From positions 310,001 to 374,000 of the forward strand of contig NZ_JALBFU010000002.1 in assembly GCF_022662575.1 (NCBI RefSeq): 64,000 nt of DNA, written 5' to 3'. Numbering within the stretch: the first letter of the stretch is position 1; the number at the start of each line of letters is the position of its first letter. The position numbers were made by a program, and so were the translations under genes. A model generated the notes under the pieces. The model had not been told where the DNA came from. It saw only the letters and a list, made by a program, of their open reading frames with translations, and ran no database searches. Shown piece by piece: positions 1 to 64,000 of the stretch. Origin of the DNA: Luteimonas aquatica (lineage in GTDB: Bacteria > Pseudomonadota > Gammaproteobacteria > Xanthomonadales > Xanthomonadaceae).

Positions 1-207
1 GTCGACCTGGAGACGCAGTTCCAGCTGTGGCGCTTCCGCCACATGCGCACGGTGATGCGCATCATCGGCTTCAAGCGCGGCACCGGCGGCTCCAGCGGCG
101 TGGGCTTCCTCAAGCAGGCGCTGGAACTGACATTCTTCCCCGAACTGTTCGACGTGCGCACCACCATCGGTCCGGGCGCGCAGTACGCGAAGCCGCCGGC
201 GGAATAG
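1..207 (+). CDS. kynA: Tryptophan 2,3-dioxygenase, C-terminal end (5' cut by window)
   Basis: The first 68 codons read in frame from base 1 to a TAG stop. The peptide contains [19 protein letters not shown], then GTGGSSGV and [11 protein letters not shown], which are the conserved C-terminal blocks of heme-dependent tryptophan 2,3-dioxygenase. This enzyme opens the indole ring of L-tryptophan to N-formylkynurenine in the cytoplasm. The GTGGSSGV loop lies over the heme and substrate in the family. The start and the N-terminal two thirds lie outside the window. A terminator hairpin follows 74 bases after the stop, so this is probably the last gene of its transcript. Confidence 0.93.
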
Positions 208-280
208 CCGCTGCGCGCGATCGCGCGCGAGGCCGCGGCACCGGGCATGGCCGGACCGCACGGTCGGAAAACCGCGGAAA

Positions 281-306
281 TTGCTGCTATGCAGCAAAGG
301 TTTTTT
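281..306 (+). terminator. Rho-independent terminator after kynA
   Basis: A perfect 7-bp stem (TTGCTGC, 281-287, with GCAGCAA, 291-297) with a TAT loop is followed by AGG and six T residues (301-306). This is a textbook intrinsic terminator for the upstream kynA transcript. Confidence 0.85.
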
Positions 307-319
307 CATCGGACACGGT

Positions 320-348
320 TTGACGTAGCGTTCACGGTCGGACATTCT
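320..348 (+). promoter_or_regulatory. Possible sigma-70 promoter of the peptide transporter
   Basis: TTGACG (320-325) lies 17 bases before CATTCT (343-348), 52 bases upstream of the transporter ATG. The -35 is good and the -10 is weak (3 of 6 consensus bases). The upstream terminator makes a separate promoter here likely. Confidence 0.35.
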
Positions 349-400
349 CCCGCGCGGCCCGTGCCGGGCGTCCCACATCCATCCTGACAGGGGAGACCGC

Positions 401-1996
401 ATGAGCGGAGCCGCCATCACCCAAGCGCCGCAGCCGCCGCTGCCGGACTTCAAGCAGACCCTCGGCCATCCCGCGCCGCTGTGGATGCTGTTCATGACCG
501 AATTCTGGGAGCGGTTCGCCTTCTACGGCATCCGCTGGGCGCTGGTGCTGTACATGGTGGCGCAGTTCCACGGCGGCGATCCCTCGGGCGAGGCGCCCTC
601 CAACCGCACCTATGGCGCGTATCTGGCGCTGATCTACGCCGCGGCGATCTTCGGCGGCTACGTGGCCGACCGGATCATCGGCTACCAGCGCTCGATCCTG
701 CTCGGCGCGGCGATCATGGCCGCGGGCCTGTTCATGATCTCGATTCCGGACCCGCTGGTGTTCGAAATCGGCCTGGCCACCATCATCTGCGGCAACGGCC
801 TGTTCAAGCCCAACATCTCGACCATGGTCGGCAAGCTCTACGCCGTCGGCGACGGGCGGCGCGATGCGGGTTTCACGATCTTCTACATGGGCATCAACCT
901 GGGCGGATTCCTCGCGCCCATCTTCACCGGCATCCTAGCCGACCAGATCTTCGGCACGCCCGAGATGCCCGCCTACAAGGTGGTGTTCATCGCCTCGGGC
1001 ATCGGCATGCTGATCAGCCTGATCTGGTTCTGGTTCGGCCGCCGCCAGCTGCAGACCATCGGCCGGCCGCCGGCCGACAGCCAGGACAAGCGCAAGGTCG
1101 TCTACGTGCTGATCGGCGCGCTGCTGTCGATTCCGGCGGCCTACTTCCTGCTGGCGATCAATGCCGTGACCCTGGCCTGGGTGCTCGGCTTCATGTTCGT
1201 GGCGCTGTGCGCGATGCTGCTGGTGGAGGGCATCCGCGAGGGCGCGGTGCAGCGCGACCGCGCGATCGCCATGCTGATCATCTTCGTGTTCAACGTGCTG
1301 TTCTGGATGTTCTTCGAGCAGGCCGGCAGTTCGTTCACCTTCCTGGCGGACAAGATCGTCGACCGCGACATCTTCGGTCCGGGCGGGTTCGTGTTCTCCA
1401 ACGCCTGGTTCCAGTCGGTCAACTCGATGGCGATTATCGCCATCGCGCCGATCCTCGCGGTGATCTGGGTGTGGATGGGCAAGCGCAACATCGAGCCCTC
1501 GATCTCGCGCAAGTTCAGCCTGGGCCTGGTCTTCAACGGCCTGGCATTCCTGCTGCTGGTGGTGGTGCTGACCCCGGTGGTGCTGACGCTGTCCGGCAGC
1601 CAGAACATCCCGGGCTGGATGCAGTGGGCGACCAGCGTGTCGCCCTCGACGCCGTTCGACGCCGCGGCGGGCAAGATCCCCTTCTGGTCGCTTTTCATGG
1701 TCTACGTCATCCAGTCGGTCGGCGAGCTGTGCCTGTCGCCGATCGGCCTGTCGATGGTGACCAAGCTGGCGCCGGTGCGCCTGGTGGGCTTCGGCATGGG
1801 CGGCTGGTTCCTGTCCACGGGCATCGGCAACAACCTGTCCGGCATTTTCGCCGGCGTGGTGAGCGGCGAGGGCGGCATGAGCCCGTCGACGGCGCTGACC
1901 GGTTACGGGTTCGGCTTCCTGGTGCTGCTCGCGGCCGGCGTGCTGCTGTTCCTGATCGCGCCGCTGATCAGCAAGTTGATGCACGGCGTGAAATAG
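401..1996 (+). CDS. POT/PTR-family peptide:H+ symporter
   Basis: This 531-residue polytopic inner-membrane protein belongs to the proton-dependent oligopeptide transporters of the major facilitator superfamily, which import di- and tripeptides with H+. Near residue 37 it carries the hallmark ExxERFxxYG (EFWERFAFYG), where the glutamates take part in proton coupling. The family blocks GGYVADRIIGYQ (about residue 85) and FYMGINLGGFLAP (about residue 161) follow. About 12-14 hydrophobic helices can be read. The ATG at 401 follows GACAGGGGAG, a good ribosome-binding site. The gene is flanked by terminators on both sides, so it looks monocistronic. The substrate cannot be told from sequence. Confidence 0.92.
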   Translation: MSGAAITQAPQPPLPDFKQTLGHPAPLWMLFMTEFWERFAFYGIRWALVLYMVAQFHGGDPSGEAPSNRTYGAYLALIYAAAIFGGYVADRIIGYQRSILLGAAIMAAGLFMISIPDPLVFEIGLATIICGNGLFKPNISTMVGKLYAVGDGRRDAGFTIFYMGINLGGFLAPIFTGILADQIFGTPEMPAYKVVFIASGIGMLISLIWFWFGRRQLQTIGRPPADSQDKRKVVYVLIGALLSIPAAYFLLAINAVTLAWVLGFMFVALCAMLLVEGIREGAVQRDRAIAMLIIFVFNVLFWMFFEQAGSSFTFLADKIVDRDIFGPGGFVFSNAWFQSVNSMAIIAIAPILAVIWVWMGKRNIEPSISRKFSLGLVFNGLAFLLLVVVLTPVVLTLSGSQNIPGWMQWATSVSPSTPFDAAAGKIPFWSLFMVYVIQSVGELCLSPIGLSMVTKLAPVRLVGFGMGGWFLSTGIGNNLSGIFAGVVSGEGGMSPSTALTGYGFGFLVLLAAGVLLFLIAPLISKLMHGVK

Positions 1997-2016
1997 CCGT
2001 CCGGCGACGCGCAACG

Positions 2017-2049
2017 ATGCGAACGGCGGCCTTGGGCCGCCGTTCGCAT
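2017..2049. terminator. Hairpin between transporter and MarR gene, likely bidirectional terminator
   Basis: This is a perfect 15-bp inverted repeat, ATGCGAACGGCGGCC (2017-2031) and GGCCGCCGTTCGCAT (2035-2049), with a TTG loop. It lies between the convergent stop codons of the transporter (1996) and the MarR gene (2121). No long T tract follows, but its length and position fit a terminator working in both directions. Confidence 0.7.
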
Positions 2050-2120
2050 TTCGGAGAGATCGTCGTTCCGGCCTGGCCAGCCGTTCGGCGGTTGAAGGCC
2101 GCAGGAACGGCAGGGCCGGG

Positions 2121-2630
2121 CTATGCGGCGTCGTGCCCTTCCAGCCGCGGCAGCCCTTCCTGCAGCAGCTTGTCGATCACCGCGTCCAGCGCCGCGTGCT
2201 CCTCGTCGCTGAGGCACTCGAACAGGCGGCGCTCGCAATCCAGCGCCATCGGCACCACCTCGTCGTAGACGCCGTAGCCGGCGTCGGAGAGCGCCAGCAC
2301 CGAGCGGCGTCGGTCGTCGCCGTGGATCTCGCGCTGCAGCAGGCCGCGCTCGAGCAGCTTGGCCACCGCCCGGCTCACCGCCACCTTGTCCATCGCCGTG
2401 CGCTCGGCCACCTGGTTGGCGGACAGGTCGGGGTAGCGTCCGAGCACCGCCATCACCCGCCATTCGGTGACCGCCAGGCCGAAGCGCGCCACGTAGAGGT
2501 TGGCGATGGTCTGGCTGACGCGGTTGGAGAGGATGCTCAGGCGGTAGGGCAGGAAGCGCTCCAGTTCGAGGATCTGGTGCTGCTCCTGGCCGGAACGGGG
2601 CGAGGGAGGGGAGCCGGGGAGAGAAGCCAT
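2121..2630 (-). CDS. MarR-family regulator, probable repressor of tyrosine catabolism
   Basis: This 169-residue winged-helix protein belongs to the MarR family, dimeric regulators released from DNA by small ligands. The DNA-binding core is clear: LSANQVAERTAMDKVAVSRA is the recognition-helix region and GDDRRRSVLALSDAG is the wing. The ATG at 2630 was preferred over an in-frame start further upstream because the longer version would run through the operator and promoter. The gene is divergent from hpd, and a perfect 14-bp palindrome lies between them inside the hpd promoter spacer. A near-copy lies upstream of fahA. I infer that it represses the homogentisate pathway and itself, probably responding to a pathway aromatic acid. 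Ligand and direction of control are not shown. Confidence 0.88.
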   Translation of the reverse strand: MASLPGSPPSPRSGQEQHQILELERFLPYRLSILSNRVSQTIANLYVARFGLAVTEWRVMAVLGRYPDLSANQVAERTAMDKVAVSRAVAKLLERGLLQREIHGDDRRRSVLALSDAGYGVYDEVVPMALDCERRLFECLSDEEHAALDAVIDKLLQEGLPRLEGHDAA

Positions 2631-2643
2631 GCTGCGGTGCACC

Positions 2644-2672
2644 TTGCAATTGGTTTCAATTGAAACTATAAA
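2644..2672 (+). promoter_or_regulatory. hpd promoter with MarR operator in the spacer
   Basis: TTGCAA (2644-2649) and TATAAA (2667-2672) are separated by exactly 17 bases, a strong sigma-70 promoter for hpd. The spacer holds the perfect palindrome GTTTCAATTGAAAC (2653-2666). A dimeric repressor bound there would block RNA polymerase directly. The site also lies just upstream of the divergent MarR gene, which suggests autoregulation. The same motif with one mismatch occurs before fahA at 38883-38896. Confidence 0.8.
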
Positions 2673-2770
2673 GGGAAGATGATTCGCGCATGCCGCGTCA
2701 GGCCTTCGGGCGGGGCGCCCGCCAAGCCTGCACCGGGCGGCATGCAACTTCAATGCAGCGAGGACCCTCC

Positions 2771-3889
2771 ATGAGCGCGCAACAGCAGCCCCAGGCAACG
2801 CACCAGGCCAATGCCGGCATCCAGGTCGCCACGTTCGACAACCCGATGGGGATCGACGGCTTCGAGTTCGTCGAGTTCGCCGCGCCCGCCGGCCAGGGCG
2901 CGATGCTGCACGACTACTTCCGCAAGCTCGGCTTCGTCCAGGTGGCGCGGCACAAGACCCGCCCGATCAGCACCTATCGCCAGGGCGACTGCACCTTCCT
3001 GATCAACGAGGACCCGGACTCCTTCGCCGCCGACTTCGCCGCCAAGCACGGCCCCAGCGCCTGCGGCTTCGCCATCCGCGTCAACAAGCTGGCCGAATGG
3101 GCGCGCATGCAGGCGCTGAAGAACGGCGCCGAGCAGATCGGCGAGCGCGAGCTGACCAAGGCGGTGGCCGCGCCGGTGATCAAGGGCATCGGCGACTGCA
3201 TGCTCTACATCGTCGACCGCTACGACGAGCAGGGCACCATCCACGATCCGGACTACGAGTTCCTGCCGGGCGCGGAGAAGATGCCCAAGGGCTTCGGCCT
3301 GACCTTCATCGACCACCTGACCCACAACCTCTATCCGGGCAACATGGAGAAGTGGGCGGACTACTACGAGCGGCTGTTCAACTTCCGCGAGATCCGCTAC
3401 TTCGACATCAAGGGCGCCAAGACCGGCCTGGTGTCCAAGGCCATGACCGCGCCCGACGGCATGGTGCGCATCCCGCTGAACGAGTCCTCCGACCCGAAGT
3501 CGCAGATCAACGAGTACCTCGACGCCTACCGCGGCGAGGGCATCCAGCACATCGCCTGCTTCACCGACGACATCTACGCGACGGTGGAGGCGATGCGCGC
3601 GGCCGGGGTGGAGTTCCTCGACACGCCCGACACCTACTTCGAGGTGATCGACCAGCGCATCCCCAACCACGGCGAGGACGTGCCGCGCCTGGCGCGCAAC
3701 AAGATCCTCATCGACGCCGACCCGGAGACCAAGCAGCGCAAGCTGCTGCAGATCTTCACCCAGAACGCGATCGGCCCGATCTTCTTCGAGATCATCCAGC
3801 GCAAGGGCAACGAGGGGTTCGGCGAGGGCAACTTCCAGGCCCTGTTCGAGAGCATCGAGCGCGACCAGATGAAGCGCGGCGTGCTCTGA
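2771..3889 (+). CDS. hpd: 4-hydroxyphenylpyruvate dioxygenase
   Basis: This is a 372-residue Fe(II) enzyme that converts 4-hydroxyphenylpyruvate to homogentisate, the second step of tyrosine degradation, by oxidative decarboxylation, ring hydroxylation and side-chain migration. Two vicinal-oxygen-chelate domains can be read. The catalytic C-terminal half contains FIDHLTHNL (first iron His), GIQHIACFTDDI (second His) and IFFEIIQRKG (iron Glu), followed by the usual C-terminal helix with GFGEGNFQALFESIERDQ. The ATG at 2771 follows GAGGACC and leaves a long 5' leader after the promoter. Start codons further upstream lie before the family's N-terminus and were rejected. It is probably co-transcribed with hmgA. 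Confidence 0.95.
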   Translation: MSAQQQPQATHQANAGIQVATFDNPMGIDGFEFVEFAAPAGQGAMLHDYFRKLGFVQVARHKTRPISTYRQGDCTFLINEDPDSFAADFAAKHGPSACGFAIRVNKLAEWARMQALKNGAEQIGERELTKAVAAPVIKGIGDCMLYIVDRYDEQGTIHDPDYEFLPGAEKMPKGFGLTFIDHLTHNLYPGNMEKWADYYERLFNFREIRYFDIKGAKTGLVSKAMTAPDGMVRIPLNESSDPKSQINEYLDAYRGEGIQHIACFTDDIYATVEAMRAAGVEFLDTPDTYFEVIDQRIPNHGEDVPRLARNKILIDADPETKQRKLLQIFTQNAIGPIFFEIIQRKGNEGFGEGNFQALFESIERDQMKRGVL

Positions 3890-4022
3890 TCCGCCGTCGC
3901 CAGCCGGTGCAACGGTCTGTTGAGGCCGGCACCGGCCGCGAACGGCATCGGCCGTACTAAGGTAGTTGCTGCGGCCATTTCCCGCCGGCGCGGCCATCCG
4001 TGCCGGGACCCAGGAGTCAGCG

Positions 4023-5351
4023 ATGCAATCCAACGGCTACCAATCCGGCTTCGGCAACGAATTCGCCACCGAGGCCGTGCCCGGCGCGCTGCCGCAGGGG
4101 CGCAATTCGCCGCAGAAGGTGGCGCACGGGCTGTACGCGGAGCAGTTCTCCGGTACCGCCTTCACCGCGCCGCGCGGGCAGAACCGCCGCAGCTGGCTCT
4201 ATCGCATCCGCCCGGCGGCGATGCACGGCCCGTTCTCCGCCTACCGGGCGGCCACCGCCGAGGCGCCGGCGTTCCACAACGCCTTCGAGCAGGAGCCGGT
4301 CTCGCCGGACCAGCTGCGCTGGAATCCGCTGCCGCTGCCCGAGCAGGGCGAGGTGGATTTCCTCGACGGCCTGTACACGGTGGCCGGCAACGGCTCGGCC
4401 GCCGCGCAGCACGGCATCGGCATCCACCTGTACGCGGCCAACGCCTCGATGCGCGGGCGCTTCTTCTACGACGCCGACGGCGAGCTGCTGATCGTGCCGC
4501 AACACGGGCGCCTGCACATCGCCACCGAGCTCGGCGTGCTGGACGTCGAGCCGCAGGAGATCGCGGTGATCCCGCGCGGCGTGCGCTTCCGCGTGGAGCT
4601 GCCCGACGGCCCGTCGCGCGGCTACGTCTGCGAGAACTTCGGCGCCCTGCTGCGCCTGCCCGACCTCGGGCCGATCGGCAGCAACGGCCTGGCCAACCCG
4701 CGCGATTTCCTCACCCCCAACGCGGCCTACGAGGACGAGGAAGGGGCGGCTTCTGGCAAGGATTTCGAGCTGATCGCCAAGTTCCAGGGCCACCTGTGGC
4801 GCGCGTCGATCGGCCATTCGCCGCTGGACGTGGTGGCCTGGCACGGCAACTACGCGCCGTACAAGTACGATCTGCGCCGCTTCAACACCATCGGCTCGAT
4901 CAGCTTCGACCATCCCGACCCGAGCATCTTCACCGTGCTCACCTCGCCCAGCGACACGCACGGGACCGCCAACATCGATTTCGTGATCTTCCCGCCGCGC
5001 TGGCTGGTGGCGCAGGACACCTTCCGTCCGCCGTGGTTCCATCGCAACATCGCCAGCGAGTTCATGGGCCTGGTGGTGGGCGAGTACGACGCCAAGGCGG
5101 AGGGCTTCGTGCCCGGCGGGGCGTCGCTGCACAACAGCATGAGCGGCCACGGTCCGGATGCGGACACCTTCGAGAAGGCCTCCAGCGCCGACCTGGCCAA
5201 GCCGAACGTCATCGCCGGCACCATGGCCTTCATGTTCGAGACGCGCGCGGTGATCCGCCCGACGCGGCAGGCGCTGGAGGCCGCGCACCGGCAGCGCGAC
5301 TACCAGGACTGCTGGGCGGGGCTGCGCAAGCACTTCGCGCCGCCGGCCTGA
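4023..5351 (+). CDS. hmgA: Homogentisate 1,2-dioxygenase
   Basis: This 442-residue iron enzyme opens the ring of homogentisate to maleylacetoacetate, the step after Hpd. Conserved blocks include [13 protein letters not shown] at the N-terminus, [12 protein letters not shown], the cupin segment with [16 protein letters not shown], and the metal-binding region [19 protein letters not shown] followed by SEFMGLV. Length is typical of the family. The ATG at 4023 has AGGAG nine bases upstream. The 133-base gap after hpd contains no obvious terminator, so hpd-hmgA is probably one operon under the MarR operator. The next two pathway enzymes (fahA, maiA) are encoded 34 kb away. Confidence 0.96.
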
Positions 5352-5378
5352 CCAGGCGCCGCGACGGCCGGGTCCCGA

Positions 5379-5924
5379 TCAGGCCAATGCGGAATCGCCG
5401 TGCGCCGCGGCGAGCGGCGATTCGCGCAGGGCGCCGAGCGCGAACAGGTAGGGCTCCGGCATCAGCTCGGCCAGCCGCTCGGCCACGCGATGGCTGTAGC
5501 TGGGGCTGGCGACCGCGCGGACGTGGCGCAGCGCCTGCACCAGGCGCACGACCAGCTCGTCCTGGTCGCGGCAGCCGCGCAGCGCCGTGGCGATTGCGCC
5601 GGCTTCGGCGCCGCGCTGCAATTGCAGCATGTCGAACATGTAGACCTTGGCGGCGGCCAGCGAGCGGCGCGAAGCCGGCGCGGCGGCGGGCGGCGAAGGC
5701 GCGATGGCCGATGGCGGCGCCGTCCCGGCATCGCCGTCGATCAGGTAGCCCTCGCGCAGCAGGCGCGGCAACGCCGTCGGCGCGGCCGCGCCGAGCAGGG
5801 CGGCCAGCTGGTCGGCGGCGCGGATCCCGTCGCTGAGGATCAGCACGCGGCGCTCGAGCGCGCTGAGATCGCTCGGCCGGTCGCGCAGGGCGCGATGCGC
5901 TTTGTCTGTCTTGCGGGGACGCAT
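5379..5924 (-). CDS. Conserved hypothetical protein, winged-helix-like N-terminus
   Basis: This 181-residue protein has no recognised family name. Its N-terminal part (LSALERRVLILSDGIR, then AADQLAALLG and LLREGYL) reads like a short helical, winged-helix-like module that also occurs in other proteobacterial proteins. An Ala/Pro-rich linker follows, then a helical C-terminal half. I chose the ATG at 5924 because the protein pattern starts there; an upstream in-frame start (6020) would add an Arg-rich, unlikely extension. The gene is convergent with hmgA with only 27 bases between stops. No function is assigned. Confidence 0.6.
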   Translation of the reverse strand: MRPRKTDKAHRALRDRPSDLSALERRVLILSDGIRAADQLAALLGAAAPTALPRLLREGYLIDGDAGTAPPSAIAPSPPAAAPASRRSLAAAKVYMFDMLQLQRGAEAGAIATALRGCRDQDELVVRLVQALRHVRAVASPSYSHRVAERLAELMPEPYLFALGALRESPLAAAHGDSALA

Positions 5925-6035
5925 GGCGGCATGCCTCGACGATGCGCGACACCGTAGGCGCCGCGCATGAAATCGTCGTGACAGCGAAGGGGCGCTGCCG
6001 TTCCCGCGCGCCTTCGCCATGCCGCGCGCCGCGCC

Positions 6036-6671
6036 CTAGCGCGAGACGCCGTCGGAATAGGGCAGCAGGTCCGGCAGCTTCTCGCGCAGTACGAACCCCC
6101 ACAGCGCGTTCGGCTCGCCCGGGAAAATGTTCACCGCCACCGAGCGGCCGTCGTCGGAAACCCAGCGCCAGGCCAGCGGCGTGCTGGCATCGATGTTGAA
6201 GTACAGGTTCTGGTGCGAGCCGCCGCGGTAGTTGCCGTAGAAGCCGGCCACCACGCCGGATTTGATCCGCACCGCGTTGCCGGCGTTCTTCAGCGGCAGG
6301 GACTGCCCGGGAATGTAGTCGTTGACCCGGCTGGCGTAGTGGTCGAGTAGGTACTGCCGCGAGGCGGCGCCGGTGCCGGTGAAGCCGGGGCCGGTGCAGC
6401 CGGGCGTGGTGTTGCCGCCGGCCACGGTCCAGGCCGTCTCCACCCAGCCGCAGCCCTGGAAGTTGCCGCCGGCGTAGCCGTAGGCGTAGTCGCCCGAGGT
6501 CTGCTGCCGGTAGAAGCCGGCGTTGCGGTACAGCGTGCCGACGAAGAAGCCCTGCGGGTTCAGCCGCACGTACAGGCTGTCGGCGTTGACCTGCCGGTTC
6601 TCGGCCAGCGCGACGGCGGAGGGTTCAAGGACGGCAAGCAGGCCAAGCGCGAGTGCGGCGAGCTGTTTCAT
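6036..6671 (-). CDS. Secreted hypothetical protein with SH3-like N-terminal domain
   Basis: This 211-residue protein has a typical Sec signal peptide (MKQLAALALGLLAVLEPSA, cleavage near ALA-EN). The mature N-terminus (VNADSLYVRLNPQGFFVGTL and later GCGWVETAW) resembles a bacterial SH3-like domain. The rest is rich in Gly, Tyr and Asn and ends with a block, VAGFYGNYRGGSHQNLYF, that I do not recognise. It probably acts in the periplasm or outside the cell. The ATG at 6671 is set by the signal peptide. It is divergent from the lipoprotein gene at 6799. Confidence 0.65.
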   Translation of the reverse strand: MKQLAALALGLLAVLEPSAVALAENRQVNADSLYVRLNPQGFFVGTLYRNAGFYRQQTSGDYAYGYAGGNFQGCGWVETAWTVAGGNTTPGCTGPGFTGTGAASRQYLLDHYASRVNDYIPGQSLPLKNAGNAVRIKSGVVAGFYGNYRGGSHQNLYFNIDASTPLAWRWVSDDGRSVAVNIFPGEPNALWGFVLREKLPDLLPYSDGVSR

Positions 6672-6798
6672 GGCGGCGGCTCCGGTCGATGCAGTGGGAT
6701 GGAGGATGTGGCGCGGCGATTGTGTTCGCGCCGGGCGTTCGCGTGGCGTTAATGCCGGCTCGCCAACCCTATCGGTCCATCCGCATGGGAACAGATGC

Positions 6799-7464
6799 AT
6801 GACATCGCTTCGTCACACGACCGTCATTCCGGCCCTGGCCCTGCTGGCGTTGGGCCTGGCCGCCTGCAATCCCGTTCCGCCGGAAGGCAAGACGCAGGAC
6901 GCGGTCTCCGCCTCCGCGCCGGATCAGCCCGGCCCGTCCGATCAGCCGGCGCAGGACGTGCCGCCGGCGACGGCGCCGCCCGCCGACGCCCCGGCACCGG
7001 CGCCCGCGGATGCGGACCCCAATGCCATGGCGCGCATGGACGGGTACGGCGACATGCGCTTCGGCATGACGCTGGAGGCTTTCAAGCAGGCCTGGGGCGG
7101 CGAACTGAAGGGAGAAACCACCGCCGAGTGCTACTACCTGACGCCGAAATGGGTGAAAGTGCCGTCCGATTTCGCCTTCATGTTCGAGGGCGGCAAGTTC
7201 GTGCGCTACGACGTCGGCACGGACAAGGAAACCGCGCCGGGCGGCGGCAAGCGCGGCATGCGCGCCGAGGAGATCGGCAAGCTCTATGCCGGGCGCGTGG
7301 AGGAGACGCCGCACAAGTACGTGGAGGGCGGGAAGTACCTGGGCATCCGCGACGACAAGGGCGGGCAGGGCAAGCTGGTGTTCGAGGTCGGCAAGGACGG
7401 CAAGGTCGTGGACTGGCGCGTCGGCGTGCCGCCGCAGGCCGACTACGTGGAAGGCTGTTCCTGA
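6799..7464 (+). CDS. Putative lipoprotein, unknown function
   Basis: This 221-residue protein begins with a lipoprotein signal peptide ending in the lipobox LAAC (about residue 22), so the mature protein should be lipid-anchored. A Pro/Ala/Asp-rich linker follows to about residue 75. The globular part starts at YGDMRFGMTLEAFKQAWGG, a pattern seen in small periplasmic proteins with an RFGMT motif, and contains a single later Cys near TAECYY and another in the last residues. The ATG at 6799 is required by the signal peptide. No pathway is suggested by the neighbours. Confidence 0.65.
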   Translation: MTSLRHTTVIPALALLALGLAACNPVPPEGKTQDAVSASAPDQPGPSDQPAQDVPPATAPPADAPAPAPADADPNAMARMDGYGDMRFGMTLEAFKQAWGGELKGETTAECYYLTPKWVKVPSDFAFMFEGGKFVRYDVGTDKETAPGGGKRGMRAEEIGKLYAGRVEETPHKYVEGGKYLGIRDDKGGQGKLVFEVGKDGKVVDWRVGVPPQADYVEGCS

Positions 7465-7557
7465 CGGCGGGGTGAGCACGCGGCGCGTTCGGGCGGCTTT
7501 CGCGGCGGCCGGGCGCTGCGGCTAGAATCCCCCCATCCATCGGGGGAGGCGCGCACC

Positions 7558-8508
7558 ATGCTCCATGCCATCGCTTTTTTCCTGCTCGGCCTGATCCTGC
7601 TGGCGCTCGGCGGCGATTCGATCGTCAAGGGCGCCTCCGGCCTGGCGCGGCGCCTGGGCGCCTCGCCGTTCGTCGCCGGCCTGCTGCTGGTGGCCTTCGG
7701 CACCTCGCTGCCGGAGCTGGCCGTCAACGCGCGCGCGCTGCTCACCGGCAGCCAGGCGCTGGCGCTGGGCAACGCGGTGGGCAGCAACGTGGTCAACATC
7801 GGCCTGACCCTGGGCGCGGCGGCGCTGACCGCGCCGCTGCTGATCCGCTGGCGCGCGCTGGTGCCGTTGCTGCTGTGCCTGTTGCTGGCGACCGCCGCGC
7901 TGATCGTGGCCGGGCTGGACGGCGTACTCGGCCGCATCGAGGGCGCGGTGCTGCTGCTGGTGTTCGTGGCGGTGGTCGTGTTCGCCCTGATGCGCACCCG
8001 CGCCGAGAAGCCCGAGCTGCAGGACGCGATCGCGGCCTTCGCGCGCAGCGAGGCCGGCGTCGGGCAGAACCTGATCCGCATCGCCATCGCCATCGCGTTG
8101 CTGTACTTCGGCGCGCGCTGGGTGGTGGAGAGCGCGCCGGTCATCGGCCTGGCGCTCGGCATGGAACCGCTGCTGACCGGCCTCTTGGTGGTGGCGATCG
8201 GCACCGCGCTGCCGGAGGTGGCCGCGGCGGTGGCGGCGGCGCGGCGCGGGCAGGGCGACCTGGTGGCCGGGCACGTGATCGGCTCCAGCGTCTTCAACCT
8301 GCTGGTGGTGCTGGGCGGCATGGCGGCCGTGCGCGAGATCCCGGTGCCGGCCTCGTTCGTGCGCTTCGAGCTGCCCGCGGCGCTGCTGTTCGCGCTGATG
8401 CTGGTGCCGATGCTGCGCGGCGATCACCGCGTGAGCCGCACCGAGGGCGCGGTGCTGCTGATCGCCTTCGGCGTGTGGGTGGCGTTCGAAATCGCGCTGA
8501 CCCATTGA
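7558..8508 (+). CDS. Calcium/sodium antiporter, YrbG-like (CaCA family)
   Basis: This 316-residue inner-membrane protein has the two inverted alpha repeats of the Ca2+:cation antiporter family. The first contains AFGTSLPELAVN and GNAVGSNVVNIGLTLG, the second VAIGTALPEVAAAVAAA and GHVIGSSVFNLLVVLG. The acidic residue in each (S/A)LPE motif is part of the ion-binding site in the family. About ten membrane helices are visible. The ATG follows GGGGGAGG. Its stop overlaps the nhaD start by one base, so the two are translationally coupled and likely act together in cation homeostasis. Confidence 0.88.
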   Translation: MLHAIAFFLLGLILLALGGDSIVKGASGLARRLGASPFVAGLLLVAFGTSLPELAVNARALLTGSQALALGNAVGSNVVNIGLTLGAAALTAPLLIRWRALVPLLLCLLLATAALIVAGLDGVLGRIEGAVLLLVFVAVVVFALMRTRAEKPELQDAIAAFARSEAGVGQNLIRIAIAIALLYFGARWVVESAPVIGLALGMEPLLTGLLVVAIGTALPEVAAAVAAARRGQGDLVAGHVIGSSVFNLLVVLGGMAAVREIPVPASFVRFELPAALLFALMLVPMLRGDHRVSRTEGAVLLIAFGVWVAFEIALTH

Positions 8509-9947
8509 TGGCGCCGGTGCCGGCCAGCGCGCACCGCGCTCCCCGCGCGCTGCGCATCGCGCTGCCGATGGCCCTGTCGCTGGCGTCCGCTCCCGCCTTC
8601 GCCGCCACCGCGCAGGCCGGCTTGACGGGGCATTGGGCCGGCTACGCCGCGATCGCGATCTTCGCGCTGGCCTATTTGTTCGTGGTGCTGGAGGAGTTCA
8701 CGCACCTGCGCAAGTCGCAGCCGGTGATGCTGGCCGCGGGCGTGATCTGGGCGCTGCTGGCGGCGGTGATGGCGGCACGCGGCGATCTGCAGGCGGCGCA
8801 CGAGGCCGTGCGCGACTATCTGCTCGAGTACGCCGAGCTGCTGCTGTTCCTGCTTGCGGCGATGACCTACGTCAACGCCATGAGCGAGCGCCGCGTGTTC
8901 GACGCGCTGCGCGGCTGGCTGCTGCGCCGCGACTTCGGCTATCGCGCCCTGTTCTGGATCACCGGTGCGCTGTCCTTCGCGCTGTCGCCGCTGCTGGACA
9001 ATCTCACCACCGCGCTGGTGATGAGCGCGGTGCTGCTGGCGGTAGGTGCGGCCAACCCGCGCTTCGTGGCGACGGGCTGCATCAATATCGTGGTGGCGGC
9101 CAACGCCGGCGGGGCATTCAGCCCGTTCGGCGACATCACCACGCTGATGGTCTGGCAGCGCGGCCTCGTGGAGTTCTGGACCTTCTTCGCGCTGTTCGTG
9201 CCGGCGCTGGTGAACTGGCTGGTGCCGGCGGCGCTGATGCACTTCGCCCTGCCCGCGGGCCAGCCGCCCAGCAGCGACGCGCGCGTGCGCATGAAGCGCG
9301 GCGCCGGGCCGATCATGGCGCTGTTCGCGTTGACCGTGGCGCTGGCGGTGGGCTTCCACGGCGTGCTGCACGTCCCGCCGTTCCTGGGCATGATGACCGG
9401 GCTGGCGCTGCTGAAGCTCTATGGCTGGTGGCTGCAGCGCACCGCGCGCCATCGCGAGCGCGCCGATTTCGCCCGCGAAGGCTCGCCCGGCGACGTCGAC
9501 GCCTTCGACAGCTACGAGCAGGTGGCGCGCGCGGAGTGGGACACGCTGCTGTTCTTCTTCGGCGTGATCATGTGCGTGGGCGCCCTGGGGTTCTGCGGCT
9601 ATCTGGCGCTGTCCTCGCAGTGGTTCTACGGCACGCTCGGCGCCACCACCGCCAACGTGCTGGTCGGCCTGATGTCCGCGGTGCTCGACAACATCCCGAT
9701 GATGGTGGCGGTGCTGCAGATGCATCCGTCCATGGACACCGGACAATGGCTGCTGGTGACGCTGACGGCCGGCGTCGGCGGCAGCCTGCTGTCGATCGGT
9801 TCGGCGGCGGGCGTGGCGCTGATGGGGCAGGCGCGCGGGCAATACACCTTCTTCAGCCACCTGAAATGGAGCTGGGCGATCGCGCTCGGCTACGCGGCCG
9901 GCATCGGCACGCACCTGTGGCTCAACGCGCGTCATTTCACCGGCTGA
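8508..9947 (+). CDS. nhaD: Na+/H+ antiporter NhaD
   Basis: This 479-residue polytopic protein of the ion transporter superfamily resembles NhaD-type sodium:proton antiporters. Diagnostic segments are LFWITGALSFALSPLLDNLT, NAGGAFSPFGDITTLM, VLDNIPMMVAVL and GGSLLSIGSAAGVALMG, the two related halves that form the transport path. An N-terminal hydrophobic stretch ending in APAFAAT may be a cleavable signal sequence, as in other NhaD proteins. The ATG at 8508 shares a base with the previous stop (TGATG). nhaA follows 60 bases later, so two Na+/H+ antiporters of unrelated families sit side by side. Confidence 0.92.
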   Translation: MAPVPASAHRAPRALRIALPMALSLASAPAFAATAQAGLTGHWAGYAAIAIFALAYLFVVLEEFTHLRKSQPVMLAAGVIWALLAAVMAARGDLQAAHEAVRDYLLEYAELLLFLLAAMTYVNAMSERRVFDALRGWLLRRDFGYRALFWITGALSFALSPLLDNLTTALVMSAVLLAVGAANPRFVATGCINIVVAANAGGAFSPFGDITTLMVWQRGLVEFWTFFALFVPALVNWLVPAALMHFALPAGQPPSSDARVRMKRGAGPIMALFALTVALAVGFHGVLHVPPFLGMMTGLALLKLYGWWLQRTARHRERADFAREGSPGDVDAFDSYEQVARAEWDTLLFFFGVIMCVGALGFCGYLALSSQWFYGTLGATTANVLVGLMSAVLDNIPMMVAVLQMHPSMDTGQWLLVTLTAGVGGSLLSIGSAAGVALMGQARGQYTFFSHLKWSWAIALGYAAGIGTHLWLNARHFTG

Positions 9948-10007
9948 TGCCGCGGCCGCGCAGGGCGCGTGCGCCGGTTACAATCGCGGCATGACCGAGT
10001 CGACGCC

Positions 10008-11285
10008 ATGAGCGAATCCGCGCCCGTCGCGCACGCGGTGCGTGTCCTGCCGGCGCGCGCGATGCATGCGCTCAGCGAGTTCTTCCGGCTCGAGGCGGCC
10101 GGCGGCATCCTGCTGATCGGCGCCGCGGCGCTGGCGCTGCTGTGCGCGAATTCGCCGCTGGCCCCGCTCTACGAGGGGTTCCGCGAACTGCCGGTGCAGG
10201 TGCGCGTGGGCGCGCTCGACCTGGCCAAGCCGCTGCTACTGTGGATCAACGACGGCCTGATGGCGGTGTTCTTCCTGCTGGTGGCGCTGGAGATCAAGCG
10301 CGAGGCGCTGAGCGGGCAGCTGTCCGAGCGCTCGCAGCTGGTGCTGCCGCTGGCCTGCGCGGTCGCTGGCGTGGCGGTGCCGGCGGCGATCTTCTGGTTC
10401 GCCAACCGCGGCGACGCCGCCGCGATGCGCGGCTGGGCGATCCCGGCCGCCACCGACATCGCCTTCGCGCTGGGCATCCTCTCGCTGCTCGGGTCGCGGG
10501 TGCCGGTGGCGATGAAGCTGCTGCTGTCCACCATCGCGGTGGTCGACGACCTGGCCGCGATCGTGATCATCGCGCTGTTCTACACCGACAAGCTCTCGTT
10601 CGTGGCCCTGTGCTGGGCGTTCGCCGCGATCGCGGCGATGCTGGTGCTCAACCGCCGCGGCGTGCGCTCGCTCACGCCCTACCTGCTGCTCGGCGTGGTG
10701 GTGTGGGTGTGCGTGCTGAAGTCGGGCGTGCACGCGACGCTGGCCGGCGTGGTGACCGGATTGATGATTCCGCACGGCGGCCGCCGCGCGGAGGCGAGCC
10801 CGGATGAGGCCGGCATGGATGAGGCCGGCATGGATGAAGCCGCATCCTCGCCGCTGGAAACGCTCGAGCACGCGCTGCATCCCTGGGTGGCCTACGCCAT
10901 CCTGCCGGTGTTCGCCTTCGCCAACGCCGGCCTCGACCTGCGCGGTTTCGCCTGGGGCGACGCGCTGACGCCGCTGCCGCTGGGCATTCTCTGCGGCCTG
11001 CTGATCGGCAAGCCGGTCGGCGTGGTCGGCGCCGCGCTGTTGCTGCGGTTAAGCGGCGTGGCGCTGCCGAAGGGGCTCGACCTGAAGGCGACGATCGGGC
11101 TCGGACTGCTGTGCGGCATCGGCTTCACCATGAGCCTGTTCATCGCTTCGCTCGGATTCGCCGCCGATGCCGCGCGTTTCGAGGCCAGCGTGTTCGGCGT
11201 GCTGGCCGCCTCGGTGGCGGCGGCGATCGCCGGCTACGCCTGGCTATGGATCGCCTTGCCCAAAGACGCGCGGGACGCGGCCTGA
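10008..11285 (+). CDS. nhaA: Na+/H+ antiporter NhaA
   Basis: This 425-residue inner-membrane antiporter exchanges Na+ (or Li+) for H+ and is normally most active at alkaline pH. The sequence holds WINDGLMAVFFLLVALEIKR, the paired aspartates of the ion site in the segment TIAVVDDLAAIVIIALFYT, and PAATDIAFALGILSLLG. A short internal repeat (DEAGM twice, then DEAA) lies in a hydrophilic loop near residue 270. The ATG at 10008 gives the family N-terminus; a -10-like TACAAT lies about 30 bases upstream. The stop is followed one base later by the GTG of the next gene. Confidence 0.95.
   Translation: MSESAPVAHAVRVLPARAMHALSEFFRLEAAGGILLIGAAALALLCANSPLAPLYEGFRELPVQVRVGALDLAKPLLLWINDGLMAVFFLLVALEIKREALSGQLSERSQLVLPLACAVAGVAVPAAIFWFANRGDAAAMRGWAIPAATDIAFALGILSLLGSRVPVAMKLLLSTIAVVDDLAAIVIIALFYTDKLSFVALCWAFAAIAAMLVLNRRGVRSLTPYLLLGVVVWVCVLKSGVHATLAGVVTGLMIPHGGRRAEASPDEAGMDEAGMDEAASSPLETLEHALHPWVAYAILPVFAFANAGLDLRGFAWGDALTPLPLGILCGLLIGKPVGVVGAALLLRLSGVALPKGLDLKATIGLGLLCGIGFTMSLFIASLGFAADAARFEASVFGVLAASVAAAIAGYAWLWIALPKDARDAA
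10803..10843 (+). repeat. 15-bp tandem repeat inside nhaA
   Basis: The unit GATGAGGCCGGCATG occurs at 10803-10817 and 10818-10832, followed by a third partial, slightly diverged copy (10833-10843). It encodes DEAGM-DEAGM-DEAA in a loop. The copy number is a multiple of three bases and therefore keeps the frame. Confidence 0.9.
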
Positions 11286-11286
11286 G

Positions 11287-12153
11287 GTGCGCCAGGCGCT
11301 CGTCTTCGGCGCCAGCGGCCAGATCGGCCGCCTGCTCGTGCGGCGCCTGGCCGGCCACGGCTGGCAGGTGCTCGCGGTCTCGCGCCAGGCGCGGCCGGAC
11401 ATCGAGGGCGTGCGCTGGCTGCGGGCGGACCTGGACGCCATGGACGGATGGCCGCCGCGCGTCGATGCGCTGCTGAGCTGCGGCCCGCTCGATCTGTTCG
11501 CGCGCTGGTATGCGCAGGCGCGGCTCGAGTGCCCGCGCGTGATCGCCTTCGGCTCCACCAGCGTGCGCGTGAAGGCCGCATCGGCCGACGCGGACGAGCG
11601 CGCGCTCGCGGCACGCCTGGCGGCCGGCGAGCGCGGCGTGCTGGAGACCGCGTCCTCGCGCGGCGCGGCGGCCACGGTGCTGCGGCCGACCCTGATCTAC
11701 GGCGCCGGCGGCGACCGCACGCTCACCCGCATCGCGGCGCTGGCGCGGCGCTGGCATCGCTTCGTGCTGCCGCGCGACGCGGTCGGCCTGCGCCAGCCCG
11801 TGCATGCCGAGGATCTCGCCGCCGCGGCCTTCGCCGCGATCGACGCCGTCGTCGCGCATGGACGGGCCTACGACCTTCCCGGCGGGGAATCGCTGCCGTA
11901 CCGCGAGATGGTGGCGCGCGTGCTGGCGGCGCTGCAGCCGCCGGCGCGGCTGCACGTGTGGCCGGCATGGGCTTTCCGGGCGTTGCTGGCATCGGCGCGC
12001 GCGGCCGGCCTCGCCGCCGGCTTCGGCGGGGCCGCGCTCGCGCGCATGCGCGAGGACCTGGCCTTCGACGCGATGCCGGCGCAGCGCGATTTCGGCTACG
12101 CGCCGCGTCCGTTCCGGCCGACGGCCGCGATGTTCGCGCCGCCGGCCGAGTGA
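11287..12153 (+). CDS. NAD(P)-dependent epimerase/dehydratase-like protein
   Basis: This 288-residue Rossmann protein belongs to the extended short-chain dehydrogenase (sugar-nucleotide epimerase) group. The dinucleotide-binding motif ALVFGASGQIGRLLVRRLAG is at residues 4-23, and RQPVHAEDLA is the usual later block. The family YxxxK catalytic pair is not obvious: where it would be expected the sequence reads LRPTLIYGAGGDRTL. The protein may be an atypical or non-catalytic member. The GTG at 11287 begins one base after the nhaA stop, so translation is probably coupled. The substrate is unknown. Confidence 0.75.
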   Translation: MRQALVFGASGQIGRLLVRRLAGHGWQVLAVSRQARPDIEGVRWLRADLDAMDGWPPRVDALLSCGPLDLFARWYAQARLECPRVIAFGSTSVRVKAASADADERALAARLAAGERGVLETASSRGAAATVLRPTLIYGAGGDRTLTRIAALARRWHRFVLPRDAVGLRQPVHAEDLAAAAFAAIDAVVAHGRAYDLPGGESLPYREMVARVLAALQPPARLHVWPAWAFRALLASARAAGLAAGFGGAALARMREDLAFDAMPAQRDFGYAPRPFRPTAAMFAPPAE

Positions 12154-12170
12154 CGCCGGCGGGCCGGCGT
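12153..12170. terminator. Hairpin between convergent genes, possible terminator
   Basis: ACGCCGG (12153-12159) and CCGGCGT (12164-12170) form a perfect 7-bp stem with a CGGG loop in the 27 bases between the convergent epimerase and Mpo1-like genes. There is no T tract. Confidence 0.45.
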
Positions 12171-12180
12171 CTCCGACGCG

Positions 12181-12660
12181 TCAGTATTTCCAGCCCAGCT
12201 TGCGATAGAGCTTGGACACCACCCAGGCCGGACCGATCAGCAGGTAGGTCAGGTCGGTGAAGAAGCTGGGCTTGCGGCCTTCGAGCTTGTGGCCGACGAA
12301 TTGCGCGATCCAGGCGATCACGAACACGGCCAGCGCGGCCCGGAACAAGGCCTGCCCGCCGTAGGCGTCGTACAGCCAGCGCGTGAGCCAGGCCATCGCC
12401 AGGAGCAGCACCAGCATGCCCAGGCCGAGCACGCGCGAGGCGCGGTAATAGAACATCCAGGCGAAGAACATCGCCGGCACCGCCCACACGCCGGGGCGGA
12501 ACCAGCTGGCCGTGACCGGGATGCACCAGAGCAGCGCGATCACGCTCCACAGGATCGCCGGCACCGCGACCAGATGGATGCGCTGGTTGGCGAGGTTGCG
12601 GTGGTCGTCGGAGTAGCTGGCGAACCAGCGGTCGATGGGGCGTTCGGGCGTGCTGCTCAC
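12181..12660 (-). CDS. Mpo1-like (DUF962) membrane protein
   Basis: This 159-residue membrane protein matches the YGL010w/Mpo1-like family, whose yeast member is an Fe(II)-dependent dioxygenase in 2-hydroxy fatty acid breakdown. The N-terminal signature RWFASYSDDHRNLANQRIH has the conserved histidines, and GPAWVVSKLYRKLG near the end is the typical C-terminal block. Four hydrophobic helices can be read. The GTG at 12660 gives the usual N-terminus (VSSTPERPIDRWF); there is no ATG nearby in frame. Function in this organism is inferred from the family only. Confidence 0.75.
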   Translation of the reverse strand: MSSTPERPIDRWFASYSDDHRNLANQRIHLVAVPAILWSVIALLWCIPVTASWFRPGVWAVPAMFFAWMFYYRASRVLGLGMLVLLLAMAWLTRWLYDAYGGQALFRAALAVFVIAWIAQFVGHKLEGRKPSFFTDLTYLLIGPAWVVSKLYRKLGWKY

Positions 12661-12822
12661 GGCGGCTTCCGGGACGGGCGATGCGCATCGCTGCGCGGCA
12701 GGGACGGAGCATAGCGGCAAACCCCGTTGCCGCGCCGTCGGCCTCGGTCCGGACGCGAGACGGTCCGCGCGGGCCGTGGACGATGCAATAATCCCGCCGT
12801 TGCATGCCCGAGGGAGCGGGAA

Positions 12823-13299
12823 ATGGAGCTTGCCTGGAATGCCGTGCTCACCCTGCTCAGCGCCGGCGCGGCCGGGCTGCTGGGCATTGTCTCGCTGGTG
12901 GTGGGCATCGCGTTCTGGCTGATGCCGAGCGCGTGGCTGCTGCACTGGATGGCCAGGCGCTCGGCGAATCCCGCGCTGGGATTCGCGGCGGCCGCGGCGG
13001 CGGTGCAGATCGGCGCGATGCTGTCGGCGATCCTGACGCCGCTGCTGGCGGGCGCGCTCTCGACAGCGGCGCCGGCCGCCGGGCGCATGGCGCTATGGCC
13101 GGTGCTGATGCTGCTCGCATTCGCGTCGATGCTGGTGGGCGTGCGCAGCGGCGTGCGCGGCCCCGGAGGCGTGCTGCTGCCCTGGTCGCGCGCGGCGGTC
13201 CTGGCGTTGCCGCCTTTCCTGCTGCTGTCCGGCCTGCAGGCGGTCGCCGCGGTCGCGCTGCTGCTCGCCTCGCGCGCGCCGCAATCGCCCTGGGGGTGA
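12823..13299 (+). CDS. Hypothetical membrane protein
   Basis: This 158-residue protein is almost entirely hydrophobic and has about four membrane helices. No family was recognised. The ATG at 12823 is preceded by GGGAGCGGGAA, a strong ribosome-binding site, and by GCAATAAT (a -10-like element near 12785), which supports a real gene. It is convergent with the SMR pump gene, with 8 bases between stops. Confidence 0.6.
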   Translation: MELAWNAVLTLLSAGAAGLLGIVSLVVGIAFWLMPSAWLLHWMARRSANPALGFAAAAAAVQIGAMLSAILTPLLAGALSTAAPAAGRMALWPVLMLLAFASMLVGVRSGVRGPGGVLLPWSRAAVLALPPFLLLSGLQAVAAVALLLASRAPQSPWG

Positions 13300-13307
13300 G
13301 CGCGGGA

Positions 13308-13643
13308 CTAGTGCGCGCCGGACTTGGAGAACACCTGCAGCACCGCCACGCCGGCCACGATCAGGCCGATGCCGGCCAGGGCCGCGGCGTCGAGCGACTG
13401 CTTGAACACGATCCAGGCGATCAGCGTGACCAGCACGATGCCCAGGCCCGACCAGATCGCGTAGGCCACGCCCACCGGCACGGTCTTGAGCACGATCGAC
13501 AGACACCAGAACGCCAGGCCGTAGAACACCACCACCACGACCGAGGGGCCGGGCCGGCTGAAGCCGTCGGAAGCCTTCAGCGCCGAGGTGGCGATCACCT
13601 CGGCGGCGATGGCGGCGATCAGGTACAGGTATCCGCTGCTCAT
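13308..13643 (-). CDS. Small multidrug resistance (SMR) efflux protein, EmrE-like
   Basis: This 111-residue protein has four membrane helices. The essential membrane glutamate lies in IAAIAAEVIATSALKASDGF (residue 15), and VAYAIWSGLGIV is the SMR signature of the EmrE/QacE group. Such proteins work as antiparallel dimers that exchange lipophilic cations for protons. The ATG at 13643 has GGAGGG seven bases upstream. Of the SMR subgroups it reads closer to EmrE (drug efflux) than to the guanidinium exporter Gdx/SugE. Confidence 0.88.
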   Translation of the reverse strand: MSSGYLYLIAAIAAEVIATSALKASDGFSRPGPSVVVVVFYGLAFWCLSIVLKTVPVGVAYAIWSGLGIVLVTLIAWIVFKQSLDAAALAGIGLIVAGVAVLQVFSKSGAH

Positions 13644-13763
13644 GGGGGAACCCTCCGCGTTTTCCGCGCAGGATGGCAGGCGGCGCGCGAATCCGCACGG
13701 CGGCGCGGCGGCCGCCGCGCGGAACAGGCGTGGAGTCGGTCGAATGGGATCAGTCGAATAGGA

Positions 13764-14675
13764 TCAATCGACGGCGATGTCGGCGAGCTTGTGCAGCGCC
13801 TCGGCGTACTTCGCCCGCGTGCGCTCGATCACTTCCGCCGGCAGGCGCGGGCCGGGCGCGGTCTTGTTCCAGTCCAGCGTTTCCAGGTAGTCGCGCACGA
13901 ACTGCTTGTCGTAGCTGGGCGGGCTGGTGCCGATCTCGTAGCCCTCGGCGGGCCAGTAGCGCGAGGAGTCGGGCGTGAGCATTTCGTCCATCACGTGCAG
14001 GCGGCCGTCGGCATCGGTGCCGAACTCGAACTTGGTATCGGCCAGCAGGATGCCGCGCTCGGCGGCGTATTCGGCGGCGAAGCCGTACAGGCGCAAGGTG
14101 GCGTCGCGCACCTGCTCGGCCAGGTCGGCGCCGATGGTGCGCACCATGGTGTCGAAATCGATGTTCTCGTCGTGGTCGCCGACCGCGGCCTTGGTGGAGG
14201 GCGTGAAGATCGGCTGCGCCAGCCGCTCGGCCTGGCGCAGGCCGTCGGGCAGGGCGATCCCGCTCACGCGGCCGGTCTTCTGGTAGTCCTTCCAGCCGCT
14301 GCCGATCAGGTAGCCGCGCGCGATCGCCTCCACCGGCACCGGCTTGAGCTTCTTGGTCACCACCGCGCGGCGCGCGTACAGCGCCGGGTCGACGCCGGCC
14401 GGCAGCACCGAGGCGACCTCGATCCCGGTCAGGTGGTTGGGCATCAGGTGCGCGGTCTTGGCGAACCAGAAGTTGCTGATCTGGCAGAGCATTTCGCCCT
14501 TGCCCGGGATCGGGTCGGGCAGTACCACGTCGAAGGCGCTGAGGCGGTCGGTGGCCACGATCAACAGCTGGGGATCGCTGCCGTCGCCCGGCAGCTCGAA
14601 CACGTCGCGCACCTTGCCGCGGTGGCGCAGGACCAGGCCGGGAAGGTCGGCGGAAAGCAGGGTGGTGGCGGCCAA
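13764..14675 (-). CDS. purC: Phosphoribosylaminoimidazole-succinocarboxamide synthase
   Basis: This 303-residue SAICAR synthetase joins CAIR and aspartate with ATP in de novo purine synthesis. Key blocks are [13 protein letters not shown] near residue 19 (nucleotide loop), [39 protein letters not shown] and DTKFEFGTD. Length fits the longer gammaproteobacterial/eukaryote-like form. No ATG is available: the frame opens at TTG 14675, which gives the expected start [13 protein letters not shown], and no in-frame ATG or GTG lies between the upstream stop and this codon. A TTG start may keep expression low. The gene stands alone on its strand. Confidence 0.93.
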
Positions 14676-14818
14676 CTCGAAGATCTCGCGTGGGCGATGG
14701 GCCGGCTAGTGTAGTGCAGGCGCGCCGGGCCGCCAGGGGCGAAAGTCTCGCCCCGGCGGGCCGCCCGGCCCGGGCGGGCGGATCGCGGCGGCGGCCGGCC
14801 AGCCCGTACACTGTGCCC

Positions 14819-15154
14819 ATGAAACGCTGGTACGGAAAACTGCTCGGCCTGATCGCCGGGTTCCTGCTGCTGCGCACCAGCCCGCTGCTGGGCGCGGCGG
14901 TCGGGCTGCTGATCGGCCACGCCTTCGACGCCGACTGGTTCCGCAGTCCACGCGACAACCCCTACCGCGTGCTCGGCCTGACCGAGGAGGCCAGCGACGC
15001 CGAGATCGACCTCGCCTATCGCCGCCTGATCAGCCAGTACCACCCCGACCGCCTCAACGGCGTGGCCGAGGAGCTGCGCCGGCAGGCCGAGAGCAAGGCG
15101 CGGGAGATCAATGCGGCCTACGACCGGATCAAGGCCTTGCGGCAAAAGCGATGA
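14819..15154 (+). CDS. Membrane-anchored J-domain protein
   Basis: This 111-residue protein begins with a hydrophobic segment ([11 protein letters not shown] and a second short stretch to about residue 37) and ends in a J domain. The domain has DNPYRVLGL, the essential HPD tripeptide within SQYHPDRL and a final helix [12 protein letters not shown]. It should recruit and stimulate an Hsp70 (DnaK) at the inner membrane. It resembles the C-terminal J domain of DjlA but lacks the central region. The ATG at 14819 sets the membrane segment. The stop overlaps the next start by four bases (ATGA). Confidence 0.85.
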
Positions 15155-15822
15155 AGAAGATCCTCGCCTCGCTCATGGGCCGGAAGACGAAGGACGCCGC
15201 CGCGCCCGAGGGGCAAACGCCGCAATCGCTGGACCCGTCGACGCTCCTGTTCTCGATGCCGACGATTTCGAACGATCTCGCCCCCGTGGAGCCCCTGCAG
15301 GCGCCGCCGCAGGAGGCGGACTTCGTCCTGCACGAGGACGAGTGGGCGCAGGTGGAGTTCTTCCCGGGCACGAAGCTCGCGGACGTTCAAGGGATGCTCG
15401 TCGAGTACAAGGCATTCGAAGCCGAGCACCGGGAGCGCCATGGATGGAGAAACGCGTATCTGCGCAGGATCGATCGTGTCCCGGTGCTGGATGGCGCGCG
15501 CGCGCTGGAGCGCCTGCAGCGCGTTCTGGACGCGACGGCAGGCGCCGCGCCGATCCTGTTCTCCTCGGGTGCCGGGATCGGCCGGGTGATGGACGGATTC
15601 TCGCTGCCGCTGGGCGGAAACGTCGCCTTGTACGGCTACCTCGCCGCGGAGGGGATCCCGGTCCTGGCCGCCGCGCTGGGGGAGAATCCCGACAACGGCC
15701 GGCTGGTCGATGCTTTCGCCAAGCTGCATGCCTCCGATGGCCTGATCCTGGTGGACTGGCGGCAGCAGCTGGCCCTGACCGGCCTCGCGCAAGACGGCAG
15801 CCTCCAGGCATTCCGCCCCTGA
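15151..15822 (+). CDS. Hypothetical protein coupled to the J-domain gene
   Basis: This 223-residue soluble protein was not recognised. The N-terminal 55 residues look disordered (Lys, Ala, Pro-rich). An acidic segment, LHEDEWAQVEFFPG, follows, then a helical part and an alternating hydrophobic/Gly region (ALYGYLAAEGIPVLAAALGE). The ATG overlaps the J-domain stop (ATGA), so the two are translationally coupled and the protein may be a client or partner of the chaperone. rpe follows 63 bases later. Confidence 0.6.
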   Translation: MKKILASLMGRKTKDAAAPEGQTPQSLDPSTLLFSMPTISNDLAPVEPLQAPPQEADFVLHEDEWAQVEFFPGTKLADVQGMLVEYKAFEAEHRERHGWRNAYLRRIDRVPVLDGARALERLQRVLDATAGAAPILFSSGAGIGRVMDGFSLPLGGNVALYGYLAAEGIPVLAAALGENPDNGRLVDAFAKLHASDGLILVDWRQQLALTGLAQDGSLQAFRP

Positions 15823-15885
15823 TCGCCGCGATCCGCGCAGTTCGAGCACCATTCCCCCACGACGCTCCATGAAAGAGCCGCCATC

Positions 15886-16575
15886 ATGCAATCGACCGTC
15901 ATCGCCCCCTCCATCCTCTCCGCCAACTTCGCCAAGCTCGGCGAGGAAGTCGACAAGGTCCTCGCCGCCGGCGCCGACTGGGTGCACTTCGACGTGATGG
16001 ACAACCATTACGTGCCCAACCTCACCATCGGGCCGCTGGTGTGCGAGGCGCTGCGCAAGCACGGCGTGAGCGCGCCGATCGACGTGCACCTGATGGTCGA
16101 GCCGGTGGACCGGATCATCCCGGACTTCGCCAAGGCCGGCGCCAGCCTGATCAGCTTCCATCCCGAGGCCAGCCGCCACGTGCACCGCACCATCCAGCTG
16201 ATCAAGGCGGAAGGCTGCCAGGCCGGGCTGGTGTTCAATCCGGCGACCTCGCTCGACGCGCTCGACTACGTGCTCGAGGACCTCGACCTGGTGCTGCTGA
16301 TGTCGGTGAACCCGGGCTTCGGCGGCCAGTCCTTCATTCCCTCGGCGCTGGACAAGCTGCGCGAGGCGCGCGCGCGCATCGACGCCTGCGGCAAGCCGAT
16401 CCGCCTGGAGATCGACGGCGGGGTGAAGGCGGAGAACATCGCCGAGATCGCGCGCGCCGGCGCCGACACCTTCGTCGCCGGCTCGGCGATCTTCGGCCAT
16501 CCCGGCTCTGAGAAGGAACCTTACGCGCAGATCATCAGCCGCATGCGCGCGGCGGTGGACGGCGTGCGCGCATGA
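15886..16575 (+). CDS. rpe: Ribulose-phosphate 3-epimerase
   Basis: This 229-residue TIM-barrel enzyme interconverts D-ribulose 5-phosphate and D-xylulose 5-phosphate in the pentose phosphate pathway. Signatures include [40 protein letters not shown] block (IDVHLMVEP), [16 protein letters not shown] (catalytic-loop region) and [11 protein letters not shown], the last supplying the second catalytic Asp. The stop overlaps the rraA start (ATGA). Confidence 0.97.
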
Positions 16576-17048
16576 CCGGCACCTGCGACCTGTGCGACGC
16601 GCACGGGGATGCGGCGCGCGTGCTCGCGCTGCCCTGGCGCGACTACGGCGGGCGCATCGCCTTCTCCGGCCAGGTGAGCACGGTGCAGGCGCTGGAGGAC
16701 AATTCGAAGGTGCGCGAGGCCGTCGCCGAGGCGGGCGGGGGACGCGTGCTGGTGGTCGACGGCGGCGGTTCGCTGCGGCGCGCGATGCTCGGCGACCTGC
16801 TGGCCGAGAAGGCAGCGGCCAACGGCTGGGCCGGCGTGGTGGTGGTCGGGGCGATCCGCGACAGCGCGGCGATCGGCCGGCTCGCTCTCGGCGTGAAGGC
16901 GCTCGGCACCTGCCCGCGCAAGACCGACAAGCGCGACCAGGGCCTGCGCGAGGTGGCGGTGGAGATCGGCGGCGTCGCGGTCAGGCCGGGCGACTGGCTG
17001 TACGCCGACGAGGACGGCGTGATCGTCGCCGAGACCGCCCTGACCTGA
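16572..17048 (+). CDS. rraA: RraA family protein (RNase E activity regulator / HMG aldolase fold)
   Basis: This 158-residue protein has the RraA fold. It contains [27 protein letters not shown] and the segment [11 protein letters not shown] with the conserved Arg-Asp. In E. coli RraA binds RNase E and dampens mRNA decay. Sequences with the G-x20-R-D motif, which is readable here (GDLLAEK to AIRD), can instead be class II oxaloacetate/HMG aldolases. The sequence alone does not separate the two roles. The start overlaps the rpe stop by four bases. Confidence 0.88.
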
Positions 17049-17270
17049 CCGCGCCTCTTTTCCAGGCATCCGCACCTTGCATGCGGACCTGCACAGGCCG
17101 AAGCCTGCCGAATATTTGGAGGCAATCCCGCCTCCGCCCGTCGTCCCTGCTATGGCCTTCCATGCTCCGCGCGGCAAGTGACGGGACCATGACAGGGGCG
17201 GCCGGCGTTCATGCTGCGGCCGTGCCGGACTGCTAGCGTGCGCGGTTCTGCAACTACCGTCACGACCTCG

Positions 17271-18200
17271 ATGACCGCACCGCGCTGGCGCCTGATCCTC
17301 AACGGCAAATCCGCAGGCGACGAGGCCTTGCGCGCGGCCGTCGCGGCCACGCGCGCCGAGGGCATCGCCCTCGACGTGCGCGTCACCTGGGAGGGCGGCG
17401 ACGCGGAGCGCTACGTCGCCGAGGCCATCCACGACGGCGTCGACACGATCGTCGCGGCCGGCGGCGACGGCACGCTCAGCGAGGTGGCCACCACGCTCGC
17501 CCACCGCGAGGAGGCGGCCGAGGCGCTGCCCTCGCTGGGCCTGGTGCCGATGGGCACCGCCAACGACTTCGCCACCGCCGCCGACATTCCGCTGGAACCC
17601 TTGCCGGCGCTGCGGCTGGTGCGGGCGGAGGCGGCGCAGCCGGTCGACCTGCTGCGGCTGGACGCGCACGGCACGCCGCACTGGGCCGCCAATCTCGCCA
17701 GCGGCGGCTTCGGCACCCAGGTGACGGTGGAGACCCACGAGGGCCTGAAGAAGATGCTCGGCGGCCTGGCCTATTTCATCACCGGCATCGCCAAGCTCGG
17801 CCGCATCGATCCGATCGCCGCGCGCATCGAGGGGCCGGAGTTCCGCTGGGAGGGCGCCTTCATCGCGCTCGGCGTCGGCAACGGCCGCCAGGCCGGCGGC
17901 GGGCAGGCGCTGTGCCCGGACGCGCGCATCGACGACGGCCTGCTCGACCTGACCATCGTGCCGGAACTCTCGGGCGAGGTCGCGGCCACCCTCGGCACCA
18001 TGCTGACCGAGGGCAAGCACGCCGCGCTCGACCGGGTGGCGGTGCGGGCGCAGCTGCCGCGCATCGAGATCGAGGCGCCGTCGCCGTTCGTGCTCAATCT
18101 CGACGGCGAACCGGTCACCGCTTCCCGCTTCCACATCGAATGCGTGCCCAGGCGGCTGCGCATGCACCTGCCCGCCGGGTGTCCGATGCTGGGCGCCTAG
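17271..18200 (+). CDS. yegS: Lipid kinase YegS-like (diacylglycerol kinase fold)
   Basis: This 309-residue protein belongs to the diacylglycerol/sphingosine kinase superfamily. The nucleotide motif is [16 protein letters not shown] (about residue 62), followed by [18 protein letters not shown] and the C-terminal NLDGEPV block. YegS phosphorylates lipids such as phosphatidylglycerol in vitro, but its cellular substrate is uncertain. The ATG at 17271 gives the family N-terminus [16 protein letters not shown]. The 222-base gap after rraA holds no gene that I can support. trpE follows 153 bases later. Confidence 0.9.
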
Positions 18201-18353
18201 CCCGCCCGCCGCGCTCCACGCCGGGCCGGCGGACCGGCTATATTGCGCGCATGCGTCCTTGCGCGTCCCCGCAGTTCCTGTCCTCCGGCCTGGGTTGGCG
18301 ATGGCGCCGTCGCCGCCTCGCTCCCGCTCGCCCGCATTCCCAGGAAACGCCGC

Positions 18354-19859
18354 GTGACCACGCCAGACCTGTTCCAACGCTACGCCGCTGAAGGCCACAC
18401 CCGCATTCCGGTGGTGCGCGAGGTGCTGTCCGACCTCGACACGCCGCTCTCGGTCTACCTGAAGCTCGCCGACGGTCCCTATACCTACCTGTTCGAATCG
18501 GTGGAGGGCGGCGAGCGCTTCGGCCGCCATTCGATCATCGGCCTGCCGGCGAGCAAGGTCTACGCCTTCCGCGGCCATACCTTGACCGTGAGCGAGCTAG
18601 GCGAGGTGGTGGAGACGCGCGAGGTGGCCGATCCCCTCGCCGAGGTCGAGCGCCTGCGCGCGGCGCACTCGGTGCCCAGGCTCGACGGCCTGCCGGGCTT
18701 CACCGGCGGCCTGGTCGGCTGGTTCGGCTTCGAATGCATCGGCTACATCGAGCCGCGCCTGGCCGGTCCGCTGCCGCACGCCGGGGACGGGCCCGGCGCG
18801 GACAAGCCCGACGAGCTCGGCACGCCCGACATCCTGCTGATGCTCAGCGAGGAAGTGGCGGTGTTCGACAACCTCAAGGGCCGACTGTACCTGATCGTGC
18901 ATGCCGATCCGCGCCAGCCGCAGGCCTGGGCCCGCGCCAACCGCCGCCTCGACGCGCTGGCGCACCGCCTGCGCCACGGCGGCGCCGGCTACCCGGAGAC
19001 GCTGGTGCCGGCGGCCATCGACGAGAGCGACTTCCGCTCCTCGTTCACGCGCCCGCAGTACGAGGACGTGGTGCGCAAGGCGCAGGAATACATCCGCGCC
19101 GGCGACATCTTCCAGGTCGTGCCCTCGCAGCGGCTCTCGGTGCCGTTCAATGCGCGCCCGGTGGACGTGTACCGCGCGCTGCGCGCGCTCAATCCCTCGC
19201 CGTACATGTACTTCATCGACGTCGGCGGCACGCAGGTAGTCGGCTCCTCGCCGGAGATCCTCGCGCGGCTGCAGGACGGGGTGGTGACGGTGCGCCCGAT
19301 CGCGGGCACGCGCCGGCGCGGCGCGACGGCGGAGGAGGACGCCGCGCTCGAGGCCGAGCTGCTGGCCGACCCCAAGGAGCGCGCCGAGCACCTGATGCTG
19401 ATCGACCTCGGCCGCAACGACGTCGGCCGCATCAGCGAGGCGGGCAGCGTGCAGGTGGGCGAGCAGTTCGTGATCGAGCGCTACAGCCACGTCATGCACA
19501 TCGTCAGCGAGGTCACCGGCCGCCTGAAGCCGGGCCTGAGCTACGCCGACGTGCTGCGCGCCACCTTCCCGGCCGGCACGGTGAGCGGCGCGCCGAAGAT
19601 CCGCGCGCTGGAGATCATCCGCGAGCTGGAGCCGGTCAAGCGCAACATCTACTCCGGCGCGGTCGGCTACATCGGCTGGCACGGCGATGCCGACACCGCC
19701 ATCGCGATCCGCACCGCGGTCATCCAGGGCGGCCGCCTCTACGTGCAGGCCGGCGGCGGTGTGGTATACGACTCCGACCCGGGCGCCGAGTGGGAGGAGA
19801 CGATGAACAAGGGACGCGCGCTGTTCCGGGCGGTGGCGGAGGCCGCGAAGGGGTTGTGA
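18354..19859 (+). CDS. trpE: Anthranilate synthase component I
   Basis: This 501-residue enzyme converts chorismate plus ammonia (supplied by TrpG) to anthranilate, the first step of tryptophan synthesis. The N-terminal [18 protein letters not shown] block ([20 protein letters not shown]) corresponds to the tryptophan feedback region. The catalytic domain has [63 protein letters not shown] and [11 protein letters not shown]. The GTG at 18354, with AGGAAA seven bases before it, gives the expected N-terminus. Its partner trpG lies 7.4 kb downstream with unrelated genes between. A -10-like TATATT lies near 18238. Confidence 0.96.
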
Positions 19860-19909
19860 ACTGATCGCGGAGCATCGTCGCTGAAACCGCAGATCCGAAG
19901 GAGACAACG

Positions 19910-21544
19910 ATGGATGCGTCGCGCAGAAAGGCCATGGTGGGAATGGCGGGGGTCGCGGGAAGCGCCGGTCTCGGCCTGGCCGCCACCGCATCGCCGGGAC
20001 AGGCCGCCACCACGATCAATGCCGAGGAGGTCGGCTACCAGGCGGCCGGGGTCGGCGCCGTGGCCAGGACGGTGCGCGACAAGCTCTACGACGTCGAACT
20101 CGACGCCGCCGACTACGGCGCCGTGGGCGACGGCACGACGGACGACGCGCCGGCGCTGCAACGGCTGGCCAACGCGGCGCATGCGGCCGGCGGCGCCACC
20201 ATTCGGCTCGGGCCCACCACCTATGCCATGGGCGATTACCTCCGCCTGCCGCCGAGGACGCGGCTGATCGGCTCGGCGGGGCGCACGGTCATGAAAGCCC
20301 TGCCCAACAGCGCGGCCAACCCGGTGTTGCTGGAAATCGGCCCGGAGGCGTTCGGGCTCGCGCGTACCGCCGACGTGCTCGTGGAAGGGGTGACTTTCGA
20401 TGGCGCGCTCGGCCAGATTCCGACGTTCAACAATGTCGTGACCGTGTACAAGGCCGACCGGGTCGTGTTCAGCCACTGCCGATGGCAGAACACCCGCGGC
20501 ATCGGCGTGATCTTTTCCACCGACATCGCCCATTCCGGCACGGCCCACTGCACCTTCGAGAAGGTCGGCTACCTGTACGGCAGCACGAACAACCTCGACG
20601 ACCGGCGCGACGCCGTCAACTTCGGCGGCGGACAGCTGGACAACAACGTCTTCAATTTCGTGGAGTCCTGCAATATGCAGGACATCGGCCTGGCCGCGAT
20701 CGCGTCCCAGTCGCAGCGGAATTTCAAGGCCGTCGGCAACTCCATGCGCAACACCAACGCCGGCTCGATCTACGGCAGCAACAACGACGGGCTGGTGGTG
20801 GCCAACAACAACATCTACGACGCCAACGGCAATTCCATCGACATCTTCGGCAGCCGGCGCACCACGATCACCGGCAACGCCATCCTTTACGGCGCCTCGG
20901 CGGGGATCATGATCGGCGGCTCCAACGTCGACGGCGTGGTGGTCGCGAACAATGTGCTGATGGGCAACGTGGTGTCCGTGGAAGGCACCGTCCACAAGGG
21001 CCAGATCACGCTGCACAACAGCGAGAACATGAAGAACGTGGTGGTCGCCGGCAACATCGCCACCAATTCCGTCGGCTACGGCTTCTACGTAGTGCCGCTG
21101 GGCACCACCAACACCACCAGCCGCCCGATGGGGGCCGGCATCGTGATCGGCGCCGACAACGTGTTCTCGGCGAACGCGCTGGGCGACTTCTCCGGCCTGG
21201 ACGCGGCCTATTCGGGCAGCTCCGGGGCCAGGCTGTACAACCTGGCGGCGGGCGCTTCCCTGCGGCTGATGGACTGCCTGTGGGGCGTGGAGCAGAAGCC
21301 CAATTACGCGATCATCGAGGCGGTCTACACCGGGACGGGTGCGGTCGCGGTGATGGCGGCGCGCGGCGCCGCGGCGGTGCTGGAGCTCCAGGACCCGTCG
21401 AACGCGTTCAGCGCGACGGACACGGGAACGGAGAACGCCATCTACCGGGACGCGGCCAGCAACACGGTCGTGTTGAAGAACCGTTCCGCCGCCACGCGCA
21501 CCTACGCGATCACCATTCGCGGCATCGGCAACGTGGTCGCCTGA
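19910..21544 (+). CDS. Tat-exported right-handed beta-helix protein, tailspike/pectate-lyase-3-like
   Basis: This 544-residue protein starts with a twin-arginine signal (SRRKAMVGMAGVAGSAGLGL, cleavage near GQAAT), so it should be exported folded. Mature residues ARTVRDKLYDVELDAADYG and then VGDGTTDDAPALQ match the head-to-helix junction seen in phage tailspikes and the Pectate_lyase_3 family. Asn/Gly-rich coils of a right-handed beta-helix follow (for example NNDGLVVANNNIYDANGNSI and GIMIGGSNVDGVVVANNVLM). Such folds often cut polysaccharides, but no catalytic residues can be assigned. AAGGAGA precedes the ATG. Codon use looks less GC-biased than the neighbours, and the gene lies between trpE and trpGDC, so acquisition is possible. 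Confidence 0.8.
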   Translation: MDASRRKAMVGMAGVAGSAGLGLAATASPGQAATTINAEEVGYQAAGVGAVARTVRDKLYDVELDAADYGAVGDGTTDDAPALQRLANAAHAAGGATIRLGPTTYAMGDYLRLPPRTRLIGSAGRTVMKALPNSAANPVLLEIGPEAFGLARTADVLVEGVTFDGALGQIPTFNNVVTVYKADRVVFSHCRWQNTRGIGVIFSTDIAHSGTAHCTFEKVGYLYGSTNNLDDRRDAVNFGGGQLDNNVFNFVESCNMQDIGLAAIASQSQRNFKAVGNSMRNTNAGSIYGSNNDGLVVANNNIYDANGNSIDIFGSRRTTITGNAILYGASAGIMIGGSNVDGVVVANNVLMGNVVSVEGTVHKGQITLHNSENMKNVVVAGNIATNSVGYGFYVVPLGTTNTTSRPMGAGIVIGADNVFSANALGDFSGLDAAYSGSSGARLYNLAAGASLRLMDCLWGVEQKPNYAIIEAVYTGTGAVAVMAARGAAAVLELQDPSNAFSATDTGTENAIYRDAASNTVVLKNRSAATRTYAITIRGIGNVVA

Positions 21545-21588
21545 GGTCAAGCGCCGCTGGGCGCGGCTTCCGCGGCGCGCCCCTCAGG
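21540..21588. terminator. Symmetric hairpin over two convergent stop codons
   Basis: The outer arms CCTGAGG (21540-21546) and CCTCAGG (21582-21588) each contain the stop codon of one of the convergent genes. The inner arms GCGCCGC (21551-21557) and GCGGCGC (21572-21578) extend the stem. This is probably a bidirectional terminator. Confidence 0.6.
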
Positions 21589-22729
21589 CGGGCCAGTCGA
21601 ACACCTTCCGCTGCCCTTCGAGAATTTGTGCCGATAGCGCGGGATCCGGCTCGGTCGACCAGACGTTGCGCTCGTGCGTGCCGCCGAGCTGGATGCCGTC
21701 GCGGCGCGGGAACATGTAGTAGCGCCCGGCGATGGTGGCGTAGTCGATCTCCGGCTGCGGGGCGAGCACGGTCAGCTGGCCCTTGATCGGCAGCATGCTG
21801 GCGTCGCCGAACAGGTCGCGGGCGCCCAGGCCCGTGCAGTTGAACACCAGCGGCTCGGGCAGCGCGGCGACCTCGTCGAGATGGGCGAAGCCGCGCACCA
21901 CCACGCGGCCGCCGGCCAGGCGGACCGCGTCGATCATCGCCGGCAGGTAGATCGTCGGCTCGATGATCATGGTCTGGATCTCGTGCAGGTACCGTCCGGC
22001 GAACGGATGCGTGCCGGGGGCGTGCGTGCGCGTGCGGAACAGCTCGGGCGTCTGCGCCCATTCCCAGCCCGGTTCGAAGCCGGGCTTCTTCGAGACGAAG
22101 TACAGCGGCATCCAGCGGATGCCGTAGCGCTGGTCGGGCAGCAGCTGGAAGCGGCGGTGTGCGAAGCGCGAGGCGCGCGCCAGGCGCGCGCCGAACTCGG
22201 GGGTGCGCAGCTCGCGATCGGTCAGCGCGCTCGGCCCCCATTGCGCGCCGGCGATGTTGGAGACGGTGTCCGGCGGCAGTTCGCGCGCGTAGAGGGTGAC
22301 GTCGAAGCCGTGGTCCTGCAGCAGGCGCGCCGTGGCCAGGCCGACCGCGCCGCAGCCGAGCACGGCGGCGCGGCGCTGCGGCTGCGCCAGGGCCAGTTCC
22401 AGGGCGAGTTCGGCCGTGCCCCAGGACAGGGTGACGCCGCAGCCGCCGTGGCCGTAGTTGTGGATCACCAGCTTCTCGCCCAGGCGCTCCGGCTCGACGC
22501 GGAAGCCGGTGGGCCGGAAGGGACGCAGCCCGGCCACCTCGCGGATCACCAGCGCCGGATCCACCTGCAGGCGCGGCAGCTGCAGCCGCGCGGCGGCCGC
22601 GGACGGCGCGGCGATGCGCGTGACGCAGCCGGGCAGCGCGAGCAGGGCCGCGCTGCCCAGGGCTGCCTGCAGCAGCCGGCGTCGCGCGGGCGCGACGATG
22701 TCGGGAGCGGCGAGAGCGGATTCGGGCAT
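21584..22729 (-). CDS. D-amino-acid oxidase-family flavoprotein with permuted segment order, exported
   Basis: This 381-residue protein has the sequence blocks of D-amino-acid oxidase in an unusual order. After an export signal with RRRLLQAALGS and a lipobox-like LPGC (residue 35) come the blocks that normally end the enzyme: GLRPFRP (67-73, with the substrate-carboxylate Arg) and VIHNYGHGGCGVTLSWG (88-104). Only then does the FAD-binding Rossmann motif AAVLGCGAVGLATARLL (121-137) appear, which normally starts the protein. VFNCTG (295-300), GRYYMFPRRDGIQLGGT and a helix follow, where the protein ends. I read this as a circular permutant exported by the Tat route, oxidising D-amino acids or related amines in the envelope. 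The ATG at 22729 fits the signal. Confidence 0.8.
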   Translation of the reverse strand: MPESALAAPDIVAPARRRLLQAALGSAALLALPGCVTRIAAPSAAAARLQLPRLQVDPALVIREVAGLRPFRPTGFRVEPERLGEKLVIHNYGHGGCGVTLSWGTAELALELALAQPQRRAAVLGCGAVGLATARLLQDHGFDVTLYARELPPDTVSNIAGAQWGPSALTDRELRTPEFGARLARASRFAHRRFQLLPDQRYGIRWMPLYFVSKKPGFEPGWEWAQTPELFRTRTHAPGTHPFAGRYLHEIQTMIIEPTIYLPAMIDAVRLAGGRVVVRGFAHLDEVAALPEPLVFNCTGLGARDLFGDASMLPIKGQLTVLAPQPEIDYATIAGRYYMFPRRDGIQLGGTHERNVWSTEPDPALSAQILEGQRKVFDWPA

Positions 22730-22937
22730 GCGGCACTCCGATCGGCGATTCGGCCGCCAGCTTACCCGAGCCGGTCCGGAGGCCCGGTGCGGGCGCGTCG
22801 CGCTTCCTAAAATTTTCTTCATCCCGCCGCCACTTCGCGGCCAGCGGCGCGGGCGCAACCTGTCTCCATCGCAGCACGGCATGCGGCCCAACGGTATGCC
22901 GCCGATGCGATCCACCCATCCCCGAGGAGCCGCAACC

Positions 22938-23147
22938 ATGAGTATCCGCCCCATCGCCGCCGCCCTGCTGGCCGCCACCTTCGCCTTCGCTTCGGCCGGC
23001 GCGTTCGCGCAGGACGCCGCCAGCACCGCACCGGCCGCCAAGACCGCCACCGCCGGCAAGACCACGACCAAGAAGGCGCGCAAGCACCACCGCCAGAAGC
23101 AGGCCAAGACCGAAGCCGCCGCCAGCGGCACGGCCAAGAGCAACTGA
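22938..23147 (+). CDS. Small secreted Ala/Lys-rich protein
   Basis: This 69-residue protein has a clean Sec signal peptide (AAALLAATFAFASAGAFA-QD). The mature part consists mostly of Ala, Thr, Lys and a KKARKHHRQKQ basic cluster. It resembles small acid-shock-like periplasmic peptides in composition only. GAGGAGC precedes the ATG at 22938, and a strong hairpin terminator lies 116 bases after the stop. Its mature charge suggests binding to nucleic acid, LPS or metal, which is a guess. Confidence 0.6.
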   Translation: MSIRPIAAALLAATFAFASAGAFAQDAASTAPAAKTATAGKTTTKKARKHHRQKQAKTEAAASGTAKSN

Positions 23148-23263
23148 GTTCGTTCCGGTTTCGGGCGCGGCGCGCATCCGTCTGGTCGATCGTTCCGGAT
23201 CCGCGTCGCGTCCGTCCTTCGTTCGTTTCGGGGGCGGTTGGTGTTCGTGCGTTCTCGTCGTTT

Positions 23264-23291
23264 CGTCCCGCCCGGCCCCCGGGGCGGGACG
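23264..23291 (+). terminator. Rho-independent-like terminator
   Basis: CGTCCCGCCC (23264-23273) and GGGCGGGACG (23282-23291) form a 10-bp GC-rich stem followed by CTTCTTTCCCCC. It probably ends the transcript of the small secreted protein. Confidence 0.65.
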
Positions 23292-23358
23292 CTTCTTTCC
23301 CCCGCGCGGCGCGTCGCCGATGCCGGTCCGGACCGGTCGGCGCGCTGGAGTTCCCCCG

Positions 23359-23568
23359 ATGTCGTTCGCCGGCCGCCTCCTGCTCGCCGCGGCATTGGCG
23401 GTCGTGGCCCCGGGCGCCGCGGCCGCGGCCGCACCGCCCGCCGGGCACGCAAAGCCGGCGCACGCATGCCTGAAGCGCAGCAGGCTCGGGCGCTGCGAGC
23501 GCTGGTCGCGCGCGGCCAGGCGCGCCGCTCCGTCGGCGACGCACGATGCCCGGCCGCGCGGTCGCTGA
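23359..23568 (+). CDS. Small secreted hypothetical protein
   Basis: This 69-residue frame starts with a likely signal peptide (FAGRLLLAAALAVVAPGAAA). The mature part is basic and has two cysteines in ACLKRSRLGRCERW. CTGGAG lies upstream of the ATG. The gene stands between the first small secreted protein and the two-component system on the same strand and may belong to that regulon. GC-rich frames can mimic signal peptides, so this remains a moderate call. Confidence 0.45.
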   Translation: MSFAGRLLLAAALAVVAPGAAAAAAPPAGHAKPAHACLKRSRLGRCERWSRAARRAAPSATHDARPRGR

Positions 23569-23639
23569 TGCTTGCCTCACCGGTTGGCCGGCTTCGTGAA
23601 CGTTCCCCGCCGCCCACGACCCTCTCCGTGGGCGCCATG

Positions 23640-23669
23640 CTCCGCCAGTTCCGACTGGCGGAGTATTCT
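23640..23669 (+). promoter_or_regulatory. Inverted repeat beside a -10 element, upstream of the response regulator
   Basis: CTCCGCCAGT (23640-23649) and ACTGGCGGAG (23654-23663) are a perfect 10-bp inverted repeat with a TCCG centre, directly followed by TATTCT (23664-23669), a fair -10 hexamer 35 bases before the ATG. This position suits an operator, perhaps for autoregulation. An RNA hairpin is less likely because it lies upstream of the expected transcription start. Confidence 0.5.
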
Positions 23670-23704
23670 CTCGCCACGACGACAGACCGGCGCCCGGATT
23701 CCGC

Positions 23705-24382
23705 ATGCGTATCCTGCTCGTAGAGGACGACCCGCAGACCGCAGGCTTCATCGGCAAGGGACTGCGCGAGGACGGCCATAACCTCGACCATGCCGACAAC
23801 GGCAAGGACGGGCTGTTCTACGCCACCACCGAAAGCTACGACGCCATCGTGCTCGACCGCATGCTGCCGCAGCTCGACGGCCTGACCGTGCTGCGCACGC
23901 TGCGCGGCGCCGGCAACCGCACGCCGGTGCTGCTGCTGACCGCGCTGGGCGACGTCGACCATCGCGTGGAGGGCTTGCGCGCCGGCGCCGACGACTATCT
24001 GGTCAAGCCCTTCGCCTACGCCGAGCTGAGCGCGCGCCTGGACGGCTTGACGCGCCGCGCGGCCCGCGACGCCGGCAGCGAGCCGACGCGGCTGCGCGTG
24101 GGCGACCTCGAGCTCGACCTGCTCAAGCGCTCGGCCGCGCGCGCCGGCAAGGCCATCGAGCTGCAGCCGCGCGAGTTCCGCCTGCTCGAATACCTGATGC
24201 GCCAGGCCGGCCGCGTGGTCACGCGCACGATGCTGCTGGAGGCGGTCTGGGACTATCACTTCGATCCGCAGACCAATGTCATCGACGTGCACATCAGCCG
24301 TCTGCGGCAGAAGATCGACCAGGGATTCGCCACGCCGCTGCTGCACACCGTGCGCGGCGCCGGCTACCGGCTGGACGCCTAG
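23705..24382 (+). CDS. OmpR-family response regulator
   Basis: This is a 225-residue transcription factor. The receiver domain (1-115) has the acidic pocket VEDD (6-9), the phosphoacceptor Asp51 in IVLDRMLP, Thr in LLLTALG and the conserved Lys in DDYLVKPF. The C-terminal winged helix has LQPREFRLLEYLMRQAGRVV and DVHISRLRQKI. The cognate kinase follows 8 bases later. The sequence resembles the QseB/TctD/CopR-type regulators, but the signal is unknown. Confidence 0.93.
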   Translation: MRILLVEDDPQTAGFIGKGLREDGHNLDHADNGKDGLFYATTESYDAIVLDRMLPQLDGLTVLRTLRGAGNRTPVLLLTALGDVDHRVEGLRAGADDYLVKPFAYAELSARLDGLTRRAARDAGSEPTRLRVGDLELDLLKRSAARAGKAIELQPREFRLLEYLMRQAGRVVTRTMLLEAVWDYHFDPQTNVIDVHISRLRQKIDQGFATPLLHTVRGAGYRLDA

Positions 24383-24390
24383 GCCGCGCG

Positions 24391-25794
24391 ATGTCCGCGA
24401 TGCGCACGCCGGCGCGAACGCTGCTGCCGCGCTCGACCAGCGTCCGGCTGGCGGTGGCGGTGGCCACGGCCTTCCTGCTGGCCTGCGTGCTGCTCGGCGG
24501 TGGCGTGTATCTGGCCGTGTCGGCCCTGCTCGACGACGATGCCCGCGAGGTGGTGCGCGCCGAGGCAGGCGGGCTGGCCGCCACCTACCGGCAGTCCGGG
24601 CGCGACGGCCTGCTCGCCGAAATCCGCCGTCGCGTGGCCGCGCCGGACGATCCGGACACCGTCTACGCGCTGGTGGCCGGCGACGGCCGCGTGCTGGCCG
24701 GCAGCTACGCGCGCCTGCCGGTGCGCCATGGCCTGCATGCCGGCAGGCGCCAGGACTGGATCGAATTCCACGACGACACCACCGACGGCGCGCCGCGGGT
24801 GCTGGCCAATCTTTTCCGCCTGGCGGACGGCGAGACGCTGCTGACCGGGCTGCGCACGCGCTCGGAAGACGGCTTCCTGGCGCTGATGCTCGATTCGGCG
24901 CTGGTGGCGCTGCTGGTGGCCACCGCCCTGGGCGCGCTGGTCGGCGGCTTCACCGCGCGCTGGGTCTCGCGGCGCCTGCGCAGCCTGGACGCCACCGCCG
25001 CGCGCGTGGGCGCGGGAGAGCTGGGGCTGCGCGCGCCGGTGGACGGCAGCGACGACGCCTTCGACCGCCTCGCGCACCGCTTCAACGCCATGCTCGACCG
25101 CATCGAGGACCTGCTGGGCGGCGTGCGCCACGCCACCGACCACATCGCCCACGACCTGCGCACGCCGCTCACGCGCCTGCGCCACCAGCTCGAGCAGTTG
25201 CGCCAGCGCGCGCTGGCGCGCAGCGGGGCCGAGCCCGAGCTCGACGCCGCCATCGCCGAGAGCGACCAGCTGCTGCAGTCCTTCGGTGCGCTGCTGCGGC
25301 TGGCGCGGATCGAGGCGCAGCCGATGCTGGATGCGGCCTCGCCGGAACAGGCGCCGCGCGTCGACCTGCAGGCGATCGCGCGCGACGCGCTGGAGATGTA
25401 CGCCCCGATCGCCGCGCAGCGCGGCATCGTGCTGCGCGAGCGCACCGCGCCGGCGCCGGTCCACGGCGATGCCGACCAGCTGTTCCAGCTGCTGGTGAAC
25501 CTGCTCGACAACGCGATCAAGTTCGCGCCCGAGGGCAGCGCGGCCGAACTCTCGGTGGCCGCGGGCGCGCAGAGCGTGCAGCTGGAGATCGCCGACCGCG
25601 GACCGGGCATCGCCGAGGCCGATCGCGAACGCGTGCTCGACCGCTTCGTGCGCCTGGAAGCGCATCGCGGCTCGCCCGGCACCGGGCTCGGGCTGAGCCT
25701 GGTGCGCGCCATCGCCAGGCGCCACGACGCACGCATCGAGTTGCTCGACAACGCGCCCGGGTTGCGGGTGCGGATCGTGTTCCCGGCGGCATAA
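24391..25794 (+). CDS. Membrane sensor histidine kinase
   Basis: This 467-residue partner of the preceding regulator has a membrane helix near residues 19-46, a periplasmic domain of about 120 residues and a second helix near 166-186. A HAMP linker with RWVSRRLRSLDATAARV follows. The phosphoacceptor His254 is in DHIAHDLRTPLTRLRHQLE. ATP-binding boxes are NLLDNAIKFAP (N), DRGPGI (G1) and GTGLGLSL (G2). The periplasmic domain was not recognised, so the stimulus is unknown. The two small secreted proteins just upstream are plausible targets. Confidence 0.92.
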   Translation: MSAMRTPARTLLPRSTSVRLAVAVATAFLLACVLLGGGVYLAVSALLDDDAREVVRAEAGGLAATYRQSGRDGLLAEIRRRVAAPDDPDTVYALVAGDGRVLAGSYARLPVRHGLHAGRRQDWIEFHDDTTDGAPRVLANLFRLADGETLLTGLRTRSEDGFLALMLDSALVALLVATALGALVGGFTARWVSRRLRSLDATAARVGAGELGLRAPVDGSDDAFDRLAHRFNAMLDRIEDLLGGVRHATDHIAHDLRTPLTRLRHQLEQLRQRALARSGAEPELDAAIAESDQLLQSFGALLRLARIEAQPMLDAASPEQAPRVDLQAIARDALEMYAPIAAQRGIVLRERTAPAPVHGDADQLFQLLVNLLDNAIKFAPEGSAAELSVAAGAQSVQLEIADRGPGIAEADRERVLDRFVRLEAHRGSPGTGLGLSLVRAIARRHDARIELLDNAPGLRVRIVFPAA

Positions 25795-25821
25795 GCCCGG
25801 CGCGTCGCACGCCGGCCGCGC

Positions 25822-26229
25822 TCAGCCGTGCGGCCTTCGCGCCACGATCCATCCCTTCGCCAGCACCAGGACGATGGCGACGTGGAAGACGACGTCGGCG
25901 GCGGTGCGCGGCCCGACGCCCACTACGATGGTGAACACGCCGACCAGGGTGCCGAACAGCGCAAAGCCCTGGGCGAGCAGCGCGGCTCGCCGGGTATGCG
26001 CGGGCCTGAGCAGGCTCCAGGCCAGCGCCCCCAGCAGCACCGTGCCGATCACGCTCTCGGCGATCGCCGCCTTCAGGTGCGCATGGCCGGTCGCGATCAC
26101 GCCGAAATGCGTCAGCGCGGCCAGCGCGAAAGCCGTGGCTTCCACGGCGAGGAAGGCGCGCAGGCGCTGCAATGCGCACAGGCCCTTGCGTGCGTGGATG
26201 GAGCGGGGCAGCGCGGCCGACCTAGTCAT
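25822..26229 (-). CDS. Hypothetical four-helix membrane protein, coupled to MarR gene
   Basis: This 135-residue protein has four hydrophobic segments, beginning with LAVEATAFALAALTHFG and including ATAFALAALTHFGVIATGH. No family is certain. Its start overlaps the end of the upstream MarR gene by 8 bases, so they form a unit and this protein is likely the target or partner of that regulator. It is convergent with the histidine kinase. Confidence 0.65.
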   Translation of the reverse strand: MTRSAALPRSIHARKGLCALQRLRAFLAVEATAFALAALTHFGVIATGHAHLKAAIAESVIGTVLLGALAWSLLRPAHTRRAALLAQGFALFGTLVGVFTIVVGVGPRTAADVVFHVAIVLVLAKGWIVARRPHG

Positions 26230-26677
26230 GGCGGGTCTCCTCGGAAGATGCGGCCGCGACGTTGGCGGCCATGCGGTCGAGCACCGCGCGGAAGATCTCC
26301 AGGTGCTCGGGCGGGATGCCTGCGCGCAGGCGCGCGTCGTGCGCGACCGCGCACTGGCGCAGGCGGTGGAACAGGGCGCGACCCTGCTCGGTCGGCGCCA
26401 CGGCGTGCACGCGGCGGTTCTCGGGCAGGCGGGTGCGGGTCAGCAGGCCGTCGCGCTCCATGCCGTTGAGGTGGTGGGTGAGGGTGGGGCCCTGGATGCC
26501 GACCGTCGCCGCCAGCTCGGCCTGGGTGCGGTGGCCGCCGCGCATGAGCGCCATCAGCACCAGCCAGGTGGGCAGCGAGCCGCCGCCCTGCTGCAGGGCG
26601 GCGTCGAAGGCGCGGCTGGCGGTCTTGGCCGTGCGCGCCAGGAGAAGGCCGATCGGGGCTTGCGTGGGCATCGTCAT
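26222..26677 (-). CDS. MarR-family regulator
   Basis: This 151-residue winged-helix protein carries RTQAELAATVGIQGPTLTHH (recognition region) and RLPENRRVHAVAPTEQG (wing). The ATG at 26677 follows a strong reverse-strand promoter (-35 TTGACA, 17-base spacer, -10 TATCGT) that contains an inverted repeat over the -10, which suggests autorepression. A small membrane protein gene is divergent (26745) and another lies downstream on the same strand. I infer that it controls both membrane proteins in response to a small molecule. Confidence 0.85.
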   Translation of the reverse strand: MTMPTQAPIGLLLARTAKTASRAFDAALQQGGGSLPTWLVLMALMRGGHRTQAELAATVGIQGPTLTHHLNGMERDGLLTRTRLPENRRVHAVAPTEQGRALFHRLRQCAVAHDARLRAGIPPEHLEIFRAVLDRMAANVAAASSEETRHD

Positions 26678-26684
26678 GGGAATA

Positions 26685-26712
26685 CGATAGATATCGAATC
26701 ATTAGATGTCAA
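26685..26712 (-). promoter_or_regulatory. Promoter and operator of the second MarR gene
   Basis: On the reverse strand, TTGACA (26707-26712) and TATCGT (26684-26689) are 17 bases apart. The inverted repeat CGATA-GA-TATCG (26685-26696) covers the -10, and the heptamer AATCATT occurs twice, at 26697-26703 and 26711-26717. The region is AT-rich compared with its surroundings and lies between two divergent genes. Confidence 0.65.
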
Positions 26713-26744
26713 TCATTCAAACTGGCAATCGCCCGGAGGCCTTC

Positions 26745-27098
26745 ATGCACACGCTGATCATCCTGCTGCTCTGCCTGCACGTGCTGGCCGGCGTGTTCTG
26801 GGCCGGCTCGACCTTCACGCTCGCGCGCAGCGGCGGCAGCGGCGCCTCCGCGCTGCTGTGGCCGCAGATGGGCGCGGCGGCGATGGCGCTGCTGACCGGC
26901 CTGGCCTTGTGGGGCATCGTCCATGCCGGGCGTTTCGCGCCGAGCGAGCAGGCGCTGGCGCTGGGCATGCTCGCCGCGCTCGCCGCCGCCGCCGTGCAGA
27001 TCGGCCTGCGCGCGAAGCCGGCGCTGTCGCAGCGCGTGGCGGCCGGACTGCTCGCCTTGACCGTGGTGTGCATGGCCGCCTCGCGCTATCTCGGCTAG
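26745..27098 (+). CDS. Small membrane protein divergent from MarR gene
   Basis: This 117-residue protein has four predicted membrane helices, starting with LIILLLCLHVLAGVFWAGS. The VLAGVFWAGST pattern is common in small putative copper-resistance or DUF-type membrane proteins. CGGAGG sits five bases before the ATG at 26745; an in-frame ATG at 26706 would overlap the promoter and was rejected. It is likely controlled by the divergent MarR protein. Confidence 0.6.
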   Translation: MHTLIILLLCLHVLAGVFWAGSTFTLARSGGSGASALLWPQMGAAAMALLTGLALWGIVHAGRFAPSEQALALGMLAALAAAAVQIGLRAKPALSQRVAAGLLALTVVCMAASRYLG

Positions 27099-27243
27099 GA
27101 CGCCCGAGGCCGGAGCTGCGCGCAGCGCGGCGGTGGAGTTCCAGCGCGTGCCGCCTTGCCGCAGCGCGGAGGCCACCGCACAATGGAACGCGTCTCTCGC
27201 CCCGCGCGCCCGCTGCGCGCGCCTCCGATGGAGGATGGGCCGG

Positions 27244-27300
27244 GCACCGAGTCGGTGCGAATCGTAAATCGCCCTTCAAGCCCAACGAAACAGGCGATTT
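27244..27300 (+). promoter_or_regulatory. Two leader hairpins abutting the trpG start
   Basis: GCACCG (27244-27249) pairs with CGGTGC (27253-27258) around an AGT loop. Then AAATCGCC (27266-27273) pairs with GGCGATTT (27293-27300), whose last base touches the trpG ATG. No clear ribosome-binding site lies outside this stem. The structure could modulate trpG translation; there is no run of Trp codons that would indicate classical attenuation. Confidence 0.5.
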
Positions 27301-27879
27301 ATGCTGCTGATGATCGACAACTACGACAGCTTCACCTACAACCTCGTGCAGTACCTGCAGACCTTGGGTGCCGAGGTGAAGGTGGTGCGCAACGATGAGT
27401 TGTCGGTATCGCAGATCGCCGCGCTGCAGCCCGAGCGGATCGTGATCTCGCCCGGCCCGTGCACGCCGAACGAGGCGGGGGTGTCGCTGGAGACGATCCG
27501 CGAGCTCGGCGCGCGGGTGCCGATCCTGGGCGTCTGCCTCGGCCACCAGAGCCTGGGCCAGGCCTACGGCGGCCAGGTGATCCGCGCCGGCCGCATCATG
27601 CACGGCAAGACCTCGCGTATCCGCCACGAGGGCAAGGGCGTGTTCGCCGGCCTGCCGGACGGCTACGAGGCCACGCGCTACCACTCGCTGGTGGTGGACA
27701 AGGACGCGCTGCCTGATTGCCTGGAAGTCACCGCCTGGACCGATCACGACGACGGCTCGATGGAGGAGGTCATGGGCCTGCGCCACCGCGAGCATCCGGT
27801 GCAGGGCGTGCAGTTCCATCCCGAGTCGATCCTCACCGAGCACGGCCATGCGCTGCTGAAGAACTTCCTGGAGGCATGA
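27301..27879 (+). CDS. trpG: Anthranilate synthase component II (glutamine amidotransferase)
   Basis: This 192-residue class I glutamine amidotransferase delivers ammonia to TrpE. It begins [19 protein letters not shown]. The nucleophile Cys is in [19 protein letters not shown] (about residue 79), and the His-Glu of the triad are in [14 protein letters not shown]. The ATG directly abuts a hairpin and has little Shine-Dalgarno sequence. It is the first gene of the trpG-trpD-trpC operon; trpD starts within about 5 bases of its stop. Confidence 0.96.
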
Positions 27880-27884
27880 GGCAG

Positions 27885-28928
27885 ATGCCGCTCACGCCCC
27901 AGGAAGCCCTGCAGCGCACCATCGAGCACCGCGAGATCTTCTTCGACGAGATGGTCGAGCTGATGCGGCAGATCATGCGCGGCGAGGTATCGCCGACGAT
28001 GACCGCCGCGATCCTCACCGGCCTGCGCGTGAAGAAGGAGACCATCGACGAGATCGCCGCCGCGGCCACGGTGCTGCGCGAGTTCGCGCGCCCGGTGGAA
28101 GTGGCCGACCGCAGCCGGCTGGTCGACATCGTCGGCACCGGCGGCGACGGCGCGCATACCTTCAACATCTCCACCGCCTCGATCTTCGTGGTCGCCGCCG
28201 CCGGCGCGCGCGTGGCCAAGCACGGCAACCGCAGCGTGTCGTCCAAGTCCGGCAGCGCCGACGTGCTGGAGGCGCTGGGCGCCAGGATCGAACTGCAGCC
28301 CGCGCAGGTGGCGCAGTGCATCGAGCGCTGCGGCATCGGCTTCATGTTCGCGCCGATCCACCATCCGGCGATGAAGGTGGTGGCGCCGGTGCGCAAGGAA
28401 ATGGGCGTGCGCACGCTGTTCAACATCCTCGGTCCGCTGACCAACCCGGCCGGGGCGCCGAGCATCCTGATGGGCGTGTTCCACCCCGATCTCGTCGGCA
28501 TCCAGGTGCGCGTGCTGCAGGCGCTCGGCGCGCAGCGCGCGGTGGTGGTGTGGGGCCGCGACGGCATGGACGAGCTGTCGCTGGGCGCGGCCTCGCTGGT
28601 GGGCGAGCTGCGCGAGGGCGTGGTGCGCGAGTACGAGGTGCATCCGGAGGATTTCGGCATCCGCATGGCCGCCAGCCGCAACCTGCGGGTGGAGAACGCC
28701 GACGACTCCAAGGCGATGCTGCTGCAGGCGCTCGGCAACACGCCCGGCCTGCCGCTGGAGATCGTCGCGCTCAACGCCGGCGCGGCGCTGTACGCGGCGG
28801 GCACGGCGGATTCGATCGCCGAGGGCATCGCCCGCGCGCGCGAGACGATCGCCTCGGGCGCGGCGATGGCCAAGCTCGAAGCGTTCGTGGCGCTCACGCG
28901 CGAGCTGGCCGAGCAGGCGCCGGCCTGA
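27885..28928 (+). CDS. trpD: Anthranilate phosphoribosyltransferase
   Basis: This 347-residue enzyme transfers the phosphoribosyl group from PRPP to anthranilate. Conserved motifs are [20 protein letters not shown] (PRPP loop), [21 protein letters not shown] and [11 protein letters not shown]. Two ATGs are possible: 27876 overlaps the trpG stop but leaves only one base after GGAGG. The one at 27885, giving [19 protein letters not shown], matches the family N-terminus and was chosen. It is co-transcribed with trpG and followed 82 bases later by trpC. Confidence 0.96.
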
Positions 28929-29010
28929 CGGGGCGCATGGTATTTTGAGGCCGCTCACAGGGCGCGGCGCCGACGCGCGCCCGCCGCAATCGCGATAGGT
29001 GTTGTTCCCG

Positions 29011-30735
29011 ATGTCCTCCTCCCCGAAGCCCGACGTGCTGCGGAAGATCCTGCAGCGCAAGACCGAAGAGATCGCCGAGCGTTCGGCGCGCGTGCCGCTG
29101 CGCGAGCTGCAGGCGCGCGCGCGCGATGCCGCGCCTGCGCGCGGCTTCGCCAGGGCGGTCGGGGCGAAGATCGCCGCCGGCCTGCCGGCGGTGATCGCCG
29201 AGGTGAAGAAGGCGAGCCCGTCCAAGGGCGTGATCCGTCCGGACTTCGACCCGACGGCCATCGCGCGCAGCTACGAGGCCGGCGGCGCGGCCTGCCTGTC
29301 GGTGCTGACCGACGTCGATTTCTTCCAGGGCGCCGACGCCTACCTGCAGCAGGCGCGCGCGGCCTGCGCGCTGCCGGTGCTGCGCAAGGATTTCACCGTC
29401 GATCCCTACCAGGTGGTGGAGGCGCGCGCGCTCGGCGCCGACTGCATCCTGCTGATCGTCGCCGCGCTCGAGGACGAGCGCATGGCGCGCCTGTCGGAAC
29501 AGGCGCTGGAACTGGGCATGGACGTGCTGGTGGAGGTGCACGACCTCAACGAGCTGGAGCGCGCGCTGCAGGTGCCGGCACCGCTGCTGGGCATCAACAA
29601 CCGCAACCTGCGCACCTTCGAGGTGTCGCTGGACGTGACGCTGGCGCTGCGCGATGCGGTGCCCAGGGACCGGCACCTGGTCACCGAGAGCGGCATCCTG
29701 GTGCCGGAGGACGTGCGCCGCATGCGCGATGCCGGCATCGACGCCTTCCTGGTCGGCGAGACCTTCATGCGCGAGCCCGATCCGGGCGCCGCGCTGCGCC
29801 GGCTGTTTTTCCAGGGCACGCCGGAGCGCGAAGTGGCGGAGGACGCGACCGCGGGCACGGCGGCGGGCACGTCGATCGCCGCCGCCGTCGCCGCCGAGGC
29901 GGTTTCCGGGATGGCGCATGCGGATGCCGGCGTCGCCGAAGCGCGTCCTGCCGGGGCCGGCACCGACCCGGCTGTCGCCGCCGAAGCCGCATCCCCGATC
30001 CCGCCGCAGGTCGAAGGCGTGCCGCCGCCCGAGGCGCGCGATGCGCCGCTGGTGGTGTTCGATTTCGACCATACCCTCTACAACGGCGATTCCGGCGGCC
30101 ACCTGTTCGCCTGGCTGATCCGTCGCCGGCTGTGGCGCACGGCGCTGGCGCTGCTGCTCACGCCGCTGCTGGGGCCGCTGCTGGCCTATCTGCCGACGCG
30201 GCGCCATGCCGTCTCGGCCTATGTCTGGATCGGCACCGTCGGCCTGCATCGCCGCCGCGACCTGGATGCGCTGATCGACGCCTACGTCGCCGCCCACGCC
30301 GGCGAGATCCAGCGGCGCCTGCTGCCGGTGGCGCTGGAAGTGCTGCACGGGCACCGCCAGCGCGGCGACAACGTGCTCATCGCCACCGGCGCGCCGCCGC
30401 GGCTGGCGCGCGCCATCCTCGGTTTCGTCGCGCACGAGGACGTGCCGGTGATCGGCACCGTGGTTGGCCCGCGCCTGGGCGGCCTGGGCGCGCTGCGCCA
30501 CTGCCATGCCGAGGAAAAGATGCGGATGATCCGCGAGGCGGGCTACACGGCGCAGATCGCCACCGCCTATTCCGACAGCCGCGCCGACCTGCCGCTGCTC
30601 AAGGCCGCGCGCGCCCCGGTGGTGGTGAACCCGAAGGCGGGCGCGGTGGAGGCTTTCCGCCGCGTGTTGCCGCCGGGCACGCCGATCCTCAACTGGGGCT
30701 GCCCCGGCCGAAGTGGGCGAGGGGCCGCAAGCTAG
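29011..30735 (+). CDS. trpC: Indole-3-glycerol-phosphate synthase fused to a HAD phosphatase
   Basis: This 574-residue protein joins two enzymes. Residues 1-270 are TrpC, which closes the indole ring in tryptophan synthesis: [42 protein letters not shown] and FLVGETFM are all present. Residues 271-345 are an Ala/Pro/Glu-rich linker. Residues 346-565 form a HAD-superfamily phosphatase of the SerB-like type, with motif [10 protein letters not shown] (nucleophile Asp351), motif II IATGAPP, motif III Lys503 in EEKMRMI and motif [13 protein letters not shown]. TrpC is normally about 265 residues and free-standing. The final residues read into a hairpin repeat. The ATG at 29011 was chosen over GTG 28999. 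The HAD substrate is unknown. Confidence 0.92.
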
Positions 30736-30792
30736 CGAAGGCCCACAAGGCCTTCGCTGCGGCCCCGAGCGCCCGGCCATGGATGGCCGGGC
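30721..30792. repeat. Tandem long hairpins at the end of trpC-HAD
   Basis: Two hairpins stand side by side. In the first, GGGGCCGCA (30721-30729) pairs with TGCGGCCCC (30758-30766) and GCGAAGGCC (30735-30743) with GGCCTTCGC (30749-30757). In the second, GCCCGGCCAT (30771-30780) pairs with ATGGCCGGGC (30783-30792). The trpC-HAD stop codon (30733-30735) lies inside the first. They may terminate the trp operon or be a REP-like intergenic repeat; no T tract is present. Confidence 0.6.
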
Positions 30793-30914
30793 CGGACGTT
30801 CCGGTGCCATTGCCGCACCGCCATGGGTGGCGACTCGATCAGGCCCAGCTTAGGAAGCCGGCAATCCGTAAGCCCCGATCACGATAGCGGACTCGACAGC
30901 CGTCATCCGGGGAT

Positions 30915-30934
30915 GTAAGTTAGTACTTACGTAA
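30915..30934. promoter_or_regulatory. Palindromic operator candidate before the MarR-GNAT gene
   Basis: GTAAGT (30915-30920) and ACTTAC (30925-30930) form an inverted repeat around TAGT, overlapping the palindrome TTACGTAA (30927-30934). It lies 19-38 bases before the ATG in an AT-rich stretch, suited to autoregulation by the MarR domain encoded there. Confidence 0.5.
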
Positions 30935-30952
30935 ATACTGGATAAAACTCCC

Positions 30953-31945
30953 ATGACCTTCCTCGCAGAGCAGGGCGTCCTCGCCTTGGGCAGCCGCTTC
31001 AAGGCCCTGAGCGACCGGTTCTACGACATCGCCGACGCGATCTACCGCGAGCTGGGCATCGGCCTGCAGGCGCGCTGGTTCCCGCTGGTGCACCTGCTGC
31101 ACGCGCAGGGGCCGCTGTCGGTGACCGAGATCGCCGAGCGCATCGGCCAGACGCACTCGGCGGTCAGCCAGCTCGCCGCCAAGCTGACCGCCGGCGGCTG
31201 GCTCGAGGCCATGGGCGATGCCCGCGACCGGCGCCGGCGCACGCTCGCCCTTACCGCGCAGGCCGAGGCGGCGGTGAAGGCGGCGCAGCCGGCCTGGCAG
31301 GCGATCCGCGCCGAGATGGAGCAGCGCCTGGCCGCGCAGGGCGGCGGCCTGATGCATGCGCTGGCGGCGCTCGAGGAGAACCTGGCCGAGCGCCCCCTGG
31401 CGGCGGACGTGCTGGCGCGCTGCCGCAGCCAGGCCGGCGCGCAGGTGCGGGTCGTGCCGTTCGCGCCGGCGCTGCGCGAGCATTTCTATCGGCTCAACGC
31501 CGAGTGGCTGAGCAAGTACTACCGCATCGAGCCGATCGACCACGCGGTGCTTTCGGAGCCGGAGCAGCACATCCTCGGCCCCGGCGGAACGATCCTGTTC
31601 GCCTTGCTCGGGGACGAGGTGGTCGGCACCTGCGCCCTGCTGCAGGAGGCGCCGGGCGTGTACGAGCTGACCAAGATGGCGGTGACCGAGCGCCACCGCG
31701 GCCTGGGGATCGGCCGCAGGCTGATGGACGGCATGATCGCCGAGTACAAGCGGCTGGGCGGACACACACTGTTCCTGGAATCCCACAGCGCCCTGCGCCC
31801 GGCGCTGCGGCTGTACGAGACGGTCGGCTTCGAGCTGCAGCCCGGGGTGAAGCCCGGCTCGCACTACCAGCGCGCCGACGTCTACATGATCTACCGCGAG
31901 CACGATCTATCGCGAGCGCGCCGCGACGGTCGGCGAGCGGGCTAG
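30953..31945 (+). CDS. MarR-type regulator fused to a GNAT acetyltransferase
   Basis: This 330-residue protein has an N-terminal MarR-like winged helix (LSVTEIAERIGQTHSAVSQ and DARDRRRRTLALTAQ) in residues 1-150 and a C-terminal GNAT domain from about residue 163. The acetyl-CoA loop is VTERHRGLGIGRRLMDG, followed by LFLESHSALRPALRLYETVG. Such fusions are known as helix-turn-helix/GNAT proteins; the acetylated substrate is generally unknown. The ATG at 30953 follows a palindromic operator candidate. The stop overlaps the stop of the convergent GNAT gene. Confidence 0.88.
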   Translation: MTFLAEQGVLALGSRFKALSDRFYDIADAIYRELGIGLQARWFPLVHLLHAQGPLSVTEIAERIGQTHSAVSQLAAKLTAGGWLEAMGDARDRRRRTLALTAQAEAAVKAAQPAWQAIRAEMEQRLAAQGGGLMHALAALEENLAERPLAADVLARCRSQAGAQVRVVPFAPALREHFYRLNAEWLSKYYRIEPIDHAVLSEPEQHILGPGGTILFALLGDEVVGTCALLQEAPGVYELTKMAVTERHRGLGIGRRLMDGMIAEYKRLGGHTLFLESHSALRPALRLYETVGFELQPGVKPGSHYQRADVYMIYREHDLSRARRDGRRAG

Positions 31946-32412
31946 GCGGCGCCCAGCCGCTTGATGAAGCGCAGCGTGCCGTCGCTGTAGCCGCAGGCCT
32001 TGTAGAACTCGTGCGCGTCCAGGCGCTGCGAGCCGCTGGTCAGCTCCAGACGCGCGGCGCCGGCGATGCGGGCGCGGCGCTCGGCCTCGCGCAGCAGCTG
32101 GCGGCCCAGGCCACGCCCCTGCGCCTCGGCGCTGACCACCAGGGCGGTGATGCGGCAGGTGGTGGTGTCCAGCGGCAGGTAGTACATGAAATCCAGGGCG
32201 ATCAGCCCGCGCACCACGCCGTCGCAGCGCGCCACCACCAGCGCCTGGCGGTCGTTGTCGATGATGGTGGCGATGCGCTGGGCGGCGTCGGGCGCCTCGC
32301 AGGGGTAGCCCATCTCCGAGAGCAGGGCGGCGACGTCGTCGGCGTCGATCAGGGAGGCGCTGCGCAGATCGGCGTCCGGCAGCGGCCCGCGCGGCGCGAA
32401 GGGAGCCCCCAT
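31942..32412 (-). CDS. GNAT-family N-acetyltransferase
   Basis: This 156-residue protein is a single GNAT domain. LVVSAEAQGRGLGRQLLREA is the acetyl-CoA binding motif A, and ARLELTSGSQRLDAHEFYKA is motif B. The substrate is unknown. Its stop overlaps tail-to-tail with the MarR-GNAT gene (CTAG), so no terminator fits between them. It lies 10 bases downstream of clp on the same strand, so the two may be co-transcribed. Confidence 0.85.
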   Translation of the reverse strand: MGAPFAPRGPLPDADLRSASLIDADDVAALLSEMGYPCEAPDAAQRIATIIDNDRQALVVARCDGVVRGLIALDFMYYLPLDTTTCRITALVVSAEAQGRGLGRQLLREAERRARIAGAARLELTSGSQRLDAHEFYKACGYSDGTLRFIKRLGAA

Positions 32413-32422
32413 CGGCGGGCGG

Positions 32423-33112
32423 TCAGCGGGTGCCGTACAGCACGATGGTCTTGCCGCGGGCGTGCAGCACGCCGTCGGCCTGGAGTTTCTTGAGCACGCG
32501 TCCGGCCATCTCCCGCGAGCAGCCGACCAGGCGCGCCAGCTCCTGCCGCGAGACGCGCAGCTGGGTGCCCTGCGGATGGCTCATCGCCTCCGGCTCGCGG
32601 GTCAGGTCGTGCAGGGTGCGCACGATCCGGTCGGTCACGTCCAGGAAAGCCAGGCGGCCGGCCTTGCGGCTGGTGTCCAGCAGGCGGCGCGAGAGCTGGG
32701 CGCCGATGGCATAGACGATCTGGGTGGCGTCGCCGTTCAAGGAGCCCTCGAACAGCTGGTACAGGCGCTCGTAGCTGATCTCGGCCAGCTCGCACTGGGT
32801 GCGGGTGCGCAGGATCACCTCGCGCACGTCGGACTCGATGAACAGCCCCATCTCGCCGACGAACTCCCCGGCGCCGAAGTAGCCCAGCACCAGCTCGCGG
32901 CCGTCGTCTTCCTCGGTGATGATGCTCACCGAGCCACTGACCACGTAATAGAGGGTGCCGGCCGGGTCGCCCGGGCGGAACACGTCGGTCCGGGGCGGGT
33001 AGCGGCGGCGGTGGCAATGAGCGAGGAATCGCTCGATCGTGGAGCTGGACGGGGCCAGCGGATTCGAAGGGCGACGGAGAGGAGTGATCAGGGCCACGGA
33101 GGATGAGGTCAT
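32423..33112 (-). CDS. clp: CRP-family global regulator Clp
   Basis: This 229-residue protein reads as the xanthomonad CRP-like protein Clp (230 residues in Xanthomonas). The cyclic-nucleotide fold has DVFRPGDPAGTLYYVVSGSV and GYFGAGEFVGEMGLFIESD; the DNA-binding helix-turn-helix is VSRQELARLVGCSREMAGRV. In Xanthomonas, Clp activates extracellular enzyme, exopolysaccharide and other virulence genes and is switched off DNA by c-di-GMP rather than activated by cAMP. The ATG at 33112 matches the family length; upstream in-frame starts would enter the shared promoter region with speD. Confidence 0.94.
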   Translation of the reverse strand: MTSSSVALITPLRRPSNPLAPSSSTIERFLAHCHRRRYPPRTDVFRPGDPAGTLYYVVSGSVSIITEEDDGRELVLGYFGAGEFVGEMGLFIESDVREVILRTRTQCELAEISYERLYQLFEGSLNGDATQIVYAIGAQLSRRLLDTSRKAGRLAFLDVTDRIVRTLHDLTREPEAMSHPQGTQLRVSRQELARLVGCSREMAGRVLKKLQADGVLHARGKTIVLYGTR

Positions 33113-33243
33113 AGCGGTCAGAACCGAGGATGCCGCCAAGAGTAGGCCCTCTCCGTTCATCCGGCAATCAGTCAGTCTCGCGACTGCCAAACCTTTGGCG
33201 CATAATTCGCGTTTCGCCCGACTTCCCCAAGGGGACGACCGCC

Positions 33244-34035
33244 GTGGTCAAACCGCTGCCGCGCCTGAAGCTGCAAGGCTTCAACAACCTCACCAAGGCG
33301 TTGAGCTTCAACATCTACGACGTCTGCTACGCCGTCTCCGAAGACGAGCGCCAGCGATACATCGAATATATCGATGAACAATACGACGCCGACCGTCTCA
33401 CACAGATATTGACCGACGTCGCGGAAATCATCGGCGCCAACATCCTGAACATCGCTCGCCAGGACTACGACCCGCAGGGCGCCTCGGTGACGATCCTGAT
33501 CAGCGAACAGCCGGTGATCGAGAAGGCGGCCGCCAAGGGCGTGATCCCGGAAGCGGTGCTCGCGCACATGGACAAGTCGCACATCACCGTGCACACCTAT
33601 CCCGAGACGCATCCCCAGCACGGCATCGCCACCTTCCGCGCCGACATCGACGTCGCCACCTGCGGCGTGATCTCGCCGCTGAAGGCGTTGAACTACCTGA
33701 TCGAGAGCCTGGAGTCCGACATCGTCATCATGGACTACCGGGTGCGCGGCTTCACCCGCGACATCCGCGGCAAGAAGCACTACATCGACCACAAGATCAA
33801 CTCGATCCAGGACTTCCTGGCCAAGAACATCCGCTCGCGCTACGAGATGTTCGACGTCAACGTCTACCAGGAAAACATCTTCCACACGAAGATGCACCTG
33901 AAGGATTTCGACCTCGACCAGTACCTGTTCGAGGAGAAGGCCAAGAACCTCTCGTTCAAGGACCGCATGAAGATCGAGGCGCTGCTCAAGCGCGAGATCG
34001 AAGAGCTGTTCCACGGCCGCAACCTGGTGGAATAG
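33244..34035 (+). CDS. speD: S-adenosylmethionine decarboxylase proenzyme
   Basis: This 263-residue pyruvoyl enzyme of the E. coli type makes decarboxylated SAM for spermidine synthesis. The self-cleavage site is Lys-Ser in [16 protein letters not shown], where the Ser becomes the pyruvoyl group. [20 protein letters not shown] and [20 protein letters not shown] are further family blocks. The GTG at 33244, after AAGGGGACG, gives [20 protein letters not shown], the expected N-terminus. A -10 hexamer CATAAT lies at 33201-33206 with a poor -35, which could suit an activator such as the divergent Clp. Confidence 0.95.
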
Positions 34036-34047
34036 CGCGGCACGGCG

Positions 34048-34080
34048 TGCGGAGAAGCGCGAGGCCTCGCGCTCTCCGCA
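34048..34080. terminator. Bidirectional terminator between speD and coq7
   Basis: TGCGGAGAAGCGCGAGG (34048-34064) pairs with CCTCGCGCTCTCCGCA (34065-34080) with one bulged A, making a 16-bp stem between the two convergent stop codons. There is no T tract. Confidence 0.65.
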
Positions 34081-34086
34081 TGCCCG

Positions 34087-34734
34087 TTACAGGCGGTAGG
34101 CCACCGTCTTCATGAACTTCGAGGCCGCCGCCATGATCGACGGGATCGGCGGCGGCAGCACGCGCGCGCCGGCCTGCTCGGCGTTGTCGGCGTGGCGCGC
34201 CTCGTCCTCCTTCATGGTCGACAGGATCACGCGGCTGCGCAGGTCGGCCTCGGGCAGGATCTGCAGGTGCTCGTCCAGGTGCGCCTCGACCTGGCGCTCG
34301 GTCTCCACCACGAAACCGAGGTTCCAGCCGTCCCCGCGCAGCCCGGCCAGCACGCCGATGGCATAGCTGCCGGCGTACCAGAGCGGGTTGAACAGGCTCG
34401 GGCGGCTATCGAGCTCTTTCAGACGATCGGCGCACCAGGCCAGATGATCGGTCTCCTCCTGGGCGGCTTCGAGCAGGTGCTCGCGCGTGGCCGGGTCGCG
34501 GGCGACGCTGGCCTGGCCGACGTACAGCGCCTGGGCGCAGACCTCGCCGACGTGGTTGATGCGCATCAGCCCGGCGGCATGGCGGCGCTCGGCGCCGTCC
34601 AGCTCGACGTCCGGAGTGCCGCGCCCCGGGTTGGGACGGGCGGCGGGCGGGCGGCCGAAGACGGTCTCCAGCGCGCGCTGGGTATCGGTGAGGAAGCGGT
34701 CGATCGGGGTGTCGTGGGGGCGGGAAGTGGCCAT
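34087..34734 (-). CDS. coq7: Ubiquinone biosynthesis hydroxylase Coq7 (di-iron demethoxyubiquinone monooxygenase)
   Basis: This 215-residue ferritin-like protein hydroxylates demethoxyubiquinone late in ubiquinone synthesis at the inner membrane and replaces UbiF in many proteobacteria. The di-iron ligands lie in [19 protein letters not shown] and [16 protein letters not shown], then again in [15 protein letters not shown] and [17 protein letters not shown], which are the family's duplicated ExxH motifs. The ATG at 34734 precedes a conserved, Asp-rich N-terminus. The gene stands alone between speD and rplM. Confidence 0.94.
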
Positions 34735-34886
34735 GGGCGGTCCGTCGGCGGAGGGGGAGGGACGCTGCGCGGCGCGGAGGGCGGGGAGCCCGGGCCTGGC
34801 GGAGCAGCCGACGCCCCATTCTCACCCCTGGGCGGGGTCGCGGCCAGGGGGATGCCGGGACGCGGCGCGGAGCGGAAGGGGGCGGC

Positions 34887-34915
34887 TTGCGGCGGCCCCG
34901 GGCGGCCTGTATCAT
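34887..34915 (+). promoter_or_regulatory. Promoter of rplM-rpsI
   Basis: TTGCGG (34887-34892) and TATCAT (34910-34915) are 17 bases apart. Transcription should start near 34922, leaving a leader of about 94 bases before rplM, in which a ribosomal-protein binding site could lie. The gap 34735-35015 otherwise holds no gene. Confidence 0.6.
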
Positions 34916-35015
34916 TTCGCCTCTTGCGTTTCGCATTCACAACGCGAGGCAAAGTTCCCCGGGCCGGGCCCGACGGAATCCGCCCGACCAGACACCGAGA
35001 ATCCAGAACTTCGTC

Positions 35016-35444
35016 ATGAAAACCTTTACCGCCAAGTCCGAGACCGTCCAGCGCGACTGGTACCTCGTCGACGCCACCGGCAAGACGCTGGGTCGCCTCA
35101 GCTCCGAGCTCGCCCGCCGTCTGCGCGGCAAGCACAAGCCCGTCTACACTCCGCACGTCGATACCGGCGATTACCTGGTGGTGATCAACGCCGAGAAGAT
35201 CGCCGTCACCGGCAACAAGCTGGCCGACAAGCAGTACCACCGCTTCACCGGCTACATCGGCAACCTCAAGACTGAGACGCTGGCCCAGGCGCTGGAGCGC
35301 CACCCCGAGCGCGTCATCGAGATCGCCGTGAAGGGCATGCTGCCGAAGAATCCGCTCGGCCGCGCCATGTACCGCAAGCTCAAGGTCTACAAGGGCTCCG
35401 AGCACCCGCACGCCGCCCAGCAGCCGCAAGTCCTGGATATTTAA
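35016..35444 (+). CDS. rplM: 50S ribosomal protein L13
   Basis: This 142-residue protein has the exact L13 length and motifs: [47 protein letters not shown] and [20 protein letters not shown]13 binds early to 23S rRNA and is required for 50S assembly. The ATG at 35016 is the family start. It is followed by rpsI in the universal L13-S9 operon, with a small hairpin in the 60-base gap. Confidence 0.98.
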
Positions 35445-35465
35445 CGCGAGTCCTTTCGCAAGAGC

Positions 35466-35483
35466 CCGCACATCCTTGTGCGG
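35466..35483 (+). promoter_or_regulatory. Hairpin between rplM and rpsI
   Basis: CCGCACA (35466-35472) and TGTGCGG (35477-35483) form a 7-bp stem with a TCCT loop, followed by ACTTTTC. It could attenuate rpsI relative to rplM, protect a processed end, or bind a ribosomal protein. It ends 21 bases before the rpsI start. Confidence 0.45.
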
Positions 35484-35504
35484 ACTTTTCACAAGAGCAA
35501 AACC

Positions 35505-35897
35505 ATGGCCATCACTCAGAACTACGGCACCGGCCGTCGCAAATCCTCCACCGCCCGCGTGTTCCTGCGCCGCGGCACCGGCAACATCAGCGTCAACGGC
35601 CGTCCGCTGGACGAGTTCTTCGGCCGCGAGACCGCGCGCATGATCGTGCGCCAGCCGCTGGAGCTCACCAAGAACACCGACAACTTCGACATCGTCGTCA
35701 CCGCCACCGGCGGCGGCACCACCGGCCAGGCCGGTGCGATCCGCCTGGGCATCGCCCGCGCGCTGGTCGAGTACGACGAAACGCTGAAGTCGGAGCTGCG
35801 CAAGGCCGGCTTCATGACCCGCGACGCCCGCGAGGTCGAGCGCAAGAAGGTCGGCCTGCACAAGGCACGCCGCGCCACGCAGTTCTCCAAGCGTTAA
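35505..35897 (+). CDS. rpsI: 30S ribosomal protein S9
   Basis: This 130-residue protein matches S9 throughout: [40 protein letters not shown] and the basic C-terminal tail [18 protein letters not shown], whose last Lys-Arg reaches the P-site tRNA. The ATG at 35505 is the family start. After the stop, CGCTGC (35911-35916) and GCAGCG (35921-35926) form a small hairpin without a T tract, and tRNA-Gln follows. Confidence 0.98.
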
Positions 35898-35945
35898 TCG
35901 TGGAATGCGCCGCTGCGCTCGCAGCGGCGTTACAATCGGTCCTAT

Positions 35946-36020
35946 AGCCCCGTCGCCAAGCGGTAAGGCACCTGACTCTGACTCAGGCATTCGGTGGTTC
36001 GAATCCATCCGGGGCTGCCA
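35946..36020 (+). tRNA. tRNA-Gln (anticodon CTG)
   Basis: These 75 bases fold as a standard tRNA. The acceptor is AGCCCCG with CGGGGCT. The D arm contains GCCAAGCGGTAAGGC. The anticodon stem is CCTGA/TCAGG around the loop CTCTGAC (anticodon CTG, decoding CAG). The T arm is GGTTCGAATCC, the discriminator is G and CCA is encoded. The sequence closely parallels E. coli tRNA-Gln. A -10-like TACAAT lies at 35931-35936. Confidence 0.96.
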
Positions 36021-36081
36021 TCCAAGCGGGATCCGGCTCGCGCATCGCGGCGAGCCGGGCTTCCCGGTACAAGGCAAGACG

Positions 36082-36107
36082 AAAAACCCGCCTCGCGCGG
36101 GTTTTTT
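36082..36107 (+). terminator. Rho-independent terminator after tRNA-Gln
   Basis: AAAAACCCGC (36082-36091) and GCGGGTTTTT (36097-36106) form a 10-bp stem with a CTCGC loop and end in a run of six T. It ends the rRNA-protein/tRNA transcript; the A and T runs would also let it work in reverse. Confidence 0.88.
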
Positions 36108-36212
36108 CGTTTCCGGCCCTCGTCCTCGCTCGCATTCCCCGCCCGCTCACGGAGAGGAGGGCGCGGCCTGCGCCGGCGCGATGCGGCGCACCTGGGCGGT
36201 TTCGCCCTGGCA

Positions 36213-36746
36213 TTGGCGGCGAACGCGGACGTGTTCCTGTACGACCGCGCGCAGTCGCAGGCGCTCTACGCGCGGCTGATCGCCGGCCATGGCTGGCCGC
36301 AGTCGCCCTGGCTCGACGTGCTGCTGTTCGGTTTCGGCGTGTCGTACGTGGTCGCCGCGCTGCTGCGCGCGCGGCGCTACCGGACGCGCCTGCGCGACCG
36401 CGAGCCGGCCCTGACCATCGGCCAGCTCGCCAGGCGCAGCGGCTACCCCGAATACCTAGTCTCGGCGGTGATCAACCGCCGCTTCGACGGCCACTTCTGG
36501 GATTACATCAACCGACAGCGGATCGAGGCGGCGAGCGCGCACCTGGCCGATGCGAGCGATGCGCGCAGCATCCTCGAGATCGCCTACGCCTGCGGCTTCA
36601 CCTCCAAGTCGACCTTCAACGCCGCGTTCAAGCGCCAGCTCGGCCAGACGCCGAGCGCGTATCGGCAGGGTCGGGTCCCGGGCGCGCAGCGGCCGCAGGC
36701 GCGCTCCGCCGCCACCGCAGCAGCGTCTCGCACACCGCCAGATTGA
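36213..36746 (+). pseudogene. 5'-truncated membrane-bound AraC-family regulator
   Basis: The frame encodes a clear AraC C-terminal DNA-binding domain: LTIGQLARRSGYPEYLVSAV, FWDYINRQRIEAASAHLAD and ILEIAYACGFTSKSTFNAAF. Only one membrane helix (VLLFGFGVSYVVAALL) precedes it, whereas this class normally has an N-terminal domain of about seven helices. Upstream, the frame runs into the tRNA terminator with no ATG. TTG 36213 and GTG 36231 are the only possible starts after it. The 3' end overlaps the opposite-strand gene by 119 bases. I call it a remnant; a short expressed protein cannot be excluded. Confidence 0.65.
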
Positions 36747-37335
36747 ACGTCCAGCACGACCACGCGGCGAACACGTAGACCGGCGGGAAGTCCATGCGCA
36801 GCGGGCCGGTGCCCACGCCGAGGATGATCCGCAGCGTCAGCGCCGAGGCGGTCAGCGCGATGCTGCGCCACATCCAGCGCCGGTGCCGCGTGGCGTCGCC
36901 GGCGACGGCGTAGCCGATGCCGACGGCGGTGACCGCGATCCAGACCAGGGCGAGCAGCGCGAAGCCCGCGCCGCTGGCGGCGCCGCCCTGCGCATGCCGC
37001 GCCAGCGACAGGCCCGACAGGCCGCCGATCAGGATCGCGCCGGCGGACAGCCAGCCGCCCAGCCGGTGCAGGCGCGGCCAGCGCCGCCGGATCCAGGCGC
37101 TGGATTGCAGCGGCACCAGCAGCAGCGCCAGCCCCGCGCCGAACAGGTGCCCCGGCACGTCGAGGCCGGACAGCGCGAACTGGACGTCGAAGAGATTGTC
37201 CGGCCGATACGCGCCGGACAGATAGGCGAAGGCGTAGGCGGCCAGCGCCGCGCAGGCGAGCGCGGCCAGCAGGGAGGCGGCCTTGCGACCGAGGTCGCGG
37301 ATCGGGAGGTCGCGGATCGGGAGCGGACGGGGCAC
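36628..37335 (-). CDS. DUF2306-like membrane protein
   Basis: This 235-residue protein has about seven membrane helices. RRRWPRLHRLGGWLSAGA and the segment RHRRWMWRSIALTASALTLR resemble the DUF2306 family of predicted membrane proteins, which has no known function. The GTG at 37335 has AAGGA seven bases upstream; an ATG at 37386 is possible but lacks a good site. A short tandem repeat near the start encodes PIRDLPIRDL. The C-terminus overlaps the AraC remnant on the other strand. An AraC regulator next to a DUF2306 gene suggests a former regulator-target pair. Confidence 0.72.
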   Translation of the reverse strand: MPRPLPIRDLPIRDLGRKAASLLAALACAALAAYAFAYLSGAYRPDNLFDVQFALSGLDVPGHLFGAGLALLLVPLQSSAWIRRRWPRLHRLGGWLSAGAILIGGLSGLSLARHAQGGAASGAGFALLALVWIAVTAVGIGYAVAGDATRHRRWMWRSIALTASALTLRIILGVGTGPLRMDFPPVYVFAAWSCWTFNLAVCETLLRWRRSAPAAAARPGPDPADTRSASGRAGA

Positions 37336-37655
37336 GGACGGTTCCTTGAGGGCGGTGGGCTGCCGGCAAGGTGCCCGGACGCGCATCGAGCGTCGTCCGA
37401 ACCGGCGGAATCGTACGTCCGGGCGCCGCTGCGCGGGATTCCGCGGGCATGCTGCAGCGCGGCGGGCGCGACCGGTGGCGCCTGCGCTAAGTTGCCGCCC
37501 GCACGTGCATTGCGGCCTTGTCCGGTTCAGGCGACCTGAACGCGGAAGGTGCAGGGATCGCGCTCCGGTACCGACCACGACGGTGGCCAGGCGGTGCAAT
37601 CGACGGATCGTCGAGTGCAGTCATCCCCTTAATCCTCAAGACCGGAGTGGATCGC
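37336..37655. other. 320-base intergenic region with an inverted repeat
   Basis: No supported gene was found. The notable element is GTTCAGG (37525-37531) with CCTGAAC (37535-37541) around CGA, a 17-base palindromic site about 115 bases before the small secreted protein gene. It could be an operator or part of the leader. CGACG-GAT-CGTCG near 37600 is a second small hairpin. The rest is divergent promoter space. Confidence 0.45.
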
Positions 37656-37883
37656 ATGAAAATCGGAACGTACAAGTTCGTGGGACTGGGCGTGGTCGCG
37701 TTGGCGCTGGCGATGGGAACGGCCGGCAGCGCCTCCGCGAGCGCGGGCACCACGTACTGCTATTACCAGGCCGAGGACGGCACGCAGTGGATCGACCGCT
37801 ACGCCGGCAACCGGGTCTGCCCGCTGTCCGACGTCAACGGCGGCGTGTCGGGCGAGCTGGTGGATCGGGAATACATCGCCTGA
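37656..37883 (+). CDS. Small secreted protein
   Basis: This 75-residue protein has a signal peptide (FVGLGVVALALAMGTAGSAS-AS) and a short mature part of about 45 residues with two cysteines (TTYCYYQAEDGTQWIDRYAG and RVCPLSDVNGG) that could form one disulfide bond. Family unknown. The ATG at 37656 is set by the signal, and a strong hairpin terminator lies 22 bases after the stop, supporting a real monocistronic gene. Confidence 0.65.
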   Translation: MKIGTYKFVGLGVVALALAMGTAGSASASAGTTYCYYQAEDGTQWIDRYAGNRVCPLSDVNGGVSGELVDREYIA

Positions 37884-37904
37884 CCCCCCGGTCGATGCGC
37901 GATG

Positions 37905-37929
37905 CGAGGGCCCGCACGTCGGGCCCTCG
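37905..37929 (+). terminator. Hairpin terminator after the small secreted protein
   Basis: CGAGGGCCCG (37905-37914) and CGGGCCCTCG (37920-37929) form a perfect 10-bp stem with a CACGT loop, followed by a moderately T-rich stretch (TCGTTGTTGCTGT). Confidence 0.7.
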
Positions 37930-38031
37930 TCGTTGTTGCTGTCATGGCGAGGGACATTGCGCGGATAATGTGTTCCCGCGCGGACCCCGCCGTTCGCGCG
38001 GCGCCACATCCCCGCTCGCGAAGATCGCCGC

Positions 38032-38778
38032 ATGGTCGCCACCTTTTCCGCCCCCTTCACGCCCCTGGAAGCCGCGCTGACGGCGCTGCGCGAGCGCGGC
38101 TACGCGGTGCTCACGCCCGAGAGCGTCGCCGAGCTGTGCGGCGGGCCGCTGGCGGAGCTGGAGGCGCTGACCCCGAGCTGGGACGACCTGCCGCCGGACG
38201 AATACCTGCGCGACGGCGGCCGCTACCGGCGCCGGCGCCATTCCTGCTTCGTCGTTGATGGCCCGCGCATCGCGCAGGCGCCGCACCGCGCCCACTGGCA
38301 GTCGCTCGACTACAACGCCCTGCACGGCGGCATGGAACGCTGGTTCGAGCCCATCCGTCCCGACATCGCCGGGCGGCCGGTCTGGGTGCGCCTGCTGGGG
38401 GCGCTGGGCGAGCGCTTCTCGGCGGTGCGCCCGGCGCAGCCCTGGTACGTGGAGGCGCACCAGTTCCGCATCGACACCAGCGACGGCATCGGCCGGCCCA
38501 CGCCCGAGGGCGCGCACCGCGACGGCGTCGACTTCGTCGCCGTGTTCATCGTCGGCCGCCACGGCATCAAGGGCGGCGAGACGAGGGTGTTCGAGGCCAA
38601 CGGCCCCAATGGCCAGCGCTTCACCCTGGACGCGCCCTGGTCGGTGCTGCTGCTCGACGACACCCGCATGATCCACGAGTCCACGCCGATCCAACCGCTG
38701 GATGCCACCGGCCATCGGGACACGCTGGTCCTGACCTATCGCTCCGGGGCCTTCCAGGGCGAGGATGCGCAGACCTAG
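38032..38778 (+). CDS. 2-oxoglutarate/Fe(II) dioxygenase (isoleucine-dioxygenase-like family)
   Basis: This 248-residue protein fits the 2OG-Fe dioxygenase family that includes free L-amino-acid hydroxylases such as the isoleucine 4-hydroxylase of Bacillus. The iron triad is His162 and Asp164 in EGAHRDGVDFVAVFIVGRHG and His215 in DTRMIHESTPIQPL. Arg237 in LTYRSG is placed to bind 2-oxoglutarate. IKGGETRVFEAN is a family block. The amino-acid substrate cannot be predicted. The ATG at 38032 gives the family length. Confidence 0.82.
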   Translation: MVATFSAPFTPLEAALTALRERGYAVLTPESVAELCGGPLAELEALTPSWDDLPPDEYLRDGGRYRRRRHSCFVVDGPRIAQAPHRAHWQSLDYNALHGGMERWFEPIRPDIAGRPVWVRLLGALGERFSAVRPAQPWYVEAHQFRIDTSDGIGRPTPEGAHRDGVDFVAVFIVGRHGIKGGETRVFEANGPNGQRFTLDAPWSVLLLDDTRMIHESTPIQPLDATGHRDTLVLTYRSGAFQGEDAQT

Positions 38779-38882
38779 CGGACGCCCGGCCGGACCCGGG
38801 CTAGCGGGGGGGCAGAGCCGGGCCATGAAAGGCGGAGCACGGATCAGGGATGAAGCGGCGGTGTCTTGATGCCGCGGTAAAA

Positions 38883-38896
38883 GTTACAATTGAAAC
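38883..38896 (+). promoter_or_regulatory. Second tyrosine-pathway MarR operator, upstream of fahA
   Basis: GTTACAATTGAAAC differs at one position from the perfect palindrome in the hpd promoter (2653-2666). It lies 32 bases before the fahA start in an otherwise GC-rich region, followed by AATATT where the -10 sits in the hpd promoter. No clear -35 is visible, so the promoter here is weaker or different. Confidence 0.72.
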
Positions 38897-38927
38897 AATA
38901 TTCCCGATCGCAGCCCGAGGAGGCGCG

Positions 38928-39917
38928 GTGAAGCTTGGATCCCTGAAGGAGGGGGGCCGCGACGGCACCCTGATCGTGGTCTCCCGCGACCTGTCGCGTG
39001 CCGTGCGCGCCACCGGCATCGCCCCGACCCTGCAGCGCGCGCTGGAGGACTGGTCGAACCTGGCCCCGCGCCTGGCCGCCCTGTCCGATGCGCTCAACGC
39101 CGACGCCGCCGACGGCGCCTTCGACCTGGACATGGTGCAGCTGGCGGCGCCGCTGCCGCGCGCCTATGAGTTCGTCGACGGCAGCGCCTACCTGCCGCAC
39201 GTGGAGCGCGTGCGCCGCGCCCGCGGCGCCGAGGTGCCGGAAAGCTTCTACACCGATCCGCTGATGTACCAGGCCGTGAGCGCCGGCTTCTACGGCCCGC
39301 GCGATGCGGTCAAGGTGGTCGACGAGGCCTATGGCATCGACCTGGAAGCCGAGATCGTGGTGGTCACCGACGACGTGCCGATGGCCGCGAGCGCGGCCCA
39401 GGCGGCCGAGCACATCCAGCTGATCGGCCTGGTCAACGACGTCTCGCTGCGCAACCTGATCCCGCCGGAGCTGGCCAAGGGCTTCGGCTTCCTGCAGTCC
39501 AAGCCGCGTTCGGCGCTGAGCCCGGTGTTCGTCACCCCGGACGAGCTCGGCGAGGCCTGGCGCGGCAGCAAGGTGCACCTGCCGCTGCTCACCCACATCA
39601 ACGGCGCCTGGTTCGGCGCGCCGGAGGCCGGCGTGGACATGCAGTTCGATTTCGCCCAGCTCGTCGCGCACGCGGCCAAGACGCGGCCGCTCTCGGCCGG
39701 CACCATCGTCGGCTCCGGCACCATCGCCAACGAGGACACGTCCAAGGGCGCGTCCTGCTTCGCCGAGAAGCGCACCGTGGAAACGCTGGAGACCGGCAAG
39801 CCGGTGACGCCGTTCATGTCCTTCGGCGATCTGGTGCGGATCGAGATGCTCGATCGCGACGGCCGGTCGATCTTCGGCGCCATCGAGCAGCGCATCGAGC
39901 GGCAAGCCGCGCCGTGA
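38928..39917 (+). CDS. fahA: Fumarylacetoacetate hydrolase-family protein, probable fumarylacetoacetase
   Basis: This 329-residue protein has the FAH fold. Metal-binding acidic residues lie in GIDLEAEIVVVTDDVP and IQLIGLVNDVSLRNL, and GTIVGSGTIANEDTSKGASC is the conserved late block. It reads like the xanthomonad fahA product, which hydrolyses fumarylacetoacetate to fumarate and acetoacetate, the last tyrosine-degradation step. Context supports this: the next gene (4-base overlap) is maleylacetoacetate isomerase, and a MarR operator copy lies upstream. The GTG at 38928 follows GAGGAGG. Confidence 0.9.
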   Translation: MKLGSLKEGGRDGTLIVVSRDLSRAVRATGIAPTLQRALEDWSNLAPRLAALSDALNADAADGAFDLDMVQLAAPLPRAYEFVDGSAYLPHVERVRRARGAEVPESFYTDPLMYQAVSAGFYGPRDAVKVVDEAYGIDLEAEIVVVTDDVPMAASAAQAAEHIQLIGLVNDVSLRNLIPPELAKGFGFLQSKPRSALSPVFVTPDELGEAWRGSKVHLPLLTHINGAWFGAPEAGVDMQFDFAQLVAHAAKTRPLSAGTIVGSGTIANEDTSKGASCFAEKRTVETLETGKPVTPFMSFGDLVRIEMLDRDGRSIFGAIEQRIERQAAP

Positions 39918-40579
39918 GCGACCAGCCGCTGCTGCTGCACTCCTACTGGCGTTCGAGCGCCGCCTATCGCGTGCGCATCGGCCTCAACCTCAAGGGCCTG
40001 GCGTACGACCTCGTGCCCGTGCACCTGGTGCGCGACGGCGGCGACCAGCACCGCCCGGAGTACGCCGCGGTCAATCCGCAGCGCGCGGTGCCGGTGCTGC
40101 AGCACGGCCAGCGCATGCTGCGGCAGTCGCTGGCGATCCTCGAATACCTGGACGAGGTCTGGCCGCAGCCGGCCCTGCTGCCGCCGACCGCGCGCGAGCG
40201 CCAGCGCGTGCGCGCGCTGGCGCAGCTGGTGGCCTGCGACATCCACCCGCTCAACAACCTGCGCGTGCTGCAGTATTTCGAGCGCGAATGGCGCGTGCCG
40301 CAGCCCGAGCGCGACGAGTGGGTGAAGCACTGGATCGCCGACGGCTTCGCCGCCTTCGAGGCGCTGCTGCAGGACAACCCGTCCACGGCCGAGTTCTGCG
40401 CCGGGCACGCACCGGGGCTGGCCGACTGCTGCCTGGTGCCGCAGGTCTACAACGCGCGCCGCTTCGGCGTGGACCTGGCGCCGTATCCGACCATCCTTGC
40501 CATCGAGCGCGCCTGCCTGGCCCTGCCGGCCTTCGACGCGGCCCGTCCCGAGCGCCAGGCGGACGCGCCGCAGCCCTGA
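39914..40579 (+). CDS. maiA: Maleylacetoacetate isomerase (zeta-class glutathione S-transferase)
   Basis: This 221-residue enzyme isomerises maleylacetoacetate to fumarylacetoacetate using glutathione. The catalytic signature SYWRSSAAYRVRIGLNLKGL (Ser-Ser near residue 13) is typical of the zeta class. CDIHPLNNLRVLQY and LADCCLVPQVYNARRFGVDL are conserved in the C-terminal helical domain. It begins with GTG overlapping the fahA stop (GTGA), so the pair is translationally coupled. It supplies the step between HmgA and FahA. Confidence 0.95.
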   Translation: MSDQPLLLHSYWRSSAAYRVRIGLNLKGLAYDLVPVHLVRDGGDQHRPEYAAVNPQRAVPVLQHGQRMLRQSLAILEYLDEVWPQPALLPPTARERQRVRALAQLVACDIHPLNNLRVLQYFEREWRVPQPERDEWVKHWIADGFAAFEALLQDNPSTAEFCAGHAPGLADCCLVPQVYNARRFGVDLAPYPTILAIERACLALPAFDAARPERQADAPQP

Positions 40580-40606
40580 GGCCGCCTCCGGCGCGCGGCG
40601 ACGCGC

Positions 40607-41722
40607 CTAGTGGTGCTGCGCGCTCTCGAACACGTCCGCGTAGGGATCGTGCTCGCCGACGCTGCCTTCCGAGAAACGGAACTTCAGCGCCAGGCCGTCG
40701 CGCGAATCGGCGGCCTTGAGCGCCTCCTCGCGGTCGATGCGGCCGTCCTTGTACAGGCGGAACAGGCACTGGTCGAACGACTCCATGCCCGCTTCCAGCG
40801 ATTCCTCCATCGCCTGCTTGATCTCGTGCACCTGGCCGCGGCGCAGCAGGTCGCGGATCAGCGGCGTGTTGATCAGCACCTCGGTCGCCGGCAGGCGGCG
40901 GCCGTCCAGGCCCAGCACCAGGCGCTGCGACACCACCGCGCGCAGGTTCAGCGCCAGGTTCATCAGCACGTTGCCGTGCGCGGCCTCGGGGAAGAAGTTG
41001 AGGATGCGCTCGATGGTCTGGTCGGCGTTGTTGGAGTGCAGCGTGGCCAGGCAGATGTGGCCGGTCTCGGCGAAGGCGATCGCCGCCTCCATGGTCGCCG
41101 CGTCGAGGATCTCGCCGATCAGGATCACGTCCGGCGCCTCGCGCATGGCGTTCTTCAGCGCGTAGTGGAAGGCGTGGGTGTCCATGCCGACCTCGCGCTG
41201 GTTCACGATCGACTGCTTGTGCTGGTGCAGGTACTCGATCGGATCCTCGATGGTGAGGATGTGCCCGGCGGTGTTGCTGTTGCGGTAGTCGATCATCGAG
41301 GCCAGCGTGGTCGACTTGCCCGAGCCGGTGGAGCCGACGATCAGCACCAGCCCGCGCGGGGCCATGATGATCTGCTTGAGCACCTGCGGCAGCTGCAGGT
41401 CCTCGATGCTGGGGATCACGGCGCGGATCGCGCGCACCACCATCGCCACCTCGCCGCGCTGCTTGAACACGTTGATGCGGAAGCGCCCGATGCCCGGCTG
41501 GGAATAGGAGATGTTCAGTTCCAGGTCGCGCTCGAACTGCGGCGCCTGGCCCTCGCCCATCAGCGAGTAGGCCACCTTCTTGGTCGTGCCCGGAGGCAGG
41601 ACCGTACTTCCCAGCGGCTGCAGCTTGCCCTCGACCTTGATGTACACCGGGGCGCCGGTGGTGAAGAACATGTCGGAGGCGTTCTTCTCCGTCATCAGCT
41701 TGAGGAGATAGCCGATATCCAT
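40607..41722 (-). CDS. pilU: Type IV pilus twitching ATPase PilU
   Basis: This 371-residue PilT/PilU-family ATPase starts MDIGYLLKLMTEKNASDMFF. Walker A is GSTGSGKST (130-138). The Asp box, Walker B region and His box read TIEDPIEYLHQHKQSIVNQR, DVILIGEILDAATMEAAIAF and ETGHICLATLHSNNADQTIE. ILIGEI in place of the ILVGEM typical of PilT, together with the length, favours PilU, which assists PilT in pilus retraction. pilT is normally next to pilU in xanthomonads but is absent here: upstream lies a divergent lipoprotein gene. Confidence 0.9.
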   Translation of the reverse strand: MDIGYLLKLMTEKNASDMFFTTGAPVYIKVEGKLQPLGSTVLPPGTTKKVAYSLMGEGQAPQFERDLELNISYSQPGIGRFRINVFKQRGEVAMVVRAIRAVIPSIEDLQLPQVLKQIIMAPRGLVLIVGSTGSGKSTTLASMIDYRNSNTAGHILTIEDPIEYLHQHKQSIVNQREVGMDTHAFHYALKNAMREAPDVILIGEILDAATMEAAIAFAETGHICLATLHSNNADQTIERILNFFPEAAHGNVLMNLALNLRAVVSQRLVLGLDGRRLPATEVLINTPLIRDLLRRGQVHEIKQAMEESLEAGMESFDQCLFRLYKDGRIDREEALKAADSRDGLALKFRFSEGSVGEHDPYADVFESAQHH

Positions 41723-41819
41723 GGGTCGAAATTCTGGTCCCGTTGAACGGCAGGGCCGCGATGCCCGGCGGAAGCGTTGCGAATCCGCCGAATGCTGATG
41801 ACAATGGTCGCAGCCTTCC

Positions 41820-42233
41820 ATGAATGCGACCCCTCTTATGTCCCGAAGCTTCGCACAGATCACACGAATCGGGCCGGCGCTGCGGGCGTCGATGTTCGGA
41901 GTCGTGCTCTCGGTCACGGCTTGCGCCAGCCTGCCGCCGCCCACGGCCGAACTGGCGGGCGCGCAGCAGGCCGTCGCACGCGCCGACGGGGCCGACGCCG
42001 ACCAGTACGCGGCCGCCGATTTTGCCCAGGCCCGTAGCCTGCTGGAACAGGCGCATGCGGCGATGGCCAAGGGCGATCGCGAGCAGGCGCGCTCGCTGGC
42101 GCTGCTGGCGAGCGCCCGCGCCGACCTGGCGAACGCGCGCAGCCGCGAGGCGGTGACCCAGGCCGATCTGAGCCAGCGCCGCGCCGAGATCGCCGACCTG
42201 AAGCAGCGCCTGGGCGTGGAGGACGGACAATGA
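41820..42233 (+). CDS. DUF4398-like lipoprotein
   Basis: This 137-residue protein has a hydrophobic N-terminus ending in the lipobox-like VTAC (about residue 35), then helical repeats AAADFAQARSLLEQAHAAMA and EQARSLALLASARADLANAR typical of the DUF4398 family. ATGs at 41820, 41838 or 41892 could each begin the signal; 41820 is the longest. It is probably anchored in the outer membrane. It overlaps the next gene by four bases (ATGA) and is divergent from pilU. Confidence 0.75.
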   Translation: MNATPLMSRSFAQITRIGPALRASMFGVVLSVTACASLPPPTAELAGAQQAVARADGADADQYAAADFAQARSLLEQAHAAMAKGDREQARSLALLASARADLANARSREAVTQADLSQRRAEIADLKQRLGVEDGQ

Positions 42234-42853
42234 AGACGAGTATTCCGCGCGCGCTGACGGTCGCGCTGCTGCTGACGGCCGCGGGCCTGCAGGCCGAGCC
42301 CGCGCGCGCCGAGGAGAAGAACCCCGACGTGGCGCGGCTGTCGCAGCGCCTGCGCACGCTCGACGCCAACGCCGATACCGCCGGCGCGGCCGCCTACGAG
42401 CGCCTGCAGGCGCGGCAGTCGGTCGATGCGCTGGCCGCGGCCAAGGGCAAGGCCCGCAACATGGCCCTGCAGATCGCCGAGCTGCGCGTGCAGACGGCCG
42501 AGATCGCCGCGCGCAACGACGTGGCGCGGCGCGAGGTCGACCGCCTCGAGCGCACCCGCAGCGACCTGCTGGTGGAAGCCAGCCGCCAGGACGCGGCCCG
42601 CGCGCGCCAGGAGGCCGAGCGCCTGCGCATCCAGGCGCAGATCCAGGCCGAGGAGGCCATGCGCCTGCGTGAGCAGGCCGACCAGGAGGCCGCCGCCCGC
42701 CAGCAGGCCGAGACCGCCCTGGACGACGTGGCCGGTTCGCAGGCCGCCAAGCTCAAGGCCGCGCGCCAGCGCCAGGCCGAGCTGGCCAGGCGCCAGGCCG
42801 AGCTGCTGGGCACCGGCAAGGACAAGCCGGAAGAGGCCCGGGCCAAGCCCTGA
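42230..42853 (+). CDS. Secreted coiled-coil protein
   Basis: This 207-residue protein has a signal peptide (ALTVALLLTAAGLQAEPARA) and is then nearly all Ala/Glu/Arg/Gln-rich helix with heptads (IAARNDVARREVDRLERTRS, ERLRIQAQIQAEEAMRLREQ). It forms a two-gene unit with the DUF4398-like lipoprotein. Similar pairs elsewhere are followed by an OmpA-type gene, which is missing here. It may be a periplasmic spacer or scaffold. The role is unknown. Confidence 0.7.
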   Translation: MKTSIPRALTVALLLTAAGLQAEPARAEEKNPDVARLSQRLRTLDANADTAGAAAYERLQARQSVDALAAAKGKARNMALQIAELRVQTAEIAARNDVARREVDRLERTRSDLLVEASRQDAARARQEAERLRIQAQIQAEEAMRLREQADQEAAARQQAETALDDVAGSQAAKLKAARQRQAELARRQAELLGTGKDKPEEARAKP

Positions 42854-43325
42854 GGGCACCCCGTTCCGTGGCTTGGCGCGGCCCATGGACGCCTCGCGGC
42901 CCGGCCGCCCGGCGCGGATCGGTGTATTTGTTTAAATTCAATTAAATCAATGGCTTGCGTAGCGCGCTGGCGCGGAAATTCAGCTCGGCCGGCCGCCGCG
43001 CCAAGGCAAATCATGGGCTTGCGCCGTACGCTTGCCGACCCTCGAAGGGAGGAGTAGGGTCGGATACCCAGGCGGTCGATCATGTCGATGCAGACCGTCT
43101 GGCTGATGAGCCAGCCCGGATGACGCAACGACACATCCTTCGGAAGCATGCCGCCGGAATTCGGTTCCGCGCGGGTGCTCTCGCAGACCGTCTGCGCCCC
43201 GCAACGCTCGCCCACCCCCACGACGCCCCGTGCCATCGGCCGGGGCGTTCGCGTATCTGTCTTTCGCTTTCCAAGCCCGGCGTCCGCGCCGGGGCCATCC
43301 ACGATCCTTGCTGAAGGAGGCTCCC
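42854..43325 (+). ncRNA. 472-base gap with candidate structured RNA
   Basis: No protein gene can be supported here. An AT-rich block (TATTTGTTTAAATTCAATTA, about 42924-42943) looks like a promoter in an otherwise very GC-rich sequence. It is followed by hairpins CCGACCCT/AGGGTCGG (43035-43042 with 43056-43063), CGGTC/GACCG (43073-43077 with 43093-43097) and CTGGCT/AGCCAG (43099-43104 with 43109-43114). The 12-mer GCAGACCGTCTG occurs twice (43090-43101 and 43183-43194). ACGCCCCG/CGGGGCGT (43223-43230 with 43241-43248) ends the region like a terminator before the DUF465-type gene. A 13-codon frame starts at 43082. I do not recognise an RNA family. Confidence 0.4.
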
Positions 43326-43544
43326 ATGTTCGAAGGGCAACCGCAGTCGGAACTCGACGCCCTGTTCAAGGCCAACCCCGAGTTCCGCCAGCTCTACCAT
43401 CACCACCAGGAATTGGACAAGAAAGTGCTCGACGCCGAACTCGGCGTGTTGCCCGTCGACGACGTCAAGCTCTCGGAAATGAAGCGCGAAAAGCTGGCCG
43501 CCAAGGACCGCCTCTCGCGCATGTTCGAAACCCTGACGCACTAG
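43326..43544 (+). CDS. DUF465 (YdcH-like) family protein
   Basis: This 72-residue helical protein fits the YdcH/DUF465 family: FRQLYHHHQELDKKVLDAEL and VKLSEMKREKLAAKDRLSRM are the two helices of a predicted hairpin. The role is unknown. CTGAAGGAGG precedes the ATG at 43326 at ideal spacing. A long structured leader lies upstream and a GC-rich terminator hairpin follows at 43606. Confidence 0.85.
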   Translation: MFEGQPQSELDALFKANPEFRQLYHHHQELDKKVLDAELGVLPVDDVKLSEMKREKLAAKDRLSRMFETLTH

Positions 43545-43605
43545 GCGCGGGTCGTACCAGGCGGTGCCCGGACAGCCGGGCCTGCCGCGCAAGCTTCTCG
43601 CCGCG

Positions 43606-43638
43606 CCGGCGGTGGCCATCCTCGTCGGCCACCGCCGG
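43606..43638 (+). terminator. Hairpin after the DUF465-family gene
   Basis: CCGGCGGTGGCC (43606-43617) and GGCCACCGCCGG (43627-43638) form a perfect 12-bp stem. It lies 62 bases after the stop and lacks a T tract. It separates this gene from cbs. Confidence 0.6.
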
Positions 43639-43782
43639 TCGCGGACGGGAGACGCCGGTGCTCAAAATCCCCCATCCTGCAGGCAGACCTCGCCGCGCTG
43701 ACGGCGCGGCTCGATGTCGGCCGCCGATGGGGCGAGGCGAGGGTGCGATAATCGTCGGCCCATCCCACCGCACGCCGCCCGC

Positions 43783-45159
43783 ATGCCGATCCATTCCTCC
43801 GTCCTCGAGCTGATCGCCCAGACGCCGATCGTGAAGGCCCAGCGCCTGGATACCGGCGTGTGCGAGCTGTACCTGAAGCTGGAAAACCAGAATCCCGGCG
43901 GCTCGATCAAGGACCGCATCGGCATGAGCATGATCGAGGCGGCGGAAAAGCGCGGCGACATCCAGCCCGGCGCGACCCTGGTGGAGGGCACCGCCGGCAA
44001 TACCGGCATCGGCCTGGCGCTGGTGGCGCAGCAGAAGGGCTACAAGCTGATCCTGGTCGTCCCCGACAAGATGAGCCGCGAGAAGATCTTCAACCTCAAG
44101 GCGATGGGCGCCGAGGTGGTGCTGACCCGCTCGGACGTGGCCAAGGGCCATCCCGACTACTACCAGGACCTGGCCGCGCGCATCGCCAGCGAAACGCCCG
44201 GGGCCTATTTCATCAACCAGTTCGGCAACCCCGACAACCCGGCCGCGCACGAGTTCGGCACCGGCCCGGAGATCCTCCGGCAGATGGCCGAGGTCGGCGG
44301 GCTGGACGCGATCGTCTTCGGCTGCGGCAGCTCCGGCACCATGACCGGCCTGTCGCGCTGCTTCGCCGAGCACTCGCCGCAGACCGAGCTGGTCCTGGCC
44401 GACCCGGTCGGCTCGATCCTGGAGGAGTACATCAACCGCGGCACCCTGTCCGACAAGTCGGCCAGCTGGATGGTCGAGGGCATCGGCGAGGACTTCCTGC
44501 CGCCGATCTCCGACTTCACCCGGGTCAAGCGCGCCTACGCCGTCAGCGACAAGGAAAGCTTCCTGACCGCGCGCGAGCTGCTCTCCAAGGAGGGCGTGCT
44601 CGGCGGCTCCTCCACCGGCACCCTGCTGGCGGCGGCGCTGCGCTACTGCCGCGAGCAGACCGTGCCGAAGAAGGTGCTGGTGTTCGTCTGCGACACCGGA
44701 AACAAGTACCTGTCCAAGCTCTACAACGACTACTGGATGCTGGACAACGGCTTCCTCGAGCGCGAGCCCTACGGCGACCTGCGCGACCTGATCCTGCGGC
44801 CCTACACCCAGCACGACACCGTGGTGGTGGGCCCGGGCGACCTGCTGGTCACCGCCTACCAGCGCATGAAGCTGTACGAGATCTCCCAATTGCCGGTGAT
44901 GGACGGCGACAGCATCGTCGGCATCCTGGACGAGTCCGACGTGCTGCTGCACGTGTACGGCGACGAGGCCCGGTTCCGCGACCCGGTGTCCACGGCCATG
45001 GTCAGCAAACTCGACTTCATGGACGTCAAATCCCCGATCGAGGCCCTGCTGCCGGTCTTCGACCGCGGCCAGGTCGCGATCGTCATGGACGGGAAGCGTT
45101 TTCTGGGCCTGATCACCCGGATCGACTTGCTGAACTATCTGCGCCGCCGCGTTCAGTAA
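43783..45159 (+). CDS. cbs: Cystathionine beta-synthase
   Basis: This 458-residue PLP enzyme condenses serine and homocysteine to cystathionine. The PLP lysine is in LENQNPGGSIKDRIGMSMIE and the phosphate loop in EGTAGNTGIGLALVAQQKGY. GCGSSGTMTGLSRCF and GGSSTGTLLAAALRY are conserved later. From about residue 335 two CBS regulatory modules follow (for example KLYEISQLPVMDGDSIVGIL and QVAIVMDGKRFLGLITRIDL), which in other enzymes bind adenosyl ligands. The ATG at 43783 is the family start; GATAAT near 43746 is a likely -10. metB follows after 63 bases, forming a reverse transsulfuration pair. Confidence 0.95.
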   Translation: MPIHSSVLELIAQTPIVKAQRLDTGVCELYLKLENQNPGGSIKDRIGMSMIEAAEKRGDIQPGATLVEGTAGNTGIGLALVAQQKGYKLILVVPDKMSREKIFNLKAMGAEVVLTRSDVAKGHPDYYQDLAARIASETPGAYFINQFGNPDNPAAHEFGTGPEILRQMAEVGGLDAIVFGCGSSGTMTGLSRCFAEHSPQTELVLADPVGSILEEYINRGTLSDKSASWMVEGIGEDFLPPISDFTRVKRAYAVSDKESFLTARELLSKEGVLGGSSTGTLLAAALRYCREQTVPKKVLVFVCDTGNKYLSKLYNDYWMLDNGFLEREPYGDLRDLILRPYTQHDTVVVGPGDLLVTAYQRMKLYEISQLPVMDGDSIVGILDESDVLLHVYGDEARFRDPVSTAMVSKLDFMDVKSPIEALLPVFDRGQVAIVMDGKRFLGLITRIDLLNYLRRRVQ

Positions 45160-45222
45160 ACCACGGGGCCCGACGGGGCCCGGTGCTAGAATCCGCGCCC
45201 GGATTTGCGTAGATCGACAGGC

Positions 45223-46407
45223 ATGAGCAACGACCACGGCGGGGACCAGAAGCGCCCCGGACACTGGCGGCTGGGCACCCGCGCCATCCACGCCGGACAG
45301 GCCCCGGATCCCAGCACCGGCGCGGTCATGCCGCCGATCTACGCCACCTCGACCTACGCCCAGGCCAGCCCGGGCGTGCACCAGGGATTCGAGTACTCGC
45401 GCACCCACAACCCGACCCGCTTCGCCTACGAGCGCTGCGCGGCCGGCCTGGAGGGCGGCAGCCGCGGTTTCGCCTTCGCCTCCGGCATGGCGGCGACCTC
45501 GACCCTGCTGGAGCTGCTCGACAGCGGCGACCACGTGGTCGCCATGGACGACCTGTACGGCGGCAGCTACCGCCTGTTCGAGCGCGTGCGCCGGCGCAGC
45601 GCCGGCCTGGACTTCGGCTTCGTCGACCTCACCGACCCGGACGCCTTCGCCGCGGCGATCCGTCCCGAGACGCGCATGGTCTGGGTGGAGACGCCGACCA
45701 ATCCCATGCTCAAGATCGTCGACCTGCAGGCGATCTCGGCGATCGCGCGCGCGCGCGGCATCCTGATGGTGGTCGACAACACCTTCGCCTCGCCGGCGCT
45801 GCAGCGCCCCCTCGAGCACGGCGCGGACATCGTGATGCACTCGGCCACCAAGTACCTCAACGGCCATTCCGACATGGTCGGCGGCATGGTGGTGGTGGGC
45901 GAGGACGCCGATCTCGCCGAGCGGCTCGCCTTCCTGCAGAACTCGGTCGGCGCGGTGCAGGGGCCGTTCGACAGCTTCCTGGCGCTGCGCGGGCTGAAGA
46001 CGCTGCACCTGCGCATGCGCGCGCACTGCGAGAACGCGCAGGCGCTGGCCGAATGGCTGCAGTCGCACCCGGCCATCGAGCAGGTGCTGTACCCGGGCCT
46101 GCCCTCGCATCCCCAGCACGCGCTGGCCAGGCGGCAGATGCACGGCTTCGGCGGCATCGTCTCGATCGTCTTCAAGGGCGGATACGAGGCGGCCAAGCGC
46201 TTCTGCGAGCGCACCGAGCTGTTCACGCTGGCCGAATCGCTGGGCGGCGTCGAGAGCCTGGTCAACCACCCGGCGGTGATGACGCACGCCTCGATCCCGG
46301 TCGAGCGCCGCGCCGCGCTGGGCATCCGCGATTCGCTGGTGCGCCTGTCGGTCGGCATCGAGGACCTCGACGACCTGCGCGCGGACCTGGAAGAGGCCCT
46401 GGCTTGA
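45223..46407 (+). CDS. metB: Cystathionine gamma-lyase/synthase (PLP trans-sulfuration enzyme)
   Basis: This 394-residue enzyme belongs to the Cys/Met metabolism PLP family. The PLP lysine is in IVMHSATKYLNGHSDMVGG, with GTRAIHAGQAPDPSTGAVMP at the N-terminus and VNHPAVMTHASIP near the end. The family contains both gamma-synthase and gamma-lyase activities; next to cbs, the lyase direction (cystathionine to cysteine) is likely. xanthomonads call this gene metB, and it is the conserved left border of their LPS cluster. TAGAAT at 45187 is a -10-like element. Confidence 0.93.
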   Translation: MSNDHGGDQKRPGHWRLGTRAIHAGQAPDPSTGAVMPPIYATSTYAQASPGVHQGFEYSRTHNPTRFAYERCAAGLEGGSRGFAFASGMAATSTLLELLDSGDHVVAMDDLYGGSYRLFERVRRRSAGLDFGFVDLTDPDAFAAAIRPETRMVWVETPTNPMLKIVDLQAISAIARARGILMVVDNTFASPALQRPLEHGADIVMHSATKYLNGHSDMVGGMVVVGEDADLAERLAFLQNSVGAVQGPFDSFLALRGLKTLHLRMRAHCENAQALAEWLQSHPAIEQVLYPGLPSHPQHALARRQMHGFGGIVSIVFKGGYEAAKRFCERTELFTLAESLGGVESLVNHPAVMTHASIPVERRAALGIRDSLVRLSVGIEDLDDLRADLEEALA

Positions 46408-46471
46408 GATTGCATCGCTCCGCTCGGCCGCGGCGCGCAGCCGGCGGCATGCCGCTCGCGGAGGGCGTGGC

Positions 46472-47260
46472 GTGAAGTCGTTGCTGAAGGATCTCGCGGA
46501 CAGCTTCCGCAATCCGGAATTCTGGGCGCTTTCCACCTGGCTCGACATCGTGGTGCGCTACCGGCAGTCGCGGCTGGGCATCCTCTGGCTGTTCACGCCG
46601 CCGACCATCTACGTGTGGGGGCTGGGCGGATTCTTCGCCGCCATGCAGGGCGCGCACCTGGTGCAGTTCGTCGCCCACGTCGGCCTGGGCTACACGATCT
46701 TCCGCGCCATCAACAGCGTGATCGTGGAATCGACCACGGCCTTCACCGCCTCGAGCGCGTTCATCCTCGACGGCCACCTGCGCCTGACCGACTTCACCCT
46801 GCGCGTGGTGGCCAAGGCGCTGTTCTACTTCTGCATGGCGCTGCCGATCCTCGCGGCCGCGCTCGCCGTCTTTCCGCAGCTGCACTGGGACGGGCTGGCG
46901 CTGGCGCTGCTGACCTTTCCCTGGATCGTGGTCAACATCCTGTGGATCGCGGTGGTGTTCGCCCTGGTCGGCGCACGCTTTCCGGACCTGAGCCAGTTCA
47001 TCAACAACATCTTCATGTTCGCGTTCCTGTTCACGCCGATCATCTGGTACGGAACCTCGATGCCGCCGGACAGCCTGCGCGGCATCGTGATGCGGGTGAA
47101 TCCGCTCTACCACATGGTCGAGGTCGTGCGCGCGCCGATCCTGGGCGAGGCGATCGAGCCGCTGACGCTCTACTACCTGGGAACGATGACGCTGCTGGGC
47201 TGGGGCGCGGCGATCCTGCTCTACCGGCGCTATGCGCGCTACGTGCCGCTCTGGATCTGA
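46472..47260 (+). CDS. wzm: Polysaccharide ABC transporter permease Wzm
   Basis: This 262-residue integral membrane protein belongs to the ABC-2 exporter permeases that move completed O-antigen or capsule chains across the inner membrane. The sequence contains WLDIVVRYRQSRLGILWLF, six hydrophobic helices and FLFTPIIWYGTSMP near residue 190. The GTG at 46472 follows GGAGGGCGTG. The ATPase partner follows four bases after the stop. It is the first gene of the polysaccharide locus, 64 bases after metB with no terminator between. Confidence 0.93.
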   Translation: MKSLLKDLADSFRNPEFWALSTWLDIVVRYRQSRLGILWLFTPPTIYVWGLGGFFAAMQGAHLVQFVAHVGLGYTIFRAINSVIVESTTAFTASSAFILDGHLRLTDFTLRVVAKALFYFCMALPILAAALAVFPQLHWDGLALALLTFPWIVVNILWIAVVFALVGARFPDLSQFINNIFMFAFLFTPIIWYGTSMPPDSLRGIVMRVNPLYHMVEVVRAPILGEAIEPLTLYYLGTMTLLGWGAAILLYRRYARYVPLWI

Positions 47261-47263
47261 GCC

Positions 47264-48430
47264 GTGACGCAAGCATCCATCCATGTCGAGCGGCTTGCCC
47301 TGTCGGTGCCGATCTTCCTGCAGCGCGAACGCATGGCGCGCGGCTGGGCGAAGATGTTCCTCGGCGCGACGCTCGATCCGCCCGAGCGCCGCCTGGTCAA
47401 GCTGCTCGACGACGTCAGCTTCAAGGTGCGCGAGGGCGACCGCGTGGCGATCCTGGGCCGCAACGGCGCCGGCAAATCGACCCTGCTGCGCGTGCTCAAC
47501 GGCGTCTACGCGCCGACCTCGGGCCATGTGCGGGTCGTGGGCAGCTGTCAGGCCCTGCTCAACATGTCGCTCGGGTTCAACAGCGAGGCGACGGTGCGCG
47601 AGAACATCTTCCTGCGCGGCACCGCGATGGGGATGAAAGGGTCGGCGCTGCGCGAGCACATCGAGCCCATCCTGGATTTTTCCGGCCTCCACGAAAAGTC
47701 GAACCATCGGCTGAGAACGCTCTCGGCCGGCCAGAAGATGCGTCTCGGGTTCGCCATCTCCACCTCGTTCCAGCACGACGTCATCCTGATGGACGAATGG
47801 GTGGGCGCGGGCGATGCCGAGTTCATGGCCAAGGCGACCGAGCGGATGAAGAGCCGCGTGGCCGGCAGCAGGATCGTGATGCTCGCCAGCCACAGCGTCG
47901 GTCTGCTGCGCGATGTCTGCAACAAGGGCATCGTGCTCGAGCGTGGACGCCTGATGTACGTGGGCGAGATCGTCCCGGCCCTGCAGTATTACCACGACCT
48001 GCTGGCGGGCCTGCGCTCGCAGCCGGTGGAAGCCGTGGAGGAGCCGCAGGCGTCGAGCCAGGCCTACGGCTACATCGAGCACATCCGGCTCGAATCCGGC
48101 GTCGTGCACGTCGGCGGCTGGTGCATCGGCGCGGCCGGCGAGCTGCAGAACGCCCTGGTCATGGACGCGCACGGCGTGCGCATGCCCGCGGACCACTTCG
48201 AGCGCGTCAAGCGGCCCGACGTGGTGCGACACCTGGGGCTGAGCGAAGAGGACTGCGGCTTTCGCGCCAGGTTCTCGCTGCCCGGCGTCAGGAGCCTCTC
48301 CGAGATCGGCCCGGACGTGCAGTTGCTGGCCGGGGAATCGGCCGATCGGGCCGGCGGTTCTCTCAAGTTCGCCGATGCGGTGATCGAGGCGCTGCAGGGG
48401 CACCGGCAGCGCGACGCGCACAGGACCTGA
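47264..48430 (+). CDS. wzt: Polysaccharide ABC transporter ATPase Wzt with C-terminal glycan-recognition-like domain
   Basis: This 388-residue ATPase pairs with Wzm. Walker A is GRNGAGKST (65-73), the signature LSAGQKMRLGF (153-163), Walker B DVILMDEWV (172-180) and the switch His210. After residue 265 it has an extra domain of about 110 residues with GYIEHIRLESGVVHVGGW and FERVKRPDVVRHLG then CGFRARFSL. The same pattern ends the next protein and makes up the lipoprotein at 58080. In other Wzt proteins the C-terminal domain recognises the chain-terminating cap; the fold here is not the one I recognise from those. GTG start at 47264. Confidence 0.93.
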   Translation: MTQASIHVERLALSVPIFLQRERMARGWAKMFLGATLDPPERRLVKLLDDVSFKVREGDRVAILGRNGAGKSTLLRVLNGVYAPTSGHVRVVGSCQALLNMSLGFNSEATVRENIFLRGTAMGMKGSALREHIEPILDFSGLHEKSNHRLRTLSAGQKMRLGFAISTSFQHDVILMDEWVGAGDAEFMAKATERMKSRVAGSRIVMLASHSVGLLRDVCNKGIVLERGRLMYVGEIVPALQYYHDLLAGLRSQPVEAVEEPQASSQAYGYIEHIRLESGVVHVGGWCIGAAGELQNALVMDAHGVRMPADHFERVKRPDVVRHLGLSEEDCGFRARFSLPGVRSLSEIGPDVQLLAGESADRAGGSLKFADAVIEALQGHRQRDAHRT

Positions 48431-48435
48431 CCCGC

Positions 48436-49839
48436 ATGGCCCAGTACCAGTCCTTTCCCGAGATCGGCGGCGATTCGCTTTCGCTGGACAAGCTGAAGGC
48501 GCTGAACCTGCCCGACCTGAGCGGACGCCGTTTCCTCGACGTCGGTTGCAACGAAGGATTCTTCTGCGGTTTCGCCAAGTTCCAGGGCGCCGAGCGCGTG
48601 GTCGGGATCGATCACTCCGCGCTGTTCATCGAGCGCGCGCGCCGCCGCTTTCCGGAGTGCGAGTTCTACCGGCAGGATTGGCAGGAGATTCCCGCAGGCG
48701 TCTTCGACGTCATCCTGCTGGCGTCCTCGCTGCACTACGCCGAGGACCAGGCCGAGCTGATCCGGCGCCTGGTCGAACGGCTCTCGCCCGACGGCGTGCT
48801 GGTGCTGGAACTGGGCATCGTGCAGTTGATGAAGAACGACTGGGTCAAGGTGGAGCGGGGCATCGACGAGCGCCTGTTCCCGACCATGGCCAAGCTGCGC
48901 GAGACGCTGGAACCCTACGCGTGGAAATGGATCGGGGAGAGCGTGCTCCAGGCCGGGGATCCCGTGCCCAGGCACGTGGTGCACGTCAGCCGTCGCCGGC
49001 CGTTCGCCTATCTGCTGCTGCAACCGCCCGGCTACGGCAAGAGCACGATCGCGAAGAGCCTGTTCCTGCCCGCCGGCGTGGCCGCGGTCTCCGGCGACGA
49101 GCTGATCCTGCAGGTGGCCACCGGCAGGAAGGAGGCGCCCGCATCCCTGCAGGCGCTGCTGGCCGAGGACTTCTCCCCGTTCCGGATCGACCAGACGATA
49201 CGCAAGGTGTTCGAGGCGGGACTGGGGCCCGATCTGGTCGCGCTGTTCCGGCGCGAGGCCGACGGCGCCGATTTCGCGCTGGATGTCTACATCCCCGACG
49301 AACATCACGCATTGGTGGAGTCGCTGCTGTCGCAGGCGGGATATCTTCCGGTGACGATGCGATGGGGGAAGGCGGGCATGAGCCCGATGCCGCAAGAGGT
49401 GTCCGCCAGGCGGGCGGAAGGCTATTTCCTCGCCCTGGTCGAAAGCGGCCATGGGGAGGCGGGCCTGCCCGCGGATGCGCCGGCGACACGGGTTCCCGCG
49501 CAGGGCTTCATCGACGAGGCCGTGCTGTCCGACGATCTTTTGACCATCCGCGGCTGGGCCGTGAGCGAAACGGGCGAGGCGCCGCGCGTCCTGTCGGTCC
49601 GCGTGGGAGGGCAGGCGCACCTGATTTCGGCGTTCGAACGCCAGGCCCGCGCCGACGTGCAGGATTACCTCGGCCTGCCGCATGCGCTGTTCGGCTATCG
49701 GGTCAGTCTGGCCGTGCCCTCCGGGGCAGGCGCGGAGAAGTTGCTGGAAACCCTTGAGCTTCGCGCCGGCAGTGCCGAGAATTCGATGGGTCCCGTGCTG
49801 GCGTTCGCCACGCCGTTGGCGAAATCCGGACGGGGATGA
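48436..49839 (+). CDS. SAM methyltransferase fused to P-loop kinase-like domain and a C-terminal accessory domain
   Basis: This 467-residue protein has three parts. Residues 1-185 are a class I methyltransferase with motif I RRFLDVGCNEGFFCGFAKF and SSLHYAEDQAELI. Residues 188-340 hold a P-loop, QPPGYGKST (196-204), with a Zeta/APS-kinase-like flavour (SGDELI follows). Residues 355-460 repeat the domain seen in Wzt (GFIDEAVLSDDLLTIRGWAV, FERQARADVQDYLG, GYRVSLAV). The methyl-plus-kinase pairing recalls WbdD, which caps O-antigen with methyl phosphate, but its kinase is of another fold. The ATG at 48436 lies 5 bases after wzt. Proposed role: chain-end modification. Confidence 0.8.
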   Translation: MAQYQSFPEIGGDSLSLDKLKALNLPDLSGRRFLDVGCNEGFFCGFAKFQGAERVVGIDHSALFIERARRRFPECEFYRQDWQEIPAGVFDVILLASSLHYAEDQAELIRRLVERLSPDGVLVLELGIVQLMKNDWVKVERGIDERLFPTMAKLRETLEPYAWKWIGESVLQAGDPVPRHVVHVSRRRPFAYLLLQPPGYGKSTIAKSLFLPAGVAAVSGDELILQVATGRKEAPASLQALLAEDFSPFRIDQTIRKVFEAGLGPDLVALFRREADGADFALDVYIPDEHHALVESLLSQAGYLPVTMRWGKAGMSPMPQEVSARRAEGYFLALVESGHGEAGLPADAPATRVPAQGFIDEAVLSDDLLTIRGWAVSETGEAPRVLSVRVGGQAHLISAFERQARADVQDYLGLPHALFGYRVSLAVPSGAGAEKLLETLELRAGSAENSMGPVLAFATPLAKSGRG

Positions 49840-49986
49840 CGCCAGGCATGACGGATATCGGGGGCGTTTTCGCCGACGACGGGACGATTCGGATGACGGC
49901 CGGGGCCGAAGTGCGCAGGGGGAACGCACGGCGGGGGCGAATCGCATGACCGCTACGGTGGCACGGGAATTGATCGGAGGCAGCGC

Positions 49987-52056
49987 ATGCAACTAATCGT
50001 CTTGGGCATGCATCGCTCGGGAACGTCGGTTCTGGCCCGGCTCCTCAATCTCATGGGCGCCTATTTCGGACCCGAAGGCGTAAGTACGGGCGCGAATCAG
50101 GAAAATCCGAAAGGATTCTGGGAGCGGCGCGACGTACGGGCGCTCAACGATGCGGTGCTGCATGCCGTGGGCTGCGACTGGGACCGGGTACTGCGGTTCG
50201 ATGCGGGCGCGCTGCCGCAGGCGGTGGTGGCCGATTTCGACAAGCGCGCTTCCAAGCTGATCCTGGAGATGGACGCCCATCGCCCCTGGCTGCTGAAGGA
50301 GCCGAGGCTGTGCCTGCTGATGCCGCTGTGGCGCAAGTGGCTGGAAGCGCCGGTCTGCATCAGCATCTACCGCAACCCGGTGGAAGTCGCTTCCAGCCTC
50401 CACAGGCGCAATGGCATTCCCATCGAGGCGGGCATGATGCTGTGGGAGCGTTACGTGCGCTCGGCGCTGCAAGGGGCGGCCGGCTTGCCGGAAGTGGTGG
50501 TGTCCCACCGCGCCCTGATGCGCCAGCCGGGCGAAGCGGCCGAGGCGCTGTTCAAGCAGCTCGAGGAAAAAGGCGTGGCCGGGCTGAGAATGCCGGCGGC
50601 GCGGGAAGTTGAAGCATTCGTACAGGACAATCTGTACCGGGAACGCGAGTCGCGGGAGGACTTGCGCGCTTACGCGAAGGCCAGGCAACTGCGTCTGTTC
50701 AAGACGCTGGAAGCGGGGGGGCGGCCGTCAGCCGGCACGGCCAAGCAAGGCAAGGACGAGGAGGCCCTGGCGAAGTACGAGGCCGGCCTTCCCCCAATCA
50801 AAACGCGAGCAGAGGAAAAGATGCCGGAGACCATAGAAGCGACCTTGCGCGGACAGCTGGCGCTGCGCGAACAGGAAATCCAGTTCGTGCGCGAACTTTC
50901 CGGCAGGTTCGAAACCGACGCCAAGCAGTATCAGGAGCGGCTGGCCGGCGTCGAGCGCGAGCATTCCCTGGCGCGCGAGAGCGCCGCCAAGCTCGAGGCC
51001 AACCTGGCCCTGAGGCAGGAACAGCTGGCCAATACCGAGAACGAAACGCGGACGCTGCGGGAAACCGTCAGCGGCCTGGAGGCGGTACTGCACGAGCGCG
51101 ACCTGCGCCTGTCCGGCCTGCAGCGCGACCTGGATTCGGCGCGCGCGACATTGCTTTCGCTGGAGGCGGAAGTGCAGCGGCGCAGCGAGCGCATGCAGGG
51201 CGAGGGGCATCGGCTGGAGCAGGCCAAGCAGACCATCGCCGAGCTGGAGCACAAGCACGCGCTCGCCCGGCAGGCGTTGGACGACGGCCAGCGGCGTCTC
51301 GAGTCGGCGAGCGAGGCGGCGCGCGAAGCGGCCGCCGCGTTCGAGGCGGACATCGGGCGGCGCGCGCTCGAGCTGGCCGAGGCCGAGAAGCGGCTCGCTT
51401 CCTCGAAGGCCGAGACGCAGGCGTTGCGCGAGCAGCGGGATGGCATTCAGTCGACGCTGTCCGCGCGCGATGCCGAGCTGGCTTCGGCAAGGGACGAGCT
51501 GGCCAGGAAGACCGAGGAGTCGAAGCTGGAGAACGAAGCCAGGCGTCGCGTGGAAGCGAACCTGGAAGCGCGCTACCAGGAGCTGACCAAGCTGACGCAG
51601 TGGCTGCTGCGCCGCGAGCAAGAGTTCGCCGAGCTCAACGAGAGCCATCGGCGCCTGGAGATGAAGCAGTGGGCGGCCACGCATGAGTCCGCGGAGCTGA
51701 AGCGGCAGCTGGAAGCCATTCGCCGCAGCCGGGCCTGGAGGCTGGCGGCCCCGTTGCGGATGGCGGAGCGCGCCCTGGGAGGAGCGAGGGGGCAGGCCGG
51801 CGAGCTGAAGCTGTTGCAGCAGTCCGGCCTGTTCGACGAATCGTGGTATCTGCAGGCGTACCCGGACGTCGCACGCAGCGGCATGGCCGCGGCGGAGCAT
51901 TTCCTCCAATTCGGCGTCGCCGAAGGGCGCGATCCCGGTCCGGACTTCAGCACCGTCCATTACCTGAAGAAGTATCCGGACGTGGCCGACGCCGGCATCA
52001 ATCCGCTGTTGCACTACATCACTCACGGAAAGCTCGAAGGTCGCAGCTCAAAATGA
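49987..52056 (+). CDS. Sulfotransferase-like protein with long coiled coil and YPDV repeats
   Basis: This 689-residue protein starts with a sulfotransferase-like domain: the PAPS phosphate loop MHRSGTSVLARLLNLMG (about residues 7-23), then WLLKEPRLCLLMPLWRKW and SIYRNPVEVASSLHRR. From about residue 275 to 575 it is a continuous coiled coil rich in Glu, Leu, Arg and Ala. The last 80 residues carry two copies of a motif, LFDESWYLQAYPDV and VHYLKKYPDVADAGINPLLH with EGR endings, which reappears at the start of the next protein. It may sulfate the glycan and act as a spacer or ruler. The stop overlaps the next ATG (ATGA). Confidence 0.8.
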   Translation: MQLIVLGMHRSGTSVLARLLNLMGAYFGPEGVSTGANQENPKGFWERRDVRALNDAVLHAVGCDWDRVLRFDAGALPQAVVADFDKRASKLILEMDAHRPWLLKEPRLCLLMPLWRKWLEAPVCISIYRNPVEVASSLHRRNGIPIEAGMMLWERYVRSALQGAAGLPEVVVSHRALMRQPGEAAEALFKQLEEKGVAGLRMPAAREVEAFVQDNLYRERESREDLRAYAKARQLRLFKTLEAGGRPSAGTAKQGKDEEALAKYEAGLPPIKTRAEEKMPETIEATLRGQLALREQEIQFVRELSGRFETDAKQYQERLAGVEREHSLARESAAKLEANLALRQEQLANTENETRTLRETVSGLEAVLHERDLRLSGLQRDLDSARATLLSLEAEVQRRSERMQGEGHRLEQAKQTIAELEHKHALARQALDDGQRRLESASEAAREAAAAFEADIGRRALELAEAEKRLASSKAETQALREQRDGIQSTLSARDAELASARDELARKTEESKLENEARRRVEANLEARYQELTKLTQWLLRREQEFAELNESHRRLEMKQWAATHESAELKRQLEAIRRSRAWRLAAPLRMAERALGGARGQAGELKLLQQSGLFDESWYLQAYPDVARSGMAAAEHFLQFGVAEGRDPGPDFSTVHYLKKYPDVADAGINPLLHYITHGKLEGRSSK

Positions 52057-55000
52057 ACAACATCGAAGCCGACATCAAGCTGATTCGCGAATCCGGGATG
52101 TTCGACGAGCAGTGGTATCTCAAGGAATATCCCGACGTAGGCGCCCTGGGGCTGGATCCGTATGCGCATTACCTGCATATCGGCGCCAAGCTCGGGCGGC
52201 ATCCGGGGCCGGGGTTCGATGCCGCTTGGTACCTGAACAGCTATCAGGACGTGGCGAAGCTGCAGCTCAATCCGCTGCTGCATTACCTCACCCATGGGCG
52301 TTTCGAAGGGCGCGAGATCCGCCGGATCGACCATGGCCGGGGCGACGCGGCGCAGGTGCAGGACGACGACCGCGGCTGCCTGACGATCCTGCCGGGAGCC
52401 GGCGGAAAGATGCCGGACCTGTTCCGCCTCAAGGCGCTGCAGCCGCAGTCGAAGACGCTGTTCGTCACCTACAGCGCCTCGCTCAGCGAAGCCGCCCAGG
52501 TCGACCGCCTGCTGCAGGAGCAGGACGAGGCGTTCGACCACATCGCCCTCTGTCCGATCAGCCTGATGGTGAAGAACCCGGTCTCCGTCGCCACCGGCTG
52601 CCGCCAGAAGAGCATCGTGATCTACCCCGACCGCTACGGCCGCGCCGCGCCGTTCGCGCACCTTTTGGAAGCGGGAATCCTGACGCGGTACGAAGCGGTG
52701 TGCTGGATCAACAGGGGCGCAGGCGGGTCCGCCGACGTCAAGGGCCTGGCGGCATCGCTGCGCGGGCACGCCGATATCGGCCTGGTCAGCCAGGGCAAGA
52801 CGTCCTACGCCGGAGGCAGCGACCCCGAAATCAAGCGCATGCTGAGCACCTTCCTGCCGCGCCTGAGCCGCAAGATGCCGGAAAAGGCGCATACGCCCGT
52901 CGGCGCGGTGACCTGGATCAATCCGTTGTTGCTGCACCAGCTGCGGGCGATCCCGGTGCGTCCGCACGAACTGCTGGACAAGCAGGGCAAGGCGCACGAG
53001 GCCGGCGTGTCCGCGCTGCTTGCGCTGATGGGAATCGTCGCCGAGGAAGGCGGCATGGAGCAGCTGGATTTCGCCGCCGCGAAAGAGCGCGCGAAAACGC
53101 CGCCGAAAGGCGCTGCGGCGAAGAAGCGCAAGGTGAAGGCGATCGCCTTCTACCTGCCGCAGTTCCACCCGATTCCCGAGAACGATCTCTGGTGGGGGAA
53201 GGGCTTCACCGAGTGGAACAACGTGGTCCGCGCGAAGCAGATGTTCCGCGGCCACAACCAGCCTCGCGTTCCGGCGGACCTTGGCTATTACGACCTGCGC
53301 CTGCCGCAGACGCAGGAAGCGCAGGCGCAGCTGGCGCAAAGCCACGGCGTGCACGGCTTCTGCTACTACTACTACTGGTTCAACGGCAAGAAGCTGCTGA
53401 ACCAGCCGATCGAGCAGATGGTGAAGCTCGGGCGGCCCAACATGCCCTTCTGCGTCTGCTGGGCGAACGAGAACTGGTCGCGCAACTGGGACGGGCAGAA
53501 CCGCCACGTCCTGCTGGAGCAGCAGTATTCGATGGACAGCAACCGTCTTTTCATCCGGGAGATGATCCCGATGATGAAGGACCCGCGCTACATCCGTCAC
53601 CACGGCAAGCCGCTGCTGCTGGTCTACAGGATCCGCATCATTCCCAACTGGCGCGAAACCGCGGAGATGTGGCGCGAGGAATGCCGCCGCGCCGGCATCG
53701 GCGAGATCCATTTGTGCGCCGTGCGCTTCGGCCTGGAACCGCTGGACGGCCCGCCCGAGCAGTTCGGGGTGGATTCCTACGTGCTGTTCCCGCCGCACGA
53801 AACCGCGCGGCTCGACGTGCGGGCGGAGCAGATCGACCTGCAGCGCGATTTCGGCGGCGAGCTGTTCAGCTACGACGCGGTGGTCGATGGCGACGTGTCG
53901 CGCTTCTCCGAGGGTTATCCCTGGCCGGTGCACCGCGGCGCCATGATGGCGTGGGACAACACGGCCAGGCGGCTGGGCGACGCGCGCATCTTCGTCGGCT
54001 CGACGCCGGCGCGGTTCCGCTACTGGCTGCGCAAGATCGTCGAGCAGGAGAACAGGTTCAACGGCGACGACGAAAGCCTGGTGTTCATCAACGCATGGAA
54101 CGAATGGGCGGAAGGCACCTACCTGGAGCCGGACCAGCGCTTCGGCACGGGCTACCTGTCGGCGGTGAAATCCGCGTTCGCCGATTGCGACACCGGCCCG
54201 GTCACGGTGTCGGCGCCGGCGCAGCCGCCGGTGCTGCCTTTGCCGAAACCCGAAACGCCTGCCGCTGCGCAGCCGGCCAATGCCCGGCGCGCCCAGCAGA
54301 TACTGCCGAAGTGGCACCCCGGCGAGCGCCCGCTGCTGGAAGGCGCGCCCGCGGTGCTGCTGTGCGCGCACATCTCCGGCCACCAATTGTTCGGCGGCGA
54401 AAGAAGCTTCCTGGATGTGCTCAAGGCGCTGACGCGGCTGAACCTCAATGTCTTCGTCACGCTGCCGAGCGGCAACAACAAGGCCTACGTGGAAAGCGTC
54501 CGGCAACTGTCCGCGGGCGTGTATGTGTTCAGCTATCCGCAGTGGATGCAGAACCGCGAGGCGGACGAGGCCCTGGTGCTGACGTTCGCCGACATCATCG
54601 CCCGCCACGACATCGCGCTGGTGCACGCCAATACCATCGTGCTGCTGGAGCCGCTGATCGCCGCGCGACGGATGAACCGCATTCCGCTGATCCATTCCCG
54701 CGAGCTGATTACCCTGGACGAGTCGCTTCGCGACAGGATGGGGTTGTCGGCGCAGGAGATCATCCGCAAGGTCTTCGAGCTCTCGGACTACCTGATCGCG
54801 AACTCGCGCGCCACCGCCGGCGCGTTCCCCCGGCAGGGGCGGACGTTCCACGCCACCAACGTGGTCGATCCGGCCGGCTTCGATGCGCCCAACGTCGTCG
54901 ACGGGCCGATCCGCTTCGCGATCGTCAGCAGCAACATCCCCAAGAAGGGCGTTGCCGATTTCCTGGACGTGGCCAAGCACTGCGAAGGCAAGGTCGAGAA

Positions 55001-56333
55001 CGCCGAGTTCCTGGTCATCGGCCCGGAAAACAAGCAGATCGAACAGTGGCGCGGCGAGCAGAAGCGCGGCGCCATTCCCGCCAACGTCAGGTTCCTGGGC
55101 TACCGCGACACGCCCGAGGAGGCGATGGCGGAGGCCAACGTCATCCTCAACCTGTCCAACTTCGCCGAATCCTTCGGGCGCACCGCGGCGGAAGCGATGG
55201 CCGCGCGCCGCCCGGTGATCGCCTACGAATGGGGTGCACTGCCGGAGCTGGTGCGGCACGGCGTCACCGGCTTCCTGGCACCCTACCGCGATACCGCCGC
55301 CGTCGCGGCCTACGTGGCGGAGCTGTGCGGGAACCCGGAGCGCATCGCGGAAATGGGCGCGGCGGGACGGGCGTTCGTGGAAGGCAACTGCACGCCGGAG
55401 AAGCTCTTCGAGCATTTGCGCACGGCGTATGGCGCCATCTTCGGCGACGAGGTCGTCCGGCGCACGCCGGTGCCGACGGCCCCCTCGGCGAGGCGCCGCT
55501 CGCTGACGATCGTGGTGCCGGTCTACAACGCGCAGGCGGAAGTGCGCGCCTGCCTCGAGTCGGTGGTGCGCAATACCGACCTCGCCAGCCACCAGGTGAT
55601 CGTGATCAACGACGGCAGCACCGACCCGGCGATCGCCGAGCTCCTGGCCGGCTATCAGGGCACGCACGGCATCTCGATCCACAGCAACGAACGCAACCTC
55701 GGCTATACCAAGACGGTCAATATCGGCCTGCGCGAAGCCGGCGACGACGACGTGGTGCTGTTGAACAGCGATACCGTCGTGACGCCGCAATGGGTCGAAG
55801 GGCTCCGCACGACCGCGTACGCCGAGCCGGACATCGGGACGGTGACGGCGATGAGCGACAACGCCGGCGCATTCTCCTTCCCGGTGCAAGGCAAGCCCAA
55901 TCCCAAGCCGGCGCACGTCAGCCACGACGATTACGCCGCGGCGATCGTCCAGGCGACGGCCGGGTGCCAGCCGATCGAAGTGCCGACCGGTTCGGGCTTC
56001 TGCATGTACATCCGCCGCGAATTGATCGAGCGGATCGGCGCGTTCGACGAGGAAGCCTTCCCGCGCGGCTACGGCGAGGAGAACGACTTCTGCATGCGCG
56101 CCGTGCAGGCGGGGTGGCGCAACCTGATCACGCCGCGCTCCTTCGTCTTCCATGTCAGGAGCGCGAGCTTCGGCGCCGCCAAGGCGGAGCTGGTGCAGCA
56201 GGGCGTCGATGTCGTGACCAGGCGCTATCCGGACTACAGCAAGCTCACCCGCGCCGCATTCTCCTCTTCGCAGATGAAGGCGCTGCAGCAGGTCGTGACC
56301 GAGGCAGCGTCTTCCATGGTGGCGCTGGAGTAG
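52053..56333 (+). CDS. Giant multi-domain glycosyltransferase (RgpF-like, WbsX, GT4, GT2)
   Basis: This 1426-residue protein joins several sugar-transfer modules. Residues 10-90 hold two WYLKEYPDV-type repeats. About 115-350 resembles rhamnan synthesis protein F (VGAVTWINPLLLHQLRAI). About 358-710 is a WbsX/GH99-like domain (AIAFYLPQFHPIPENDLWWG, CWANENWSRNWDG, INAWNEWAEGTYLEPD). About 763-1130 is a GT4 fold (FGGERSFLDVLKAL, ILNLSNFAESFGRTAAEAMA). About 1149-1420 is GT2 (LTIVVPVYNAQAEVRACLES, LLNSDTVV). It probably adds several residues of the O-chain repeat. The ATG overlaps the upstream stop. Confidence 0.88.
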   Translation: MNNIEADIKLIRESGMFDEQWYLKEYPDVGALGLDPYAHYLHIGAKLGRHPGPGFDAAWYLNSYQDVAKLQLNPLLHYLTHGRFEGREIRRIDHGRGDAAQVQDDDRGCLTILPGAGGKMPDLFRLKALQPQSKTLFVTYSASLSEAAQVDRLLQEQDEAFDHIALCPISLMVKNPVSVATGCRQKSIVIYPDRYGRAAPFAHLLEAGILTRYEAVCWINRGAGGSADVKGLAASLRGHADIGLVSQGKTSYAGGSDPEIKRMLSTFLPRLSRKMPEKAHTPVGAVTWINPLLLHQLRAIPVRPHELLDKQGKAHEAGVSALLALMGIVAEEGGMEQLDFAAAKERAKTPPKGAAAKKRKVKAIAFYLPQFHPIPENDLWWGKGFTEWNNVVRAKQMFRGHNQPRVPADLGYYDLRLPQTQEAQAQLAQSHGVHGFCYYYYWFNGKKLLNQPIEQMVKLGRPNMPFCVCWANENWSRNWDGQNRHVLLEQQYSMDSNRLFIREMIPMMKDPRYIRHHGKPLLLVYRIRIIPNWRETAEMWREECRRAGIGEIHLCAVRFGLEPLDGPPEQFGVDSYVLFPPHETARLDVRAEQIDLQRDFGGELFSYDAVVDGDVSRFSEGYPWPVHRGAMMAWDNTARRLGDARIFVGSTPARFRYWLRKIVEQENRFNGDDESLVFINAWNEWAEGTYLEPDQRFGTGYLSAVKSAFADCDTGPVTVSAPAQPPVLPLPKPETPAAAQPANARRAQQILPKWHPGERPLLEGAPAVLLCAHISGHQLFGGERSFLDVLKALTRLNLNVFVTLPSGNNKAYVESVRQLSAGVYVFSYPQWMQNREADEALVLTFADIIARHDIALVHANTIVLLEPLIAARRMNRIPLIHSRELITLDESLRDRMGLSAQEIIRKVFELSDYLIANSRATAGAFPRQGRTFHATNVVDPAGFDAPNVVDGPIRFAIVSSNIPKKGVADFLDVAKHCEGKVENAEFLVIGPENKQIEQWRGEQKRGAIPANVRFLGYRDTPEEAMAEANVILNLSNFAESFGRTAAEAMAARRPVIAYEWGALPELVRHGVTGFLAPYRDTAAVAAYVAELCGNPERIAEMGAAGRAFVEGNCTPEKLFEHLRTAYGAIFGDEVVRRTPVPTAPSARRRSLTIVVPVYNAQAEVRACLESVVRNTDLASHQVIVINDGSTDPAIAELLAGYQGTHGISIHSNERNLGYTKTVNIGLREAGDDDVVLLNSDTVVTPQWVEGLRTTAYAEPDIGTVTAMSDNAGAFSFPVQGKPNPKPAHVSHDDYAAAIVQATAGCQPIEVPTGSGFCMYIRRELIERIGAFDEEAFPRGYGEENDFCMRAVQAGWRNLITPRSFVFHVRSASFGAAKAELVQQGVDVVTRRYPDYSKLTRAAFSSSQMKALQQVVTEAASSMVALE

Positions 56334-56425
56334 GCCGCCTGCGCGCAATGTCGAAGCCGGGGCGAGGCTCCGGCTTCGAAGGTGCCGGCGATGTGTCGTT
56401 TGTCGTGAAATTGCGGGAGCTGTCC

Positions 56426-57124
56426 ATGCAAGTCGAAGTCAGGTGCAACGTCTGCGGTTCGTCGGACTTTACCGACGTCAATGGCCGGAAGGCCGTGCTG
56501 TGCGCGAACTGCGGCTCCTACGAGCGGACGCGGCTGATGAAGATGTACATCGAGAGCCTGGGGCTGCCGCCCGAGTCGCGCGTGCTGCACCTGGCGCCCG
56601 AGCGCGGCCTGTCGGAGTGGTTGAGGGAAACCTTTTCCGACTACGTTCCCGCCGACTACGACCTGGAGCGCTACTCGCACATCCCCGGCATCCGCAAGGT
56701 CGACCTGTGCCAGCGCGACTACGAGCTGCCCGGGAAGTTCGATCTGATCCTGCATTCGCATGTCATCGAACACCTGCCTTGCAGCTACGCCGTGGTGCTC
56801 ATCCGCCTGCACAAGATGCTCAATCCGGACGGGCACCATCTGTTCTCGATTCCGATCTACGGGGCTTCCTACGAGGAGTCCCTGGCGCCGCTCTCGCACG
56901 AGGAGGCGACCCGGCGCTTCGGCCAGTTCGACCACGTGCGTCGGTTCTCGCCGCGCGACATCGGCCAAACGATCGGATCGGTCTTCGACATTCCGACGGA
57001 ATATCGCCTGAAGGAGCGGTTCCCGGCGGAGCGGCTGCGCGCGGCCGCCATTCCGGAAAACGCCTGGGACGAATACACCGGGCATTCGGTGTTCAGCCTG
57101 AGACCGGCGGATCTTCTGGTGTGA
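56426..57124 (+). CDS. Zinc-ribbon class I methyltransferase
   Basis: This 232-residue protein starts with a four-cysteine knuckle (Cys7, Cys10, Cys26, Cys29: CNVC and CANC), followed by a Rossmann methyltransferase. The usual glycine motif I is replaced by RVLHLAPERGLSEWL, and later motifs are LILHSHVIEHLPCSY and MLNPDGHHLFSIPIYG. The ATG at 56426 has GGGAG five bases upstream; an in-frame ATG at 56348 would add 26 poorly conserved residues. It probably methylates a sugar. The next gene has the same layout. Confidence 0.82.
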   Translation: MQVEVRCNVCGSSDFTDVNGRKAVLCANCGSYERTRLMKMYIESLGLPPESRVLHLAPERGLSEWLRETFSDYVPADYDLERYSHIPGIRKVDLCQRDYELPGKFDLILHSHVIEHLPCSYAVVLIRLHKMLNPDGHHLFSIPIYGASYEESLAPLSHEEATRRFGQFDHVRRFSPRDIGQTIGSVFDIPTEYRLKERFPAERLRAAAIPENAWDEYTGHSVFSLRPADLLV

Positions 57125-57179
57125 CGCGAAAACCCCTCAGCCGTCCGACACGCGGTCAGCTAGTGGCCTGGAGAAAAAC

Positions 57180-57959
57180 TTGAGCGACGACCATCCGAAA
57201 GACAGCGGCGCGAAGTACCACATCGAGATCCTGGGGTACTGCCCGATTTGCGAGCGCTCCGCCAGGTTCGTCTCAAACAACATCTGGCTGCGCGGCGCAT
57301 TGACCTGCCTGACCTGTGAAAACGGTTCCGTGCCCCGCGAAAGGGCGCTCGCCCACGTGCTCAACCGCGTGGCGCCGGACTGGCGCAAGCTGCGGATCCA
57401 CGAGTCGTCCCCGGCCACCCGCGGCATCTCGGCCAAGCTTCGCCGCGAATGCGCCGGCTATACGGGCAGCCACTTCTTCCCGGACTCGCCGATGGGCGAG
57501 CAGGTGGGCGGCTACCGCAACGAGAACCTGGAAGCCCAAACCTTCGAGGACGGCATTTTCGACATCGTGGTCACCCTGGACGTCTTCGAGCACGTCTTCC
57601 AGCCCGGGGCCATGATTAAGGAGATTCATCGGACATTGAAGCCCGGCGGAATATATCTATGCACCTTTCCCATCCGGGCCGGGCAGGTCGAGTCGCATAA
57701 ACCGCGGGCGCGGCTGCGGCCGGACGGGAGCGTCGAGCACCTGGAGAAACCGGAATATCACGGCAACCCGATCAACGAGGAGGGGGCCTTGGTGACCTGG
57801 GATTACGGGTACACTATCCACCAGATGCTGTCGTACTGGGCCGATTTCGACGTAGAGATCCTGCGGTTTTCGAAACAAAGCATCGGTGTGCTTGGCGAAT
57901 ATACCGATGTGGTTTTGTGTACAAAGCGCTGGAGCGAGTCGGTTCTCAAGCACGCTTGA
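57180..57959 (+). CDS. Second zinc-ribbon methyltransferase-like protein
   Basis: This 259-residue protein has cysteines 21, 24, 43 and 46 (CPIC and CLTC), then a Rossmann domain with IFDIVVTLDVFEHVFQPGAM and LKPGGIYLCTFPI. Motif I reads LRIHESSPATRG rather than a glycine-rich loop, so SAM binding may be altered. It looks like a diverged paralogue of the preceding gene in layout. The only usable start is TTG 57180, with GGAG upstream. A role in decorating the glycan is inferred from context. Confidence 0.75.
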   Translation: MSDDHPKDSGAKYHIEILGYCPICERSARFVSNNIWLRGALTCLTCENGSVPRERALAHVLNRVAPDWRKLRIHESSPATRGISAKLRRECAGYTGSHFFPDSPMGEQVGGYRNENLEAQTFEDGIFDIVVTLDVFEHVFQPGAMIKEIHRTLKPGGIYLCTFPIRAGQVESHKPRARLRPDGSVEHLEKPEYHGNPINEEGALVTWDYGYTIHQMLSYWADFDVEILRFSKQSIGVLGEYTDVVLCTKRWSESVLKHA

Positions 57960-58079
57960 CGCCGGATTATCCCGTGGAGCCTCGCCTTTCCACGGATGCG
58001 ACCCGGTCGCCCGCGTCCTCCGCTCCGCCATCCGTCATCCCGCAACATTCCACTCTCCCGTTATCCCAGGATTTTCATT

Positions 58080-58646
58080 ATGAGAACCAAAGTAGGCAAC
58101 GCCGTCATCATGCCGATGGTCCTGCTCGGGCTGCTCGCCGCCTGCGGCGAAAAGCAGGCGGACGCGCCGGCGCAGCAGCCTTCCGCCGAGCAGCCGGGCA
58201 CGCAGCCCGCCGCCCGCAAGCCGCTGTCCATGCGCACCACCGACGTGCGCCTGAAGACCGGCACCGCCCAGAACAAGAGCTGCAACATCGAGACCGCCAA
58301 CGGCACGCTGTTCTGGCCGGAGTCGCCCAAGGCGACCAAGACCGCCACGATCGACATCGGCGGCTGGATCGTCGACGAGGAATCGAAGTCGATTCCGAAC
58401 AACGTCAAGATCCGCTTGCAGACGGCCAACGGCATTTCGGCCTGGGAGCAGGACATCGTCAACCGCGGCGACCGCGCCGATGTCGCCAAGCACCTGGGCT
58501 CGCCCGAGTACCTCAAGTCCGGCTTCAAGGTCAGCCTGGACGTCGCCGATCTGGCGCCCGGCGACTATGTCGTCTATCTGGCTTTCGACACCCCGAAGGG
58601 CGAAGCCGTTTGCGGGATCGGCCGCCGCCTGACGCTGGCGCCCTGA
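58080..58646 (+). CDS. Lipoprotein with the accessory domain shared with Wzt
   Basis: This 188-residue protein has a lipoprotein signal with lipobox LLAAC (Cys22), a Gln/Ala/Pro linker to about residue 48, and one beta-rich domain. IDIGGWIVDEESKSIP (91-106), RADVAKHLGSPEYLKSGFKV (132-151) and LAPGDYVVYLAF parallel the C-terminal domains of Wzt and the methyltransferase-kinase. A single pair of cysteines (Cys68, Cys178) could form a disulfide bond. It is probably a periplasmic or outer-membrane glycan-binding factor. The ATG at 58080 is fixed by the signal peptide. Confidence 0.75.
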   Translation: MRTKVGNAVIMPMVLLGLLAACGEKQADAPAQQPSAEQPGTQPAARKPLSMRTTDVRLKTGTAQNKSCNIETANGTLFWPESPKATKTATIDIGGWIVDEESKSIPNNVKIRLQTANGISAWEQDIVNRGDRADVAKHLGSPEYLKSGFKVSLDVADLAPGDYVVYLAFDTPKGEAVCGIGRRLTLAP

Positions 58647-58713
58647 TCCGCTTCGATCGCGGGCGGGCGGCCGTGGCGCGGCCCGTCCCGCGAATGCCGG
58701 ATTCTGGCGATAG

Positions 58714-61086
58714 ATGAGTGTTCGAGTCTCCGTGACACAGGGTCAAGGCATGCGCCCGGAGGCGCATCCAGGCGGCGGGCATCCCGTCCCCGCGGTGCTG
58801 AGGCAAGGCTGGTCCGGGCGCCGCCGGCGCATGCGGTTGCAGCCGATGAGCCAGCTCGAGCGGATCGAGACCGCGGACGCCGGCGCGGCCTGGCGGGTCA
58901 CCGGCGAGGATCCGTGGTTCGCCTTCCAGAGCGATGAAGGCGCGCCCGCCCGGCTGGCGGGCGGGTGGTACCGGCTGCGGCTCCGGCTCGACCCCCGGCA
59001 CGGAGGCCTCGTCGCGCCGTGCTTCTATCCGGACTACGGCCAGGGGGTCATGTACGGCGATGCCATCCCGTTGCCCGAGTCGGGCGGCGATGGCGCCATC
59101 GATACGCTGGTGCTGTTCAAGCACGACGTCCATGCCTTGCGCTTCGATCCCACGCTCAAGCGCAGCAACTTCGAGCTGCGCCGCTTCGAGCTGCAGCGGC
59201 TCGGGCGCTTTTCCGCATTGCTCGACATGCTGCTTGGGCTGCGCAGGCCGCCGGGCGAAGGCGGGTGGCGGCGCGTCGGCGGCGCGGCGGGACGGTTCGC
59301 ACGTACCGCCTCGCGCCGCGGCCTGTCGGAGGCCGCGCGCGAACTGTTCTCCGAGCATACGCGCGGGCTGCAGGGCAGCAGCGACGGCTATGCCGAATGG
59401 GTCGACCGCTACGACACCATCGGCGCCGCCGAATTCGATGCGATGCGGCAGCGCGCGGCCGCGCTGGGCGACGGCCCGCTGATCTCGCTGGTCGTGCCCG
59501 TCTACGAGACGCCCGAGCGCTGGCTGCGGCAATGCCTCGACAGCGTGCTGCGGCAGGCGTATCCGCGCTGGGAGCTGTGCATCGCCGACGACGCCTCGCC
59601 TTCCCCGCGCGTGCGCGAGCTGTTGCGCGAATACGAGCGTCGCGATCCGCGCATCCGCGTCGCCTACCGCGAAAGCAACGGCCATATCTCGCAGGCCTCC
59701 AATTCGGCGCTGGCGCTGGCGACGGGCGATTTCGTCGGCCTGCTCGATCACGACGACGAACTGCGCCCGCACGCGCTGCTGGAGATGGCCGAGGCGATCG
59801 CCGGAAATCCGGAGCTGCAGCTGCTGTATTCGGACGAGGACAAGATCGACGAAGAGGGGCGCCGCTTCCATCCGTATTTCAAGCCGGGCTGGAATCCGGA
59901 CCTGCTGCGCTCGCAGAACTACCTTTGCCATTTCACGGTGGCGCGCACGGCGCTGGTGCGCGAGGTCGGCGGCTTCCGCGCGGGCTTCGAGGGCAGCCAG
60001 GACCATGACCTGGTACTGCGCTGCAGCGAGCGCCTGGCGGCCGGGCAGATCCGGCACGTCCCCAAGGTGCTCTACCACTGGCGCGCCATCGCGGGATCGA
60101 CCGCGCTCGGGCGCGACGCGAAGGATTACGCCTCCGCCGCGGGCTGCCGCGCCGTCGACGACCACCTCAGGCGCACCGATGCCGCCGCCGGGGCGGAAGA
60201 GCTGGCGCATGGGCACTACCGCGTGCGCTGGCGGTTGCCGGATCCGGCGCCCAAGGTGACGGTAATCATTCCGACGCGCGACAAGGTCGGCCTGCTCCGC
60301 AACTGCGTCGACAGCCTGCTGCGGCGGACCCGCTATCCGAACTACGAAATCCTGGTCGTGGACAACCAGTCCGGCGAACCCGAGACCCTGGCGTACCTGG
60401 ACGAATTGCGCGACAGCGGCGCGGCGCGCGTGCTGGCCTATGACGCGCCGTTCAACTATTCCGCGATCAACAATTGGGCGGTCGGGCAGGCCGACGGCGA
60501 GATCCTGTGCCTGCTCAACAACGACATCGAGGTGATCTCGGAGGAGTGGCTGGAGGAAATGGCCGGACACGCCTGGCGTCCCGAGGTCGGCGCGGTCGGC
60601 GCCATGCTGTACTACCCGGACGACCGCATCCAGCACGCCGGCGTCATCCTGGGCGTGGGCGGCGTGGCCAACCATGCCTACGCGGGACAGCTGCGCGGCC
60701 ATGCCGGGCACGGTGCGCGCGCCAAGGTGGCGCAGGACCTGTCGGCTGTGACCGGTGCGTGCCTGGTGGTCCGGCGCAGCGTCTATCGGCAGCTGGGCGG
60801 CCTCGACGAGCGCCTGCAAGTGGCGTTCAACGACATCGACTTCTGCCTGCGCCTGCGCGAAGCCGGGTATCTCAATGTATGGACGCCGTTCGCCGAGCTG
60901 TACCATCACGAATCGGCCTCGAGAGGCAACGACCTGGCGCCCGAGAAGCTGCAGCGCTTCCTCGGCGAGGTCCGGCACATGGAGGAACGCTGGCGCGATT
61001 GGCTGCAGAGCGATCCTGCCTACAATCCGAACCTGAGCCTGAACGATCTGAATTCCGGCCTGGCTTTCCCGCCGCGACGCTCGTGA
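58714..61086 (+). CDS. Two-domain GT2 glycosyltransferase
   Basis: This 790-residue protein has an N-terminal domain of unknown function (about 45-165), then two GT2 catalytic domains. The first starts near residue 256 (PLISLVVPVYETPERWLRQC, CIADDASP, LLYSDEDKIDEEG), the second near 512 (PKVTVIIPTRDKVGLLRNCV, LVVDNQSGEP, CLLNNDIEV). It presumably adds two successive sugars. Starts at 58714, 58831 or 58846 are possible; the first is the longest and lies 67 bases after the lipoprotein stop. Confidence 0.88.
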   Translation: MSVRVSVTQGQGMRPEAHPGGGHPVPAVLRQGWSGRRRRMRLQPMSQLERIETADAGAAWRVTGEDPWFAFQSDEGAPARLAGGWYRLRLRLDPRHGGLVAPCFYPDYGQGVMYGDAIPLPESGGDGAIDTLVLFKHDVHALRFDPTLKRSNFELRRFELQRLGRFSALLDMLLGLRRPPGEGGWRRVGGAAGRFARTASRRGLSEAARELFSEHTRGLQGSSDGYAEWVDRYDTIGAAEFDAMRQRAAALGDGPLISLVVPVYETPERWLRQCLDSVLRQAYPRWELCIADDASPSPRVRELLREYERRDPRIRVAYRESNGHISQASNSALALATGDFVGLLDHDDELRPHALLEMAEAIAGNPELQLLYSDEDKIDEEGRRFHPYFKPGWNPDLLRSQNYLCHFTVARTALVREVGGFRAGFEGSQDHDLVLRCSERLAAGQIRHVPKVLYHWRAIAGSTALGRDAKDYASAAGCRAVDDHLRRTDAAAGAEELAHGHYRVRWRLPDPAPKVTVIIPTRDKVGLLRNCVDSLLRRTRYPNYEILVVDNQSGEPETLAYLDELRDSGAARVLAYDAPFNYSAINNWAVGQADGEILCLLNNDIEVISEEWLEEMAGHAWRPEVGAVGAMLYYPDDRIQHAGVILGVGGVANHAYAGQLRGHAGHGARAKVAQDLSAVTGACLVVRRSVYRQLGGLDERLQVAFNDIDFCLRLREAGYLNVWTPFAELYHHESASRGNDLAPEKLQRFLGEVRHMEERWRDWLQSDPAYNPNLSLNDLNSGLAFPPRRS

Positions 61087-61137
61087 CATGCCCCGGATCG
61101 AGACCCGCCCGCGTCCTCGTCCGAAGAAGGTGATCCC

Positions 61138-63087
61138 GTGACGGACGCGCCGCGCCGGGCGACGCGCATGCGATGGGCAATCGCATTGCTGCTGTTGCTG
61201 CTGGCGACCATCGTCCTGTACGCCAACCAGCGGCGGCAGGTGGAGGTGGCCTTCTCCGCGCAGGCGAATGCCTCCGGTTGGCTCCAGGTCTTCCACGACG
61301 CCCGCGGACAGTACGCGGAAACCCGCTCGCAATGGCTGAAGCTGGAGACCGGCCCGGCGCGGGCGCAGGGATTCGATGCGCGCGGACGCGAAGCCGCCTG
61401 GCTGCGGCTGGATCCTCCGCTGAAGGCCGAAACCAGGTTGTGCGGGCTGCGCATCGGCCAGTCCGGCGCGGCGGGCGAGTACGAGATCCGGCAGGCCGAT
61501 GAAACCGCGGTCGCCCTCGAGGAGGGATGCCTGCGCATGCGGCCCGCCGATGGCGCGCGCGATCCCAAGGTCGTGGTGCGGTTTGTGGGACGGTCCGCGG
61601 AAAAGCTGGCGCGCGCCCAGGTCTGGCAGCGCGTCTTCCTGGTCGCGGCGGGCCTGCTGGTGCTTGCGCTGGCCGCCGCGGCGTACGCCTGCAGGGCATC
61701 GCTGGCCGCGGCCGCGGCCGCGATGCCCGCCGTGAAAGGGTTTGCCGTCCTGGAGCGCCGGCTGCATTGGATCGCCGCGGCGATGATGCTGGCGCTGGGG
61801 ACCGCCTACGTACTGGCTACCCCGCCCGGCGCGGTGCCCGACGAGGAGGCGCATCTGGCCAAGATCGTCCGCATCAGCCAGGGCGTCGCGTTCGGCGATT
61901 CCGGAACCAGGCCCATGCCCGATCCGCGGGCGATGTACGGACCTTTCTCGGACTACCTGGTCAACAAGCAGCCCTTCACCAGGCAGCAGCTGTCCGCGCA
62001 GCTGGATCGCCCGCTGGCCTGCGCGCCGACGGGCGCGGGGCTGGCGAAAGGGGCGAACGGCTATTTCCCGCACCAGTACGTCTTGTCGAGCCTGTGGTTC
62101 AAGGCCGCCTGCGCCGGCGGCATGCGCTTCGGCCAGTTCCTGTACGGCGCCAGGATGCTCAATCTGCTGCTGGCCACCGCGCTGGTCGCCTGGGGATTGG
62201 CGTACGCGGCACGCGGCAAATGGGCGCTGTTCCTGATCGCCTTCCTGCCGATGACGCTGTCGCAGATGAGTTCGCTCTCGGCCGATTCGCTCACCCTGTC
62301 CCTGAGCGTCGCCTGGCTCGGGCTGATCTCGGGCATCGCGGGAGGACGCCTGGATCCCGCGCGCGCCGCGCCGGCGCTATGGACGTTGTCGCTGGCGATC
62401 GCCTTCCTGAAGCCGGGCACGGCCTGGGTGCTGGCCTGCCTGCTGTTCTGCAAGCCCGCCTACGATCGCGCCGGCGTGTCCTACCTGGGCGCGCTGTTGC
62501 GGCATCTGGCATTGCCGTGGCTGGTGCACATCGCCTGGACGCTCTCGGCCAGGGGCGATGCGCAACCGTTGCAGGGCGTGGACTGGACGGCGAATCTGCA
62601 TGCGCTGCTGGAGCATCCGGCGAGATTCCCGCTGGCGCTGGCCAGGACGATGACGGGAGAGCACGCCGTGCTGCTGCTGCAGAGAATGATCGGCGTTCTG
62701 GGCTGGCTCGACGTCAAGCTGTCGGCGTGGACGTACTGGACGGCGGGCGCGATGCTGCTGGCGGCGTTCTGGGCCAACGATGCCGCGCGCGGCAGGCCGC
62801 CGCGCTACGTGATGCCGCTGGCCGCGGCAATGGCGCTGGGGTCCGTCGTCGTGGTCGCGCTGCCGCTCTTCATCTACTGGACGCCCGCCGATTCGCCCGT
62901 GGTGCAGGGATTGCAGGGCCGCTATTTCACCGTCACCGCCGCCTTCGCGCTGACTTGGTGCGCCTTCGGCGTGCCGGCCGGGCTGCGTTCCGTGCTGGGA
63001 TGGGCCTTCGTCGCGGTGGCGGTGGCGATCAACATCGACGCCGTGTACCGGCTGCACGAGGCCTATTTCGTCGTCGGACGGCCTTGA
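61138..63087 (+). CDS. DUF2142-like polytopic membrane protein
   Basis: This 649-residue protein has one N-terminal membrane helix, a periplasmic beta-rich insert of about 150 residues, then about ten helices. The DUF2142 mark is TPPGAVPDEEAHLAKIVRIS, where the acidic PDEEAH loop after a membrane segment resembles the catalytic loops of GT-C glycosyltransferases. It probably transfers a sugar from a lipid carrier to the chain on the periplasmic side. It opens with GTG 61138 after GAAGAAGG. It is convergent with the last gene. Confidence 0.82.
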   Translation: MTDAPRRATRMRWAIALLLLLLATIVLYANQRRQVEVAFSAQANASGWLQVFHDARGQYAETRSQWLKLETGPARAQGFDARGREAAWLRLDPPLKAETRLCGLRIGQSGAAGEYEIRQADETAVALEEGCLRMRPADGARDPKVVVRFVGRSAEKLARAQVWQRVFLVAAGLLVLALAAAAYACRASLAAAAAAMPAVKGFAVLERRLHWIAAAMMLALGTAYVLATPPGAVPDEEAHLAKIVRISQGVAFGDSGTRPMPDPRAMYGPFSDYLVNKQPFTRQQLSAQLDRPLACAPTGAGLAKGANGYFPHQYVLSSLWFKAACAGGMRFGQFLYGARMLNLLLATALVAWGLAYAARGKWALFLIAFLPMTLSQMSSLSADSLTLSLSVAWLGLISGIAGGRLDPARAAPALWTLSLAIAFLKPGTAWVLACLLFCKPAYDRAGVSYLGALLRHLALPWLVHIAWTLSARGDAQPLQGVDWTANLHALLEHPARFPLALARTMTGEHAVLLLQRMIGVLGWLDVKLSAWTYWTAGAMLLAAFWANDAARGRPPRYVMPLAAAMALGSVVVVALPLFIYWTPADSPVVQGLQGRYFTVTAAFALTWCAFGVPAGLRSVLGWAFVAVAVAINIDAVYRLHEAYFVVGRP

Positions 63088-63102
63088 GGCGTCCGCGGGC
63101 GC

Positions 63103-64000
63103 CTATCGCTTCTGCAAGGGACGCCGCACCGGCGCGGCCATGTCGTAGGAAAGGAAGGCCAGCAGCAGCTGCAGCCCGGCCAGCAGCGACAGCGCCGAGA
63201 GAATGACGGTGCCGACCGGATTGGCGATGCCGGTGCGCAACGACTGCCACCAGTGGTAGCCGCCGAAGACCGTGCCGAACAGGAGCAGGGCGACGCCCGC
63301 GATCAGCTGCACGGAGGCGACGGAGAAGTCGCGCAGGAAATAGTTGTAGAAGATGCGCTTGCCGATGTTGCGCAGATGGCCGAACAGGAACGGGCCGACC
63401 ACGCGGGAGATGCGCAGGTTGCTGCTTTCCTCGCCGTACCTGGCTTCCATCGGCACGTCCTCGACCACGGCGCCGATCGTGTTCAGGCGGAACAGCATGT
63501 CGGTTTCGAAGAAGTAGCGGCGGCTGAGCTTGCCCAGCGGCAGGCGGCGCAGGGCGGCAGCGTGGATCGCGGTGTAGCCGTTGGTGGGGTCGAAGACGGC
63601 CCAGTAGCCGCTCGAAGCCTTGTTCATGAACGACAGCACGGCATTGCCGAACAGGCGCCTGGCGGGCATGCGTTCGACCACCGCCAGGTCGAAGAAGCGA
63701 TTGCCCTTGGTGTAGTCGGCCTCGCCGCGCAGCAGCGGGGCGAGCAGGTGCGGCAGTTGCGCGGGATCCATCTGCCCGTCGCCGTCGATCTTGATGGCGA
63801 TCGAGGCGCCGCACGCCAGCGCCTCGCGATAGCCGGTCGCCATGGCTGCGCCGACGCCGGCGTTGCTGGCATGGCGCAGCACGCGAACGCGTGGGTCCGG
63901 GCATTTGTCCTCGACCTCGGCGCCGGACCCTTCCGGGCAGGCGTCGTCGACGACGAGGATCCGGTCGACGAAGTCGGGGATGCCGGCAATGACGTCCAGG
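63103..64000 (-). CDS. GT2 glycosyltransferase, DPM1/GtrB-like (5' end outside window)
   Basis: About 298 codons are visible and the start lies beyond base 64000. The catalytic part has DRILVVDDACPEGSGAEVED, VLRHASNAGVGAAMATGYRE and IKIDGDGQMDP, and FDPTNGYTAIHAAALRRLPL is the acceptor-binding region. Two C-terminal membrane helices follow (LIAGVALLLFGTVFGGYHWW and ILSALSLLAGLQLLLAFL). This matches polyprenyl-phosphate sugar synthases, which make lipid-linked glucose or mannose donors, a plausible supply for the neighbouring GT-C-like protein. It points towards that gene with 15 bases between stops. Confidence 0.9.
   Translation of the reverse strand, partial: LDVIAGIPDFVDRILVVDDACPEGSGAEVEDKCPDPRVRVLRHASNAGVGAAMATGYREALACGASIAIKIDGDGQMDPAQLPHLLAPLLRGEADYTKGNRFFDLAVVERMPARRLFGNAVLSFMNKASSGYWAVFDPTNGYTAIHAAALRRLPLGKLSRRYFFETDMLFRLNTIGAVVEDVPMEARYGEESSNLRISRVVGPFLFGHLRNIGKRIFYNYFLRDFSVASVQLIAGVALLLFGTVFGGYHWWQSLRTGIANPVGTVILSALSLLAGLQLLLAFLSYDMAAPVRRPLQKR

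Follow-up and report, generated by a model that had tools for sequence, protein, structure and literature searches.

Which protein ends the polysaccharide chain made by the gene cluster described here, and what does the exporter read on that chain? Chain termination sets the length of an O antigen and licenses its export; the terminator of WbbB, to take one example, is a Kdo transferase. In the systems described, the terminating enzyme is found at the end of a coiled coil, far from the polymerase, and the chain end is read by Wzt (PMC11231755, PMC11127046), which bears a carbohydrate-binding module (CBM) in these precedents (PMC11231755, PMC11127046, PMC3482155). The cap chemistries described for such systems, in the sections of these sources drawn on here, are methyl, methyl-phosphate, and Kdo.

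The window, i.e., the whole stretch of DNA analyzed, comprises 64,000 nucleotides of a Luteimonas aquatica genome (G000, contig C13, positions 310001-374000). A preliminary description had seen in three consecutive genes, encoding Wzt, a methyltransferase fused to a P-loop kinase-like domain (MTK), and a sulfotransferase fused to a coiled coil (ST-CC), a rebuilt version of the termination logic of WbdD, in which the coil of ST-CC would serve as a separate ruler. The parts of this proposal are considered below in the light of domain searches, predicted models, and the occurrence of the genes in other genomes.

Organization of the Gene Cluster

The cluster likely encodes an ABC-exported polysaccharide pathway for an outer sugar coat. 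Its gene order is metC-type, wzm, wzt, MTK, ST-CC, large glycosyltransferase, two small genes, lipoprotein, double GT2, and DUF2142, all ranges of window positions given here being on the + strand. The first gene is of the cystathionine gamma-lyase type (45220..46407), presumably metC, and is upstream of wzm and wzt in relatives too; the order metC-wzm-wzt was found again in relatives' loci. The named loci that match the window best are from Pseudoxanthomonas, Lysobacter, and Luteimonas. The wzm gene (46472..47260; 262 aa) encodes a likely O-polysaccharide ABC transporter permease, which matches NCBIfam NF050109 (galactan_ABC_perm) with 146.6 bits, under the equivalog cut-off of 380, and for which a Pfam search gave no match.

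The three genes of the preliminary description are real and consecutive. The 388-aa Wzt (47264..48430, GTG start) has an ATPase domain (residues about 40-250) and a C-terminal domain predicted to be a beta-sandwich (48038..48418). MTK (48436..49839) combines a methyltransferase domain (residues 1-190), a P-loop kinase-like domain (190-340), and a C-terminal domain (352-460; 49483..49836) homologous to that of Wzt. ST-CC (49987..52056) is followed, with an ATGA overlap, by the gene of a large glycosyltransferase (52053..56333) with YPDV repeats, a WbsX domain (E 4.6e-129), and GT4 and GT2 domains (Pfam, on 52068-56330), likely the polymerase partner. Two small genes come next, one at 56443 with no family assigned and a methyltransferase gene at 57180, and then a lipoprotein gene (58080..58646, within the ORF 57996-58646) with the lipobox LLAAC. 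The double GT2 glycosyltransferase (58714..61086), homologues of which recur close to MTK in other loci, precedes a DUF2142 membrane protein.

The Sulfotransferase-Coiled-Coil Protein

ST-CC joins an enzyme head to a long coiled coil: the sulfotransferase head (residues 1-230) is followed by a predicted rod within about 275-597, with coil predicted for about 307-597, and by a tail of 84 aa with two YPDV-type repeats. Residues 287-453 match SMC-type proteins, supporting the coil call. With a helix rise of 0.15 nm per residue, the 323-residue helix of the rod would span about 48 nm.

A homology search for the sulfotransferase domain finds 1103 proteins at E<=0.001. Among the 119 of these that were listed, query excluded, the head is found in all 119, the rod in 109, and the tail in 101. 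Median identity to ST-CC among these listed matches is 66% for the head and 56% for the tail but 26% for the rod, and the head-to-tail spacer ranges from 103 to 556 aa (n=101), against 375 in ST-CC. A coil of at least 100 aa is predicted in 96 of the 119 listed homologues and a shorter one in 23, the detector being home-made and crude. The GMHRSGTS loop, R129, and S137, which we take to be the residues binding the 5'-phosphosulfate and 3'-phosphate of PAPS, are invariant in 138 of 138 sequences (P0003, the 119 listed homologues of the 1103, and 18 locus ORFs), although loop invariance is partly built in for the locus ORFs, which were chosen by a GMHRSGT-like motif. The genome also encodes an APS kinase.

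The tail module shares 50% identity with the repeats at the N-terminus of the large glycosyltransferase, on which it likely docks the rod. In some homologues these parts are fused: P0113 combines sulfotransferase, coil, and glycosyltransferase domains, and P0109 combines sulfotransferase, YPDV repeats, GT2, and GT4. Directly 3' of wzt at locus L110, a protein of 1166 aa has a sulfotransferase match (120 bits), a coil at 280-514, and two GT2 stretches, and at L114 a sulfotransferase-coil protein (108 bits) directly follows wzt; in both cases the sulfotransferase was recognized by phmmer, not by Pfam at E<=0.001, and the wzt upstream bears a canonical Wzt_C. At L109 and L108, a sulfotransferase protein is found beside a wzt of 247-261 aa, with no room for a reader domain. 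Since ST-CC has its own conserved head in the position known from terminators, and since sulfotransferase, coil, and glycosyltransferases can be fused, ST-CC probably acts as a terminator itself, and is the stronger candidate of the two, rather than serving as a ruler for MTK, as had been supposed.

The layout of ST-CC is that of the Klebsiella O7 and O12 terminators but with a sulfotransferase head, where WbbB has its Kdo transferase. Most simply read, this layout would have sulfate end the chain and the rod determine how long the chain becomes. WbbB from K. pneumoniae O12 unites terminator, coil, and glycosyltransferases in one protein (PMC11231755), as do P0113 and L110. In the wbsalmo cluster of Aeromonas salmonicida, the Wzt gene precedes that of a protein of 216 aa described as "with domain Sulfotransferase", after which comes WbbB (PMC4483657); a head and a long rod would not fit into 216 aa, and the protein does not figure among the mutants listed (PMC4483657). 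No published report of a sulfotransferase terminator was found in the open-access literature searched. As far as these searches go, it is above all the sulfotransferase in the terminator's seat that is new.

The Methyltransferase-P-loop Protein

MTK has a SAM methyltransferase domain. The active-site residues of the protein are invariant in the alignment, K202 and D221 being found in 49 of 49 members. This alignment (A1) holds 48 loci and the window; of the 53 MTK loci, L045 and L046 were dropped by the start rule and L037, L047, and L052 were left out. A further alignment, A4, used 24 of the 49 rows. The kinase-like region shows a GK[ST] motif and, by sequence, matches P-loop families, and no eukaryotic-type protein-kinase domain as in WbdD was found, in agreement with the preliminary description. 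AAA+ ATPases are matched by the P-loop profile as well, so that the term kinase follows from fold class and context, and the first glycine of the Walker A motif (position 196) varies, being Q in 23 and G in 12 of 49. MTK likely adds phosphate and/or methyl. No coiled coil was detected in MTK by the same home-made detector, and its predicted model has a sandwich domain at the C-terminus, where WbdD has its coil.

Like MTK, WbdD from E. coli O9a has a methyltransferase fused to a kinase and works with a Wzt carrying a C-terminal module, and a coiled coil and a glycosyltransferase-recruiting C-terminus are found in that system too (PMC3482155). However, the kinase of WbdD is of the eukaryotic type and the coil is part of WbdD itself (PMC3482155), while in the window the kinase-like domain is of the P-loop type and the coil is found on the sulfotransferase. 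ORF6 of K. pneumoniae O7 is closer in that it combines a methyltransferase with a kinase other than that of WbdD, together with an Ig-like domain; its terminator head, coiled coil, and glycosyltransferases are in one complex, and export is of the ABC type (PMC11231755). Its kinase resembles the aminoglycoside kinase AmiN rather than a P-loop protein, the coil belongs to the same polypeptide, and no sulfotransferase is described for it (PMC11231755). ORF6 was shown to add methyl-phosphate (PMC11231755); for MTK, the addition of phosphate and/or methyl is a prediction. The idea of a methyltransferase-kinase terminator is thus already known from WbdD and Klebsiella O7, and the pairing of a methyltransferase with a different kinase is less novel than first supposed. 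As far as the searches go, what is new in combination is that an enzyme of this kind has a P-loop domain and that exporter, enzyme, and lipoprotein have in common a module not matching Wzt_C.

Some variants of MTK can be found. In three Desulfovibrio loci (L036, L037, and L038), the protein ends in a YPDV-type repeat in place of the sandwich domain, as if docking on the type of partner that ST-CC has here. In the G011 variant (L068 / L120:9334-10623), the P-loop and C-terminal parts match, and the N-terminal part misses the methyltransferase domain query. A methyltransferase-P-loop relative is also found on a contig labeled Micrarchaeota archaeon (L053).

Wzt and the GW Domain

The ATPase of Wzt is well recognized (Pfam ABC_tran, E 1e-21). 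Its best NCBIfam match is to the galactan-type subfamily (NF050108, 177.6 bits, under the cut-off of 400), whose members, to our knowledge, have no CBM. The C-terminus of Wzt does not match Pfam Wzt_C (PF14524), and hhalign against the C-termini of five Wzt proteins (PF14524 being confirmed for two) gave a probability of 0.3. It is homologous to the C-terminus of MTK (27% over 113 aa, E 5e-12), which bears out the earlier remark that Wzt ends like the capping enzyme; this region of homology is here named the GW domain. Like the CBM of PF14524, it is a C-terminal domain on an export ATPase, but it gives no Pfam match.

The GW domain is common to three proteins of the cluster, namely Wzt, MTK, and the lipoprotein, in which it was found by hhalign (probability 96, E 3.4e-9) and with a profile of the domain, which matches the ORF at E 1.3e-7. 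An orthologue of the lipoprotein is found in genome G101 (L115:16219-16791) and a distant one at L110. The domain alignment (A3) has 39 rows, L016 having been dropped from the 22 MTK GW ends extracted. From its predicted fold and genomic context, the GW domain is likely a carbohydrate-reading module. It is rather doubtful that it is instead a generic assembly domain, joining Wzt, MTK, glycosyltransferases, and the lipoprotein without reading sugar: weak GW-like copies are indeed seen in glycosyltransferase-like proteins and, at L002, in a membrane protein, and the solved folds nearest to the GW model are the N-terminal domains of TarL and TarK, yet the lipoprotein copy is predicted to be extracytoplasmic, where it could not bind cytoplasmic partners, and a common glycan ligand would be simplest. 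As a carbohydrate reader, the domain suggests through its lipoprotein copy that the same glycan feature may be handled outside the cytoplasm too. Elsewhere, at L049:3091-3714, a short ORF with a GW-like domain is followed by a second sulfotransferase-like start (HVPKTAGTSF).

Co-occurrence across Genomes

In a survey of 149 genomes of the family, with MTK called at E<=1e-25 and ST at E<=1e-30, MTK was found in 13 and ST in 14, both together in only six; the three genes are no fixed trio. All 13 MTK genomes have a close GW-type Wzt, which is found in 14 of the 149, and MTK lies directly downstream of wzt in 12 of the 13. In G007, MTK is on another contig and the Wzt alignment stops at residue 318, leaving the GW part unrecovered; the MTK of G011 is divergent, matching only from residue 149. 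In G562 (L002), from outside this sample, MTK is about 12 kb from a GW-type Wzt. The 14 ST genomes comprise six with MTK and Wzt-GW, one with Wzt-GW only (G101), and seven with other wzt types, and in 13 of them ST and a wzt match share a contig and are no more than 15 kb apart, G007 having the two on different contigs. At the above thresholds, ST was not found in seven of the 13 MTK genomes, nor MTK in G101, despite its Wzt-GW and ST-CC. Between metC and the double GT2, each gene of the window's cluster has its counterpart in the locus of G101, with the sole exception of MTK. Its Wzt is the nearest to that of the window, and since the tree pairs both (97/92) inside the MTK-bearing clade, loss of MTK in G101 is the simplest reading.

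These counts bear on the possibility that the true terminator is MTK, recognized by Wzt via the GW domains, and that ST-CC is only a scaffold setting the length, its sulfotransferase decorating repeat units all along the chain. The GW domain common to Wzt and MTK, the presence of MTK in 13 of the 14 genomes with a close GW-type Wzt, and a Wzt tree in which these 14 form one clade, whereas ST needs four changes, would fit such a role. We nevertheless regard it as unlikely, as G101 retains the cluster, Wzt-GW included, without MTK, no coil is detected in MTK, and sulfotransferase-coil proteins elsewhere adjoin a Wzt_C-bearing wzt without MTK. Moreover, close GW-type Wzts are seen with MTK only (seven genomes) and with ST only (G101), and more distant ones with neither (G138, G090, G015, and G078), so that the GW domain is at most a candidate reader of either cap.

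In a sample of the phylum, ST was found in 6 of 398 genomes, G000 among them; of the other five, three show a wzt-like gene at most 5 kb away (218 aa long in one case), and in two none is present in the 20 kb fetched. For MTK, 28 of the 53 locus genomes were chosen (3 Lysobacteraceae, 25 others), with a wzt-like match within 30 kb in 12, at 33 kb in one, on other contigs only in 12, and none in three. Of the 25 genomes from outside the family, 9 have a wzt-like ATPase no more than 30 kb from MTK, seven of these nine ATPases being open frames of only 223-328 aa. No matching coiled-coil protein was found in the fetched flanks of the family-type MTK loci L006, L010, L013, L014, and L015, nor in those of the non-family loci L018, L019, and L020; in L021 of Rhizobiaceae, an ST-like coil protein comes after MTK. 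Three MTK loci where no ST was seen have coiled-coil proteins whose heads resemble each other but are of a different type (VVLVVGAGNG or a close variant), which may represent a further exchangeable head for a ruler (L004:19496-20737, L005:15276-16739, and L016:14098-15030).

MTK and ST-CC thus occur independently of each other. Of the rebuilt WbdD logic, the layout of a capping enzyme plus exporter and the kinase-like domain unlike that of WbdD stand, whereas the fixed trio and the separate ruler do not. The sulfate could also be placed within the chain, or on a different glycan altogether. It is quite improbable that ST-CC and MTK both decorate internal residues or side branches, with the coil assembling the complex and export kinetics setting the length as in CBM-less transporters. 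Although the independent gain and loss of ST and MTK, the CBM-less wzt of some ST loci, and the galactan-type affinity of the Wzt ATPase are compatible with this, a conserved head and tail on a rod of variable length, the fusions of sulfotransferase, coil, and glycosyltransferase, and the GW domain on the window's Wzt argue against it.

Proposed Mechanism and Significance

Taken as a whole, the proposal that ST-CC is a ruler-mounted terminator, that MTK finishes the end, and that the GW domain on Wzt reads the chain has, in our estimate, an even chance of being right. The tail of ST-CC would hold the rod on the adjacent glycosyltransferase via the common repeat module, the rod would measure chain length, and the head would sulfate the growing chain end on its reaching the top of the predicted rod. 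MTK would then complete the end with phosphate and/or methyl, gripping the glycan by its GW domain, and the GW domain of Wzt would read the chain or its finished end, coupling it to export by Wzm/Wzt. The addition of these groups, their place at the non-reducing end, the measuring role of the rod, and the ligand of the GW domain are what we infer.

More generally, and with somewhat less than even confidence, it can be hypothesized that sulfate is an unrecognized chain-terminating mark of bacterial polysaccharides exported by ABC transporters, that a large family of rod-borne sulfotransferases both stops and measures the chain, and that the GW domain, as a hitherto undescribed module of the exporter, a second capping enzyme with a P-loop kinase, and a lipoprotein, recognizes one and the same glycan inside and outside the membrane. 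If so, a sulfotransferase head on a ruler would be a new cap chemistry with many homologues, and the natural variants of the rod would make tests of rod length possible. Wzt proteins would then seem to carry reader domains of two classes, and the cluster of the G101 relative, without MTK, would be a natural control separating the two candidate caps.
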